Part shown: in pieces, positions 1-64,000 of the stretch
How the letters are laid out: every line of letters starts with the position of its first letter
How positions within the stretch are numbered: position 1 is the first letter of the stretch
Assembly (NCBI GenBank): GCA_039707465.1
Contig: CM077648.1
Location: 71,691,619 to 71,755,618, forward strand
Reading direction: 5' to 3'
Origin: Rhabdophis nuchalis
Lineage: Eukaryota > Chordata > Lepidosauria > Squamata > Natricidae
DNA length: 64,000 bases
Translations under genes and position numbers: made by a program
Notes under the pieces: generated by a model
Told to the model about the DNA's origin: nothing
Database searches by the model: none
The model's input: the letters and a program-made list of their open reading frames with translations, nothing else

Positions 1-271
1 AATCACGGAAACTCCACCTATTTTAACCAAAATAACTATCCAGATGACTCCTGTTTCAAGTCTAAAAAAAAAATCATGGTTTTTTTTAAAAAAAGGAAAC
101 AGAGAAACAATGTGAAATTTTCAAATTATTTATCAAGTCTTCCTTAAGAGTCCCTTGGCTTTGTAAGTTGTGTATTTACATCTTCAGCCCCAGATGAGCT
201 CATCTTTATGTAATATGAATTTTAAATTATAAAGCAAGGAATGGAAGAATAAATCCAAATCATAAATACTG
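1..271. other. Unassigned AT-rich flank
   Basis: No open frame, RNA gene or recognisable repeat was seen here. It is AT-rich with short A and T runs. It ends where the oligo-T (the A-tail of the minus-strand L1-A) begins near 272. Confidence 0.4.
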
Positions 272-1528
272 TTTTTTTTATTTATTCTTATAAAAATGAA
301 ATCATACAAACATAATTTTAAACATATTGCCGTCACAGCGCGAGAAAGCATAACATTTAAATAACCAAACTTAACATTACCGTCCTAATAATAGGCCTAA
401 TATTTAACACCAACATTTACACTCTATACAGCCCATCTAGTCAACGTACCTACTTCATCAATTCTTATTCGTCCTTTAATTTCTGATTAATATTATTTAC
501 CAATATCTGATTTTAAACATATATTATTGCTTCAGTTGTTATTATTCGGTCGTTCCCGTATCCAGTTATACCACCTCTTCCACGAGTTGTAGAATTCTGA
601 GTCCTTTTTTCCTTTAATTAATTTTGTTAATCTATCCGATTCTGCGCACTCATTAATTTTATTTATTACTGCCCTATCCATTGGTATTTGATCACTCTTC
701 CATTCCTGGGCAAATGCCAGTCTTGCCGCAATAATTATGTGCAACACCAAAAACCATATCTCCATGTTGATATCTGGGGGTTTAAGTCCTAACAGGAAGG
801 TTTCAGGTTTCAAATCTAATTGATGTTGGGTGATTTCTATTAACCACTGCCTAATTTTTTTCCAGTACTTAATCGCCATTGGGCAGGTCCACCACTCATG
901 GAAATAGGTCCCCTCTCTGTGACCACATTTCCAGCAATTAGGCATGGTCCCAGGGAACATTCTGGCAAGTCTTGCCGGGGGTAGATGCCACCGATATATC
1001 ATTTTATATGTATTTTCCTTATACGAGGCTGCCATAGTCAATTTCATATTTTTGAACCAAATTTCTTCCCAACTTTGAAAGTCCAATGTGCGTCCTATAT
1101 TCCGTCCCCAAGCAATCATGCAGTCTTTGACCACTTCTTCCCCTACGTCTAATAACAATAGATGTCCGTAACACTTGGAGAGCATCCCTTTCTCTGTTCC
1201 AAAAAGAACCTTGTCCAGTTCTTGTTTATAGGGATATATACCTTCAGTCTTCTGATCTTTTTTGAACCTTGAGAATATCTGGGAATATGGCCACCAGTCG
1301 ATATGGTATCCTAGCGAAGCTAATGATTCCCTGGTCTTCAAATTCCCCTGTGAATCTAAGATCTCCTCATATGTCAAGATCTTCTCCCCTCTATATCGTG
1401 TTGGGTAAACAAGGGCTTCCTGAGTAGAGATCCAGCATGGCACCTTCAAATATAACTTCCTCCTCAACTTCTCCCAAGAATAACTCAAGGTCCTACGCAC
1501 CAGGTGGTCATTGAAGTGTTTGGGTCGC
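272..1528 (-). mobile_element. L1-A, 3' portion (LINE-1, minus strand)
   Basis: This is the 3' end of a long L1 that continues, after insertions, at 17592-17664, 18815-19230 and 21945-24068. The 3' UTR (about 272-531) matches the 3' UTR of the plus-strand L1-C (42387-42655) nearly base for base and starts at an oligo-T corresponding to the A-tail. The element breaks at 1524-1528, where GTCGC was duplicated by Gypsy-1 insertion and reappears at 17592-17596. L1 is a target-primed non-LTR retrotransposon. Confidence 0.85.
532..1500 (-). pseudogene. L1-A ORF2 C-terminal segment
   Basis: A 322-codon open stretch encodes the C-terminal part of an L1 ORF2 protein, downstream of the reverse transcriptase. 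It includes the C-terminal Cys/His cluster (CWKCG, then an FH, then WWTCP). It is nearly identical to 41424-42386 in L1-C, where the same cluster is broken by a stop. The frame continues past 1500 to about 1523, where Gypsy-1 interrupts it, so the apparent start is not real. The rest of ORF2 lies beyond 17592. As part of a split gene it cannot work. Confidence 0.85.
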
Positions 1529-1908
1529 TGTCAGCCTTCGCTTTGCTGCATGCTTGGCTGCCATGGAAACGGGAGGGTGGGGTTATGGGGTTAACTATGT
1601 GTGCTGGTGGAAGATGGTACGGGCCAATGTTATCTCAAACCTAACGGTATCACATTCCATTCTGATGATGGCGTTGGACGTGAGGCCCACCTGATGTCTT
1701 GGAGAAATCTGCATTGGACACTGTTGTAGAGGGCATGGGTTATTGGGGTTGGCTTAAGCTTTGATATACACGCTTCGCGCCTAAACTAGTCACTTCCTGC
1801 TTGACCTTCGTTTGCTGTTCTTCTGTATTCAGTAAAAGTAACCTTAATCATTTTGAAATATGCTTAAGTGTGGTCTTTCTCGAGTATTCGAAGAAGTGAA
1901 CCCTGACA
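1529..1908 (+). repeat. Gypsy-1 5' LTR
   Basis: 380 bp, TGTCAG to CTGACA, the same length as the 3' LTR at 17212-17591 and very similar to it (for example a few substitutions near 1569-1575 versus 17254-17261). The high similarity means insertion was fairly recent compared with the host L1. The sequence just after it (from 1909) does not look like a standard tRNA primer site, so the priming mode is unclear. Confidence 0.93.
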
Positions 1909-1940
1909 TTAAGCAGGAAGTCACTACACTCCTGAACCCC

Positions 1941-2385
1941 ATGTCGGAGCCTGGGAAAGACGAACCGATGGGAGAGGCCGCCTCTCACCCCGCTGCCCAA
2001 AAAGAGGACTCGAGGTCAGTGATGGAGTTATTAGCGGGCCTTAACCTAGAGCCAAACCCCGAAGAAGGATCAACACGCCATCGTTGGTCCGAGGGAGTGG
2101 GGATGAAGGAATTTGTTAAAGATGACATCGGTTCGGGGGTCACAACCACAAGGCGCCGGCATGCCTATCCCCCCTCCATGGCAGATTTGTTAAAGGAAGA
2201 GAGGGATTTGAGAGAGATGGCAAGAGATTTACTTCGTCAAGCGGACGATAGGAAGGAGGCTCTAGATAAAATGTGGGGAGGGGATCCGCGTCCTCTGGAA
2301 TGGGAAGGAATGAAACAACAGCAAGAGGCCCCCTCCCAAGAACTAAGAGAAGGCAGCCCCCAACCACCTGTGGGAACCCCTAGAG
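1941..2385 (+). pseudogene. Gypsy-1 gag, N-terminal part
   Basis: The gag frame starts at the ATG at 1941 (MSEPGKDEP). It aligns with the gag start of Gypsy-2 (MTDPSQEEP), sharing blocks such as RWSEGVGM and LLREERELREMA or its equivalent, a charged and probably helical region. An upstream in-frame ATG at 1860 lies inside the LTR and is unlikely to be used. The frame is cut at 2385 by the hAT MITE and resumes at 4160. Gag forms the particle that packages the element RNA. Confidence 0.8.
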
Positions 2386-3087
2386 CAGGGGTCCCCAACC
2401 CCTGGGCCGCGGACCGGTGCCGGTCTGTGGCTTAGTAGGGACCGGGCCGCAGCGCCAGACAGGAGGAGGAGGGGGCAGCCCCCTGGGCAGAGCGTGCAGC
2501 CAGGCGGCCGGGGCAGGCTAAGGTGACTGAGCGGGCAGGCGGGCGGGCAGCGGCGGGGGCGGGGACGCCAGGTTCCTTCATCCCGTGGGTGGGTGAACGA
2601 GCGAGCAAGCAAGCGCGGGCGGGCAAGGAAACTTGCTGCAGCAGCCCCCAACAACCTGCCTGCCCGCCCACCGGCTGCGGTTACTCGCTCGCTCACCTAC
2701 CCACCAGACGAAGGAAGCTGGCGTCCGGTGGGTGGGTGAGTGAGCGAGTGTTGCTGCGGTAGTTGCTGCGGCAGCGCCCAACAATCCGCTGGCCCGCTGG
2801 CTGCGGTTGCTCGCTCGCTCGCTCGCTCACCCATCGGACGCCAGGTTCCTTCGTCCGGTGGATGGGTGAGAGAGCGAGCGAGTAAATACAGGCTACTTCC
2901 AGGAACTGAGGAGGCTTGGGCGAGGGGGGGGGCGGGAGACAGACAGAGAGAGGCACAGACACAGAGAGAGACAGGGAGGGAGGGGGGAATCAGAGAGTGA
3001 CAGACACACACAGAGAGACAGAGAGTGGGAGGGAGGGAGAGAAAGATAGACAGAGACACAGAATGAGTGATTTAAGTCCCTGAATGC

Positions 3088-3125
<38 letters not shown>

Positions 3126-3903
3126 GACAGATGGGCAAACGAGAGAGAGACAGAGAGAGAGAAAGAGAAAGAAAGAAAAAGAAAGTGGGAGAGAGAGAAA
3201 GAAAGAGAGAAAGACAGACAGAGAGAAAGAGAGAAAAAAGAAAGAGAGACAGAAAGAAAAGAAAGAAAAAAGAGAGAAAGAGAAAGAAAAGACAGAAAGA
3301 GAGAAAGAGAAAGAAAGAGAGAAAGAGAGAGAGAGAAAGAAAGAGAGAGAAGGAGAGAGAAAGAGGGAAAGAAAGAGAGAGAGAGAAAGAGAAATAGGGA
3401 AAGAGAGGGGGGGAAAGAGGGAAAGAAAGAGAAAGAAAAAGAGAAAGAGGGAAAGAGAGAGAGAAAGAAAGAGAGAAGGAGAGAGAAAGGGAAAGAGAGA
3501 GAGAGAGAGAAAGAAAGAGAGAGAAGGAGAGAGAAAGAGGGAAAGAAAGAAAGAGAAAGAAAGAGAGAGAGAAAGAGAAATGGGGAAAGAGGGGGGGAAA
3601 GAGGGAAAGAAAGAGAAAGAAAAAGAAAAAGAGAAAGAGGGAAAGAGAGAGAGAAAGAAAGAGAGAGAAGGAGAGAGAAAGGGAAAGAAAGAGAGAGAGA
3701 GAAAGAGAAATAGGGAAAGAGGGGGGGGAAAGAGGGAAGGAAAGAGAAAGAAAGAGAGAGAAAGAGAAATAGGGAAAGAGAGGGGAGAAAGAGGGTAAGA
3801 AAGAAAGAAAGAGAAAAAGAAATAAAGAGAGAGAAAGAAAGAGAAAGAAAGAAAGCGAGAAGGAGACAGAGAAATAAAGAAAGAGAGAAAGAGAGAGAAA
3901 GAG

Positions 3904-3958
<55 letters not shown>

Positions 3959-4151
3959 ACTTATGACCACAATTGAGCCCAAAAGTTTGGTTGTTAACCA
4001 AGACCATTGTTAAGTGAGATGAAAATGTGAAAACATTTTCCAAGTTGGCCACGCCCACCCAGTCACATGACTGCTGAGCCACACAGCCGGTCCACAAAAT
4101 TTTCTTTAAAATGAAACCGGTCCCTGGTGCAAAAAAGGTTGGGGACCCCTG
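2386..4151. mobile_element. hAT MITE copy 1 (non-autonomous DNA transposon) with expanded purine tract
   Basis: Terminal inverted repeats begin CAGGGGTCCCCAACCC on the left and end GGTTGGGGACCCCTG on the right. The flanks carry a perfect 8-bp target duplication CCCTAGAG (2378-2385 and 4152-4159), the hallmark of hAT transposition. The interior has no transposase. It holds GC-rich sub-repeats with the motif of alternating GAGCGAGC or GCTCGCTC (about 2585-2885), an AC microsatellite (3090-3120) and a purine-only tract. A second copy with its own duplication is at 56604-59739. Confidence 0.93.
2895..3960 (+). repeat. Polypurine (GA/GAAA) tract in hAT MITE copy 1
   Basis: About 1 kb is almost entirely purine on the plus strand: blocks of GAGAGA, GAAAGA and, at 3905-3958, pure GAAA repeats. 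An (AC)n run at about 3090-3120 interrupts it. Long open frames here on both strands (Arg/Lys/Glu or Ser/Phe/Leu only) are composition artefacts. Such tracts can form triplex DNA. Copy 2 of the MITE has a much shorter version (about 59330-59560). Confidence 0.9.
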
Positions 4152-4159
4152 CCCTAGAG

Positions 4160-4502
4160 AATCACAAAGGGGAGAACCGACCCCTCCTCCTCGCCGGCCG
4201 GCAAGACTTCCCCCCCTGGGGAATAAGTTTGGAGGGAACCCTGCTGAGTTAGGATTCTTTTTACTGCACGTCAGCAACTATGTTAAACAGTTTGCAGATG
4301 ACTTGAGATGTGATGATTCAAAGATAAGAATTGTAGCCCTCGCGCTGGAAAATACAGCCGCTGATTGGTTAGTGTCCTTACACAATAATCATTCCCCACT
4401 AATGGGGAACTTCGACAGTTTTATGACTGCTCTTAGGAGGCGATTTGAAGACCCCCTTATTGAAAGAAAGGCAAGGCTGGAAATGAAGAATCTGCGCCAG
4501 GG
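4160..4502 (+). pseudogene. Gypsy-1 gag, capsid-like middle part
   Basis: This continues gag after the MITE, matching Gypsy-2 around its block for KIRIVSMTLEDQASNWLVSL (here KIRIVALALENTAADWLVSL). This is the capsid-type region typical of gypsy Gag. It is interrupted at 4503 by a half-L1 whose target duplication is 4487-4502 and 6432-6447. The reading frame resumes at 6448. Confidence 0.82.
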
Positions 4503-5303
4503 ACTTCCGGTTCCGACTCCAGCGGCGACGGGCGAGCCTAGCGCTCGCTCGCCGTTTTGTTGCTTTTTCTGCCCCCCCACGGGGGCGAGACGCCCCTTTT
4601 TTGGGGGTCTCCCGTAGAGCCGGCTCGCCTGGGATGCTCCCCCCCACGGCGGTGGGGGAAGCGACCCTTGTCCTCGGCTTAGGTGGAAGAGAACATGCTG
4701 TGGGGGGTTTTCCCTTCACCAAAGGCAGACGGCGCCATTCGCGATCATGAGGAGAGCTGATCTAATGAGTCGGAAGGCTTCCCGAGGCTGAAAGGACTGG
4801 GAGGGGGGTGTTTGTTCCTAAAAAAAACCCCTCGGACTTAAGCGGCACTCGGAAATGGCTTCTCGCGGCGAGAAAGCGGAAATCTTTAATCCTGACTGTT
4901 TGCAGCAAGGGAAAGTGATCTGCGGCTGTTTGCAACAATGTTTCTAGGTCTGGCTGAAACAATCTATTTTACCACTCTCTCCTCTGGGCTCTGAGCTTGG
5001 GCGGCTGGAAGATGGCTTCTCTTTGTCCCTGCCTGACTATTTCACTTATGGAAAATTCCCAGCGTCTCTTTGCAATTTGGACTTCCTCTGGATATTAATG
5101 AAGATTTTTTTTTCTTTTTGGATTTGTGATTTCTTCTCTGGAGTACCTTCGCTATTATACTTATTGAGTTGGAAAATTGTTTCTCTCTTGGTTCCTGAAC
5201 TTTACAACTTTACAACCCTGAACTGAACTTTTGGCTCCTGAACCTCCTCACCAGCCCCACCCAAAAAACGCCATTTTAGTGGCATTGATTTTAACAACTA
5301 ATC

Positions 5304-6152
5304 ATGGCACAAGAAACAGCACTGGCAAGTTTAGAACAAAGGATGGCTTCTCTTGAATCTGTTATACAAACTTTGGTACAAGAAATTAAGGCCCAGAGGG
5401 CAGAAAATGTTAACTTTAAGAAGGAGTTATTGGATACACGGAAACAAATGCTGGAAAACACACAGAAGAACGAAGAATTGGAAGGGGGGCTGGTGGGGGC
5501 TAAGGGAGAGATTTAAAATGTTACTAATGAAGTTGTGGAAATAAATGGGCATGTGTCTAGGATGGATATGGAAAGAATGACATATTTTTTGAGATTTCAG
5601 AATGTTTTTGAGGAATCTGGTGAATGCCTCCCTGATCTTATGAGCACAATTTTAGCAGACTATTTACATAAACCTAAGGATGAGATCAGGGGGGACATTG
5701 ACCTAGCCTACAGAATTAATTCAGCATATGCCAGGATAAATGAAGTACCTAGAGAGATACATGTGAAATTTGTTAGAAGGTCAACCAGAGAAGAAATCCT
5801 GAAAGTGCAGAGAGGTAGTCCATTAATCTACCAACAAAAAGAGGTTGCTATCTTGAAGCAGATCCCAAGAAAGATTAGAGATGCAAGAAGGAAATTTTCC
5901 TTCTTGTCTAAAACATTGTTTGATCACGGGATTTGGTTCAAGTGGGTGACACCCGAAGGGATGCTGGTGTTCTGGGAAGGAGGAAGAGTGAGGATTAAAA
6001 CAGTTGCTGAGGCGGAAGCCTTTCTTAAAAAACATTCCTCTATCCTGGGGGAAGATCCAGGGGGGACGGAGGGGGCCACGGCCCCGCCCACTGGGGGCCA
6101 GGAAGGAGAAAAAGAAGATACAATTGCCAAGAGACTTAGATCGAAAAAATAA
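5304..6152 (+). pseudogene. HAL-1 ORF1 (L1 ORF1-like RNA-binding protein), one internal stop
   Basis: It encodes an L1 ORF1p-like protein of about 282 codons. An N-terminal coiled-coil (residues 1-75, heptad-rich) is followed by an RRM-type region (YFLRFQN near residue 93) and a basic C-terminal domain (motifs VPREIHVKFVRRSTRE, FKWV, MLVFWEGGRVRIKT), ending in an Arg/Lys tail. A single base change makes a TAA at 5514-5516 where HAL-2 has AAA; otherwise the frame is open. L1 ORF1p is a trimeric RNA chaperone. The start ATG at 5304 aligns with HAL-2 and HAL-6. Confidence 0.85.
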
Positions 6153-6312
6153 CTTTGCCTTGATTTTTCTGATTAATTTTGCATAATATTTGTATTTGGA
6201 TTTTTTGTAAATGTCTGACAGCATAGAACTGAGAATTTAGGTATATGTACTTGCTTTCACTTTGTAGTGTTATGAAAAATGTTTTTTTTTATTGTTATCA
6301 ATGTATTTTGAG

Positions 6313-6360
6313 GTCCCGGAAGGGCCGACGACTTTGACGTGAATGCTCTCAAAATTTCTT
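6313..6360 (+). promoter_or_regulatory. Conserved HAL 3' UTR box
   Basis: A block containing GGAAGGGCCGACGACTTTGA and then GCTCTCAAAATTTCTTTG recurs at the same position in HAL-2 (18731-18778), HAL-4 (21235-21282) and HAL-6 (52537-52584), and inverted in HAL-3 (19298-19345). It is non-coding and lies about 80 bp before the A-tail, so it may be an RNA element for recognition by a reverse transcriptase. That role is inference. Confidence 0.55.
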
Positions 6361-6447
6361 TGTATCCCTTACCTCACCCTACAGAAAAAATGTAAAACCA
6401 ATAAAACTTTTTCAATAAAAAAAAAAAAAAAAGAATCTGCGCCAGGG

Positions 6448-7897
6448 CAATAGATCAGTTCAAGCTTACTCGCAACGTTTTCAAGAACTTGCGGTTTATA
6501 TGAGGGATTGGAGTGAAGATGCCCTTATTGATGTTTATACAGAAGGTTTAAACCCAACCTTGTATGAGACCTGCATTAACCGGCGTATGCCACAATCCCT
6601 GGCAGATTGGTATCAGCTTGCCGGGGATGTTGAAAAAGATCGAGCTCGAACAAAACCTCTGTTTCAATTTGAAAAGAGAAGTCAGCCTGGAATCCCTGCC
6701 CCCCAAACTTATGAGAGGGATTACCAAAAACAAAGTAAAGAGCGCAGATCTGCTACACCTCGTTCGGGTGCTTGTTTTCGCTGTGGGAAGGAGGGGCACT
6801 GGGCCAATAACTGCAAAATGAAGCAAACGCCACGCCCGCATTCTTCAGCTGAGGGGAAGAAACCCGCGAAACCTCCGAGCGTGCGCACTAAACCAGTGAT
6901 GTTTGGAGCGGAGCCTCTGGATCTCTCTGCCGGTGACCACCAAAAGGCGGAACTGGATGACTGGGAAAAGGACTCCTCCTCCTCTGATGACAACTGGGTG
7001 AGTCCCCATTCTGGGCCCCTTACTATTCCTTTACAGCTTTTGGCTCCATCTAGTGGACGCAACTGTAAAATACAAGCTCTTATAGATTCTGGCTGTTCTC
7101 GTTGCCTCATCAGCCAGGAATTAGTACAACACATGGGTTTCCACCTAAAAAATTTAAAAGTACCTATCGCTTTCTGTCAAATGGATGGTACTGTAGCAGG
7201 TGGCAATCCAGCATTATATGTAACTGAACCAATTCAAGTGTCTATTGGCGACACCCATCAGGAAACTATTAACTTTATTGTAGCCCCCATTGCTGACAAC
7301 CCTGTTATTCTAGGCATTAACTGGCTACGAAAGTGGAATCCCCTAATTGATTGGAAAGAAGGGTGGGTTCGAATCCCTTTCATTTTGCCTAACGATATGC
7401 CAATAACGCTGCCTCCACCGCCCATTCATGAACCTATACCCGAACAAGCTCCTCTTCAGGAACCTGTTAATTCAAGCTTGGCCCTTCCAACCCTGGAAGT
7501 TATACCCGGAGAAGAGAAAATCCCTAAAGAGTACTGGGACCTTAAAGATGTTTTCAGTGAGAAATTTTGTGATACTCTGCCCCCCCACCGGGTTACAGAC
7601 TGTTCTATTGATTTCCTCCCAGGGGTACAGCTTCCCAAACCTCGCATTTACTCTATGACACCGCGCGAAATGGTTGAACTTCGCAATTTTATTGACAAGA
7701 ATTTGCAGAGAGGTTTCATTGAACCTGCCAGGCCACGTGTAGCAGCCCCAGTGATGTTTAGAGAAAAGAAAGATGGCACGCTCCGCCTGGTTCAAAATTA
7801 CAAATTTCTCAATGCTATCTGTGAACACAATGTCTACCCACTACCACTCATGAAAGACATGTTGGCGCATCTAGCTTCTGGAATTTTTTTTTACTAA
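6448..7897 (+). pseudogene. Gypsy-1 gag C-terminus, protease, start of reverse transcriptase
   Basis: Gag continues in the same frame as pol. A zinc knuckle CFRCGKEGHWANNC lies near 6772-6813, then a retropepsin active-site motif LIDSGCS near 7078-7098, then the N-terminal RT region (PRIYSMTPREMVELR; VMFREKKDGTLRLVQ). There is no gag-pol frameshift site, so Gag-Pol was one polyprotein, as in Gypsy-2. An extra T in an eight-T run at 7885-7893 shifts the frame and ends it at 7897. Confidence 0.9.
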
Positions 7898-9399
7898 ACT
7901 AGATCTAAGGGAAGCTTATTACAGGATAAGAATTAAAGAAGGAGACGAATGGAAAACTGCTTTTAACTGCCCTTTAGGGTGCTTTCAATTCAAAGTGTTG
8001 CCATTTGGCTTGCAAGGGGCACCTTCGGTGTTTATGCAACTAATCAATGACGTTCTCCATGAGCACCTGTACAAGGGCGTTATCGTCTATCTTGATGACA
8101 TCGTCATATACACAAAAACACATGATGAACATGTAAAACTGGTCCGTTCTGTTTTGCGTAAACTCCGAGCTGCTGAACTCTATGCTAAACTTTCTAAATG
8201 CGAATTTCACCAGGAAAAAATTGACTACTTAGGTTACCACATCTCTTCTGAAGGTATTGAAATGGATCCTGCAAAGGTGAAAGCTGTCACGGAATGGGCC
8301 CCTCCTCGCACTCGTAAGCAATTACAAAGTTTTTTGGGGTTCGCCAACTTTTACCGCCAATTTATACCCTCTTTTGCTAGCATTGCACTGCCCATCACGA
8401 ACCTACTCAAAACGAACGGGGACAACAAACCGCGACCAGGTTCTCCTTTGAACTGGACTATGGAGTGCCAAGCTGCGTTTGAGAAACTTAAACGCTTGTT
8501 TGCAGCAGAACCTATTCTGAAACATCCTGATGTCAACTCCCCCTTCGTAATTCAAGCAGACGCTAGTGATGTGGCTGTAGGTGCTGTCTTGTTACAACGT
8601 AACCAACAGGGCCAACTACAACCTTGTGCTTACACTTCCTGTAAGTTATCCAACACTGAACGCAGATGGGCGATTTGGGAGAAAGAAGCTTTTGCTGTTC
8701 GTTGGGCCCTCATGACTTGGCGTCATTTTCTGGAAGGAGCTCCTCACCCGTTTGAGGTTTGGACTGACCACAAAAATTTGGAGTCACTCACAACGTTCTG
8801 CAAATTGTCCCCGAAGCAGCTACGTTGGGCTCACTACTTCCATCATTTCAACTTTACCCTCAAATACATTCCTGGAGGAAAAAATTTCATGGCTGATGCT
8901 CTTTCCAGGCTACCTCAATATGACAACTCTAAACTCACGGTTGTTCAGCCTGTAATACCACTTACTTTAATGGCGGCTCCCGTTGTGACCAGAGGTCAAT
9001 CCATGGTCCAAACTGAACCACCTACAGAACTGATTGCCAGAATTAAGTCGGAACTGCTTACCGATGATTGGTATTCCACGCATTCTGCTGACTGCACTGT
9101 CAGAAATGATCTACCCTGGATTGGTTCTAAGATTTATGTCCCTGCTACCCTACGGCCTTTTGTGTTACAACGAGCGCATGACTCAAGACTAGCTGGACAT
9201 TTTGGATTTGTAAAAACTATACATTTGGTGAAACGCCAATTTTGGTGGCCCTCCCTCAAAAAAGATGTTGAATCCTATATCGCCAGTTGTCCGGTTTGTG
9301 CTGCTTCCAAACGTTCCCCAGGGAAACCCCACAGTCTCCTCCAATCTGTGGCACGACCGGAGGCTCCTTGGAAGGAGATTTCTATGGACTTTATTGTTG
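7893..9399 (+). pseudogene. Gypsy-1 reverse transcriptase, RNase H and integrase N-terminus
   Basis: After the frameshift the RT continues: KLDLREAYYR, LPFGLQGAPSVFMQL and the catalytic YLDDIVIY (about 8085-8108). The RNase H follows (ADASDVAVGAVLLQ; WTDHKNLE). Integrase then begins with its His-His-Cys-Cys zinc domain (H in AGHFGFVK, H in IHLVKRQFWWP, then CPVC at about 9290-9301) and the first catalytic-domain residues MDFIV. The frame is cut at 9400 by L1-B and resumes at 15632. Confidence 0.92.
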
Positions 9400-9833
9400 T
9401 TGGGTTTTTTTGAAAAAGTTTTATTAAAACAAGTTTTCCCCCTTTTTATCCCCCCCCACATATAATATAAATCACATACAAATAATGTACCCCTCCCCTC
9501 CCTCCATCATAGAATAAAATTCTCAATCAAATATTAGATATTATACCCCCTCGCCTCCCGACAAACATAATATAAATTTCTCTTAGTATAATCTATATCA
9601 ATCTCCCATTAACAGCATCTTCTAATTTAATTAAACAAGTGTAAATCATAGTATAACCATATCCCGTTATTCCCATCTCTATGCTACTTATCCAGATATA
9701 TTTCCCCACCCACCACCCTAACCCCCCCACCTCCCACTCAATCCCACCCCCCTGACTTCCACTATACACCACTTTAAAGATTCCAAACATCCCAAATATT
9801 ATTTACTCTGTTCACCTATCAATTCAAACATTC

Positions 9834-12800
9834 TTACCTAAAGGCTACATGGTATTTCCCAGTCTGGTATTTATTCTGTATATAATTAATCCATTTTGCC
9901 CATTCCTGTGTATAATTCTCCTGCTTCTGATCTTTTAAAAAAGCTGAAATTTTTGCCATTTCCGCAAACCCCGCCACTTTCTGAGTCCATTGATCAATTG
10001 ACGGTAAAAAATCTTTCTTCCAATGTTGAGCAATCAATAACCTAGCTGCTGTGGCCATATACAAAAACAATTTTGTTTCCCCTTTAGTAAAATCCTTAGT
10101 TATACCCAATAAAAACATTTGCGGAGTAAATTGTATTTTTTTCTTAAAAACATTTTGTACAACCCACCATATTTTTATCCAAAAGGCTTTAACCTTAGTA
10201 CAGGTCCACCATACGTGAAAAAAGGTAGCATCTAAACACCCACACCTCCAACATTTTGGCTGAATATTAGGATACATACACGATAATTTCTTAGGATCCA
10301 AATACCATGTATAAAACATTTTATAAAAATTCTCCCTTAAATTTTGTGACTGCGTGAATTTAACATTCTGGACCCATATTTTTTCCCACGTATCCAACAT
10401 AACCGGTTCGTCGAGGTTCTGAGCCCATTTAATCATGCAATCCTTGACCAATTCACTTTCTGAGTCCCTTTCTAGCAATACATTATATATTCTTTTAACA
10501 TGTTTTGGGCCAGTCTCCTTTATCTGCTTGGTCAGCTCCACTTCTTTGTCCATAAAGCCGACCTTACGATCTTCTTTCCATCTCTTCTGTAGCTGTATAT
10601 AATGTAACCAGTTTAAAGTAATTCCTACGTCCAACAGTTGTTCCAAAGTTTTCAGCTGCCATTCCACCCCATCAAAAATGAGCACATCTTTATATAAACA
10701 CCCCCCGAGTGACTTAGTATTTGTAATCCACATGGTGTCTGCAAGATCCAACCAAAGCGGTATTTTATAATCCCAATTAGGCCAGTGCTTCTTCCATATT
10801 CTCATCAAGGCACTTCGGAGAACGTGATTGTTAAACACTTTATCCACCTTATCTTCATAAAACAGATATGCATGCCAACCCAGAACAAGGTCATGACCTT
10901 CTATATTTAATAGTTCAGTTTTTGTTTTCCCAAACCAATCTGCCACACACGTCAATGCCGCCGCTTCATAATACAGTCGAAGGTTTGGGAGTCTAAGGCC
11001 ACCTCTTTCACGGGTATCTTGCATAATCTTCATCTTTACTCACGGTTTTTTCTCCCTCCAAACAAATTTGTTTAATGTTGCTTGCCAATCTAACAAAATT
11101 TTATCTGATTTAAGCACCGGTATCATCTGAAATAGGAAAATAAGTCTAGGTAGAATATTCATTTTAATTGCTGAAATCCTTCCAAGCAAAGATAGTTGTA
11201 GCTTTTTCCAAACTTGAAGATCCTTCTGTATCTTTTGCCACAACACTTCATAGTTATTTGAAAAAAGTTTCATATTTATTTCTGCAATTTGTATTCCTAA
11301 GTATTTGACTTTAGAAACTATTTCGAAACCTGCCAAACTTACAAGTCTCTTTCTCTGAGTCTCTGGCATATTTTTAACCAACATTTTCGTTTTATTTTGA
11401 TTCAGTTTAAACCCAGACACCATGCCAAACTCTGCAATAATATTTTTCATCTGGATTATTGAGTTCAAAGGATGTGAAAGGGTAACAACCAGATCATCAG
11501 CAAATGCCCTAGTTCTGTATTCCTTTTGCCTAATAATTATACCACTTAAAGAGTTTGAGTCCCGAATAGTGTTCAACAAGACTTCCAGAGTTAAAATAAA
11601 TAACAATGGAGATAATGGGCATCCTTGTCTTGTACCTTTTTGTATCTCAAAAGTTGTAGACAAATTTCCATTGATAATAAGTTGTGCGTTTTGTTGCTGG
11701 TAAATTGCTCCAATCGCTTGTCAAAATCGTGGTCCCATATCCATCTTTTCCAACGTCTTGGTTAGAAAATTCCAATTCACTCGATCGAAGGCCTTCTCCG
11801 CATCCAAAAAAACCAGCACTGCGGAGATCTGCTTATTCTTATCAAGATAGTCAATTAAATCTATAAGTTGCCTTACATTCTCCTTCATATGTCTACCTTC
11901 AATAAATCCTGCTTGGTCATAGTGAATAACCTCTTGTATAACTGGCATCAATCTGTTGGCTAATACTTTAGCATATATTTTATAATCTGTATTTAGAAGA
12001 GATATTGGTCTGTAATCCTCTGGTTTCTTAGGGCCGTCTTTGTCTTTGGGTATCAGTGATATAAAAGCCGCTTTCCATGAGAGAGGTATTTTACCTCCTT
12101 GCTGTATATTAGAAAATAGTTCTGTAAGATATTCAATCATTTCCAATTGTAAAGTTTTATAGTAGATTGCAGTCAAACCATCAGTCCCTGGAGCCTTGGC
12201 TAATTTAAGTTGGTTTATAGCTAGAGCAATCTCATCTGCAGTTATCAAGCGTTCCAAATTTGCCTTTTGAAGCACGGATATTTTGGTAACCCTTTTTCCT
12301 TCCAGAAAGTCATCTATTAAGTTATTCTGTATATTATCCTGTAAATATAACTTGGTGTAATAATCCACAAATGATTTTTTAATCAAATGCTGTTGATGTA
12401 CCGTTTTCCCTCCATATTCAATTCTATCAATAATTCTATTATTCGTATTCTTTCTCAAGGTGTAGGCCAGCCACCTACCAGGTTTATTAGCATTAGCAAA
12501 GGTGTTATGTTTGGCAAATTGTAAGTTAGTTGCTGTTTGTTCTGATATAAGCATTTGAAATTGATCTTTCAACAGCTTTATCACCATCTGCAGTGTCACA
12601 TCTGTTGGAGTTGCTATAAGTAACTGCTCCTTTTTTTAAATTTCATTTTCCAATTCCATTCTCTTTTTCTGTCTACTTTGTTTATGTTTAAAATTCATAT
12701 GTATCAGGACCCCACGCATATAAGCTTTACTTGCATCCCATACTATTTCAATAGGAGTACCCTTATTCATATTAAAACTAAAAAATTCCTTCATGTGTTT

Positions 12801-13575
12801 TTTTAAGTTCATCAACATTTTTTTCATATCTAAATAAATTTTCATTTACTCTCCATGACCTTCTTGACCTCTTCCCTAGTTCAATCTCTAACCACACCGG
12901 GCTGTGATCAGTTAATGTCCTGGGGAATATCTTAGTTTTCTTAGCTTTAGAAAGTAAGTCCGGTGTTAACAAGTAAAAATCAATCCTTGAAAAAGATTTA
13001 TGCCTATCTGAATAAAAAGAAAAGTCCATCTCGCCTGGATGTTGTATCCTCCAAACGTCTTTTAGTTCCAAATCATCTTTTAAATTAAAAAAAAACCTGT
13101 GGTAATTTGGTGGTAACTTTAGTCATTGTTCTCTTGTCTATCCTTGGAGAGATCACTCCATTCCAATCTCCCATAATTAAAATACTCTTAAAATTCCAAT
13201 CCAAGATTTTTAAATGAAGCATCCTATAAAAGCTTTCTTGTTGTTGATTAGGTGCATATATTCCTACCACCAAAATAGGACCAAAATCTGTATCAAGTTC
13301 AATTGCTATATATCTACCACTATCATCCGCCTCTATAATTTTAGCTGAAAATCTTTTATTTATATATATCATCACTCCATTTTTCTTTACCAAACTAGAG
13401 GCTGCATAAAATGTTCCCAATCTTGGATTCATTAAATACTTCTGATCTTGCAGCCTAATATGAGTTTCTTGAAGGCAGACCAGATCATTATTAAATTGCT
13501 TCAAATAGTAAAATATTTTTCCCTTTTTTGTGGAGAATTCAATCCATTCACATTCCAGGATAATAATTTAAACAT
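9834..13575 (-). pseudogene. L1-B ORF2 (endonuclease / reverse transcriptase), frameshifted
   Basis: It starts at the ATG read on the minus strand from 13575 (MFKLLSWNVNGLNSP), the APE-type endonuclease N-terminus, followed by LVCLQETHI and GDWNGVI. RT motifs follow: APGTDGLTA, DYRPISLLN, DAEKAFDRVNW (11721-12599), GTRQGCPLSPLLF and the catalytic AFADDLVV (11040-11663). The C-terminal segment (9834-11033) has the Cys cluster CWRCG, FFHVWWTC. Breaks occur near 13501, 13085, 12636, 11720 and 11040. The known roles of the intact family are target nicking and target-primed reverse transcription. Confidence 0.9.
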
Positions 13576-14774
13576 CTTTTCGCCTAGTCTGAAACATTGA
13601 GAGCATTTGCTGAAGGTCTCTCTCCACCAGACTAGTCTTCGGCTCTGCTCCTCCCACAGCTTCAGTTTCCTTCTTGCCTTTACCTTTGTTCCTCTTGGTA
13701 CCTTGTTGTTGGGGCTGCCCCTGCTTCTGAGACTCGTGCATTTGTCTAGTCGTAGATCTAGTAACACGTTGTTCCACTGGCTCAAGTAATGGCATTTCAG
13801 TAAATGTCTGGGACGGTTCCTCCAAGGAGGAACTTAGAAGAAATTGAGAAGAATCCACTTGAAATCCGCCTGCAGCACCTTGGGCTTCCCTCTCTTTTTG
13901 TGTCTGCTTTATCTGTTCTTCTGTCTCTTTCTCAAACAGCCTCTGCTCTAAAACGTCCAGATCTGCTGGTGTTGGTGTAGATGTACGTGGGGGCGTTGTA
14001 TTTGCCTTCAGTATTCCTTGATAAAAATCTCTTGCCTTGTCTATAGTATTCAGACGATACCTCACCCCCTCATATTTGAATATAACACCCATTGGGGCAT
14101 CCCACCTAAACTATATCTCTCTTTTCTTCAGCTCCACTACCAAAAATCCAAAATCCCTTCTAAGCTTTAGCATCGCCGGTGGTAGCTCCTTAAAAACACT
14201 GATCAGATGTCCATCTACATACATGAATAAAGGAGTAATAAGACTTCTGCACAATATCATTTCTAAAATTTCTCTCAGTAAAATATATCACAAAATCTCT
14301 CAGTAATTGCCTTTGTAATGCTATACGTGAATTTACTCTGTAAGTTTTATCAATTTTAGGAAAAATTTCACCAGGATCCACTTTTAATAATATAGCCAAA
14401 ACATCGGCACAAGCTTTTCTTAAATCTTCTCTAGGATTTTCTCTAAGACCTCTCAACCTGTTGGTGTGCTCCATTGACCTAAGTTGTAGCATAATAACCT
14501 CATTGTCTATCTTGCGCATGTTTCCCTCCATTTCCACAAATTTCAAATCCGTTTCCTTTGCTTTGACTTCCACATCTAAGGCCAATCGTTGAATTTTAGT
14601 ATCAACCTTAATTATAACTTCAGACAGGCTCTTGGCCATTGCTTGCATATTTTTATCCAACTGATCGTGTTTATCCTGGACCATTCTTTTGACTTCTTTA
14701 CTTTCATTAGCTATAAAATTCATCAATTCTTTAAAATCCTGGGGAGTTACTGCACCAGCCTGTTCCGTTGCCAT
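13568..14774 (-). pseudogene. L1-B ORF1 (RNA-binding protein), frameshifted
   Basis: It begins MATEQAGAVTPQDFKELMNF at 14774. A long coiled-coil (residues 15-110) is followed by an RRM-like part (MLQLRSMEHTNRLRGL) and a C-terminal domain (KTYRVNSR, FVIYFTER). It breaks between 14190 and 14092. The second piece (13568-14092) ends in a Gln/Lys/Glu-rich tail. The stop overlaps the ORF2 ATG by 8 bp. It is not close in sequence to the ORF1 of the HAL copies. Confidence 0.82.
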
Positions 14775-15631
14775 GTTTTAAACTTCCCAAGGAAAATACT
14801 CTTCAGGGTGTCCAAATAAGTCAATAAATCAAATAGTGTGTTTAGCTTTATGACTTGCTCCCCCTTTCCGCCTCCAGGTGTCCACTGTCAGCCAAGGGTT
14901 AAGCAGAGACTAAAATCCACAAATCAGTAAATAGATCAAGTTATATAGTAGCTAACTTGAAAATTGTTTCAGCCATTTCAGCCTTTCCACCTTAATTGTC
15001 AATCAGGGTTGGACACAAGCCAGGATACACAAAGCAACTAACTTTCGTTTCATTTCATCTGATAAGGTAGAATACTTTATAACAAGCTGGAATACACAGA
15101 TCAGTTAATTTACATTTCCTTTTCGCTGAGACTTGAGCTATCAGCCAAGTTTGAGTACAAACTAGAATACACAAAGCAGTTAACTTTCGGTCGCCATATT
15201 GGTTCCTTTGTTCTAAAAGCTATGTCTTAAATCTGCTGTTCACAGACTTTAATTACTTGCGTTTAAGATGATTAGCCAAGAAATTTCCTTTGAAGTATGA
15301 AGTTTCGTTTGGAATGTAGATAAATGTAGATAAAAAGTTGAGAACAGTTGCTTTGCTCCGCTAGTTAGCCAATTAGCGAAGTCTCCTGACTCGTCTGGAG
15401 CAGATAGCAGCCTGAAGGGGGGGTCCCACCTTGCTCGCTCCTCAGAGGTAAACAAACCTTCTGAGGGCTACGCAAGTGAGTTCTCCCCAGGCAGCATAAA
15501 CTCTCTCACAAGTTCATTAAGAACTTGGAGTTTCCAAGGCGTTTTGATGATATAAAAAACGCCTCAACAGGCGAGTGGGATGGCAGGCTTGAAAAAAGCC
15601 TGCCAACAGCAACTGCAGCTCAGCCGGAAGG
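14775..15631 (-). promoter_or_regulatory. L1-B 5' UTR
   Basis: A non-coding region of 857 bp lies between the ORF1 start and the 5' boundary defined by the target duplication. It has internal near-repeats (segments sharing AAAGCAGTTAACTTTCG or a variant at 15033-15052 and 15170-15188). An L1 internal promoter is expected here but no specific site could be recognised. Confidence 0.55.
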
Positions 15632-16189
15632 CTTTATTGTTGATCTTCCAAGTAGCCAAGGCTATACTGTTATTTGGGTGGTCACTGACCTGTTCTCCAA
15701 ACAAGTTCATTTTGTACCATGCTCCAAGATTCCATCCGCTAAATCTTTGGCTAAACTCTTTCTTACTCACATTTATCGCTTACATGGAGTCCCAAAACGT
15801 ATCATCTCTGATAGGGGTACTCAATTTACGTCACAATTTTGGAAGGAGTTTCTGAGATTGATTGGCTCCGCCCAGGGCTTAAGCTCCTCCCACCACCCTC
15901 AGACTAATGGGGCCTGTGAATGAGCTAATTCCGTTCTGGAACAATACTTGCGCTGTTTTATAAACTTTCAACAGGATGATTGGGCTGATCTCCTGATTCA
16001 CGCTGAGGTAGCGTATAATAACTCGGTTCACAGCAGTACTGGAATGACCCCATTCAAAGTAATTTATGGTCAGGACTTTGTACCTATCCCTGAGCTTCCG
16101 CACGACCCCCCTGCAATTCGTTCTCTGGCAGATTGGAGTGGTAAATTGTCTTCGGTTTGGCCCGTTATAAGAAAAACGTTGGATGATGC
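15632..16189 (+). pseudogene. Gypsy-1 integrase catalytic core
   Basis: It resumes at FIVDLPSSQG. The catalytic D,D(35)E residues are visible: D in FIVDLP, D in ISDRGTQFTSQFWKEF and the region HHPQTNGACE, where the catalytic glutamate context ends in a TGA at 15921-15923. It continues LRCFINFQQDDWADLL and ends in RKTLDDA before the L2 insertion at 16190. At least one in-frame stop makes it non-functional. Confidence 0.88.
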
Positions 16190-16605
16190 CCCATACATCC
16201 CTTAAACCGATACGCTCCCACAGAGAGGGCCTTCTCAGGGTGCCGTCGGCCGGACAATGCCGGCTGGCGACACCCAGGGGAAGGGCCTTCTCTATGGCGG
16301 GCCCTGCCCTTTGGAACGACCTACCCCCTGAACTCCGCACTATCACCGACCTCCGCCTCTTCCGCCGGTGTTTAAAAACACACTTATTTCATCAAGCCGG
16401 CCTAACATAGCCTCCGCTGGGACAAATATTAGACAGTTTTAAATGGGGGATTTTAATCTGGTTTTAGCGCAGGTTTCTGTCATTTAATAGGTTTTTAAAA
16501 TTATATTTGGTACTATTTTGTATATTGTTTTAAATTCCTGTGCGCCGCCCTGGGTCCTCTCGGAGAAGGGCGGGATATAAATTGAATAAAATAAATAAAA
16601 TAAAT
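16190..16605 (+). mobile_element. L2-type LINE 3' fragment inside Gypsy-1 integrase
   Basis: A 5'-truncated copy starts in the ORF2 C-terminus (PHTS, IRSHREGLLRVPSAGQ, GPALWNDLPPELRT, FRRCLKTHLF) and ends in a short 3' UTR with GGGCGGGATATAAATTGAA and an (AATAA)n tail. A one-base insertion at about 16201-16205 shifts the frame. The same family occurs at 24805-25443, 49376-53389 and 57250-59317. The YADDTQLY motif of the longer copy supports the L2/CR1 group of the Jockey superfamily. Confidence 0.85.
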
Positions 16606-17108
16606 CTCATAAGTTTTACGCCGACAAGAAACAAGTTGTTCCACCACAATACAAAGTTGGAGACTTTGGAGTTGAGTTTGTACTCAAACCTGGCTGATAT
16701 GTCTCTACTAGACATTTGGACAGTCCTCAGAAATGCAAGAAACTAGGTCCTAAGTTTGTGGGACCTTTCACGATCACTAAAATAATCAGCTCTGTCTCCG
16801 TTCGATTGGACCTACCGAAAACCTTTCGACGCCTCTACCCGGTTTTCCATGTTCACCTGTTGAAACCTGAACGTTTGTCACATCTTCGTAAACCTCATCC
16901 TGATGCCCCTGCACCCCTACTGGTGGATGGACAACAGCATTATGAAGTCCGTGACATTTTAGATTCCAGAGTGCATAGAAACAAAATACAGTACCTAGTA
17001 GTTTGGAAGGATTTTCCCCCGTCCCATAATGAATGGGTGGATAAACAGCATGTAAAAGCCCCAAAACTACTACGACAATTCTATGCTAAATATCCTAGCA
17101 AACCCTAA
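16606..17108 (+). pseudogene. Gypsy-1 integrase C-terminus and chromodomain
   Basis: It resumes at HKFYADKK with a basic C-terminal integrase part (KLGPKFVGPFTI; FHVHLLKPE). A chromodomain of about 50 residues follows (YEVRDILDSRVHRNKIQYLV, then WKDFPPSHNEWV), with the aromatic residues typical of methyl-lysine-binding folds, and the stop is at 17106-17108. A frame change lies near 16700. Chromodomains on integrases are known to direct chromovirus insertion to marked chromatin. The tract TGGAGGAGGTCCGGA before the 3' LTR is a likely polypurine tract. Confidence 0.92.
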
Positions 17109-17211
17109 CCTCTTTTCTCCCTTTTTATATGTTGTTATGTGGTCTTCTTTGTGTTTCTCTTGTTGTCTATTTTTCAAAACTGAATCCCCTGCTTCTGGAG
17201 GAGGTCCGGAT

Positions 17212-17591
17212 GTCAGCCTTCGCTTTGCTGCATGCTTGGCTGCCATGGAAATGGGGAGGGTGGGGTTATGGGGTTAACTATGTGTGCTGGTGGAAGATGG
17301 TATGGGCCAGTGTTATCTCAAACCTAATGGTATCACATTCCATTCTGATGATGGCGTTGGACGTGAGGCCCACCTGATGTCTTGGAGAAATCTGTATTGG
17401 ACACTGTTGTAGAGGGCATGGGTTATTGGGGTTGGCTTAAGCTTTGATATACACGCTTCGTGCCTAAACTAGTCACTTCCTGCTTGACCTTCGTTTGCTG
17501 TTCTTCTGTATTCAGTAAAAGTAACCTTAATCATTTTGAAATATGCTTAAGTGTGGTCTTTCTTGAGTATTCGAAGAAGCGAACCCTGACA
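17212..17591 (+). repeat. Gypsy-1 3' LTR
   Basis: 380 bp, TGTCAG to CTGACA, paired with 1529-1908. It is followed by the target duplication GTCGC and by the continuation of L1-A. Confidence 0.93.
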
Positions 17592-17664
17592 GTCGCTCTG
17601 ATCCGGGCCATATATAATAGTGCCAACCATACTGTAGGCCCCAGCCTTCAATAGTCAGGAGCCG
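17592..17664 (-). mobile_element. L1-A fragment (ORF2)
   Basis: A short ORF2 piece continues the sequence interrupted at 1528. It matches 41318-41390 of L1-C in reverse complement. It ends with CAATAGTCAGGAGCCG (17649-17664), which is repeated at 18815-18830 as the target duplication of HAL-2. Confidence 0.85.
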
Positions 17665-18814
17665 ATTTGCCTCAACGGCCCCACCCAAAAAACGCCATTT
17701 TAGTGGCATTAACTTTAACAGCTAACTATGGCACAGAAATCAGAACTGGCAGGCTTAGAACTAAGGATGGCTTCCCTTGAATCAGTTATACAAACTTTGG
17801 TGCAAGAAATCAAGGCCCAGAGAGAAGAAAATATCAACTTCAAAAAGGAGCTACTGGACACACGGAAACAAGTGCTGGATAACACACAGAAGAATGAAGA
17901 GTTGGAAGGGGGGCTGGCTGGGGCTAAGGGAGAGATTAAAAATGTTACTAATGAGGTTGTAGAAATAAATGGGCATGTGTCTAGGATTGATATGGAAAGG
18001 ATGACATATTTTTTGAGATTTCAGAACGTCTCTGAGGAATCTGGTGAATGTCTCCCTGAACTCATGAGCACAATTTTAGCAGATTATTTACATAAACCTA
18101 AGGATGAGATCAGAGGGGACATTGACCTAGCATACAGAATAAACTCTGCATATGCCAGGATAAATGAAGTACCCAGAGAGATACATGTGAAATTTGTTAG
18201 AAGGTCAACCAGAGAGGAAATCTTGAAGGTGCAAAGAGGAGGACCGTTAATTTACCAACAAAAGGAGGTTGCCATCTTGAAGCAGATTCCAAGAAAGATT
18301 AGAGAAGCGAGAAGGAAATTTTCCTTCTTGTCTAGAAAATTGTTTGATCACGGGATCTGGTTCAAGTGGGTGATGCCCGAAGGGATGCTGGTGTTCTGGG
18401 AAGGAGGAAGAGTGAGGATTAAAACAGTTGCTGAGGCGGAAGCCTTTCTTAAAAAACATTCCTCTGTCCTGGGGGAAGATCCAGGGGGGGCAGGGGGGGC
18501 CACGGCCCCGCCCGCTGGGGGCCTGGAAGGAGGGACAGAAGACACAATCGCCAAGAGACTTAGATCTAAAAAATAACTTTGCCTTGATTTTTTGAGTAAT
18601 ATTGTATAACATGTGTATCTGGATTTTTGCAAATGACTGACAGCATTGAATTGAGAACTTAGAAATATGTACTTGTTTTCACTTTGTAGTATTATGAAAA
18701 ATGTTTTTTGTTAATGATTTATTATGAAGCTCCGGAAGGGCCGACGACTTTGATGCGAAAGCTCTCAAAATTTCTTTGTATCTCTTACCCTACCCCAATG
18801 AAAAATTGTAAAAC
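17665..18814 (+). mobile_element. HAL-2: half-L1 with an open ORF1, inserted in L1-A
   Basis: A 5'-truncated copy keeps about 60 bp of 5' UTR, ORF1 (17728-18576) and a 3' region with the conserved box. It is flanked by a 16-bp target duplication CAATAGTCAGGAGCCG. It ends at GTAAAAC with no A-tail, unlike HAL-1 and HAL-6. Confidence 0.9.
17728..18576 (+). CDS. HAL-2 ORF1: L1 ORF1-like RNA-binding protein, open frame
   Basis: An uninterrupted 282-residue frame. Residues 1-75 are heptad-rich (coiled-coil, trimerisation in L1 ORF1p). The RRM-like core begins near TYFLRFQNV (about 93) and the C-terminal nucleic-acid-binding domain carries VPREIHVKFVRRSTREE and WFKWVMPEGMLVFWEGG. The tail is acidic and Gly-rich, then KRLRSKK. 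The start aligns with HAL-1, HAL-3 and HAL-6. No ORF2 follows: the stop is 238 bp from the element's end. The open frame suggests a young insertion or selection for ORF1 in the source element. Expression is unknown, because most of its 5' UTR is missing. Confidence 0.8.
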   Translation: MAQKSELAGLELRMASLESVIQTLVQEIKAQREENINFKKELLDTRKQVLDNTQKNEELEGGLAGAKGEIKNVTNEVVEINGHVSRIDMERMTYFLRFQNVSEESGECLPELMSTILADYLHKPKDEIRGDIDLAYRINSAYARINEVPREIHVKFVRRSTREEILKVQRGGPLIYQQKEVAILKQIPRKIREARRKFSFLSRKLFDHGIWFKWVMPEGMLVFWEGGRVRIKTVAEAEAFLKKHSSVLGEDPGGAGGATAPPAGGLEGGTEDTIAKRLRSKK

Positions 18815-19230
18815 CAATAGTCAGGAGCCGTGTTCTTCTCAGGGTCATCCATTCTTTAATCCAAATTAATAAAGCCGCCTGATAATAAAGCTGCCAGTTG
18901 GGGAGGCCAAATCCCCCTCTAATTCTAGGTTCCTGCATCATTTTCAGTTTAATTCTAGGTTTTTTACCTTGCCAAATAAATTTTGAGACGGCTCTATTCA
19001 TTTCATTAAAGAATTTCTTTTCCAATCTTACAGGGGCCGATTGAAATAGAAATAGCCATTTGGGGAGGATACACATTTTAATAACTGCTATTCTCCCCAT
19101 AAGGGAGAGTTGCAGGTTCTTCCATCTGCTGAAATCTTGTACCATCTGTTTATAAAGGTGAACATAGTTATCTTCCTTTATGGAGCTACATCTCCCTGTC
19201 AGCCATATTCCTAAATATTTGATTTTATTA
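18815..19230 (-). pseudogene. L1-A ORF2 fragment (post-RT region)
   Basis: This continues L1-A after HAL-2. On the minus strand it encodes LQLSLMGRIAVIKMCILPKW and FIWQGKKPRIKLKMMQEPR, the conserved segment downstream of the L1 reverse transcriptase, nearly identical to L1-C at about 40950-41340. It is interrupted at about 19231 by HAL-3. Confidence 0.87.
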
Positions 19231-19489
19231 TTGCAAAAGTTTTATTGGTTTTTACAAATTTTTTCAAGTAGGGTAGGGTATGGTGAAATACAGAAATATT
19301 TTGAGAACTTTCACGTCGAGATCGTTGGCCCCTCCAGGGCTTCTTAATAAGACATTGGTGATACATTTTTCAATAATACTACAAGGTGAAAATAAATGCA
19401 TACATCATAAATTCTAGGTTCCATGCTGGCAGTCGTGTACAAACATCCAGATAAAAATTTTACTGTATTAATAAAGATAAAAGTCATTT

Positions 19490-20340
19490 TTTTTAATCTA
19501 AGTCTCTTAGCAATTGTGTCTTCTTGTTCTCCTTCCTGGCCCCCAGTGGGCGGGGGCGGGGCCCCCTCTGCCCCTCCCGGATCTTCCCCCAGGGTAGAGG
19601 AGTATTTTTTTAAGAAAGGCTTCCGCCTAAGCAACTGTTTTAATCCTTACTCTTCCTCCTTCCCAGAACACCAACATCCCTTCTGGCATCGCCCACTTAA
19701 ACCAAATCCCGCGTTTAAACAATTTTTTAGATAAGAAGGAAAATTTCCTCCTCACCTCTCGAATCTTTTTTGGGATCTGCTTCAAGATAGCGATTTCCTT
19801 TTGTTGATAAATTAACGGACCCTCCCTCTGCGCCTTCAAGATTCCCTCCCTAGTCGACCTTCTAACAAATTTAATATGTATCTCTCTGGGTACTTCATTT
19901 ATCCTGGCATATGCTGAATTTATTCTGTAGACTAGGTCAATGTCCCCCCTGATCTCATCTTTGGGTTTGTGTAAATAGTCTGCTAAAATTGTACTCATGA
20001 GATCAGGAAGGCATTCACCAGATTCCTCAGAAATATTCTGAAATCTTAAAAAATATGACATCCTCTCAAAATCCATCCTAGACATATGACCAGACAAATC
20101 TCCAATTTCAATATTAATATTTTTAAGTTCCCCCTTTGCCCCAGCCAGCCCCACTTCCAACTCCTCGGTCTTCTGTGTATTCTGCATCAATTTTTTCTGT
20201 GTCTCCAAAAGTTCAAGCTTAGAGCTGCAATGATCTTTTCTCAGTTCTTTAATTTCCAACACCAAGGAGTGTAACACTGCTTCCAAAGCTGTCATTCTTT
20301 CTTCCAATCCTGGATTTTCTGGTTGTTTTTTTGAAGCCAT
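19490..20340 (-). pseudogene. HAL-3 ORF1, disrupted near its C-terminus
   Basis: It starts MASKKQPENPGLEERMTALE at 20340 and is open for 237 codons through the coiled-coil, RRM-like and C-terminal domains, to RVRIKTVA. A TAG then replaces the GAG seen in other copies (stop at 19627). A nearby indel shifts the remaining tail. Its N-terminus is closer to HAL-6 (MASKKQTHQPK) than to HAL-1 and HAL-2 (MAQ start), so at least two HAL subfamilies are present. Confidence 0.83.
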
Positions 20341-20608
20341 GGTGAGCTGTTAAAGTCAGTGCCACTAAGATGGCGTTTTTTGGGTGCGGCCGCTGGAGCA
20401 AGTCCAGGGGAAAAAGTTCAGAAAAGTTGTAAAAAGTTATAATATCCAGAGAGAGAGACACTTTCCACTATCAATTGTTAAGACAAAGAAGGCACTCCAG
20501 GGAAGGAATCAATTAATCCAAAAAAAAAAATCCTCCATTAATAGAGAGAGGCAGTCCAGGTCACAAAGAGATGTTGGTAATTTTTCCATAAAGAATAGTC
20601 GTTTAGGA

Positions 20609-21064
20609 CATTGACCTAGTCTACAGAATAAATTCTGCATATGCTAAGATGAATGAAGTACCCAGAGAGATACATGTAAAATTTGTTAGAAGGTCAACCA
20701 GAGAGGAAATCTTGAAGGCGCAAAGAGGGAGTCCTATGATTTACCAACAAAAGGAGATTACCATCTTGAAGCAGATTCCAAGAAAAATTAGAGAAGCCAG
20801 AAGGAAATTTTCCTTCTTGTCTAAAACATTGTTTGATCATGGGATCTGGTTCAAGTGGGTGATACCCGAAGGGATGCTGGTGTTCTGGGAAGGAGGTAGA
20901 GTAAAGATTAAAACAGTTGTGAGGCGGAAGCCTTTCTTAAAAAACATTTCTCTGTCCTGGGAGAAGATCCAGGGGGGGCAGGGGGAGCCATGGCCCCGCC
21001 CGCTGGGGGCCCGGGGGAGAAGGGGGAAGATACAATTGCCAAGAGACTTAGATCTAAAAAATAA
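20609..21064 (+). pseudogene. HAL-4 ORF1 C-terminal half
   Basis: It encodes the RRM/C-terminal part (VPREIHVKFVRRSTREE; WFKWVIPEGMLVFWEGGR). A one-base loss near 20920 shifts the frame at IKTV. It has no start and no N-terminal coiled-coil, so it is dead. Confidence 0.85.
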
Positions 21065-21338
21065 CTTTGCCCTGGTTTTTCTTTTGAGTAATATTGTATG
21101 ATATTTGTAATCTGGATTTTTGCAATTGACTGACAGTATATAACTGAAAAATTTAGGAATATGTACTTGCTCCCAGCTTGTAGTGTTATGTGAAATGTTT
21201 CTTTTCTTTCTTTTTAATAATGTAATTTGAGGTTCCGGAGGAGCCGACGACTTTGACGTGACCACTCTCAAAATTTCTATGTAACCCTTACCCTACCCCA
21301 CAAAAAATGTAAACTCAATAAAACTTTTTCAATACAAA
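20609..21338 (+). mobile_element. HAL-4: 5'-truncated half-L1 inside HAL-3
   Basis: It begins inside ORF1 and ends in CAATAAAACTTTTTCAATAC with a short A-run. The target duplication is AAGAATAGTCGTTTAGGA (20591-20608 and 21339-21356). The 3' box is at 21235-21282. This shows one HAL jumping into another of the same group. Confidence 0.88.
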
Positions 21339-21944
21339 AAGAATAGTCGTTTAGGAACAAAGGGCAGCCATCTTCCACCGCCCAATCTGGCAACCAGCCG
21401 GAGAGAGTAGCAAAGAAAATTGTTTCAATAAAGCCGGCCTTAGATACATTGTATAGAAACAAGCCGCAAAGGACTTTCACTTGCTCCGCAAAAGTCCGGA
21501 TGCAAAATATCCGCTCCCTCGCTTTCGAGGAGCCATTTCTGCGCGCCGCTGTTATAAATCCGAGGGGGGGTTTAACAAACACCCCCCTCCACATTTCTCT
21601 CAATCAAAGCCGCCAGCAAAAAAGGTTAAAGTCACTTACTCTCCACCTCGCTCAAAGCCCCGGCAAAGCCATCCGGCCCGAACGCTCCCGTTCTCTCCAA
21701 ATGAATTATTTGTTGCTGTCCTCCGTTGGCGAAGGGAACCAAGCCCCCCGCAGCATGTCTTCTTCCACCTAGACCGAAGACAAGGAACCTCCCCCGGCCG
21801 CCGCCAGGCTGGACAGGTCCAGGCAAGCCGGTCCTACGGAGGGTCCCCCCAAAAAAGGGGCACCCCGCCCCGTTTGGGGCAGAAAAAAGAACAAAACAGC
21901 GGACGAACCCCAAGGCTTGTCCGTCGCCGCCAGGAACAGGAAGT

Positions 21945-24068
21945 CAATATTTGATTTTAATTACGATCTTCAGACCCACTAGGTCTTCAAGTTGGTGCTT
22001 CTGTCTTGTGGTCATGTTTTTGACCAGCATTTTGGTCTTATCTTCGTTGAGAAGTAGACCTGCAACGCTCCCAAATTCCCTAATGAGTTCTAACAAATGC
22101 GGTCCTGATTCCCTTGGTTCCTCTAGAATGAAGGCCAGATCATCAGCATAGGCTTGCACCTTAACCTCCTCCCGTCTAATCCTCAGTCCCTTTATCTCGT
22201 TTTTCCGTCTTCTCTCAGTAGAGGTTCTAAAGTCAAGACAAATAAGAGCGGGGATAAGGGGCAACCCTGTCTTGTACCTCTATGTATCTCGATCTTCCCT
22301 GTTTGATCTCCCTCAATCAATACCCTTGCTGTTTGTTTTTGATATATGGCCTGGATTGCCGCAATAAATTTTGTGCCAAAATCCATATAATCCATCTGGG
22401 ATATCATAAAGTCCCAGGAGACCCGATCAAATGCCTTTTGGGCGTCAACAAAAACTACGGCCATCTGTTTATCTGGGCAGGCCTCAAAATATTCCAGGGT
22501 ATTCATAATCATCCTCAAATTATCCCGTAGGTGTCGGTTGGGGAGAAAGCCATTCTGATCTGAGTGTATAAAGGTATTAAGAAAACAAGTAAGTCTTGCT
22601 GCTAACACTGCCGCAAAATTTTTATAATCTGAGTTTAGCAGCGAAATTGGCCTATAATTTCTAATAAATGACAAGTCAGTCCCTTCCTTGGGAATAATGG
22701 AAATAAACGCTTCAGACCACGATGCTGGAATCTGGGTATCCCTCATCACTCTGTTATACAACTCTGTCATATATTTACCCAGTACCCCAAACATCGCCTT
22801 ATATAGTTCAACCGGTAGCCCATCTGTACCCGGGGTCTTCCCATTGGCTTGTTTCATCATGGCTGCTTCTACTTCCCCTTCCGTTATATCAGCGTTAAGA
22901 AGTTGCTTCATAGATTCAGGGACTTGTGGTAGGTTAGATTTAATCAAAAACTGTCTGATTCCTTGTATCTCTTCTCCCCCTTTCTCATACAGTTTGGTAA
23001 AAAATTCTTGTGCCACTTTCTTTTTCCCTTCCTTAGTAGTATGGAAGTTTCCATCCAAATCCTTCAACCCCTCTATCCTACGTTGTTCGCCTTCCTTCCT
23101 TAGGCGGTATGAGAGCCATCTGCCCGGCTTATTGGCATTCTCAAAATAATGTTGTTTAGACCATTTAATCTTAGAGGCTAACTCTTCTTTATCTAGCAAG
23201 CTAATCTGATGTTGCCAGAAAGTCCTTTCCTCAACCAGGTGTTCCTGCTCATTCCCTTCCTGCATTCTCTGCTCAACTCTACTCAGATTATTCAGGAGTT
23301 CTTTCCGTTGTGCTCTTTTAATTTTGCGACAATTAGCGGCGTATTTAATCAGTAAACCCCTCATAACTGCCTTAGCAGTGTCCCAAGTATTATAAATGGA
23401 TGTGTCTTTTTAAAAGACCCCATAAAGTCTTCATCTTGCAAAGCCCCCCCCCACATTCTCCATCTAGTTTGCCTGTATCCAGGGATCTTCCATGTCAGCC
23501 TTATAAGACTATGATCCGCCCATTCATTAGTATTAATTTCTATTCCAGACACCATTCCCCTCAGTTCTGGAGACATCCAGACCATGTCTAAACGTGTCCA
23601 GGAATGGTGTCTGGGGGAGAAATAGGTGTATTGCCTTTTCCCAGGGTTGTGTAATCTCCACACATCTTGTAGGCCAAATTCCTCCCTTATCTTATGACAT
23701 ATCCTTGGTAGGGTTTTTTAAATTTCTTTCAAACCTCCTTGATTTCCCCCCCCCCAGATATAATCCTGAGTTTTATCCACCACCGCATTAAAATCCCCCA
23801 GTAAGCAGATATGATCATATTCCACTTCCCCCAGTCTCCCATACAGATCTTCATAAAAGGCCCTTTGATTAACATTGGGGCCGTATATACCAACCAGAAG
23901 GCACTTCCTCTGTCCAATCTCTATCTCTATCATTAAGACCCTTCCTTCCTGATCAGCAAAGATTTGTTGGGCTTTCAAATGGTGTTGCACATAAAACACT
24001 AAACCTCTCTCTTTTTTTTTTGTTCTGCTAAGGCAGTAAACATATTACCCAATTTCCGATGTCTTAGC
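21945..24068 (-). pseudogene. L1-A ORF2: reverse transcriptase and endonuclease region
   Basis: On the minus strand, from 24068 down: endonuclease (FYVQHHLKAQQIFADQ; GDFNAVVDKT), LDMVWMSPELRGM (23361-23663), then RT (22192-23364) with GKTPGTDGLP, NYRPISLLN, DAQKAFDRVSWDFM and GTRQGCPLSPLLF. The catalytic YADD (VQAYADDLAFIL) is near 22140. A TAA after LKEI near 23718 breaks the endonuclease and is also present in L1-C at 39121. A deletion near 22205 breaks the frame after LEPLLRE. The 5' end of ORF2, ORF1 and the 5' UTR are missing beyond 24068, where a rearranged HAL abuts. Confidence 0.88.
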
Positions 24069-24293
24069 AAGAGCCCCCTTTTTTATATAATCTTTTTGAT
24101 AAGAAGGAATACTTCCTTCTTATCTCTCGAATCTTTTTGGGGATCTGTTTCAGAATGGCAACTTCGCTCTGTTGATATATCAAGGGACCGTCTCTCTGTG
24201 CTCTCAGGATCTCATCCCTTGTCGACCTTCTTACAAATTTAATATGTATCTCTCTGGGTACTTCATTTATTCTGGCATATGCTGAATTAATTC

Positions 24294-24296
<3 letters not shown>

Positions 24297-24377
<81 letters not shown>

Positions 24378-24430
24378 TTTATTTCTAACCCGCTCTCTCT
24401 CCCCAAAGGGACTCGAGGCGGGGACTCGAT
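24297..24430 (-). mobile_element. L2 3'-tail fragment with (AAT)n
   Basis: About 80 bp of AAT repeats are followed by the complement of the L2 3' end (GGGACTCGAGGCGGGG and the CTCTCTCTCCCC block), the same end as at 25380-25430 and 59209-59250. It is a short 5'-truncated L2 insertion on the minus strand. Confidence 0.7.
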
Positions 24431-24804
24431 AGCATTGAAGTGATCTTAGGCTGTTGTGGGTGCTTCTTTGAAGCCATGATGAAAGTGTTGAGTTTTTGCC
24501 ACTAATATGGCGTCTTTTGGAGGGGTAGTCCGTGAGGTGAGAAGAGAGCAAGAGTCAATGTTCAAATTCAAAATGCAATTTACTTAAAGTCCAGAGAGAG
24601 AGCAATTTTTTAACAACAATCAAATAGGAAAAAAAAAAAGAAGACACATCTGGGAGAGATCCTACTTGTGAGTAAAAAGTTTTAGTCCCATAAAAATGAA
24701 GGAGTGTCAGCACATCACAAAGAAAAATATTTCTTACAGGGAACAAAGAAACGCCATCTTTCCCGCTCCCCTGGCAGTCATGGAGAACTAGTAAAAGTCC
24801 ATTT

Positions 24805-25443
24805 CAGTTGTTGCACCCGGAGGCTTCAGTTAGTTCAGAATGCAGCCGCGCGAGCAATTATGGGAACCACTAGGTTTACCCATGTAACACCGCTCTTGCG
24901 CGAGCTGCACTGGCTGCCTGTCGTCTTCCGGGTGCGCTTCAAGGTGTTGGTTATCATCTTTAAAGCGCTCCATGGCTCGGGACCTAGCTACCTGCGGGAT
25001 CGGATCCTGCCTCACACATCCTCACGGCCGATTCGCTCCCACAGAGAGGGACTTCTCCGGGTGCCGTCCACTAGACTTTGTCAGCGGGCGACGCCCAGGG
25101 GAAGGGCTCTCTCTGTGGCGGGCCCGGCCCTCTGGAACGACCTTCCCCCCGATATTAGAACGACCACGGACCTCCGCTCCTTCCGCCTGAAACTAAAGAC
25201 ACATCTTTTCCGCCTGGCCGGCCTAGGGTAGTCTCTCTCTTTATGGGTTTTTTTAATTGTTTATTTATATTGAGTGGGGATTTTTAGTTAATGGGATTTT
25301 AGCACAGGAGTTTGTTTAATCTGTTTTAAATTGTATGTATTTTTGTATATTTATGGTTTTTATTCTCCCTGTGCACCGCCCCGAGTCCCTGTGGGGAGAG
25401 GGAGCGGTTAATAAATTCAGCTTTATTATTATTATTTATTATT
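24805..25443 (+). mobile_element. L2-type LINE, 3' part, in HAL-5 5' UTR
   Basis: The ORF2 C-terminal frame (24808-25231) is followed by a 3' UTR ending in an (ATT)n tail. The encoded part includes RRLQLVQNAAARAIMGTTR, LRELHWLPVVFRVRFKV, GPSYLRDRILPHTS and SVAGPALWNDLPP. It is 5'-truncated as usual for L2. The frame is open to its natural stop. Confidence 0.87.
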
Positions 25444-25966
25444 AGATACAAGTATCAGTAGCAGAGTTAAAGTGAAAAACTTTCATTTTCATTGTTTAGA
25501 AGTCGGATGTAGTTCTTCCTCTTTCTCAAGCCTGGGGAACATTTTAAAGCGCCGCTTTTTTTTTCCTTCCGAGGAGGGGGTTTACAAACTCCCTCCTCCT
25601 TCTTCTTTAGAAGCAAAAGTTGACAGCATTAATTATTAAAGCACTCACAGTCCACTCTGGAGCCAGGAGCCTCGTTGTTGCCTTCAGCCCCGGCTTTCAG
25701 CCCGTCTTCTTATTGCAGCTGTTCCGGTTCTCCATCGGCGAAGGAGACGAAAGGGAAACTCCCCCCCCTGCAACTCATTCTCCGATGCCTGGGACGAGGC
25801 GGGGGCCACCCCCGACCACCGTCAGGGTGGGGGGACTCCCCGCAAGCCGTCCGTGTGGGGGGGGCTCTTTAGCAAGAGCCCCCTGCCCCCGAAGGCGCCG
25901 CCGGAGCAACCAAGCGGCGGATGCATCTGGGACCCGTCCGTCGCCTCCGGCAAACCGGAAGGAAGT

Positions 25967-26075
25967 CAATAAGTCCCATATTATGAGGTCCCTTAAATAG
26001 CCAAAAATCATCTGGATTGTCCAAGGGACATTGAGGCCAGACATACATACAATAATGAGAAAAGGCTGCCTTTGA

Positions 26076-26122
<47 letters not shown>

Positions 26123-26807
26123 TATTAGATTTTATATCTACTCCTCCTAATGTCTCAGATTGAGGCAAAATACAACCCATTGGCAAATCTTTGAGCTGCT
26201 TCCCTTTTGCAACTCTTTTACTCCTGTACTGGATGCCTTTTTGCTACCAGTTTTCCCCTTTCAAAACCAGAACACAGGTAGATATAACCTTAATCTCCCG
26301 GGATGTCTCCAGTCTGGTTTTTTCTCTTTTGCCTTTGTTTTCCTCTTGCTTAGGGCTGGAAACAGGCGGATACCACTTATCCCCTGGGAACGTCTCCTTC
26401 TCCAGTCTCCTTACCTTTCCTCCACATTTTGCCTCTTTCTGTTCCTCCACCGGTTCCTGCTCTTCGTTTTCTTCAGGGCTTCAGCCTTTGAGTTCAATTA
26501 AGAAGTCACCAAGGATCTTACTGAGGCTGGACGTTCATTTAGACAGTGGCTCATAACAGTCAACCCACACTTTGCATCAGTGGGACACGCGGATCTCTGC
26601 ATCACCCCTTGCTTTTCAGAGTACTCAATCATTGTCAATGACTCCTGAGCTCTGAGTGTGGCTGGCAGTGCAGAGACACACAGTCCTGGTCACCGACCGG
26701 GAGTTTTATTTCAGAGCAATCACACACCTTTCAGCCACTAAGTTTTACCCGGCCAGGGGCCCTCCTCTGGTAGTCTTTGGTGCCTTCCAATTGAATCCAG
26801 GCGTGGA
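25967..26807. other. Unassigned, with (ATT)n microsatellite; possible retroviral leader on minus strand
   Basis: No coding region was recognised. An (ATT)n run lies at 26079-26124. The part near 26600-26807 is next to the primer-site-like sequence and may be the leader of the same retroviral remnant. Its minus strand has a second AATAAAA at about 26706-26712, possibly from another LTR piece. No gag frame was found. Confidence 0.4.
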
Positions 26808-26825
26808 ATCCCAGACAAGCCCCCA
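26808..26825 (-). promoter_or_regulatory. Primer-binding-site-like sequence (tRNA-Pro type)
   Basis: On the minus strand this reads TGGGGGCTTGTCTGGGAT, which differs at two positions from the tRNA-Pro primer site used by gammaretroviruses. It lies 3 nt after the putative LTR end, the correct spacing. Confidence 0.6.
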
Positions 26826-26828
26826 GAT

Positions 26829-27278
26829 TGATGTCCCCAATTCGGGTCTGAGCCTGGTGCCGAAGCCAATGATGAACGCCAGACACGAGGTGCAGGTTTT
26901 CTGGTTGCTTTTTATTGGAGTACTCCAAGGAAAAGGGTTCCTGGTCAAAAGGCCCAGAACCAAGAACAAAGGATTAAGAAAGCTTTTATACATTTTCACT
27001 AAAGGAGAAGGTGGGATAACAAGAGACATCATCTAATAAACATTTTAGTAATAATTCTAAAATTTGTTCTATTGGTCTATAGCTGTCCCATTCCTAGCTC
27101 TTAGCTAATGAATGCCCCAGGAATTATCTAATACACATTTCATTTGCTGTAGCCTTTCTTCGCCTCTAACTTTTAGCTGAGGTCTGCAAACTTGTTACCT
27201 CTTACCCCATAATTGCTACACATTTTACCCATCCATATTTCTTGTTGATAAGCATTCTTTGTTCTTGGCAGACAGACA
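26829..27278 (-). repeat. Retroviral-type LTR (endogenous retrovirus remnant)
   Basis: On the minus strand the segment runs from TGTCTGTCTG to ACATCA and contains a TATAAAAGC box (26990-26982), an AATAAA signal (26916-26911) about 70 nt later, a U5-like part and then the tRNA-Pro-like primer site. The order U3-R-U5-PBS fits a gammaretrovirus-like or ERV1-like LTR. The outer boundary at the C-run (27279-27290) is approximate. No coding remnants are adjacent, so it is a partial old copy. Confidence 0.6.
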
Positions 27279-27637
27279 CCCCCCCCCCCAATTCCAGTCT
27301 TCCTGTTTTACTTTCAAATGTGTGTCATGATCCAATCCATCAATTGCTTCCAAAGCGATGCTTTTCATTTATGTTTTTTGAGATGGAAAGCAAATTTGAA
27401 CAATCATTTAAAATCTGTTCATAAAAGCTAAAATTTTAGCTAACAATAGCCAGAATTTTCACATTTTTCAGTATCTTTGAAAGGGAAGTTATTATTTCAT
27501 TTAACCATTTTGTTATTGTACATTTATGTTTAGGGAGGATCCAAAATTACCCAGGGGGTAAACCTTAATACAAATTTTATTTTCCAGGTAGCACTACAGA
27601 ACCAATTACAAAGTATTTGTTGTAACTGTTGAAAATG
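27279..27637. other. Unassigned
   Basis: Nothing recognisable was seen apart from a C homopolymer at 27280-27290. Confidence 0.3.
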
Positions 27638-28047
27638 CTGTATTTTTCGGAGCATAAGATGTACCTTTTCCCTCCCAAAAAGAGGGTGAAAATCTGCGTG
27701 TGTATTATATACTGAATACAGCATTTTTGGCCTACCAAAACCCTGCCCCCTTTGCAAAAATGGATGTGCAGAGGGTTTGGTAGGTATGCAAAGTGTTCCT
27801 GGGGCTGGGGAGGGCAAAAATGAGCAAACATTGGATGTTTTTGCTCATTTTTGCCCTCCCCCCACCCCCTAGGAGCACTCTATAAGCCTCCCAAAGCCTC
27901 TTCATGCTACCCTCTTTTTTGCAAAAAAATGAGATGTGCAGAGGGTTTGGGAGGCCTGCAGAGGGCAAACACTTTTTTTGAAAATTTACCCCTTCAAAAC
28001 CATGATGCATCTTATACTCTGGTGCATCTTATAGTTCGAAAAATAGG
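27638..28047. mobile_element. MITE with CTGTATTTTTCGG termini
   Basis: The left end reads CTGTATTTTTCGGAGCATAA and the right end is its near-complement, GGTGCATCTTATAGTTCGAA then AAATAGG. A degenerate second copy of the right motif lies just inside. The interior has no gene. Pieces of the same family occur at 55370-55600 and 59937-60012. It is probably a hAT-type MITE, but I could not define the target duplication. Confidence 0.65.
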
Positions 28048-28684
28048 GTATCTGTTTTGGAATACCTATCAATTAACTTTTGCATTATTATATTTATTAA
28101 TATGGAACATTACTCTGATTTCACTGATTATTGTATTTACTCTGAATCTAGGATAACTTCCCATTTGAAAAACAAATCATTTTAAAATAATATGCTTCAA
28201 ATAAATTTAGGAATCATGCTGGAATTAATTAACTTTAATAATTAAATAATCAACCCATAGTTTGTGCTCAACAAAGAGCACTAGTACTGTTATAAAAATG
28301 ATGTAGAATTAATGCAAACTCTTATGCATTATTAAATGCCTCTTCTTGTTTCATATTTGCTCTTCATTGGAGCAATAGCAAAAGTTAATAATATCTATAT
28401 AGGGCAGGATTAGCTAAATTAAATCTCATTCTCTAATGATAGCTTACACAGCTAGTCCTAGTGATCCCAACATTATCTGAACTAAGGGATGAAGGGGGAG
28501 GGGGAACTAGTGATTACTGCTTCACACTAATTTATTGGATGACAGTGTGAAGTAAAAATGAAAGAAGCACCCAACTTCAGAGATAATTTTCCTCTTATAT
28601 ATATCAATAGGCCATATATTTAAGCCCTAATAAAAATTCCAAAAGTGAGTAAATGTGTTTTCACAAAATTGCAGTTATCTAAAA
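28048..28684. other. Unassigned AT-rich sequence
   Basis: No open frame, repeat motif or RNA structure was recognised. Confidence 0.35.
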
Positions 28685-30260
28685 ATTTCCAGATGAGGAG
28701 GAAGGGGCTGACATCGCGATGATACAACATGCAATCTTGGAACTCCAAGATTGCTGTTGATATCTCTGCTGCTGGACGACCCCTTTGGACCTAAACCGTC
28801 CTGTAGAGACAGCGATAGAGAAGGGCATGTCCTGTTGATCTCAGGGACATCACAAAGTCCCTGATTGATCCAGGAGAAGTTCTTTTTTCCGGCAACAGAG
28901 AAGCAGCCATTAAGCTGCAGAAGGTTGGGACAGCCCCTGAATGGAAGAAAAGCAGGAGAGAGAGTTTGTAGAAATGGTGAGATACATTTTACTATTAGAG
29001 AACACCCAAAAAGACTTAGAGTAAAATTAAAATTGAACACAGAAGAGAGTAAGTGGCGAATTAAGCCTGAATTAAACTTAGTGTATCTTTTTTTAATTGT
29101 TTTTTTATGGATGGAATTTTTACAAATGCCTCTTATTTTTTAAATTGGACTGGTTTCTTTTTTCTTTCTTCTATTTTTCTTCTTTTTTCATATTTGTGGA
29201 TTATGAATTTCTTTCTTTTTTCAATGCTCAGCTGGATTGTTTCTTTTTAAGAACATTTTTTTCTTAAATTTGGAATTTAAAGAGAGAGGTAAAAGCAGAG
29301 GAAAAAGAAGTAACACTGCCACCTAGAGGCTGGAGGCTTGGAAACATTGTTTTTTTCTTATTCCCTTTGAGCATCTGACTTATATCTTATACTTCAAGGC
29401 TCCTGATTTTGTTTATTGAAAGGGATAGTGGGAAGAGTACGGATTGTTTATGCAGGTGCTCTTTTGGAGTACTATCAATAGCTGGACTGAAGCGAAAGCC
29501 TTGACTTGAAAGATTATAGTGAACTTGCTTGAAACTTAACAAAAAAGCCTTGGATGTTTTAGTGGCTATGTTTATAATCTGGAAGAATGGTGCAACATGT
29601 AGAAGAAAAAGAACTAACATTGCAAATGATTATGCTAGAAATTCAAAAAGTACAAATAAGTACAGAGAACATTGAAAAGAGAATGGAGAATATAGAACAA
29701 ATAACAGAAAAAAATATGGGGAAGAGTTGAGAATATTTACAAAACGCTGATGAAATTTGAGGACAGAGTTCAAAAAATTGAAGAAAAATATGAACAAAGT
29801 GATAAGAAAATTGTTGATATTGACAGCAAATCGAGCATGGTTGGAAACGACAGGAGTGGAATGTTTAAAGGAGAGATCAATGAACTGGAACTCTATCTCA
29901 AACCTCACAACATGGAAGAAGAAAAGAGAGAAAATCTGGCAGAAACAATGAGAGAAATTCTGGCAGAAGCATCGGTGATAACTAAAGGCAAGCTGATGGA
30001 AGGAACAGATGGAGGGTTTTGAGTCTTTACAAGATATGCAATGAACAAGGTGCCAAAAAAGTCCACATAAGATTTATCAAGAAAACAATTAGAATACAAA
30101 TACTACAAATGGCAAGAGATATAGGGTTGCACTACTACTGGAAGGACACAGGATGATGAAATGAAATGATACAATAAAAATTAAGTTAAACTTAGTCAAA
30201 TTTAGAGCATTATGTATAAAATAAAGCAATAATTGTTATAGTCAAATAAATGATTAATAA
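28685..30260 (+). mobile_element. L1-type remnant: 5' UTR, ORF1 and 3' tail, different lineage
   Basis: A 5' UTR-like region is followed by a coiled-coil ORF1 remnant (29587-30155) and an AT-rich 3' region ending near AATAATGATAATAATGC (30252). The last 100 bp resemble 47390-47485. No ORF2 lies between, so this may be another ORF1-only element or an internally deleted L1. Boundaries are approximate and no target duplication was found. Confidence 0.5.
29587..30155 (+). pseudogene. L1 ORF1-like remnant
   Basis: It starts ATG at 29587 (MVQHVEEKELTLQMIMLEIQ) with a Glu/Lys/Ile-rich coiled-coil. A stop lies at about 29728 and a frame change before MKFEDRVQKIEEKYEQ (29750). It ends with a basic segment resembling the L1 C-terminal domain (FIKKTIRIQILQMARDIG). 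Several stops and frameshifts are present. The identification rests on the coiled-coil and this C-terminal motif. Confidence 0.5.
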
Positions 30261-30272
30261 TGATAATAATGC

Positions 30273-30283
<11 letters not shown>

Positions 30284-30310
<27 letters not shown>
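30284..30310 (+). repeat. (GT)n microsatellite
   Basis: A pure GT run directly abuts TTAGTTTTATGAG, the edge sequence of a retrozyme unit. Confidence 0.9.
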
Positions 30311-30312
<2 letters not shown>

Positions 30313-30543
30313 GTTTTATGAGCTGATCAATAAATTAAATTAGAGAGAGACCTAACACACTAAAACTAACACACATATCTAAAATATTATACAACGTAAT
30401 TCTTGGCTTGCTGTCTAGATGATCTCTGGTGATGAGTCGAAAGGCAGGAAAGGAAACAGTATGTCTCCTCCCTTTAATTGTTGTGAAACAATTACCTATA
30501 CTAATATACCCTGTCTAAAGCTGATGTAATAGGGGAACTGGTT

Positions 30544-30598
30544 TGGCTTAAGTGTGAGGTTCCTCGCCTTACATGCAACATAGCCCCGGTTCGAATCC
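30544..30598 (+). promoter_or_regulatory. tRNA-like Pol III internal promoter (A and B boxes), subfamily II
   Basis: A box TGGCTTAAGTG (30544-30554) and B box GGTTCGAATCC (30588-30598) match the tRNA promoter consensus with normal spacing. The cloverleaf is degenerate, so this is a tRNA-derived head and not a tRNA gene. It ends 14 nt before the ribozyme. Confidence 0.75.
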
Positions 30599-30611
30599 CA
30601 GTAAGGGGTAT

Positions 30612-30658
30612 GGCCAGCTGATGAGAGCTAATAAGCTCGAAATAGATCTATCCTGGTC
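30612..30658 (+). ncRNA. Hammerhead ribozyme a (type I)
   Basis: Helix I GGCCAG/CTGGTC, core CTGATGA, helix II GAGCT/AGCTC with AATA loop, core GAAA, helix III TAG/CTA with AT loop, cleavage site after ATC at 30652. All conserved core bases are present. Helices II and III differ from copy c by paired changes. Confidence 0.88.
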
Positions 30659-30866
30659 TCTTCTAATTTAATTTATTGATCAGCTCATAAAACTAACACA
30701 CATATCTAAAATATTATACAACGTAATTCTTGGCTTGCTGTTTGGATGGTCTCTAGCGATGAGCCGATGAGCAGTAAGGGAAACAGTATGTCTCCTCCCT
30801 TTAATTGGGGCCTAATAATAACAGGTTGTTGTGAAACAATTATATATAAAAACATATATATATGTT

Positions 30867-31020
30867 AGATTTTTTAAGGGCTGAAAATAAAGAGACCAGG
30901 ATGGATCCATTTCAGGCTTATTAGCCTTCTTCAGCTGGCCATACTCCTTCTACTGGGATTTGAACCAGGGCTTTCCAGCACTTGATTAGATTACTGCTGT
31001 GTGACATTTTTTAGATATAT
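30867..31020 (-). repeat. Retrozyme subfamily I unit, inverted, partial
   Basis: A minus-strand piece contains the unit edge (TTAGATTTTTTAAGGGCTGA in plus reading), a hammerhead (30894-30940) and the B box (complement at 30956-30967). It is truncated before the A box. Confidence 0.75.
30894..30940 (-). ncRNA. Hammerhead ribozyme b (minus strand)
   Basis: The structure matches copy c: core CTGAAGA and GAAA, helix II AGGCT/AGCCT, helix III TGG/CCA, helix I GGCCAG/CTGGTC. It has 47 nt and a complete core. Confidence 0.85.
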
Positions 31021-31057
31021 GTTAGATTTTTTAAGGGCTGAAAATAAAGAGACCAGA

Positions 31058-31112
31058 TAGCTCAAGGCATAGAGAGCTTGCCTCAAGTGCTGGAAAGCCC
31101 TGGTTCAAATCC
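31058..31112 (+). promoter_or_regulatory. tRNA-like Pol III promoter, unit c
   Basis: A box TAGCTCAAGGC (31058-31068) and B box GGTTCAAATCC (31102-31112). They repeat at 31395/31439, 31732/31776 and, in another unit, 36503/36548. A T4 stretch in TTTATTTTCAG lies about 10 nt past the ribozyme and might end short Pol III transcripts. Confidence 0.72.
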
Positions 31113-31127
31113 CAGTAGAAGGAGTAT

Positions 31128-31174
31128 GGCCAGCTGAAGAAGGCTAATAAGCCTGAAATGGATCCATCCTGGTC
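31128..31174 (+). ncRNA. Hammerhead ribozyme c
   Basis: Core CTGAAGA and GAAA, helix II AGGCT/AGCCT (AATA loop), helix III TGG/CCA, cleavage after ATC at 31168, helix I GGCCAG/CTGGTC. Complete. Confidence 0.88.
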
Positions 31175-31464
31175 TCTTTATTTTCAGCCCTTAAAAAATC
31201 TAACATATATCTAAAAAATGTCACACAGCAGTAATCTAATTTGGTTCTCTGTCTGGATGACTCTGGGTTGAGTCGAAGGGCAGAGAGGGAAGACATTAAG
31301 TCTCCTCCCCTTAAAGGGACCCTGAACAGGAGCTGTGAGAAGTATTCTTCATTTAAGAGTCCTGTAAATTGGCTGATATATCAGGGATACCAGATAGCTC
31401 AAGGCATAGAGAGCTTGCCTCAAGTGCTGGAAAGCCCTGGTTCAAATCCCAGTAGAAGGAGTAT

Positions 31465-31511
31465 GGCCAGCTGAAGAAGGCTAATAAGCCTGAAATGGAT
31501 CTATCCTGGTC
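31465..31511 (+). ncRNA. Hammerhead ribozyme d
   Basis: As copy c, with helix III TGG/CTA, where one G-C pair becomes G-U. Cleavage is predicted after 31505. Confidence 0.86.
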
Positions 31512-31801
31512 TCTTTATTTTCAGCCCTTAAAAAATCTAACATATATCTAAAAAATGTCACACAGCAGTAATCTAATTTGGTTCTCTGTCTGGATGACTC
31601 TGGGTTGAGTCGAAGGGCAGAGAGGGAAGACATTAAGTCTCCTCCCCTTAAAGGGACTCTGAACAGGAGCTGTGAGAAGTATTCTTCATTTAAGAGTCCT
31701 GTAAATTGGCTGATATATCAGGGATACCAGATAGCTCAAGGCATAGAGAGCTTGCCTCAAGTGCTGGAAAGCCCTGGTTCAAATCCCAGTAGAAGGAGTA
31801 T

Positions 31802-31848
31802 GGCCAGCTGAAGAAGGCTAATAAGCCTGAAATGGATCCATCCTGGTC
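31802..31848 (+). ncRNA. Hammerhead ribozyme e
   Basis: Same sequence as copy c. Cleavage is predicted after 31842. Confidence 0.87.
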
Positions 31849-32079
31849 TCTTTATTTTCAGCCCTTAAAAAATCTAACATATATCTAAAAAATGTCACAC
31901 AGCAGTAATCTAATTTGGTTCTCTGTCTGGATGACTCTGGGTTGAGTCGAAGGGCAGAGAGGGAAGACATTAAGTCTCCTCCCCTTAAAGGGACCCTGAA
32001 CAGGAGCTGTGAGAAGTATTCTTCATATATATATATATGGCCATACTTCCCTACAGGGATTTGAACTGTAGGGAAGTAT

Positions 32080-32126
32080 GGCCAGCTGACGAGGGCTAAG
32101 GAGCCCGAAATGGATCCATCCTGGTC
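32080..32126 (+). ncRNA. Hammerhead ribozyme f
   Basis: Core CTGACGA (the variable position 7 is C here) and GAAA. Helix II GGGCT/AGCCC with AAGG loop is another paired change. Helix III TGG/CCA and helix I are conserved. It belongs to a truncated unit (about 32040-32300) with a short inverted repeat (CCATACTTCCCTACAG) before it in place of the A box. Confidence 0.86.
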
Positions 32127-32306
32127 TCTTAATTAATTATTACTAATCATCCCTTAAAAGAAATTTAACACATATCTAAAAAGACAGCAGCAATTTAATA
32201 GGTCTCTGTCTGGATGGTCTCTAGGTTGAGTCGAAGGACAGAGAAGGATGACAAGTTTGTCTCCTCCCTTAATAGGCCTAACAGGAAGCTGTAACAATAT
32301 ATCCAC

Positions 32307-32309
<3 letters not shown>

Positions 32310-32395
<86 letters not shown>
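32310..32395. repeat. (AT)n microsatellite
   Basis: A pure AT run lies between a retrozyme unit and the 3' end of PLE-A. Confidence 0.95.
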
Positions 32396-32396
<1 letters not shown>

Positions 32397-32480
32397 TTCG
32401 TAGGTTTTCACGGGTATAGGTATGTAGATTTTGGTTTATTCGGGTCTTTTCCCGTGTAAAATTAAAGGTGTTTTTGCAAC

Positions 32481-32511
32481 GTTTCGATGGGATCACCCCC
32501 ATCATCATCAG
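32481..32511 (-). ncRNA. Hammerhead-like core in PLE-A 3' UTR
   Basis: On the minus strand: CTGATGA, T, helix II GATGGG/CCCATC around a 6-nt loop, then GAAAC. All core bases are present in exactly 31 nt. Helix III would be the palindrome ACGT directly after GAA, possibly only stable in a dimer, and helix I is not clear. Confidence 0.62.
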
Positions 32512-33350
32512 GCTTTGGCTTCTGCCTTTTGCAAATGAACTGCATTTGAAATGGCAGTTTTTCTGTAAGTGGAGGTGGGAGGGGTTGGAATGTTGGCTCT
32601 GCTACTTTTAAACCGATTGGTTGGCTGATTTGCCACATCCTGATTGGTAGCTGGAGTTTGTTGAGAGTGATTGATGATGGTGTCAGTGTTTGTGGCCGGG
32701 ACTTGTTTAGTGGCTGGGACTCGTTTAGTGGCCAGGGTTTGTTTAGTGGCCGGGACTCGTTTAGTGGCCAGAGCTGGTTTCCAGATGTCTGGCAGGCGGG
32801 AGGCATCATCGCGTCTGTTCATATTTTGGGGATGTTTTTCTATTTCAATAGCTTCCATAATCATTCTCCTGTTGGAGTGTTCAGTCCTGGAGAGCAATTT
32901 GGTTTTTTCAAAGTCAATTTGATGACCTGTTGCTTGGAAGTGCTGGAAGAGGGAGGAAGTATTTACTTGTCTTTTAACAGAATTCTTATGCTCTGAGATA
33001 CGTGCACTAATTCTCCTATTAGTTTGTCCAATGTATGTGGACGAGCAGACTTTGCATGGTATTTCATAGACTCCTTGGTTTTCTAGCTGGATTTTGTCTT
33101 TGGGGTTCCTTAAAATGTTGGCAATTTTTTGGTTAGTGTCGAAGGATGTCTTTATATTGTGTTTGTGGAGAATTTTGCTGATTTTATCAGTGGTACCTTT
33201 AATATAGGGGAGGAGAGCGATGCCATTGTCTTGTTCTGTGTTTTGGATCTTGGGAGGTGTCTGCTTTTGGATTAGTTTGGTGATTGTGTTTCTTTGGAAA
33301 CCATTAGAGATTAATATCTTTGTGAGGGTTTGTAATTCATTTTTCAGGTG
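32508..33350 (-). pseudogene. PLE-A GIY-YIG endonuclease domain (partial gene)
   Basis: The frame encodes LLPYIKGTTDKISKIL, then VYEIPCKVC and TYIGQTNRR (the GIY-YIG strand pair), ARISEHKNSV (catalytic Arg and conserved His), TGHQIDF and RTEH. It ends in a repetitive Thr/Pro/Asn-rich tail to the stop at 32508. PLE proteins pair this nuclease with a telomerase-like reverse transcriptase; that part is missing here. Confidence 0.8.
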
Positions 33351-33648
33351 GTAGGGACTCGTTTGTCAGTGAGGGCAGGTTTCCAAATGGCTGGTAGGCG
33401 GGAGGTATCATCTTGTTTATTCATGCTGTGTGGCCGCTTTTCTATCTCAATAGCTTCTCTGATTATTCTGTTGTTATAGTGTTCAATTTTGGCAATAGTT
33501 CTGGTCTTTTTAAAGTCTATATCATGTCCTGTGGCTTTGAAGTGTTGGACCAGGGAAGAAGTTGGTTCCTCCTTTCTGACTGAGTTTTTGTGTTCTTCAA
33601 TGCGTGCCTTTATTCTTCTGTTGGTTTGTCCGATGTATGTGGTGGGTG

Positions 33649-34316
33649 AAATTGAACACTATAACAACAGAATAATCAGAGAAGCTATTGAGATAGAAAA
33701 GCGGCCACACAGCATGAATAAACGAGATGATACCTCCCGCCTACCAGCCATTTGGAAACCTGCCCTCACTGACAAACGAGTCCCTAACACAAAGAATGAT
33801 ACCAGACCCACACTCACGAAAACCACACAGGATGTCACTATCACACATCCACGCAAAAAGCAAACCCAAACCCACACCGATGATGACCACAAATCAGAAG
33901 CCCGACCACAAACCAGAAGCCAGACCAAAGCTGCATTATTAGCCACTTTAAACCCCTCCAATCCATACATGAAGCAAACTGATGCCCACCACAGAGATGT
34001 GGTACGACCACAAACGCGAAGCCAAACAACAGCAATGCAGCTCACCAGGTCAAATTCCTCTGCTACTCAGACTAACACAAGCACAACCAGGCCCCCACCC
34101 AAACAGAACACGCCCCCATCCAATCAGAGCACAGCCAAACTCCCATCCAATCAGAGCACAGCCAAACCCCCTACCAATCAGAACACACCTCCACCCAATC
34201 AGAATGCAGCCAAGCTCTCACCCAATCAGGTCACACCCCCACTGGCAGTTAAAAAGAGGAACCGGCTGAGATCTCACATTGCTCCTGGAAGCACCAAGCC
34301 GGAAGCACCAGCCTGA
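33649..34316 (+). pseudogene. PLE-B C-terminal coding part
   Basis: It encodes EIEHYNNRIIREAIEIEKRP, then DDTSRLPAIWKPAL, then a low-complexity tail of Asn/Gln/Pro/Thr repeats (NQSTAKLPSNQ and variants) ending at TKPEAPA, stop 34314-34316. It corresponds to the region after the GIY-YIG core in PLE-A and PLE-D. The apparent start at 33489 is a chance extension over the fold-back junction. Confidence 0.78.
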
Positions 34317-34344
34317 AGATGATGAATGAGATTTCATCGAAACG
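34314..34344 (+). ncRNA. Hammerhead-like core in PLE-B 3' UTR
   Basis: CTGAAGA, T, helix II GATGAA/TTCATC with TGAGAT loop, GAAAC. It starts at the stop codon of the PLE frame (the TGA is inside CTGAAGA). CTTCC downstream could pair with GGAAG upstream as an outer helix I. Confidence 0.6.
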
Positions 34345-34489
34345 TCGTGAAGATACTTCCAATTCTACGCGGGAGAAAACCCGAACAACCAAAGACCTAC
34401 ATACAAACACCCGCGAAAACCTCAGAAAACATATATATATATATATATGTGTTAGTTTTATGAGCTGATATATAAATTAAATTAGAAGG

Positions 34490-34536
34490 GACCAGGATAG
34501 ATCTATTTCGAGCTTATTAGCTCTCATCAGCTGGCC
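34490..34536 (-). ncRNA. Hammerhead ribozyme g (minus strand)
   Basis: Identical in structure to copy a: CTGATGA, helix II GAGCT/AGCTC, GAAA, helix III TAG/CTA, helix I GGCCAG/CTGGTC. Confidence 0.86.
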
Positions 34537-34837
34537 ATACCCCTTAGTGGGATTCGAACCGGGGCTATGTTGCATGCAAGGCGAAGAACCTCACACTTAA
34601 GCCAAACCAGTTCCCCTATTACATCAGCTTAGACAGGGTATATTAGTATAGGTAATTGTTTCACCACAACCTGTTATTATTAGGCCCCAATTAAAGGGAG
34701 GAGACATACTGTTTCCCTTACTGCCCATCGGCTCATCGCTAGAGACCATCCAAACAGCAAGCCAAGAATTACGTTGTATAATATTTTAGATATGTGTGTT
34801 AGTTTTATGAGCTGATCAATAAATTAAATTAGAAGAG

Positions 34838-34885
34838 ACCAGGATAGATAAGCTCGAAATAGATCTATCCTGGTCTCTTCTAATT
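34838..34885. pseudogene. Broken hammerhead h at a fold-back
   Basis: GACCAGGATAGAT (minus orientation) is joined to AAGCTCGAAATAGATC and then TATCCTGGTC (plus orientation). The 5' half of the plus ribozyme (helix I strand, CTGATGA) is absent. The strand switch falls in the helix III/cleavage region. Confidence 0.7.
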
Positions 34886-34916
34886 TAATTTATTGATCAG
34901 CTCATAAAACTAACAC

Positions 34917-35013
34917 ACTATAACAACAGAATAATCAGAGAAGCTATTGAGATAGAAAAGCGGCCACACAGCATGAATAAACGAGATGATACCTCCCGCC
35001 TACCAGCCATTTG
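34917..35013 (+). mobile_element. PLE fragment fused inside a retrozyme unit
   Basis: About 97 bp encode the PLE segment YNNRIIREAIEIEKRP to SRLPAIW, matching 33659-33755. It is joined on the left to retrozyme edge AACTAACACAC and on the right to retrozyme body TCTCTAGCGATGAGCCGATG. It replaces the short retrozyme segment seen at 30700-30748. Confidence 0.85.
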
Positions 35014-35105
35014 GTCTCTAGCGATGAGCCGATGGGCAGTAAGGGAAACGGTATGTCTCCTCCCTTTAATTGGGGCCTAATAATAACAGATTGTTGTGAA
35101 ACAAT

Positions 35106-35212
<107 letters not shown>

Positions 35213-35246
35213 GATTTTTAAGGGATGATTTAATAATTAATTAAGA

Positions 35247-35292
35247 GACCAGGATAGATCCATTTCGGGCTTTTTAGCCTCTTCAGCTGGCC
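35247..35292 (-). ncRNA. Hammerhead ribozyme i (minus strand, 1-nt shorter helix II)
   Basis: CTGAAGA, helix II GGCT/AGCC with one unpaired C before GAAA, helix III TGG/CTA, helix I intact. A one-base deletion probably weakens it. Confidence 0.75.
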
Positions 35293-35543
35293 ATACTTCT
35301 TCTACTGGGATTTGAACCAGCACTTTCCAGCACATGAGGCAAGCCTCTCTATGCCTTGAGCTAACCAGTTTCCCTGATTACATCATCCTTTTACAGGACT
35401 CTTATTGATTAGAGAATATTTTTTTACAGCTCCTGTAAAAAAGGCATAGAGAGGCTTGCCTCATGTGCTGGAAAGTGTTTTTTAGGTATGTGTTAGATTT
35501 TTATGCTGGAAAGTGCCGGTTCAAATCCCAGTAGATGAAGTAT

Positions 35544-35590
35544 GGCCAGCTGAAGAAGGCTAAAAAGCCTGAAATAGATCTATCCTGGTC
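35544..35590 (+). ncRNA. Hammerhead ribozyme j
   Basis: CTGAAGA, helix II AGGCT/AGCCT with AAAA loop, GAAA, helix III TAG/CTA, helix I intact. Confidence 0.86.
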
Positions 35591-35606
35591 TCTTAATTAT
35601 TAAATC

Positions 35607-35731
<125 letters not shown>

Positions 35732-35761
35732 GTTAGATTTTTTAAGGGCTGAAAATAAAGA

Positions 35762-35808
35762 GACCAGGATGGATCCATTTCAGGCTTATTAGCCTTCTTC
35801 AGCTGGCC
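35762..35808 (-). ncRNA. Hammerhead ribozyme k (minus strand)
   Basis: Same structure as copy c. It belongs to an inverted unit that keeps its B box (complement near 35824-35834) and A box (near 35868-35878). Confidence 0.86.
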
Positions 35809-36502
35809 ATACTCCTTCTACTGGGATTTGAACCAGGGCTTTCCAGCATTTGAGGCAAGCTCTCTATGCCTTGAGCTATCTGGTATCCCTGATATATCAG
35901 CCAATTTACAGGATTCTTAAATGAAGAATAATTATCACAGCTCCTGTGAAGAGGTCCCTTTAAGGGGAGGAGACTCAACGTCATCCCTCTTGCCTCATCC
36001 ATCCTGGTCTCTTTATTTTCAGCCCTTAAAAAATCTAACACATATCTAAAAAAATGTCACACAGCAGTAATCTAATTTGGTTCTCTGTCTGGATGACTCT
36101 GGGTTGAGTCGAAGGGCAGAGAGGGATGATGTTGAGTCTCCTCCCCTTAAAGGGACCTCTTCACAGGAGCTGTGATAATTATTCTTCATATATATATATA
36201 TATATGAGGCAAGCCTTTCTATGCCTTGAGCTATCCAGTATCCCTGATACATCAGCCAATTTACAGGACTCTTATTATTAATGAGAGAATTAAAAAAAAT
36301 CTAACACATATCTAAAAAAAATTTCACAGAGCAGCAAACTAATTGGTTCTCTGACTGGATGATCTCTAGGTTGAGTCAAAGGGCAGAGAGGGATGACGTT
36401 ATAGTTTCCTCCCTTAAAGGGACCTTGAACAGGAGCTGTGAATATATTGTCTCATTAATAATAAGAGTCCTGTAAATTGGCTGATGTATCAGGGATACCG
36501 GA

Positions 36503-36558
36503 TAGCTCAAGGCATAGAAAGGCTTGCCTCATATGCTGGAAAGCACCGGTTCAAATCC
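36503..36558 (+). promoter_or_regulatory. tRNA-like Pol III promoter, unit l
   Basis: A box TAGCTCAAGGC (36503-36513) and B box GGTTCAAATCC (36548-36558) precede hammerhead l by 15 nt. Confidence 0.72.
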
Positions 36559-36573
36559 CAGTAGAAGGAGTAT

Positions 36574-36620
36574 GGCCAGCTGAAGAAGGCTAGCAAGCCT
36601 GAAATGGATCCATCCTGGTC
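36574..36620 (+). ncRNA. Hammerhead ribozyme l
   Basis: CTGAAGA, helix II AGGCT/AGCCT with AGCA loop, GAAA, helix III TGG/CCA, helix I GGCCAG/CTGGTC. Complete. Confidence 0.87.
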
Positions 36621-36835
36621 TCTTTATTTTCAGCCCTTAAAAAAAATCTAACACATATCTAAAAAAAAATTCACACAGCAGCAAACTAATTGGTTCTCTG
36701 TCTGGATGATCTCTAGGTTGAGTCGAAGGGCAGAGAGGGATGACGTTATAGTCTCCTCCCTTAAAGGGACCTTGAACAGGAGCTGTGAATATATTCTCTC
36801 ATTAATATATATACAGCTCTCATTAATATATATAT

Positions 36836-37491
36836 ATATTAATGGGCGTATATTAAAGGGCGTATGGTCGGTGGTGGAGAAAATTCCTCTCCTCCTAGCT
36901 GACCCTTTCCCGTGGCTGGCGGCGATTTATGGCCATCGCGAACCGCGCGGGGGGGGGGGCTCGCGAATGAAAGAGGATATTGAGGTGTGTGAGGAGGTGG
37001 CAAATTCCACACACTGAAATCCCTCTAAGGCACCGCCGCGGGAAGAGGGCGACGTGGGGTCGCCCCAAAGCTGAGACTGATCCTTTTGGCTGGGGAAGCT
37101 GCTGTCACAACGCAATTGCTCTCTAGATGGACTGATCGGAGGTGATCCTCTTAACTTTCTTTTGCCTATTTGCTGTTGGAAGATCGGTCGTGGGGAAGTA
37201 GAGACAGCTGTCGGATTGGAGTGAGTGGCCATTTTTACTTGTTGCTGGGCTAGCTGTCTTTTCGACTGCCATACCGGAGGTGTTTGATCTGTGACAGAAT
37301 TCTCTTAGTTAATCTACTTCCCTCTCCCTACTGCTAGGAGTTTTAATACTCTGGACCTCCCCTATAACTGGATTGTAGTGGAGTAGATTGGATTGTCTGC
37401 TGAATTTCGCTGGATTTGAACTAAGAAACTTAAACATACGGGGGTGATGACTTAGTATTTAAACGTCTCTTCCGGCTGGGCAGTAAAGGCT
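36836..37491 (+). promoter_or_regulatory. L1-C 5' UTR
   Basis: A GC-richer non-coding region with a GCGGGGGGGGGG run near 36948 precedes ORF1. An L1 internal promoter is expected by analogy; no defined site was recognised. Confidence 0.5.
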
Positions 37492-38631
37492 GTGGACTCA
37501 GAATCGAGGAGATTCGAAGAGCTATATCACCATCTAGTGGTCTCTTTGGGTAATACGGTTATGTCTACAACTTCCATCTCCACTAGATCAACAACGAAAA
37601 TCCTTCCCTCCTCTGCAATCCCAAGCCCCAAGGGGATATCTACTAGATCACTGGAAGACATGTCGACCTCTGGTAAACCCCCGTCTATGCAAGCCCTCCA
37701 GGGGATGATGCAGGCTATACAAGACTCGATGACTAAAAACTTTGCAGATTTACGATCGGATGTTAAATCTGAAATGGGAGGGGTCAGGGAGGAAATTAAA
37801 CAGCTGCGTGGAGATATGCGAGAATTTCAGCAGGCTTTGGTAAAGCAGGAGGAAAAGACTCGGGAGGTGGAGTTAAGAATGGAAAGATGTGAGGGATCTT
37901 GGGAACAGAAACAACCAATGGTTAATAAAAGGTTAATGGATGAGATCTCCTTTTTAGAAATGGAAAGATCCTCCTTCTTCCTCAGACTTCAAAACGTGGT
38001 GGAAGAGAGGAATGAGAACCTGGAGGAAATTGTGGGAGACATGGTGGCAGAGTCTCTGGACACAGCCAGGAGTCAGGTGCAGCAGGATATAGATCAGGCT
38101 TTCAGGGTGTTCACTGGGTATGCGAAGCGTAATAATCTCCCTCGAGAAATCCATGTGCGTTTCAACAAGAGAGCGCTATGTGAGGAATTCTTTAAACGTA
38201 CTAGGAACCAAACTTTAACATATAAGGGGCGACAGATCACTATTCTGAGGCAGGTTCCGAGATGTGTCCGGGAACGGAGACGGGAATATCAATTCCTTAC
38301 TTTATTACTAAGAAGAAATGCAATCTTGTATCGATGGATGTTACCTGAGGGTTTATTAATGACATGGAGGGACAAAAAGGTCAGGATTAGGAATCTACAG
38401 GAGGCCAGGGACTTTATACAACAGCAGTTTAATCCAACAGACTTGGAAAGAGAAGGAGAAGCAGAAACGGAGAGTAGGAGTCAGGAGGAATCGAAAGAAG
38501 ATGATATGGGGACAGATAATATAGGGGGAGGAGAGAAAATTGAAGGGATAAGAGAAGGGGAAGGAGGACCAACACCAGTAACACAGAGAGAAACAAGACA
38601 ATCCAAGAAAGCTACAATCAAAGGGCAGTAA
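37492..38631 (+). CDS. L1-C ORF1 protein (RNA-binding)
   Basis: An open 379-residue frame. A Ser/Thr-rich N-terminus (1-75) is followed by a coiled-coil (about 75-150), an RRM-like region starting at SSFFLRLQNV (about 162), and a C-terminal domain with LPREIHVRFNKRALCEEF and LYRWMLPEGLLMTW. An acidic Glu/Gly-rich tail ends in basic residues. The order is that of L1 ORF1p, a trimeric RNA chaperone. It is longer than the HAL ORF1 (282-292 residues) and only distantly similar to it. The frame has no visible lesion. Confidence 0.82.
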   Translation: MDSESRRFEELYHHLVVSLGNTVMSTTSISTRSTTKILPSSAIPSPKGISTRSLEDMSTSGKPPSMQALQGMMQAIQDSMTKNFADLRSDVKSEMGGVREEIKQLRGDMREFQQALVKQEEKTREVELRMERCEGSWEQKQPMVNKRLMDEISFLEMERSSFFLRLQNVVEERNENLEEIVGDMVAESLDTARSQVQQDIDQAFRVFTGYAKRNNLPREIHVRFNKRALCEEFFKRTRNQTLTYKGRQITILRQVPRCVRERRREYQFLTLLLRRNAILYRWMLPEGLLMTWRDKKVRIRNLQEARDFIQQQFNPTDLEREGEAETESRSQEESKEDDMGTDNIGGGEKIEGIREGEGGPTPVTQRETRQSKKATIKGQ

Positions 38632-38652
38632 AGAATAGGAACGACAGGTACA

Positions 38653-41600
38653 ATGGGGGAATGTATATGTTTATTGTCGGTAAATATTAATGGCTTAAAT
38701 GGCCCCTCTAAACGAAATAGAATTCTGAATAAATTGACTAAGCTCAAATATGATATTATTTGTTTACAAGAGACTCATATAAAAAAGGATCATGCGCATC
38801 TACTAAGACATCGGAAATTGGGTAATATGTTTACCGCCTTAGCAGAACAAAAAAAGAGAGGTTTAGTGTTTTATGTGCAACACCATTTGAAAGCCCAACA
38901 AATTTTTGCTGATCAGGAAGGAAGGATCTTAATGATAGAGATAGAGATTGGACAGAGGAAGTGCCCCCAATGTTAATCAAAGGGCCTTTTATGAAGATCT
39001 GTATGGGAGACTGGGGGAAGCGGAATATGATCATATCTGCGTACTGGGGGATTTTAATGCGGTGGTGGATAAAACTCAGGATTATATCCGGGGGGGAAAT
39101 CAAGGAGGTTTGAAAGAAATTTAAAAAAACCCTACCAAGGATATGTCATAAGATAAGGGAGGAATTTGGCCTACAAGATGTTTGGAGATTACATAACCCT
39201 GGGAAAAGGCAATACACCTACTTCTCCCCCAGACACCACTCCTGGACACGTTTAGACATGGTCTGGATGTCTCCAGAACTGAGGGGAATGGTGTCTGGAA
39301 TAGAAATTGGCACTAATGAATGGGCGGACCATAGTCCTATAAGGCTGACATGGAAGATCCCTGGATACAGGCAAACTAGATGGAGAATGTGGGTGGGGGC
39401 TCTGCAAGATGAAGACTTTATGGGGTCTTTTAAAAAAGAGATGAGTTTTTTTATCCAAGAGAATAAAACCGAAGACACATCCATTTATAATACTTGGGAC
39501 ACTGCTAAGGCAGTTATGAGGGGTTTACTGATTAAATACGCCGCTAATTGTCGCAAAATTAAAAGAGCACAACGGAAAGAACTCCTGAATAATCTGAGTA
39601 GAGTTGAGCAGAGAATGCAGGAAGGGAATGAGCAGGAACACCGGGTCGAGGAAAGGATGTTCTGGCAACATCAGATTAGTTTGCTAGATAAAGAAGAGTT
39701 AGCCTCTAAGATTAAATGGTCCAAACAACATTACTTTGAGAATGCCAATAAGCCAGGTAGATGGCTCTCATACCGCTTAAGGAAGGAAGGCGAACAACGT
39801 AGGATAGAGGGGTTGAAGGATTTGGATGGAAACTTCCATATTACTAAGGAAGGGAAAAAGAAAGTGGCACATGAATTTTTTACTAAACTGTATGAGAAAG
39901 GGGGAGAAGAGATACAAGGAATCAGGCAGTTTTTGATTAAATCTGACCTACCACAAGTCCCTGAATCTATGAAGCAACTTCTTAACGCTGACATAACGGA
40001 AGGGGAAGTAGAAGCAGCCATGATGAAACAAGCCAATGGGAAGACCCCGGGTACAGATGGGCTACCGGTTGAACTATATAAGGCGATGTTTGGGGTACTG
40101 GGTAAATATATGACAGAGCTGTATAACAGAGTGATGAGGGATACCCAGACTCCAGCATCGTGGTCTGAAGCGTTTATTTCCATTATTCCCAAGGAAGGGA
40201 CTGACCTGTCACTTATTAGAAATTATAGGCCAATTTCGCTGCTAAACTCTGGTTATAAAATTTTTGCGGCAGTGTTAGCAGCAAGACTTACCTGTTTTCT
40301 TAATACCTTCATACACTCAGATCAGAATGGCTTCCTCCCCAACCGACACCTACGGGATAATTTGAGGATGATTATGAATACCCTGGAATATTTTGAGGCC
40401 TGCCCAGATAAACAGATGGCCGTAGTTTTTGTTGACGCCCAAAAGGCATTTGATCGGGTCTCCTGGGACTTCATGATATCCCAGATGGAATATATGGATT
40501 TTGGCACAAAATTTATTGGGGCAATTCAGGCCATATATCAAAAACAAACAGCAAGGGTATTGATTGAGGGAGATCAAACAGGGAAGATCGAGATACATAG
40601 AGGTACAAGACAGGGTTGCCCCTTATCCCCGCTATTATTTGTCTTGACTTTGGAACCTCTATTGAGAGAAGTAAGACGGAAAAATGAAATAAAGGGACTG
40701 AGGATTAGACGGGAGGAGGTTAAGGTGCAAGCATATGCTGATGATCTGGCCTTCATTTTAGAAGAACCAAGGGAATCAGGACCGCATTTGTTAGAATTAA
40801 TTAGGGAATTTGGGAGCGTTGCAGGTCTACTTCTTAATGAAGATAAGACCAAAATGTTGGTCAAAAACATGACCGCAAGACAGAAGCAACAACTTGAAGA
40901 TCTAGTGGGTCTGAAGATCGTAAATAAAATCAAATATTTAGGAATATGGCTGACAGGGAGATGTAGCTCCATAAAGGAAGACAACTATGTTCACCTTTAC
41001 AAACAGATGGTCCAAGATTTCGGCAGATGGAAGAACCTGCAACTCTCCCTTATGGGGAGAATAGCAGTTATTAAAATGTGTATTCTCCCCAAATGGCTAT
41101 TTTTATTTCAATCGGCCCCTGTAAGATTGGAAAAGAAATTCTTTAATGAAATGAATAGAGCCGTCTCAAAATTTATTTGGCAAGGTAAAAAACCTAGAAT
41201 TAAACTGAAAATGATGCAGGAACCTAGAATTAGAGGGGGATTTGGTCTCCCCAATTGGCAGCTTTATTATCAGGCGGCTTTATTAATTTGGATTAAAGAA
41301 TGGATGACCCTGAGAAGAACACGGCTCCTGACTATTGAAGGCTGGGGCCTACAGTATGGTTGGCACTATTATATTTGGCCCGGTTCAGAGCGACCCAAAC
41401 ACTTCAATGACCACTTGGTGCGTAGGACCTTGAGCTATTCTTGGGAGAAGTTGAGGAGGAAGTTATACTTGAAGGTGCCATGTTGGATCTCTACTCAGGA
41501 AGCCCTTGTTTATCCAACACGATACAGAGGGGAGAAGATCTTGACATATGAAGAGATCTTAGATTCACAGGGGAATTTGAAGACCAGGGAATCATTAGCT

Positions 41601-42386
41601 TCGCAAGGGTACCATATCGACTGGTGGCCATATTCCCAGATACTCTCAAGGTACAAAAAAGATCAGAAGACTGAAGGTATATATCCCTATAAACAAGAAC
41701 TGGACAAGGTTCTTTTTGGAACAGAGAAAGGGATGCTCTCCAAGTGTTACGGACATCTATTGTTATTAGACGTAGGGGAAGAAGTGGTCAAAGACTGCAT
41801 GATTGCCTGGGGACGGAATATAGGACGCACATTGGACTTTCAAAATTGGGAAGAAATTTGGTTTAAAAATATGAAATTGACTATGGCAGCCTCGTATAAG
41901 GAAAATACATATAAAATGATATATCGGTGGCATCTACCCCCGGCAAGACTTGCCAGAATGTTCCCTGGGACCATGCCTAATTGCTGGAAATGTGGTCACA
42001 GAGAAGGGACCTATTTCCATCAGTGGTGAACCTGCCCAATGGCGATTAAATACTGGAAAAAAATCAGGCAGTGGTTAATAGAAATCACCCAACATCAATT
42101 AGATTTGAAACCTGAAACCTTCCTGTTAGGACTCAAACCTCCAGATATCAACATGGAGATATGGTTTTTGGTGTTGCACATAATTATTGCGGCAAGATTG
42201 GCATTTGCCCAGGAATGGAAGAGTGATCAAATACCAATGGATAGGGCAGTAATAAATAAAATTAATGAATGCGCAGAATCGGATAGATTAACAAAATTAA
42301 TTAAAGGGAAAAAGGACTCAGAATTCTACAACTCGTGGAAGAGGTGGTATAATTGGGTACGGGTACGACCGAATAATAATAACTGA
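38653..42386 (+). pseudogene. L1-C ORF2 (endonuclease / reverse transcriptase), damaged
   Basis: The endonuclease begins MGECICLLSVNINGLNGPSK with LQETHI. Compared with L1-A, a 20-bp deletion at about 38965 shifts the frame, and a TAA after LKEI lies at 39121. From before 39258 the frame is open for over 900 codons: RT motifs GKTPGTDGLP, NYRPISLLN, DAQKAFDRVSWDFM, GTRQGCPLSPLLF and the catalytic YADD (about 40735). The C-terminal Cys cluster is cut by a TGA at 42027-42029 where L1-A has Trp; the frame resumes to 42386. Three lesions in an otherwise clean 3.7-kb gene. Confidence 0.92.
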
Positions 42387-42668
42387 AGCAATAATATATG
42401 TTTAAATCAGATATTGGTAAATAATATTAATCAGAAATTAAAGGACGAATAAGAATTGATGAAGTAGGTACGTTGACTAGATGGGCTGTATATAGTGTAA
42501 ATGTTGGTGTTAAATATTAGGCCTATTATTATGACGGTAATGTTAAGTTTGGTTATTTAAATGTTATGCCTTCTCGCGCTGTGACGGCAATAGGTTTAAA
42601 ATTATGTTTGTATGATTTTATTTTTTTATAAGAATAAATAAAAATTTATAGGGAAAAAAAAAAGTAAC

Positions 42669-42699
42669 GTTTCGACAAGATCTCACTTGTCATCATCAG
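42669..42699 (-). ncRNA. Hammerhead-like core, PLE-C left arm
   Basis: Minus strand: CTGATGA, T, helix II GACAAG/CTTGTC with TGAGAT loop, GAAAC. 31 nt. Confidence 0.6.
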
Positions 42700-42749
42700 G
42701 CAGGCTTGTGTCTGTGACTTGTCATCATCAGGCAGGCTTGTGTTGGCTT

Positions 42750-43046
42750 CGCCAAACAACAGTAACGCAGCTCACCAGCTCTAATCCCTCTGCAACTCAG
42801 ACTAACACAAGCACAACCAGGCCCCCACCCAAACAGAAAACGCCCCCATCCAATCAGAGCACAGCCAAACTCCCATCCAATCAGAGCACAACCAAGCCCC
42901 CTACCAATCAGAATACACCTCCACTCAATCAGAATGCAGCCAAGCTCCCACCCAATCAGCTCACACCCCCACTGGCAGTTAAAAAGAGGAACCGGCTGAG
43001 ATCTCACATTGCTCCTGGAAACACCAAGCCGGAAGCACCAGCCTGA
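42750..43046 (+). pseudogene. PLE-C C-terminal coding tail
   Basis: Asn/Gln/Pro/Thr repeats ending RSHIAPGNTKPEAPA are nearly identical to the end of PLE-B. No nuclease or reverse transcriptase part is present. Confidence 0.72.
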
Positions 43047-43073
43047 AGATGATGAATGAGACTTCATCGAAAC
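43043..43073 (+). ncRNA. Hammerhead-like core, PLE-C right arm
   Basis: CTGAAGA, T, helix II GATGAA/TTCATC with TGAGAC loop, GAAAC. 31 nt. Confidence 0.6.
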
Positions 43074-43128
43074 ATCCTGAAGATACTTCCAATTCTACGC
43101 GGGAGAAAACCCGAACAACCAAAGACCT

Positions 43129-43245
43129 ACATATATATATATATATATATATATGAAGTGGATATATTGTATATATATTGTATATATATATATATTGTAT
43201 ATATATTGTATATATATATATATTGTATATATAAACAAATATATA
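43129..43245. repeat. AT-rich simple repeat
   Basis: (AT)n with interspersed TGTATATATAT units, about 115 bp, at the end of PLE-C. Confidence 0.9.
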
Positions 43246-43298
43246 TATTTGTTTTCGTAGATTTTCACGGGTGTAGGTATGCTGGCATAGCTGGCTTC
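43246..43298 (+). mobile_element. PLE terminal segment, left of Gypsy-2
   Basis: GTTTTCGTAGATTTTCACGG and then GGTATGCTGGCATAGC match the PLE 3' edge at 32394-32430 and 47499-47530. The inverse of its inner part (GAAGCCAGCTATGCCAGCAT) lies right of Gypsy-2 at 47158-47177. Confidence 0.7.
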
Positions 43299-46200
43299 GG
43301 GGATTTCCCTTATTGCAATTAGGTCAGCAGGTGGAGTAGTCTGGACAGTAGTTTGGGCTATATTAGACACTGGAGTAGCAGGTAAAGTGAGTGGCATTAT
43401 CGGTTGTACAATGGTGAGCTTAGATACATCATATTGAGGCAATCTGGAAAGTGCATCAGCCATAAAAGTTTTCCCCCCAGGAATGTATTTGAGGTGGAAA
43501 TTGAAACGATGGAAATAATGAGACCAACGAAGTTGCCTTGGGGACAATTTCCGAGAAGAGGTAAGAGCTTCCAAATTTTTATGGTCCGTCCAGACCTCGA
43601 AAGGATGTGGGGCACCCTCAAGAAAATGTCGCCAAGTCATGAGAGCCCACCGAACAGCAAAAGCCTCCTTTTCCCAAATCGCCCAACCGCGTTCGGACGC
43701 AGTGAGTTTCCGAGATGTGTAAGCACAGGGTTGTAATTGGCCATGTTGATTGAGTTGTAACAGGACTGCGCCTACCGCGACATCACTAGCATCCGCCTGA
43801 ATCACAAATGGGGAATTCACATCTGGGTGTTTAAGAACAGGCTCAGCCGCAAACAACCGTTTAAGCTTTTCGAAAGCGGCCTGACATTCCATCGTCCATT
43901 TGAGAGGGGTTCCAGGACGAGATTTGCCTTCGCCTTTTGTTTTCAGAAGGTTTGTAATGGGCAAGGCAATATCAGCGAATGACGGAATAAATTGGCGGTA
44001 AAAATTCGCAAATCCTAAAAAACTTTGCAATTGTTTACGGGTACGGGGAGGGGCCCACTCCGTCACTGCCTTGACTTTAGCAGGATCCATTTCAATTCCC
44101 TCAGAGGAGATACGGTAACCCAAATAGTCAATTCTTTCCTGGTGAAACTCACACTTAGAGAGTTTGGCATAAAGTTCAGCGGAACGCAACTTATTTAATA
44201 CGGAGCGCACTAGCTTAACGTGCTCGTCGTGGGTTTGCGAGTAGACGACGATGTCATCAATGTAAACAATTACTCCCTTGTAAAGGTGCTCATGGAGAAC
44301 CTCATTGATCAGTTGCATAAACACTGAAGGGGCACCTTGAAGACCGAAAGGGAGGACTTTGAACTGGAAACATCCGAGTGGACAGTTAAAAGCTGTCTTC
44401 CATTCGTCCCCCTCTTTGATCCTGACCCTGTAATATGCTTCACGTAAGTCCAGCTTCGTAAAAATCTTACCGGTAGCCAGGTGAGCAAGCATGTCCTTCA
44501 TGAGCGGAAGGGGGTAAATATTGTGTTCACAAATGGTGTTGAGATATGAATAGTCCTGTATTAATCTTAGAGTGCCATCTTTCTTTTCTCTAAACATAAC
44601 TGGTGCAGCTACACGGGGCCTAGCTGGTTCAATGAAACCCCTTTGAAGGTTTTTATCGATGAATTTACGTAATTCCTCCATCTCCCGTGGGGTCATTGAA
44701 TACATACGAGGTTTGGGTAATTGAACCCCAGGAAGAAAATCAATTGAACAGTCAGTAGCCCTATGAGGAGGAAGGGAATCACAAGATCTTTCACTGAAAG
44801 CATCCTTTAGGTCCCAATATTCTTTGGGAATTTTCTCCTCACCTGGTATGACCTCGGGTGATGGGAAATCCAATAAATGCGCAGCAGATTCAATATGGGG
44901 GGGTGGCTGATGGCGCGGGGGTTGATCAGTTTCTGATGGAAGAGAGGTATCTTCCGGGAGGGATAAAGGAATGCGTACCCAACCTTCCTTCCAGTTTATC
45001 AGAGGATTCCATTTTCGAAGCCAATTGACCCCCAAAATTACAGCATTATCGGCAATGGCAGTTACAATAAAGTTGATGGTCTCAGTATGGCCTGTGCCTA
45101 TAGAAACATGAATTGGTTCGGTGATAAAAGATGCTGGGGTTCCCCCAGCTACAGAACCATCCATTTGGCAAAAGGCTATGGGAGTTTTCAGGGTCTTAAG
45201 GTGAAAACCCATCGAAGACACGATGTCTTGGCTTATGAGACATTTTGAACACCCAGAATCAATGAGAGCCTGCACATCGCATGTACGACCAGTAGATGGA
45301 GCTAAAAGCTTTAAATTAATATAAAGGGGCCCGGAGCGATGACTCACCAGATTGTCGTCAGAAGAGTCTGAAGACGCCTCCCAATCGTCAGGGCCAGCGG
45401 CGGGCTGGTCAGCAGAGAGGTTGATGGGCTCCACCCCACTCATAGCCGGTTTGGCGCGCACAGTTGGCGTTCTAGGTTGTTTCCGGTCCAAGAAAGAAAG
45501 TGGGCGTGGAGGTGGTTTTGATCGGCATTTGTCTGCCCAGTGCCCCTCCTTCCCACAGCGATAACAGCTGCCTGAACGAGGCTGGGTTGTTCTCCCCTCC
45601 CCCTTTTGCATGCGTTTCTCCCTCGCAGGGGGGTGAGATTTGGGGCTATCTTCCTGTGCTTTTTTCTCCAAGCGGACCGGATCCTGCAAGTGGGCATGAT
45701 CCAATTCGACATCCGAAGCTAGATCTATCCAGTCATTCAAAGTCTCGGGGCGAAATCTGTTCACACATGTTTGATAAATATCTTTATTCAGCCCTTCAAT
45801 ATAAATGTCCATTAGGGCTTGTTCACTATAACCAACCATAAACACTGATAGCTCCTGAAAAATCTGCGTGTAAGCCTGAATAGACATGTCCCCCTGCTGC
45901 AAACTTTTTAGTTTCATTTTTGCTTTCCTCTCAACACGGGGGTCTTCAAAACGCCTTCTAAGAGCATTCATGAAACGATCGAAATCGCGTAGTGCTGGTG
46001 AACGACAATTATGTAATGAAACTAGCCAATTAGAAGCTTGATCTTCTAGGGTCATAGATACAATTCTGATTTTGATTTCATCGTCCAAATCAGCTGCGTA
46101 AAACTGCATGTAATTATCAACGTGAATAAGAAAAAACGCCAGTTTGTCGGCACTTCCGTTGTATTTCACACCCAAAGGAGGCAGTTTTGCAAGTCGGCGG

Positions 46201-46733
46201 GGGTTAATGGGGTTGGCTTCCCTTCCAGCCTGAGGGGTGGGGGAGGGAGTTGCTCTCCTGCTTTGCCTGGCAGAAGCTGCCTCTCTTCGCAATTCCCTGC
46301 CGGCCTGAGGAGGGGGGGATGGTGTTGAAACCCTGCTTCGTCTGCCCGGAGCTGCCTGTGAACCTCTTGGCTGTGGGCGATCCGCCTCCCTCTCCCAGAT
46401 TTTTTCCAGGGCTAAATTTTTCTCATCTGCCTGGCGGAGTAGGTCCTGAGCCATCTCCCTTAGTTCCCGTTCTTCTCTTAGGAGCTCCGGAATGACTTTC
46501 TTTGGGGAAATTCGACGCCTGGAGACGTTTACCCCACTCATTCCAACCCCTTCAGACCAACGTTTAGGTTTGACTGATTCTTCAGCAGGCAGATTTAGAT
46601 CTAGGCCAGCCAAACCTTCCATCACTGACCTGATCCCTTCAGATTGAGCAGGAGGATGCGATGCTTCAGCTCCCAAAATGGTTTCAGGCAGGACCTCCAC
46701 CAACGGAGGCTCCTCTTGTGAAGGGTCCGTCAT
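43299..46733 (-). CDS. Gypsy-2 Gag-Pol polyprotein, truncated after RNase H
   Basis: It starts ATG at 46733 (MTDPSQEEPPLVEVLPETIL). Order: Gag with capsid-like region (NWLVSLHNCRSP), zinc knuckle CYRCGKEGHWADKC, protease LIDSGCSKCLIS, RT with KLDLREAYYR and catalytic YIDDIVVYS, RNase H with QADASDVAVGAVLLQ and WTDHKNLEAL, then the linker to integrase. About 1,140 codons are open, with gag and pol in one frame. The frame then runs by chance through PLE and AT-repeat sequence to a stop at 43095; that tail is not part of the protein. It cannot integrate without integrase. Compared with Gypsy-1 it shows no frameshift in the T-run at the RT start. Confidence 0.9.
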
Positions 46734-46770
46734 CAGGGCAGGTTTTTGGTTTTGTTGATTCTCAGCTTAA

Positions 46771-47135
46771 TGTCAGGCCTGTTTCTTCGTTGACTCAGGA
46801 AAGATCACACTTAGACATTATTTTGAAATGTTAAGGCTACTTTTACTAAGTTACGAGAGCGTACAGACCAAGTAAAGCTGAGAATGAATAGTTTAGGCGC
46901 GAACAGAAAGTATTAAGCTTAAGCCCATCCCAATCCCCAAACCCCCCCTGTGCATTGTCCAATATGCAGCCATCTCCAACATCAGGTGGGCAGGTCTTCA
47001 CCATCCTGGAATGCAGGTCCGTTAGCAGGAGATAACACGAAACATCAACATTGTCCACCAGCAGAACACATTCACCCCAAACCCCCCACCCTCCCCGTTT
47101 CCATGGCAGCGAAGCCAGAAATAGCGAGACTGACA
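46771..47135 (-). repeat. Gypsy-2 5' LTR
   Basis: 365 bp, TGTCAG to CTGACA on the minus strand. It shares blocks with the Gypsy-1 LTRs (TTCGCTGCCATGGAAAC or a variant near its start), with clear divergence, so Gypsy-2 is a related subfamily. Confidence 0.87.
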
Positions 47136-47189
47136 CTTATACACGGGAAAATCCCCGAAGCCAGCTATGCCAGCATATATATATACATG

Positions 47190-47192
<3 letters not shown>
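47136..47192 (-). mobile_element. PLE terminal segment, right of Gypsy-2
   Basis: ACACGGGAAAATCCCCGAAG and GAAGCCAGCTATGCCAGCAT are the inverse of the left-flank PLE edge (43275-43298). Confidence 0.65.

Positions 47193-47234
<42 letters not shown>
47193..47234. repeat. (GC)(AC)n microsatellite
   Basis: GCGCGC followed by about 20 AC units. Confidence 0.95.
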
Positions 47235-47236
<2 letters not shown>

Positions 47237-47492
47237 TTGATAATATGAGATTTTATACAAATTGTGAAGACTATGGAGAGGATGCTCAAAAGCTTTGTTA
47301 TAAAAGATAAACAATTCTATATAGAATAGAATATAAAGATGTACTACTATTGGATGGTTTTTGGATCAGGTAACGAAATGCCATAATATAAATTTATTTT
47401 AAATTTAGAATACCTTACATAAAAGGACGTAATAATAGCTATAGTCAAATTAATGTTTAATAATCATAATAATTATATACATATATATTAGA
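47235..47492 (+). mobile_element. L1-type 3' UTR-like fragment
   Basis: It resembles 48281-48400 (AATTGTGAAGACTATGGAGA versus AAGTGAAGACTATTGTGAGG) and, at its end, 30180-30265. It is non-coding. Family assignment is by these internal matches only. Confidence 0.45.
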
Positions 47493-47584
47493 TTTTTGTT
47501 TTCATAGATTTTCATGGGTGTAGGTATGCTGGTCTTGTTGTATTCGGGTCTTTTCCCGTGTAAGATTGAGATTATCTTGGCAAC

Positions 47585-47615
47585 GTTTCGGCAAGGTCTC
47601 ACTCGCCATCTTCAG
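47585..47615 (-). ncRNA. Hammerhead-like core in PLE-D
   Basis: Minus strand: CTGAAGA, T, helix II GGCGAG/CTTGCC (one G-U pair) with TGAGAC loop, GAAAC. It overlaps the last codons and the TGA stop of the PLE frame. Confidence 0.62.
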
Positions 47616-48277
47616 GCTGGCGTCTGTGGCTTTAGAGCTGCTGTCTTTCTATAAATCTTGATGGGGGGATGGAGTGCTGGCTTTGTTGCTGTGAGTGGGT
47701 TGATTGGCTGTGTAGCTGTATCCTGATTGGTAGATTGGTGCTGATTGGTGCTATCTGTGTGTTTGTTGTTTTTTGGTATTGTAACCGCCTGGATGGTGGG
47801 TGGGGCTTGTCTGTTGGCCAGTGCTGGTTTCCAGATGTCTGGTAGGCGGGAGGTAATGTCGTGTTTGTTCATGTTATGGGGTTGTTTCTCTATTTCGATG
47901 GCTTCCCTGATTATTCTCATGTTCAGCTGTTCAGTTTTGGAGATTAATTTGGTTCCTTCAAAATCAATTTCATGTCCTGTAGCTTTAAAGTGCTGGTAGA
48001 GGGATGAAGTTGTATGTTGTTTTCTTACTGCATTCTTATGTTCTGCGATGCGTGCATTTATTCTCCTATTAGTTTGTCCTATGTAAATTGCAGGGCACAT
48101 TTTGCATGGTATTTCATAGATTCCTTGGTTTTCTAGCCGGATCTGATCTTTGGGGTTTCTTAGGATGTTGACTATTTTTTTGGTCAGTGTTGAAGGCTGT
48201 CCTGATATTGTGCTTGTCGAGAATTTTGCTGATTTTATTTGTGGTGCCCTTGATGTAAGGGAGAAGGGTGATGCCAT
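47612..48277 (-). pseudogene. PLE-D GIY-YIG endonuclease domain
   Basis: A 221-codon frame. GIYEIPCKMCPAIYIGQTNR holds the GIY and YIG motifs, ARIAEHKNAV the Arg and His, TGHEIDFEG the acidic part, and SRLPDIWKPALA precedes a Thr/Pro/Asn-rich tail. The first about 40 residues are out of frame relative to PLE-A (the PLE sequence NILRNPKDQIRLENQ is reached after a frameshift near 48185), so the N-terminus is not genuine. Reverse transcriptase is missing. Confidence 0.83.
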
Positions 48278-48280
48278 TGT

Positions 48281-48460
48281 ATATTAGATTGATGATATAA
48301 TGTAAATTGCAAGTGAAGACTATTGTGAGGAAGCACAAAAGTTTTGTAATCAATCGACACACTGTAAGTAAATAATTGGAGGAGGGTTTTTATACTCTAT
48401 GTGTGTTTATGTTTGTTTGTTTTATGTTTGTTTAAAAATAAAAACTTTTTATATAAAAAA
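48281..48460 (+). mobile_element. L1-type 3' end with A-tail
   Basis: It ends AAATAAAAACTTTTTATATA plus an A run at about 48453-48460. The internal block resembles 47235-47330. It is a 5'-truncated LINE-1-like tail. Confidence 0.5.
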
Positions 48461-49375
48461 AATTCCAGATGGGACTTACAGGTCAGAACCCAAACCTTTT
48501 CAGCCCACCAGCACCAGTGCCACCTCACCTTGTCACAACAGTGCCATTACGTTGCTCTGGCCAACGTGGGCTGTGCTACTCCTTGCACCACTCTCTATGG
48601 TGGAGATTTTCAGCCCCACCACGAGTTGCCTGGCTACTCCCCAAAAGAGGTTCCTGGAGCATCAGATCAGGCACTTTGTTTTGGGCTTTCTAGATGGAGA
48701 TCACGCAGAACCCAAGAGCTGGGCTGGGCCCAAAAGGCAGCTGAGCCTCGTCGTGTTCACACCCACCCACAGCCCTTCGGCTGAGCTCAGCAGGCCAAAT
48801 AAATTGCTTCTGCCCTGGGGGCTGTAGTTTGTGGCCAGGGATTCTAGGCGAGCGTGGGCAGCAAGTGTAGAGTTTCATGGGGGGAACGCATGCAATGACC
48901 ATGAGGATGACTCACACTATGTAAAACAGCAACTTACTTACCTAAAACTTACCTAAAAGTAGGGAGTGGGGAAGGGTTGGAAGTGAGGAAGCCAGAGAGC
49001 AGCTGGGCTGGGGGTGCCACATGGTCTAGGGCCTAGGTGAGCTGTGATGGCTGGGGAGCCAGGAAAGCAGGTGAGGGAACCAGAGAGCAGCTGGGCTGCA
49101 GCTGCCATGTGATTGACAGCTTAGGGAGCTGTGAAGGCTGGTGAGCAAGGCAAGCAAGTGGCCAAAGCAGATAAGAAAAGAAGTGGCTATAAGAGGTGGG
49201 ATGGGCAGGGCAGGGTGAGCAGATGGGGGTGGGGTGGGACCAGCCAGTGGTGGGATTTGCCAGTTTGGCAAACTGCACAGAATCTTAACAACAGGTTCAC
49301 TCAAACCAGTCCGAACTGGTTGAATCCCGCCCCCTGCACCTATTCTCTAATAAAACCATGTGTGTAGATCAAGAA
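48461..49375. other. Unassigned; one repeat fragment
   Basis: No gene was recognised. Chance frames at 48399-48827 do not resemble a protein family. A segment at about 49250-49320 (AACAGGTTCACTCAAACCAG; GGTTGAATCCCGCC) resembles one end of the hAT MITE at 63639-63892. Confidence 0.4.
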
Positions 49376-50640
49376 GTTTTATTAATTTTGATTTTATTAT
49401 TAAATTTATACCCCGCCCTTCTCCAAACGGACCCAGGGTGGTGCACAGGCATATTAAAATACATACAAAACCATATAACAAATTTAAAAAACTTATTAAT
49501 GAAAATCCTGCGCTAAAACCAAATTAAAATCCCCAAAATTTAAAACTATCTACAAGTCATTATGGAGGTTACGCTAGGCCGGCTAGATGGAACAGATGTG
49601 TCTTTAAGCACTTGCGGAAGAGGTGGAGGTCGGAGATGGTGCGAAGTTCGAGGGCTAAGTCGTTCCAAAGGGCTGGGCCCGCCACAGAGAAGGCTCTTCC
49701 CCTGGGTGTCGCCAGTCGGCATTGTCCGGCCGACGGCACCCTGAGAAGGCCCTCTCTGTGGGAGCGTATCGGTCTTAGGGATGTATGGGGCAGGAGACGG
49801 TCTCGCATGTAACTAGGTCCCGAGCCATGGAGCGCTTTGAAGATGGTCGTCAAAACCTTGAAGCGCACCCGAAAGACCACAGGAAGCCAGTGCAGCTCGC
49901 GCAGGATCGGTGTTATATGGGAGTGTCTAGGCGCTCCCGTAATCACCCACGCAGCCGCATTCTGGACTAACTGCAGCTTTCGAGTGCACCTCAAGGGAAG
50001 CCCCATGTAGAGAGCATTACAGTAGTCGAGTCGAGACGTCACGAGAGCTTGAGTGACTGTGCGCAGGGCATCCCGGTCCAGTAAGGGGTGCAATTGGCGC
50101 ATCAGGCGTACCTGATGGAACACTCCCCTGGCCATGGCCGCCACATGGTCCTCCATGGACAGCCGGGAATCCAGGAGGACACCCAAATTGCGCGCCCTCT
50201 CCACGGGGGCCGGTGTTTCGCCCCCAATGGCCAGAGTTGGAGTAATCTGGCTGAACCGGGGTGCCGGAAGCCACAGCCACTCAGTCTTGGACGGGTTGAG
50301 CCTGAGTTTGTTACTACCCATCCAGATCCGTACGGCCTCCAAACACCGGGACATCACCTCGGCGGCACAGTTGGGGTGGTTTGGGGTGGATATGTACAGC
50401 TGAGTATCATCAGCGTACAGATGATATCCCACCCCAAAACCATGGATGATCTCGCCCAGTGGCTTCATATATGTGTTGAATAGTAGGAGCGAGAGGACCG
50501 ACCCCTGAGGAACCCCACATACGAGGGGTCTCGAGGCCGACCTCTGCCCCCCTGCCAACACATATTGCGGTGCCTCCCAGCCCCAACCTCCCCAGTCGGC
50601 GCAATAGAATACCATGGTCGATGGTATCAAAAGCCGCTGA
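49376..50640 (-). mobile_element. L2-type LINE, 3' part (continues at 52655-53389)
   Basis: A minus-strand L2 with an (AAT/AATA)-type tail at 49376-49410, 3' UTR to 49568 and ORF2 C-terminal coding to 50640. HAL-6 insertion split it: AAAAGCCGCTGA (50629-50640) and AAAAGCCACTGA (52655-52666) are the target duplication. Confidence 0.9.
49569..50640 (-). pseudogene. L2 ORF2, C-terminal half of RT and thumb region
   Basis: It encodes VLAGGQRSASRPLVCGVPQG, SVLSLLLFNTYM, the RT catalytic YADDTQLYIS, KTEWLWLPAP, then RLDYCNALYMGLPLRCTRKL, RELHWLPVVFRVRFKV and GPALWNDLALELR. YADDTQLY is typical of L2/CR1-group RTs. The frame is open to its stop at 49569 for 353 codons. It joins the upstream half at 52655 after removing HAL-6. 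Confidence 0.87.
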
Positions 50641-51511
50641 CTTCCTTCCGGTTTCCCGGAGGCGACGGTCGAGTCTTGGGACTCGTCCGCCGTTTTGTTT
50701 CTTTTACGGCCCCCAACGGGGCAGGGAATTCCTTTTAAAGGATTCCTGCCGTACGGTCGGCTCGCTGGGATTGCCCTATCCCGACGGCGGTCGGGGGGGG
50801 TCCTTAGCCTCGACCCAGGAGTAAAAGAACATGCTGCGGGGCGCTTGGTTCCCTTCGCTGAAGGAGGACCAGAACACTTAATGCTTCGTGAGAGTGCTGA
50901 ATCGCTGGAGTCGGAGGTGAAGCTGAGACTCCTCGCTGCAGAGCGGACTGTGAGTGACTTTCTCTTTCTGCTTGCAACTTTTGCCTAACAAAGCGATGGA
51001 GGGGGGAGTTTGTGAACCCCCCCCCTTGGAACGGAAGACAAGCGGCGTTTTGAAATTGCTCCTCAGGCTTGAGGAAGCGTAGAAACCTGCATTCAAACCT
51101 TTCTGATTGTGAGTGAAAGTCTTTCCGAAATGATCGTGGATACTTAGAGTCTCAGTCTGACGAAATAGAAGAAATTTTTTCCACTTTGTTGATTCCCGGT
51201 GGCTTCCAGCTGGGCGGGGAAGATGGCGTTCCTTTGTTCTCCGGATACACACTATTTAAGGATGATTGCTGACATTCCCTTGTGAATTGTACTGCCTCTC
51301 TTTTTTTTTAACCTATGATTGTGTTTAATTGATTAATTGATCCTCTCCCTTAAGTGCCTTTTTTCTCTATTTGTCTATAAAAGTTGATTTCTCTCTGGAC
51401 TTTAATTAGGTAACAACTAAGACTTTGTTTATTGGAACTTGCTCGTCTCCTGCCTCACTAACACTTCTTCAGCTGACGCCATCTTACTGACACAGACTTA
51501 AACTTTTCACC
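50641..51511 (+). promoter_or_regulatory. HAL-6 5' UTR
   Basis: GC-rich at the start with self-complementary blocks (GGCCCCCAACGGGGC; CGACGGCGGTCGGGG), AT-rich later. The same layout is found in HAL-1, HAL-3 and HAL-5, so the 5' UTR is a conserved part of the family and probably carries the promoter. Confidence 0.6.
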
Positions 51512-52390
51512 ATGGCTTCAAAGAAGCAGACACATCAGCCTAAAATCACTTCGATGTTACCTGAAAAACCTGATACGGATGCTAGATTAACAGCAATGGA
51601 AGAAACACTTCAGACCTTGGTGAAAGAAATTAAAGAAATGAGAAAGGATCAAATCAGTTCTAAGTTAGAACTTTTGGAGGTACAGAAGAAATTAATGGAA
51701 AATACACAAAAGACTGATGAGCTGGAGGTGGGGTTAGTTGGGGCAAAGGGAGAGCTTAAAAGTATTAATAATGAAATTGGGGATTTAACTGGTCATATGT
51801 CTAGGATGGATTTTGAAAGGATGTCATATTTTTTAAGATTTCAGAATGTTCCTGAGGAGTCTGGTGAAGATTTAACTGATGTAATGTGCACAATTTTAGC
51901 AGATTATTTACACCAACCTAAGGAAGAGGTTAGGGGGGACATTGATTTGATATATAGAATAAATTCAGCATATGCCAGGATAAATGAAGTACCCAGAGAG
52001 ATACACATTAAATTTGTTAGAAGGTCAACAAGAGAGAGGATCTTGAGGGTGCAGAGAGACGGTCCCTTAGTTTATCAACAGAAAGAGGTATCTATCTTGA
52101 AGCAGGTCCCGAAGAAGATTAGAGAGATAGGAAGGAAGTATTCCTTCTTGTCTAAAAGATTATTTAAAAAGGGGGTCTGGTTCAAGTGGGTGATGCCAGA
52201 GGGAATGTTGGTATTTTGGGAAGGAGGAAGAGTAAGAATTAAAACAATTGCAGAGGCGGAAGCCTTTCTTGAAAAACATTCCTCAATCCTGGAGGATGAA
52301 AATGGGGGAGCAGAGGGTGCCACGGCCTCGCCCACTGGGGGCCAGGGAAAAGAAGATACAATTGCCAAAAGACTTAGATCTCAAAAGTGA
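51512..52390 (+). CDS. HAL-6 ORF1: L1 ORF1-like RNA-binding protein, open frame
   Basis: An uninterrupted 292-residue frame starting MASKKQTHQPKITSMLPEKP. A coiled-coil (about 25-95) is followed by an RRM-like region (SYFLRFQNVPEESGE, near 103-117) and a C-terminal domain (VPREIHIKFVRRSTRER; VWFKWVMPEGMLVFWEGGR), with a basic end KRLRSQK. No second gene follows. Its role by homology is single-strand RNA binding and chaperone activity in an L1-type RNP. Expression and partner RT are unknown. Confidence 0.83.
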   Translation: MASKKQTHQPKITSMLPEKPDTDARLTAMEETLQTLVKEIKEMRKDQISSKLELLEVQKKLMENTQKTDELEVGLVGAKGELKSINNEIGDLTGHMSRMDFERMSYFLRFQNVPEESGEDLTDVMCTILADYLHQPKEEVRGDIDLIYRINSAYARINEVPREIHIKFVRRSTRERILRVQRDGPLVYQQKEVSILKQVPKKIREIGRKYSFLSKRLFKKGVWFKWVMPEGMLVFWEGGRVRIKTIAEAEAFLEKHSSILEDENGGAEGATASPTGGQGKEDTIAKRLRSQK

Positions 52391-52654
52391 CTTTATTTTA
52401 ATATACTATAATATTGTTTGGATGTTTATACATGTTTGCTAGCATAGTTTTTTTTTACAATGATATGTTTGCATTTCTCTCCACTTTGTAGTACAAATGT
52501 AAGTTAAATGTATTATTTGTATTTTGTTATGAAGTCTCGGAAGGAGCCACCGACTTTGTCCTGAAAGTTCTCAAAATGTCTTGTTACACCTTAACCCTAC
52601 CCTATTTGTTAAAAAATTTATAAAACCCAATAAAACTTTTTTCAAAAAAAAAAA

Positions 52655-53389
52655 AAAAGCCACTGAGAGGTCTAATAGGACTAGGATAGAGGAATATCCT
52701 CTATCCCACGCCCTCCAGAGATCATCAACCAACGCGACCAATGCCGTCTCGGTGCTGTGACCGGGTCGGAAGCCGGACTGGCGCGGGTCTAGATAATCAA
52801 CTTCCTCCAAGTGTCGCGGAAACTGTTGGGCCACCACACTCTCTGCAACCTTCACTAAAAAGTGAAGGTTGGAGACTGGACGATAGTTCTCTAATAATGC
52901 TGGATCCAGGGACGGCTTCTTGAGGAGGGGCCTTACTACCGCCTCTTTCAAGACGGCAGGCAAGGACCCCTCACTCAAAGATGCGTTGACAATGCCCTGG
53001 AGCCAGCCTCGTGTCGTCTCCCAGGATGCCAGTACAAGCCAGGAGGGACGCGGGTCCAATAAACATGTGGTAGCCTTAAGTCTCTTTGACAGCTTGTCCA
53101 TATCCTCGGTAGTAACAAAGTCAAACTCCTCCCAAGATGGTGTCTCAAGAACAGCCTCGGAGCATCCGACTGGACCGCTGTTGATGGAGTGTAACTCATT
53201 CCGAATCCGAGTGATTTTCTCCTGCAGATAAATCCCAAATTCCTCTGCTCGACCCTGTAGAGGGGCTTCCCGCGGCCTCTGTTGAAGGAGGGAGTGGGTC
53301 ACCCCAAATAGGGCGGCAGGGCGGTTATCTGCGGATGCAATAAGGGTGGTACAATACTCACGCTTGGCCACCCTTATCGCCACTAAGTT
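52655..53389 (-). pseudogene. L2 ORF2, endonuclease-RT linker and RT N-terminal half
   Basis: Minus strand from 53389: VAKREYCTTLIASADNRPAA, then LPAVLKEAVVRPLLKKPSLD, ALLENYRPVSNLHFLVKVAE, LDPRQSGFRPGHSTETALVA and ILVLLDLS at the HAL-6 junction (RT motif A region). The 5' end is truncated at 53389, so the endonuclease is absent. It is continuous in sense with 49569-50640. Confidence 0.87.
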
Positions 53390-55369
53390 TATTAAAGGAA
53401 CAGGATGGGTGAAACTGGGAAAAATAGAAATACATATCAAATACGTAATCCAAATTCAAAATAAGCAATGTTGAGTTGCTGATGCGCGTAACAATTAACA
53501 GATAAATCTAAATCTCACCAGCAATACTGTGTGTATGGGATGTGGATTTTGGTTCTTGGATTAATATGTGCCATGGGTTAGGCTGGATTCTTCCTGGTGC
53601 TTCTGTTTCCTTCAAATGCTAAAGGAAATGGAACCTGGCTACCCAGGATGCACTTGTTTTTGGAGTGAGGGTTACTGGGAAGATGACTCTAAAAGGGCTG
53701 GGCCTCAAGAAAGATTAGTGTTTGGCCACTAGGTGGAGCACCAGATACATTAAAGAACAACAATAGCAATAAAAATACACCAAATTTATGCTGGAGGCAT
53801 GACAGGTAATTTTTTTTTAATGACCATTTCCCACTGTGAACACTGTAAAAAAATGTAAAGAAATGATTAATGAAAAGAAACAATTGAATTCTCACATCCT
53901 TGTGTACATATATTGTAGAGTCCTGGTTTGATTGGTGAAATCCTTCCCATTGGCAGTTATGAAGGTTGTCAAAGCAGCTGATATTTACCTACTTTCTGTA
54001 GTGGGTGCGCACAAAGTGTAAAATCTATTTTGTCCTGTACATGGACCAACACATTATTGCTTATCCTTTCAGCTGGGTGGTTCCAGAAAGGCCATGAGTC
54101 AGCTGAAATGAAGTCCATATTATTTAAGTTGGTCAAGGATTCAGCTAAAACCAATTCAGGGAAGCTTGTGACACCTGCTGTCCTCTCAAAGCAACCTGTG
54201 AGCACCACAGCAAGTAGAGGGTTCCTTGGACAAAAATTTATAACATTTCCTTAATAATATAGGTCTAGCAAAGGATAGTAAAATTACTAATAATTTACTA
54301 AATAGTAATTTATAAAATTACTAATTTAAAATAATGTCAAAGTAGTAACTTTTAAAAAACCAAGGACAATATGAAGGGAAAGATCAGAAAGAAAAAAAGA
54401 AATGTTTGAGTTTAAGGCCCCCAAGTCTTTTAATCCAGTTTAAATTCGCATAGCTGCAAATTCCCTATCCCAATGTTTCTGGGTTGTTGTTTTTTGTGAA
54501 AGAAGTCAACAATTTGACAATGATTGAAAGCACATTAGTATGACAATATGACTTCATCTTTCTCTTGAGAGGTAATGATTTCTTGGAGCCTGATCTTCAA
54601 TCATTCTAAAATAATGCTGTTTGGGGAAGTTATCCAGTGTTGTTGACAAGTGTCAGGGTTTTTAAAACAACAACAACATCAACCCACATAAAGTCACATG
54701 ATCTCATAGATCAGGAACTGAGTAATTGTGTTACATCTATTCTGATTTTGGATCATGCCACAAATGCACTGCAATCAACCATAACAAAATATTATGAATT
54801 ACTGATAAATATTCTGACAGACATAGTAAACCGAGGTGATCTAATTAATAGATATGCCTTGTCACATCACAGTACTATTGTTCAATTTTCTAATCCATAA
54901 AGCCACTTTTCTTATGGCCACTGCATATATTGCAGATACCTATGAATAATGACTTCCTTAGGTCAAACTCAAGGCTCACGGGCTGAATCCAACCCAAAGG
55001 GTGCTTAGATCCAGCCTGCAGGACCAGCCTGAAAATAGCAAAGGACAGGCCCATGGTGCCTCTGCTAACCAAAATGGGGCACTTGAGGGTGCCCTCCATG
55101 TGCCCCGTTTTGGCTGCCAGAGTGGTGCAGGAGGTTGTCCAGGCCCAAAACGCGATGCAAGGGAGCAAGAGCAGCCTCCATGCCCTGTTTTGGCTGCCAG
55201 AGTGCTGCAGGAAAATAGTTGGGAACACAGGCAGCAATTGGAAGACAAATAATTGGTCAGGAAAGCATTTTTTTCAAAAAAAAGGAGGTGGCCAAAGAGA
55301 GCAGAGTTCAAATACAAGATGTAGGGACCTTATATTGTCACAGAACAAATATCAAATAACTCCATAGGG
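53390..55369. other. Unassigned; possible repeat at 54960-55240
   Basis: No coding region or RNA gene was recognised in 53390-54950. At 54960-55240 a block contains GGTCAAACTCAAGGCTCACG and an internal direct repeat (CCGTTTTGGCTGCCAGAGTG at 55106 and a variant at 55182). It looks like a degraded interspersed repeat. Confidence 0.4.
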
Positions 55370-55680
55370 CTATGCATGCAATTTATTTGACACAAAATGG
55401 CCCGTTTTTGCAATAAATGGGCTGTTTTTTTGCTCATTTTTGAACCCCCCTGGAGCACTCTGCAAGCCCCCCCAAGGTTATTCATGCTTTTTATTGGAAA
55501 AAAAGGCCCCATTTTCGCAGAGAAACGGGCCCATTTGGAGAGGTTTGCAGAGTGCAAAGGCTCCCCCCCCCCCGTTTTCGGAAGGCTCTTTAACTGTTTC
55601 TGTGCCAGCAGAAACAAAGTCCTAAGGTTTGTCAGTGATTTCCTTCTCCAGGACATAGATAAATACACCTGGAAACATCA
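55370..55680 (+). mobile_element. MITE fragment, left part (same family as 27638-28047)
   Basis: It shares TTTTTGCTCATTTTTG, GGAGCACTCT and the GCAGAG(T/G)G blocks with 27840-27960. The matching right terminus is at 59937-60012, so the minisatellite and later insertions sit inside this element. The left terminus was not found. Confidence 0.62.
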
Positions 55681-56458
55681 ACCTAGCTACCTTCTCTCTC
55701 TCTCTCTCTCCCTACTGTATTTCTCTCTCTATTCCTTTATCTACCGACCTACCTACCTACACACACTCTCTCTCTACCTACCTACTGTATTTCTCTCTGT
55801 CTCTTTTTAGTTCTCTCTCTATCCTTCTACCTACCTACCTACCTACCCACACACACACTCTCTCTCTCTCTCTCTTCCTACCTACCTACTGTATTTATCT
55901 CTCTCTCTCTCTATTCCTTTATCTACCTACCTACCCTCTCTCTCCCTACCTATCTACTGTATTTCTCTCTCTCTCTATTCCTTTATCTATCTACCTACCT
56001 ACACACAGAGAAACAGTCTCTCTCCCCCTACCTACCTACTGTATTTCTCTCTCTCTATTTCTCTCTCTCTACCTACCTATCTACACACACACTCTTTCTC
56101 CATACATACCTACTATATTTCTCTTTCCCCCCCTTTACCTACTTACCTACCTACACACACTCTCTCCCTACCTATCTACTGTATTTCTCTCTCTCTCTAT
56201 TCCTTTATCTACCTAGCTACCTACACATACAGTCTCTCTCTCCCCCACCTACCTACTGTATTTCTTTCGCTCTCTATTTCTCTCTCTCTATTCCTCTACC
56301 TACCTATCTACACACACGCTCTCTCTCCATACATACGTATTGTATTTCTCTCTCTCTCTCCCCCTTTACCTACTTACCTACCTACACACACACTCTCTCC
56401 CTACCTAGCTACTGTATTTCTCTGTTTCTTTCTATTTCTCTCTCTATCCTTCTACCTA
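55681..56458. repeat. Minisatellite of CTAC and CT motifs (about 60-bp period)
   Basis: Irregular units contain CTACCTACCTACTGTATTTC, TCTCTCTCT, TATTCCTTTATCTA and ACACAC. It continues at 59757-59935 after the nested SINE and hAT MITE. Confidence 0.88.
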
Positions 56459-56603
56459 CCTTTAACCGATGAACCGAGTTGGAAGGGACCTTGCAGGTCA
56501 TCTAGTCCAACCCCCTGCCCAAGCAGGAGACCCCTACATGTGCCTCTACCTAGGATCGAACTCACAACCTCCTGCTTGTGAGGCAAGAGCTGTACCTCTA
56601 GGC
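56459..56603 (-). mobile_element. tRNA-derived SINE with CR1-like tail
   Basis: On the minus strand the head carries GAGGTACAGCTC (A-box region) and GAGTTCGATCC (B box), followed by a tail with GGGGGTTGGACTAGATGACC and TGCAAGGTCCCTTCCAACTC, which resembles CR1 LINE 3' sequence. It is interrupted at its 5' end by hAT MITE copy 2 and continues for a few bases at 59748-59756. Confidence 0.7.
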
Positions 56604-57389
56604 CAGGGGTCCCCAACCCCCGGGCCGCGGACCGGTGCCGGTCCGTGGCTGGATGGGAACCGGGCCGCAGGGCTAGAGAGGAGGAGGAGGGAGGAGGCGG
56701 CAGCCCCCTGAGCACAGCGCGCGGGAGAACGCAGGCGCGGCTGTTCGCGCCGTTGGAGTGTGCCTCTTCCTCCACCCTCGTCGACGGAAGGATTCCTGGA
56801 CGCCGCCGGACCGGCCACCGATTCCCTCCCCTGCTGGCATGCCGGCCACTCATTTTCTTCCAGGGACTGCGGAGGCTCTGCGGGCTGGGGAGGGAACTGG
56901 CGGGTTGCTCCGGCGGCGCACAGGAGTCCCTCCGTCGACGAGGGTGGAGGAAGAGCCCCCACCATCCTCCTGGGTTCTCCCGTGCGCTCTGCCCAATGGG
57001 CTGCCCCCCTCCCTCCTCCTCCTCTCCAGCCCGGCACCTATCCAGCCACGGAGCCTGAACGAGCGAACGAGCGACCAAGCGTGGCAGGCAGGATGAGGAG
57101 GCTGGGGGCGGGGGGACGGGACAACGATGTCGACGACAGACACACATAGAGAGACAGAGGGAGGGAGGGAGAGAAAGATAGACAGAGACACAGAAGGAGT
57201 GATTGAATGAATGCAAGACAGACAGACACACGCACACACACACACACAGAGTGTCGTGGGGAGGGGCAGGGCCGAGGGGAGACAAGTTCCTTCCTCCCGG
57301 TTGGAGGCACGTAGCCGTTGGTTACAAACGGTTGGGTGCCACAACCCCCGCAGGCTAGGTGGCCAGGGAATACAGAGCCAGGGTCTGCG

Positions 57390-58480
57390 GCTGATGTTTT
57401 GCAACGCCAGGTCCGTTGTCAACAAAGCCCCCCTCATTAGTGACCTTGTGTCAGAGGGGGAGCCAGACCTGGTAGGAATTGCGGAGACCTGGTTGGGCCA
57501 CGAGGGAGGTCATCCCCTCGTTGAAATGTGCCCACCAGGCTACCGCGCATTTCATCAGCCGCGGGCCCTAGGCAGGGGTGGTGGGGTAGCGGTCATTATT
57601 AAGGAAGGCCTTGAGCCGAGAGAGACCATTGTGCCTCAGACTTCCGGCTGTGAGTCCCTCTGCGTGAAGTGGGGCCTAGGGAGGCAGTTGGGCTTGCTGG
57701 TTGTATACCTGGCTCCCCGCTATGTAGCAGCAGCCCTGCCCGAGCTCCTGGAGGTGATCGCTACGGTGGCAGTGGAGACCCCCAGACTTATAGTCATGGG
57801 GGACTTTAACCTGCCATCGTTGGGCGAATCATCCGTGGTAGCTCGGGAGTTCATGGCTTCCATGACGGCCATGGACCTGACCCAAGTAATTCAGGGCCCC
57901 ACCCACGAGGGTGGACATACGCCGGACCTCATCTTCGTCTCGGGCCAATGGAAAAGTGATCTGGGTACAGGGGATATAGTCATCACACCCTTGTCATGGT
58001 CAGACCACTCACTTCTCCGGCTCGACTTTCCGACCGCTGCTCCCCTCCGCGGGGAGGCGGAACCAGAGTCACCAATCTGGTACCGCCCCAGGCGCTTGAT
58101 GGACCCGGATGGGTTCCAGACAGCGCTTGGGCCATTTCCTGTATCCCTGACCCGCACCCCGATGGAGGACCTCACGGCCGCATGGAATAGTGCGGCCGTG
58201 GGAGCCTTAGATCGGGTCGCGCCCTTGCGGCCTCTCTTGCGGCGGCGAACCACCCTGGCTCCTTAGTTCACTGAGGAGCTGCGGGTGATGAAACGCCGCA
58301 AGAGATGCCTAGAGAGAAGATGGAGGGCTAGCCGCTCTGAATCTGACCGGACACAGGTAAGAGCCCATTTACGGACTTACATTGTGGCGCTGAGGGTGGC
58401 CAAACGTCATCATTGTGCCACTCTCATAGCATCCGCAGAAAACCGCCCTGCCGCCCTGTTTAGGGTGACCCGCTCCCTTC
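57390..58480 (+). pseudogene. L2 endonuclease region
   Basis: It encodes LRLMFCNARSVVNKAPLISD, VGIAETWLGHEGG (catalytic Glu in AETWL), VVYLAPRY, VMGDFNLPSLGE (Asp/Asn motif), GGHTPDLIFV and SWSDHSLLRLDF (catalytic SDH). This is an APE-type endonuclease. The frame has a TAG at 58264-58266, then continues through KRRKRCLERRWRASRSES and RVAKRHHCATLIASAENRPA. It ends at VTRSL, where the RT should begin. Confidence 0.88.
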
Positions 58481-58481
58481 C

Positions 58482-59069
58482 ATGGAAGATCAAGTGACAG
58501 CCGTGGCCAGGAGGGCGTTTTACCAGGTTCGCCTGGTACGCCAGTTGCGCCCCCTATTGGATCGGGACGCCCTTCGCACAGTCACTCATGCTCTCGTGAC
58601 ATCCCGACTGGATTATTGCAACTCTCTCTACATGGGGCTCCCCTTGAGGTGTACCCGGAGGCTTCAGTTGGTCCAGAATGCAGCCGCGCGAGCAATTATG
58701 GGCACCTCTAGGTTTGCCCATGTAACACCGCTGTTGCGCAAGCTGCACTGGCTACCTGTCGTCTTCCGGGTGCGCTTCAAGGTGTTAGTTACCATCTTCA
58801 AAGCGCTCCATGGCTCGGGACCTAGCTACCTGCGGGATCGGATCCTGCCCCATACATCCTCACGGCCGATTCGCTCCCACAGAGAGGGACTTCTCCGGGT
58901 GCCGTCCACTAGACTTTGTCAGCGGGCGACGCCCAGGGGAAGGGCCTTCTCTGTGGCGGGCCCAGCCCTCTGGAATGACCTTCCCCCCGATATCAGGACA
59001 ACCACGGACCTCCGCTCCTTCCGCTTAAAATTAAAGACGCACTTTTTTCGTCTGGCCGGCCTTGGGTAG
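58482..59069 (+). pseudogene. L2 ORF2 C-terminus after internal deletion
   Basis: It starts at MEDQVTAVARRAFYQVRLVR, equivalent to MEDHVAAMARGVFHQVRLMR in the other L2. It continues RLDYCNSLYMGLPLRCTRRL, RFKVLVTIFKALHGSGPSYL and GPALWNDLPPDIR to the stop at 59069. RT motifs from the palm domain, including YADD, are missing between 58480 and 58482. About 195 codons are open. Confidence 0.88.
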
Positions 59070-59251
59070 TCTCTTTTTAGGTCAGGGTTTTTTAGGGGTA
59101 ATTTTTAGTTTAGTTATGGGTTTTAGCGCAGGATCTATTTAATCTATTTTTAACTTTGTATTTTGTATTTGTTTGTGGTTTATTTGTATTTTTAATTGCC
59201 TGTGCCCCGCCTCGAGTCCCCTTGGGGAGAGAGAGCGGGATATAAATTAAA

Positions 59252-59317
<66 letters not shown>

Positions 59318-59756
59318 GACAGAAATGGGCGGATGAAGGAGAGACACAAAGAGAGAAAGAAAGGAAAAAGTGGGAGAGAGAAAGACAGACAGAGAGAAAG
59401 AGACAGAAAGGAAAGAAAGAGACAGGAAAAGATACAGAAAGAGGGAAAGAGAAAGAAATAGAGAGAAAGGGAAAGAGAGAAAGAAAGAAATAGCGAGAGA
59501 GAAAAAGACAGAGACAAAGTAAGAGAAAGAAAGAGAGAGAGAGAAAGAAAGAAAGAACTTATGACCACAGTTGAGGACAAAAGTTTGGTTGTTAACCAAG
59601 ATCATTGTTAAGTGAGTTTCACATTTTCAAAGTTGGCCACACCCACCCAGTCACATGACTGCTGAGCCCCTCAGCCGGTCCGCAGAATTTTCTTTAAAAT
59701 GAAACCGGTCCCTGGTGAAAAAAAGGTTGGGGACCCCTGCTCTAGGCCACAGCCAC

Positions 59757-59936
59757 CATACCTATTTACCTACCTACCTACCTACACACACACACACTCC
59801 CTATATACCTACTGTATTTCTCTATTTCTCTCTCTATTCCTTTATCTACCTACCTACCTACTCTCTCTCTCCCTACCTACCTACTGTATTTCTCTCTCTT
59901 TCTCTCCCTCTCTATCCCTCTATCTACCTACCTACT
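59757..59936. repeat. Minisatellite, continuation
   Basis: CTACCTACCTACC and CTCTCTCT units as at 55681-56458, separated from them by the SINE and hAT insertion. Confidence 0.85.
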
Positions 59937-60012
59937 TTTAAAAAAATTGCCTCTTCAAAACCTTGGTGCGTCTTATACTCCGGTGCATCTTATACTCCGA
60001 AAAATACAGTAA
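59937..60012 (+). mobile_element. MITE right terminus (family of 27638-28047)
   Basis: CCTTGGTGCGTCTTATACTC and GGTGCATCTTATACTCCGAA then AAATACAG match 27990-28047 closely. Confidence 0.75.
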
Positions 60013-60930
60013 TTTTTCTTCACTGGCACTCGTTGAGAGGACTGGAAGAATTCTGATTTAATCACAGAGAGGACAACAGAAGGGATCCTTGAAGCTACAC
60101 AGACTCAACTTTAGACAGCCTATCAGAATTTTGCCAAAACTAGTCAAGGCAAGATGATCATCTCCTTGCAGCATTTCTTTTTTTTTCTCATTCAGCCTTT
60201 TTCTAACACTAACTTTTCACTGCAGTTTCTAGTTTGCACCTGTCATTTTTTTCTATAGCCAGAAGGATTTCTTTCCTTGCTTAGGCAGTTCCCTTGGCTG
60301 CCTTTTCTGGACTGAGTCTCCTTTTCTTTGTTTCTCTGGGGTTTCCTCTGCATCCTCCTGCTGTGACTTTTGCTCAAGAAGCCCTTGCAATTTGCTTTGT
60401 TGTTCCACAGCCAGCTTTTCTTGACTTGCCTATCAACTTACTTTTTTCTCTACTTTCTGTGACTATTCAGAAAACCATATCCCCACCCCCACCCCTTTCT
60501 GGTTTATATTCTCCAGAGAGGTAATTAAACATGTCCTTCTTTTTAATAGATTCTACTTGTCACAGAAGAGAGACTGGTGGCTTGGCTGAGGTTTCTGGAG
60601 CCCTATGTTGACTTGGATTTTGCCTCTTTTTCTTTTTGTCTTTGCCTTTCTCTCTCTGTATTTGATGGTCCCAATCTGCTTTTTGAACTAATATCAACCC
60701 AAGCAGGCCTTGAATTTTTTTCCCTTGAGGTCTTTATGACTACTTTCTAAACTTGCACCCTCATCCTTGAAGCTGTTTGTTATATTACTGCGCTCATTAT
60801 CTTCCTCCCCAGTTTTTACACACATAATTCAATTAAAGTCAAATTGCCACATTTGTTTTGTTTCCCTGCTCATCAATGGAGTTGACCTCTAGTAACTACT
60901 GTGGAAGACAATTTCTTCCACCTAGAGCAG
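60013..60930. other. Unassigned
   Basis: No gene or repeat was recognised. It is pyrimidine-rich in parts. Confidence 0.35.
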
Positions 60931-61080
60931 GGGTGTCAAACTCTATTTTATTGAGAGCTGCATCAGGGTTGTGTTTGACCTCAGATGGCTGGGGTGGGCA
61001 TGGCCATGGTGGTGGGCATGACATGGGACTTGTGTCAGGGGGGCACCTGTGATGGCCAAGTGCTAAGGCAGGACTTCCCT
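60931..61080 (+). mobile_element. hAT-like repeat fragment
   Basis: It begins CAGGGGTGTCAAACTC with GCTGCATCAGGGTTGTGTTT and GGTGGGCATGGCCATGG blocks, typical of degraded hAT-like repeats in reptiles by my recollection. Only one end is visible. Confidence 0.5.
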
Positions 61081-61343
61081 CAGACTCTCCCTCACTCTCA
61101 TTATACTCTCCTCCCTCCCTCCCCCTCTTTCCTTATTATGTTCTTACTCTATAATTTATATTGGGAAGATAACTAGTGCTCTCAAAGTACCATCTAAAAA
61201 CTTTTAGGTTACCTGTTTGGGCTTGAAGGTGGGTGTTACCCCTGTGGCTGTTATATCCACTCAGGTTTTGGATTATACACAACTTTCCTGAAACTGCAGG
61301 AAAGGTGAGGAAAGTTGCTGTTATCATCCATGAATGGTTATAG

Positions 61344-61694
61344 CAGTGCTTCTCAATTATTTTCTGTCATGCCCCCCCTAGGAAGAAGAAAACATTTCGC
61401 CCCCCCCCCGCGCGACTGTAAATAGTATCATTTGTCTATAAAATTGTTATAAGTACACCTCTGCATAACACTGTATCCTTATTAACGTATAAGAGAATAA
61501 AAAAAGAAAGAAATGTGGATCAATTTACAACAAAGAATAGCTTTATTAACTGTAGCAGAAAAGATTTAAAGTGCATTAGAAATTTAAAAAAAATTAAATC
61601 CTTAATTAAACTAAACTGCCGAGGTCAAACGCGCCCCCCTTTACGGAGCCTCGCGCCCCCCTGGGGGGCCCGCCCCACTATTTGAGAAGCACTG
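61344..61694. mobile_element. hAT MITE (CAGTGCTTCTCAA termini)
   Basis: Terminal inverted repeats CAGTGCTTCTCAATTATTT and ACTATTTGAGAAGCACTG. A perfect 8-bp target duplication GGTTATAG lies at 61336-61343 and 61695-61702. 351 bp, AT-rich interior, no gene. Confidence 0.93.
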
Positions 61695-61984
61695 GGTTAT
61701 AGTCTTTCAGAGCTGCTCAAATAATTGAATGTGAGGTGTTTTGGCTGAAGCTGGGCTTAAGAAAATAGTGCTTACATACTGCTGTCCTGCTTGAGCAGCT
61801 GAATTTTGTTGCTGGGTAGATGTCTCCAAGCCTTCAAGTCTATTATTAGATGGGACCTTCAATGTGCTACCTTGTGGTGTTGAATCCAGCTCAGAAATTT
61901 TTGGACTCCATGGCAACCATGAAGTCATAAATGAATTTACACATATTGGTAGCCAATATGATCACAATTAGACCTGGCTAGGTT

Positions 61985-62425
61985 CTTGTTGGGGAGGAAC
62001 AGACAGCCCACCAGATCATTTTCAAGGTTGCTGTGAAGAACATTTGGATTATTTAACAGATAAAATTGCTCAGACCTTCTCCAAGCTGGACTCCAACTGG
62101 CAGCTTAAGTTGTCTCATGTTGTTTTGTGGTATAATCTGGATAAATTTGAATTGGTGATATCTAAGAAACTGGATACTATTATATTAATTTAGCCACCTA
62201 TTTATTGGACCCAGGTAATTCTTTTAGCATACTCTCTAGTAAGTTCATGCTTTGTGCTATTGACCTCATTGAGAGAGGGGATTGATGCCTTTAACCATGA
62301 AAGAGGCACTAGTGCACCCTCTTCTAAAAATACTATCCTTGGATCCAATGATTTTAGATAATTAGCTTCCTGTCTACAACCTTCTCTTTTTGGAGATGGT
62401 TGTTAAGAAGGTGGGCAGGTCTTCC
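61985..62425 (+). pseudogene. Old L2 ORF2 fragment (RT N-terminal side)
   Basis: In one frame it reads KEALVHPLLKILSLDP, then LPVYNLLFLEMVVKKV, which aligns with KEAVVRPLLKKPSLDP and RPVSNLHFLVKVAESVV of the younger L2 at 52655-53389. Upstream, DKIAQTFSKLDSNW matches the equivalent linker. Many stops and shifts show it is old. Confidence 0.68.
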
Positions 62426-63330
62426 AGTTGACGTTGCAGTGAGAATGGACTGGAAATTAGCGAAGCTCTAATGAGCTCCGTGAAAACCAGCTGGCACCAG
62501 CTGTTGGGAGGCCTCCGGGCCATAAACATCTTGCAGGGATAGTGAAGAAAGGAAAGGCATTTCATGGATGGTGAGGAACTGGCAAATTCCTTGCCAGGAT
62601 AGAAACAAGGTCTCCTGATCGGCGGCAGGGGCGGTGGCCATTTTCCAATGGTCATCTTGAAGCTGGGGCAACTGCACTAAGAATCATGCTGGAGCTGTGT
62701 TTGGATGGAGTGCTGGAGCTAGGTGAGATAATTGCTAACTCTCATTTAAATAAAATTTTTGGAAATTTGAAATTGATGTTATTAAATCAGGAACTTGGAA
62801 TAGTAGCTATTTGGCACTTGGGGGAGAGGAAGGAAAATCCTGAGACTTTAAAATAAAAAGCTCAAGAAGAATTCGTGCAATTAGAAAGTGGGGGGAAACC
62901 AAAGCATTCCAACCCTCCCCCAACAATTAATTTCAGGAGAAAATAGCATTTCAATGTATATTTTAAACCCCCTGGGTATTTTGATTAACTAGCTGTACTT
63001 TATATGGAGTAGAAATTCAGAGTGCCATCTACTGGACAGAAAAAAAGTGCCACAAAGTTTAGCAGATTTGGTGAGTGGAATATGTGCTAAGACGAAAACA
63101 GATAAAACAAGAGTTGGAAGATTTGACCTTGGCTGTAAAAAAAGAAGATAATTTGGACATTGTGAGAAAATGTAAGGAGTGCTTGTGTTTCTCTTTTGTT
63201 GCAGGTTTAGGGTTGGGAATAACCCAATTATACTTTTTGACCTCAAGCCTGCCAAATGAAACTGTTGACGACCTGTTCCAGTACCTGGAGGCTGAGCAGA
63301 CCTAGATGGGAGGAACTGACTAAATTACCA
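62426..63330. other. Unassigned insert between old L2 pieces
   Basis: This segment separates two L2 remnants that would otherwise be roughly collinear. No target duplication or family was recognised. The frame at 63075-63305 has no recognisable domain. Confidence 0.35.
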
Positions 63331-63339
63331 AGAATGACT

Positions 63340-64000
63340 AGCTGTGTATATAAGGGCCCCCTGAACCCAAAGATTTTCTATCCATATTCTTGAATGGAGT
63401 AACACTTTGGGAATCATCTTAGACTTCCAATTCCTGCTCAGAGAGTGGGTAGAAGCTATCACCTAGGGGGCCTTGCCCAGCTTGTTTATCAGTTACACCC
63501 TTTTCTGGAATGGGAGGCTCTCTTGACAGTCACTTGCTAATCACCTCAAGGCTTACCTACTGCAGTGGGGCTACACTTGAAAACTACTTGGAAGTTTCAG
63601 GTAGTCTGTAATGCAGCAGTGCGAGTAGTAATGGGCATCAAAGGTGGTATTCAGCAGGTTCTAACCAGTTCTGGAGAACCAGTAGTGGAATTTTTGAGTA
63701 GTTCGGAGAACCGGTAAATGCCACCTCTGACTGGCCCCACCCCCATCTATTCTCTGTCTCCTGAGTCCCAGCTGATCGGGAGGGAATGGAAATTTTACAG
63801 CATCCTTCCCCTGCCATGCCCACCAAACCATGCCCACCAAGCCATGCCATGCCCACAGAACTGGTACTAAATTTTTTTGAATCCCACCACTGATGGGCAT
63901 GCCTTGGTATGCCCATATAATATCTTTGCTCTTTGAACTCCATTGGTTGTCATTCTGCTTCTGGGTGTAACCCAGTGGTGGTTATTAACTATAAACCCCT
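63340..64000 (+). pseudogene. Old L2 ORF2 fragment (C-terminal side), split by a MITE
   Basis: VTLGIILDFQFLLREWVEAI aligns with the L2 segment before QVRLMRQL. At the MITE site KFQVVCNAAVRVVMGM joins, past it, to PWYAHIISLLFELHWLSFCF, which matches KLQLVQNAAARAIMGT and HVTPLLRELHWLPVVF. It runs off the window. Confidence 0.7.
63639..63892. mobile_element. hAT MITE (CAAAGGTGGTATTCAG / GAATCCCACCACTG)
   Basis: 254 bp with imperfect terminal inverted repeats and a perfect 8-bp target duplication ATGGGCAT (63631-63638 and 63893-63900). Internal text such as CCATGCCCACCAAACCATGC is characteristic. It splits the old L2 cleanly. A fragment may also be present near 49250. Confidence 0.92.

Follow-up and report, generated by a model that had tools for sequence, protein, structure and literature searches.

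The 64-kb window (the whole stretch of Rhabdophis nuchalis DNA analyzed here) contains a plus-strand tandem array at bp 31052-32026, in which Tandem Repeats Finder recognizes 2.9 copies of a 337 bp period with 99% matches; the array runs from unit position 221 to unit position 184. It carries three complete type I hammerhead ribozyme motifs, spaced 337 bp apart and with all core bases present, at 31128-31174, 31465-31511, and 31802-31848 (plus strand). An earlier note on this DNA had described these three ribozymes and placed their cuts after 31168, 31505, and 31842; a strict motif script (CUGANGA, helix II, GAAA, helix III, NUH, and a helix I of at least 4 bp) confirms the motifs and predicts the same cleavage positions. 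The interval reported in that note closes with a fourth, diverged complete hammerhead (32080-32126, plus strand; helix II GGGC/GCCC, predicted cut after 32120). In the entire window the script finds ten hammerheads, seven on the plus strand and three on the minus strand, whereas 30 shuffles of the same DNA that preserve dinucleotides give none. A single change in the middle copy of the array results in a G-U pair in its helix III. For helix III the best reading is 2 bp with a GAUC loop, which together form an 8-nt palindrome; the script's own version of it, 3 bp with a 2-nt loop, was rejected as physically unrealistic. A GUAU bulge is visible by eye on the 5′ side above helix I.

The array belongs to a 6.5-kb nest in which retrozyme and Penelope-like element (PLE) insertions are combined; the nest occupies 30304-36788 and includes two retrozyme subfamilies, A and B (see below). 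At the left, a plus-strand B-type copy (30361-30842; hammerhead 30612-30658) faces a minus-strand B fragment (30304-30352) head to head. The array itself is A-type and is head to head with the minus arm of an A insertion (30858-31056) that contains a hammerhead at 30894-30940 and one internal jump. Farther right, an (AT)n tract (32310-32393, by Tandem Repeats Finder) marks the outer end of a minus-strand PLE arm (32393-33650) with a putative GIY-YIG endonuclease frame at 32508-33365 (285 aa, stop to stop). A second, plus-strand PLE arm (33645-34431), which belongs to another subfamily, is head to head with the first, runs into (AT)n at its outer end, and includes a minimal Penelope-type hammerhead core at 34313-34346 (plus strand, recognized by eye). 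These are followed by a minus-strand B-type copy (34443-34849; hammerhead 34490-34536, by strict motif and annotation), by a plus-strand B/PLE/B chimera (34848-35113, made up of 34848-34918, 34915-35014, and 35012-35113 with joins that overlap by 4 and 3 nt) that terminates in (TA)n, and by more A-type arms of either orientation, set between runs of (AT)n, (TG)n, and (AC)n (35206-36788; hammerheads at 35544-35590 and 36574-36620 on the plus strand and 35762-35808 on the minus strand). Elsewhere in the window, 42810-43248 is probably another Penelope-like copy beside AT repeats, with its tandem units as the sole evidence.

At gathering thresholds Rfam gives no match in any part of the window, and the above-threshold covariance-model hit that the earlier note had proposed as a check was not obtained with Rfam. 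The best Rfam match for the snake retrozyme is Hammerhead_HH9 (RF02275; cut-off 52 bits), against which the first array copy scores 24.0 bits (E 2.3e-4, 101 bases) and the diverged fourth hammerhead 25.2 bits. A sensitive scan of 30200-36900 gives its best hammerhead match, also to HH9, at 30601 in the left B copy (33.5 bits, likewise below the cut-off), and the three array copies are absent from the 48 below-threshold matches of that scan. Sensitive mode also yields miRNA-like matches below the cut-off, the strongest of them on a long palindrome (34794-34918) that consists of two facing B fragments. HH9 differs from the retrozymes in that it has one above-cut-off copy in the genome (C1:378970325-378970406, 88.7 bits, the sole one of two matches), whereas the retrozymes score below the cut-off and are repeats; we take HH9 to be one of the conserved intronic hammerheads of amniotes. 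A covariance model built from the family itself recognizes 11 window copies at more than 70 bits and two weak ones, three of the window copies being among the 65 sequences used to build it.

Those 65 distinct sequences, which also served for the covariation analysis, derive from 218 hammerhead segments with at most 12 mismatches to the core. Helix II is AGGC/GCCU in 125 segments, with UGGAUCCA in helix III, and GAGC/GCUC in 51, with UAGAUCUA in helix III; GGGC/GCCC (9 segments) and GGAC/GUCC (6) are rarer. Helix I has exchanged C-G for U-A in 12 of the 65 sequences and G-C for A-U in five, and compensatory changes between subfamilies are present in all three helices. Six of 13 helix pairs have changed on both sides, and the cells with such a change number 99 (36.5 in shuffles); paired cells amount to 94.0% (87.5 in shuffles), and the covariation score is 0.316 (0.189 in shuffles, at most 0.111 for slid partners). 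Two of the five measures do not beat the shuffles, namely the number of two-sided pairs (6; 56 of 500 shuffles as high) and that of further pair types (17; 313 of 500). The independent covariation events are few, at about four master types; the helix covariation indicates that the ribozyme fold has been kept. A folding model assigns helix I a probability of 0 in the full-length linear unit of both A and B, and in a 170-nt context 0 for A and ∼0.97 for B; the hammerhead, when enforced in a circle, has a cost of 5.2 kcal/mol for A and 4.7 kcal/mol for B, and thus the predicted folds do not favor the hammerhead in the circular form.

Upstream of the ribozyme, A and B units both carry a tRNA-like A box followed by a B box, 55 nt end to end; in the array this segment lies at 31058-31111 (plus strand) in the first unit and recurs at 31395-31448 and 31732-31785. 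Such a pair is absent from all 20,000 shuffles of each unit. The A-type unit satisfies only a relaxed A box and includes one TTTT, a possible Pol III stop that counts against transcription by this polymerase; the lack of TTTT in the B-type unit has no statistical significance, as 1,065 of 3,000 shuffles are likewise free of it. A tRNA fold is not recognized, as a wider Rfam scan with E values allowed up to 10 gives no tRNA families and ARAGORN finds no tRNA. From the boxes we infer that the unit may be transcribed by Pol III. A hairpin-like region at 31250-31285, with its equivalent in each unit (unit positions ∼82-117), is identical between A and B at 27 of 38 positions, and the adjoining block at unit positions 118-147 at 25 of 30; these two parts are a possible candidate for an enzyme-binding structure.

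A 35-place hammerhead-core pattern that requires neither helix I nor pairing has 9,197 exact matches in the 1.92-Gb genome (4,496 forward and 4,701 reverse), and its reversed control has none. Searches with the 337-bp unit and with a 281-bp B segment gave at least 207 matches (from 40 scored of 1,989 candidates) and at least 129 matches (from 39 scored of 1,832), respectively. The family is thus dispersed genome-wide and is more than one local satellite. Its two main subfamilies are A (337 bp, GC 0.44) and B (348 bp, GC 0.41), which are 67% identical overall, 35/41 in the ribozyme, and 53/82 in the tRNA-like part when the B unit is a composite of two window pieces. The natural 348-bp B unit was taken from locus L048; four further loci (L049-L052) have arms of 331-1,017 bp with a rounded identity to it of 99-100%, alongside older fragments, and this high identity indicates recent B activity. 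A complete type I hammerhead core, low-GC tandem units of 150-450 bp, and a dispersed, multi-copy distribution are all present here, and the interpretation of the array in the earlier note, as a retrozyme of the metazoan non-LTR type in a squamate genome, is supported at the level of sequence. The same genome has a nuclear copy of mitochondrial COX1 (C1:213330195-213331534) with two stops in the 384-codon part translated; two protein clusters, those headed by the pit vipers Protobothrops and Bothriechis, match it at 95% identity, and the next, Rena, at 83% (among the best 120 of 7,999). Taken with the closest Penelope proteins and the HH9 ribozyme, these matches suggest that the host is an advanced snake.

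The resident PLE encodes a reverse transcriptase (RVT_1, 59.5 bits, cut-off 29.6) and a possible GIY-YIG domain (21.1 bits, E 3.9e-4, just below the cut-off of 22.6), and its closest proteins are from Vipera (82% identity) and Podarcis (81%). It is recent; of the 139 copies scored, most have 98-100% identity to the 285-aa endonuclease query, and open frames extend up to 925 aa. Penelope copies at C6:21094028-21101725 (spacing 2,680-2,681 bp) and C6:63697118-63707876 (2,405-2,406 bp) are in tandem and strand-switching, resembling the plan of the retrozyme arrays. Several loci combine the two kinds of element. Locus L024 is one insertion flanked by AT-rich DNA; its left side consists of an A array of eight units (2,692 bp) plus a short A piece, and its right side of a 239-bp PLE piece that has the usual end. 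The left outer end of this insertion is unit position 67, outside the usual start sites. PLE and A are joined head to head at L030, as are A and B at L058; retrozyme and PLE lie on one strand at L015 and L033, and the window has its B-PLE-B chimera. Among the matches listed (the first 100 per pattern), 14 of 44 PLE hammerheads have a retrozyme hammerhead no more than 1 kb away (0.19 expected at random). Nesting in shared targets contributes to this proximity, and shared targets and nesting could also occur if another enzyme had the same target preference.

Insertion anatomy was annotated at 39 A loci (the best matches of the unit search, young and long), five B loci, 13 of the first 100 listed places (11 distinct), and the window, and 16 PLE and 10 retrozyme places were added later. 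Signature counts refer to A, B, and PLE arms of at least 90% identity and at least 40 bp in the set that precedes the last 26 places. Young insertions lie mostly in dinucleotide repeats and have two head-to-head arms with their 3′ ends outward. A dinucleotide run lies no more than 22 nt from the outer 3′ end in 57/83 A, 19/26 B, and 43/59 PLE arms; for the arms' own 5′ ends the counts are 7/83, 4/27, and 8/58, and the background is 425 of the 56,400 positions of the window that lie beyond the nest. Over all loci, 3′ ends at dinucleotide runs number 58/85 (A), 28/42 (B), and 71/93 (PLE). Head-to-head arms amount to 56/84 for A, 16/27 for B, and 33/60 for PLE, and tail-to-tail arms to 4, 2, and 5. 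The retrozyme signature is weaker in a sample from C1 (11 distinct loci, any identity), where A is head to head in 1/6, B in 2/17, and PLE in 9/14, with tail-to-tail arms in 4/17 (B) and 4/14 (PLE). It is also weaker in old copies; below 90% identity, 3′ ends lie at dinucleotide runs in 8/28 A, 22/43 B, and 7/25 PLE copies, and 2/28, 12/44, and 6/25 are head to head. Nothing clear in the way of target duplications was seen in 14 arm pairs outside microsatellites, and within microsatellite targets they are unreadable.

The outer 3′ ends cluster at two internal sites, unit positions ∼30-46 and 180-187 in A and 50-53 and 190-196 in B, in both cases mostly followed by TA, CA, or TG runs; those of the PLE cluster at 759 and 787 in the PLEa piece and at 1230 and 1258 in PLEb. 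The two start sites are thus ∼142-146 nt apart in the retrozymes and 28 nt apart in the resident PLE. When arms of at least 85% identity are paired, the two arms of an insertion mostly use different sites: 27 of 31 classifiable retrozyme pairs are mixed (of 53; 22 unclassifiable; permutation p 2.5e-5), as are 25 of 26 classifiable PLE pairs (of 34; p 5e-6), the last PLE places having been chosen for close opposite hammerheads, a choice that does not select for either end. These counts indicate that the retrozymes follow the PLE rule at their own two sites.

The 5′ ends bear on the template. More than one unit is present in 45 of 88 A arms. At 90% identity or more, A 5′ ends form no cluster (scan p 0.30), with 3/84 no farther than 5 nt from the cleavage site (expectation 2.7), and B 5′ ends are even (scan p 0.70), with 2/27 at the cleavage site. 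Such even ends without enrichment argue against cleaved linear monomers as the main template; they fit circles, or uncut multimers with random stops, and could also reflect an enzyme that falls off a long linear multimer. In PLEa, 20 of 40 5′ ends fall within one 12-nt window; this count is preferred to that from all loci (43/76 in 633-646), because the latter includes places chosen as close opposite pairs. B copies below 90% identity have a 5′ cluster at unit positions 278-289 (10/44), whose distance upstream of the ribozyme cut is similar to that between the PLE 5′ cluster and the PLE's own cut. Locus L043 (1949-6464) has a 1,011-bp (three-unit) higher-order period that includes one altered unit, and L042 has alternating units; these periods could reflect trimeric and dimeric templates. 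Within-array variants were considered as proof of a single circle and dropped, since many of the "fixed" ones are subfamily differences from the reference unit; they lend mild support only.

The anatomy of the young copies suggests, with a probability of roughly 0.7, that the retrozyme is mobilized by the resident Penelope-like enzyme from self-cleaved RNA circles, with both ends of the break priming. Hammerheads would cut long transcripts, and monomers, or sometimes dimers or trimers, would close into circles. The Penelope protein would open an AT- or CA-rich dinucleotide repeat, and both broken DNA ends would prime, one at each of the two internal RNA start sites. Reverse transcription would then run round the circular template, the number of turns varying, and joining of the two cDNAs in the middle would give a head-to-head pair of tandem arrays with 3′ ends outward. 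A more detailed version has about an even chance of being correct; in it a pair of Penelope enzymes would perform rolling-circle reverse transcription with a different start site at each end and two arrays per event, the Penelope "tail" would be a trace of the two-site rule, and retrozymes would be parasites with circular RNA. The in vitro behavior of the Anolis PLE enzyme, whose start site does not differ between strands (PMC11167929), counts against one site per end. The anatomy indicates one enzyme and gives its start sites, so the idea is testable in vitro with the published Anolis protein.

Movement of the retrozyme by the PLE protein from long, linear, uncut multimers, with no need of the ribozyme for insertion, would account for 5′ ends without a pile-up at the cleavage site, and catalytic mutants of the Anolis PLE hammerhead do insert in vitro, where unprocessed RNA is the main substrate (PMC11167929). 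Yet the PLE, whose template is presumably linear, has a 5′ cluster and young retrozymes have none, and the covariation of the helices indicates a kept ribozyme fold; we regard this route as unlikely. Head-to-head arms could instead arise when a single cDNA primes itself or folds back, rather than from priming at both DNA ends, as was proposed for rotifer Penelope on account of palindromes at the junction (PMC3846280). The arms' 5′ ends nevertheless look independent (at most 20 nt apart in 6 of 39 retrozyme pairs, 4.7 expected), the two outer ends are mostly at different start sites, arms within one insertion can derive from different RNAs (L024, L030, and L058), and cutting and extension of both strands are documented for a PLE protein (PMC11167929), which leaves fold-back distinctly improbable.

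The two remaining explanations do without a PLE enzyme and are in our view very improbable. If the units were a DNA-level satellite spread by unequal exchange and homogenization, the hammerhead being a relic, their tandem organization would be expected, as would the partly shared variants (at least one in 8 of 28 loci) and the periods of L042 and L043. Such a process fits poorly with thousands of dispersed matches that have two defined 3′ end sites, head-to-head arms, and dinucleotide-repeat targets, with helices that covary between subfamilies, and with an excess of private over partly shared variants (98 versus 30 in the 28 loci; another 51 two-unit differences are uninformative). The A and B boxes would also suit a tRNA-derived SINE that is mobilized by a LINE and carries a hammerhead by chance, and SINE-derived satellites are known in squamates (PMC10702118). 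Against such an origin stand 3′ ends at two internal sites, mostly followed by dinucleotide runs, the head-to-head plan, the hybrids with the PLE, and the failure of Rfam and ARAGORN to recognize a tRNA. The view of the retrozyme as a passenger of the Penelope-like enzyme has in its favor the shared target, head-to-head arms, and one start site per arm that young copies display.

A literature search that most subscription papers lay beyond found no hammerhead retrozyme repeat described for a squamate or other amniote in the text available to it; a hammerhead in an Anolis Penelope element (PMC11167929) and intronic hammerheads of amniotes (PMC6155905) are in print. The present array places recently active hammerhead repeats in an amniote, and elements of this kind are regarded as the source from which the conserved intronic hammerheads of amniotes were domesticated (PMC6155905). 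What appears to be new is the insertion anatomy, which points to Penelope as the mover of retrozymes.

Metazoan non-LTR retrozymes are described as ∼300-bp tandem repeats of low GC with type I hammerheads (PMC7229834). Among them, newt satellite 2 and the 331/353-bp retrozymes of axolotl share with the snake elements a type I hammerhead, tandem units of ∼330-350 bp, two subfamilies, a helix III that is weak and closed by a short loop (a palindrome in one of the axolotl types), low GC, and PLEs in the genome; the snake retrozyme differs in its amniote host, in the A/B-box pair upstream of the ribozyme, and in an insertion signature that names a likely helper enzyme. The SM-alpha repeat of Schistosoma (PMC8490949 and PMC4918200) is similar in being a 335-bp SINE-like repeat that contains both a tRNA segment and a type I hammerhead, and differs in its flatworm host. 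Among Penelope-like elements, Poseidon of Anolis has an AT-rich target, two reverse transcription start sites, and a hammerhead near them, and the Anolis enzyme uses two start sites that span the tail and extends both strands (PMC11167929). Penelope of the rotifer Adineta also has head-to-head copies and a hammerhead near its start sites, and a 31-bp tail is optionally present on one of its two inverted copies (PMC3846280), which the one-site-per-arm pattern of the resident PLE resembles. Unlike these elements, the snake retrozyme has a unit (337/348 bp) too short for an enzyme frame, and its young copies have no fixed 5′ end.
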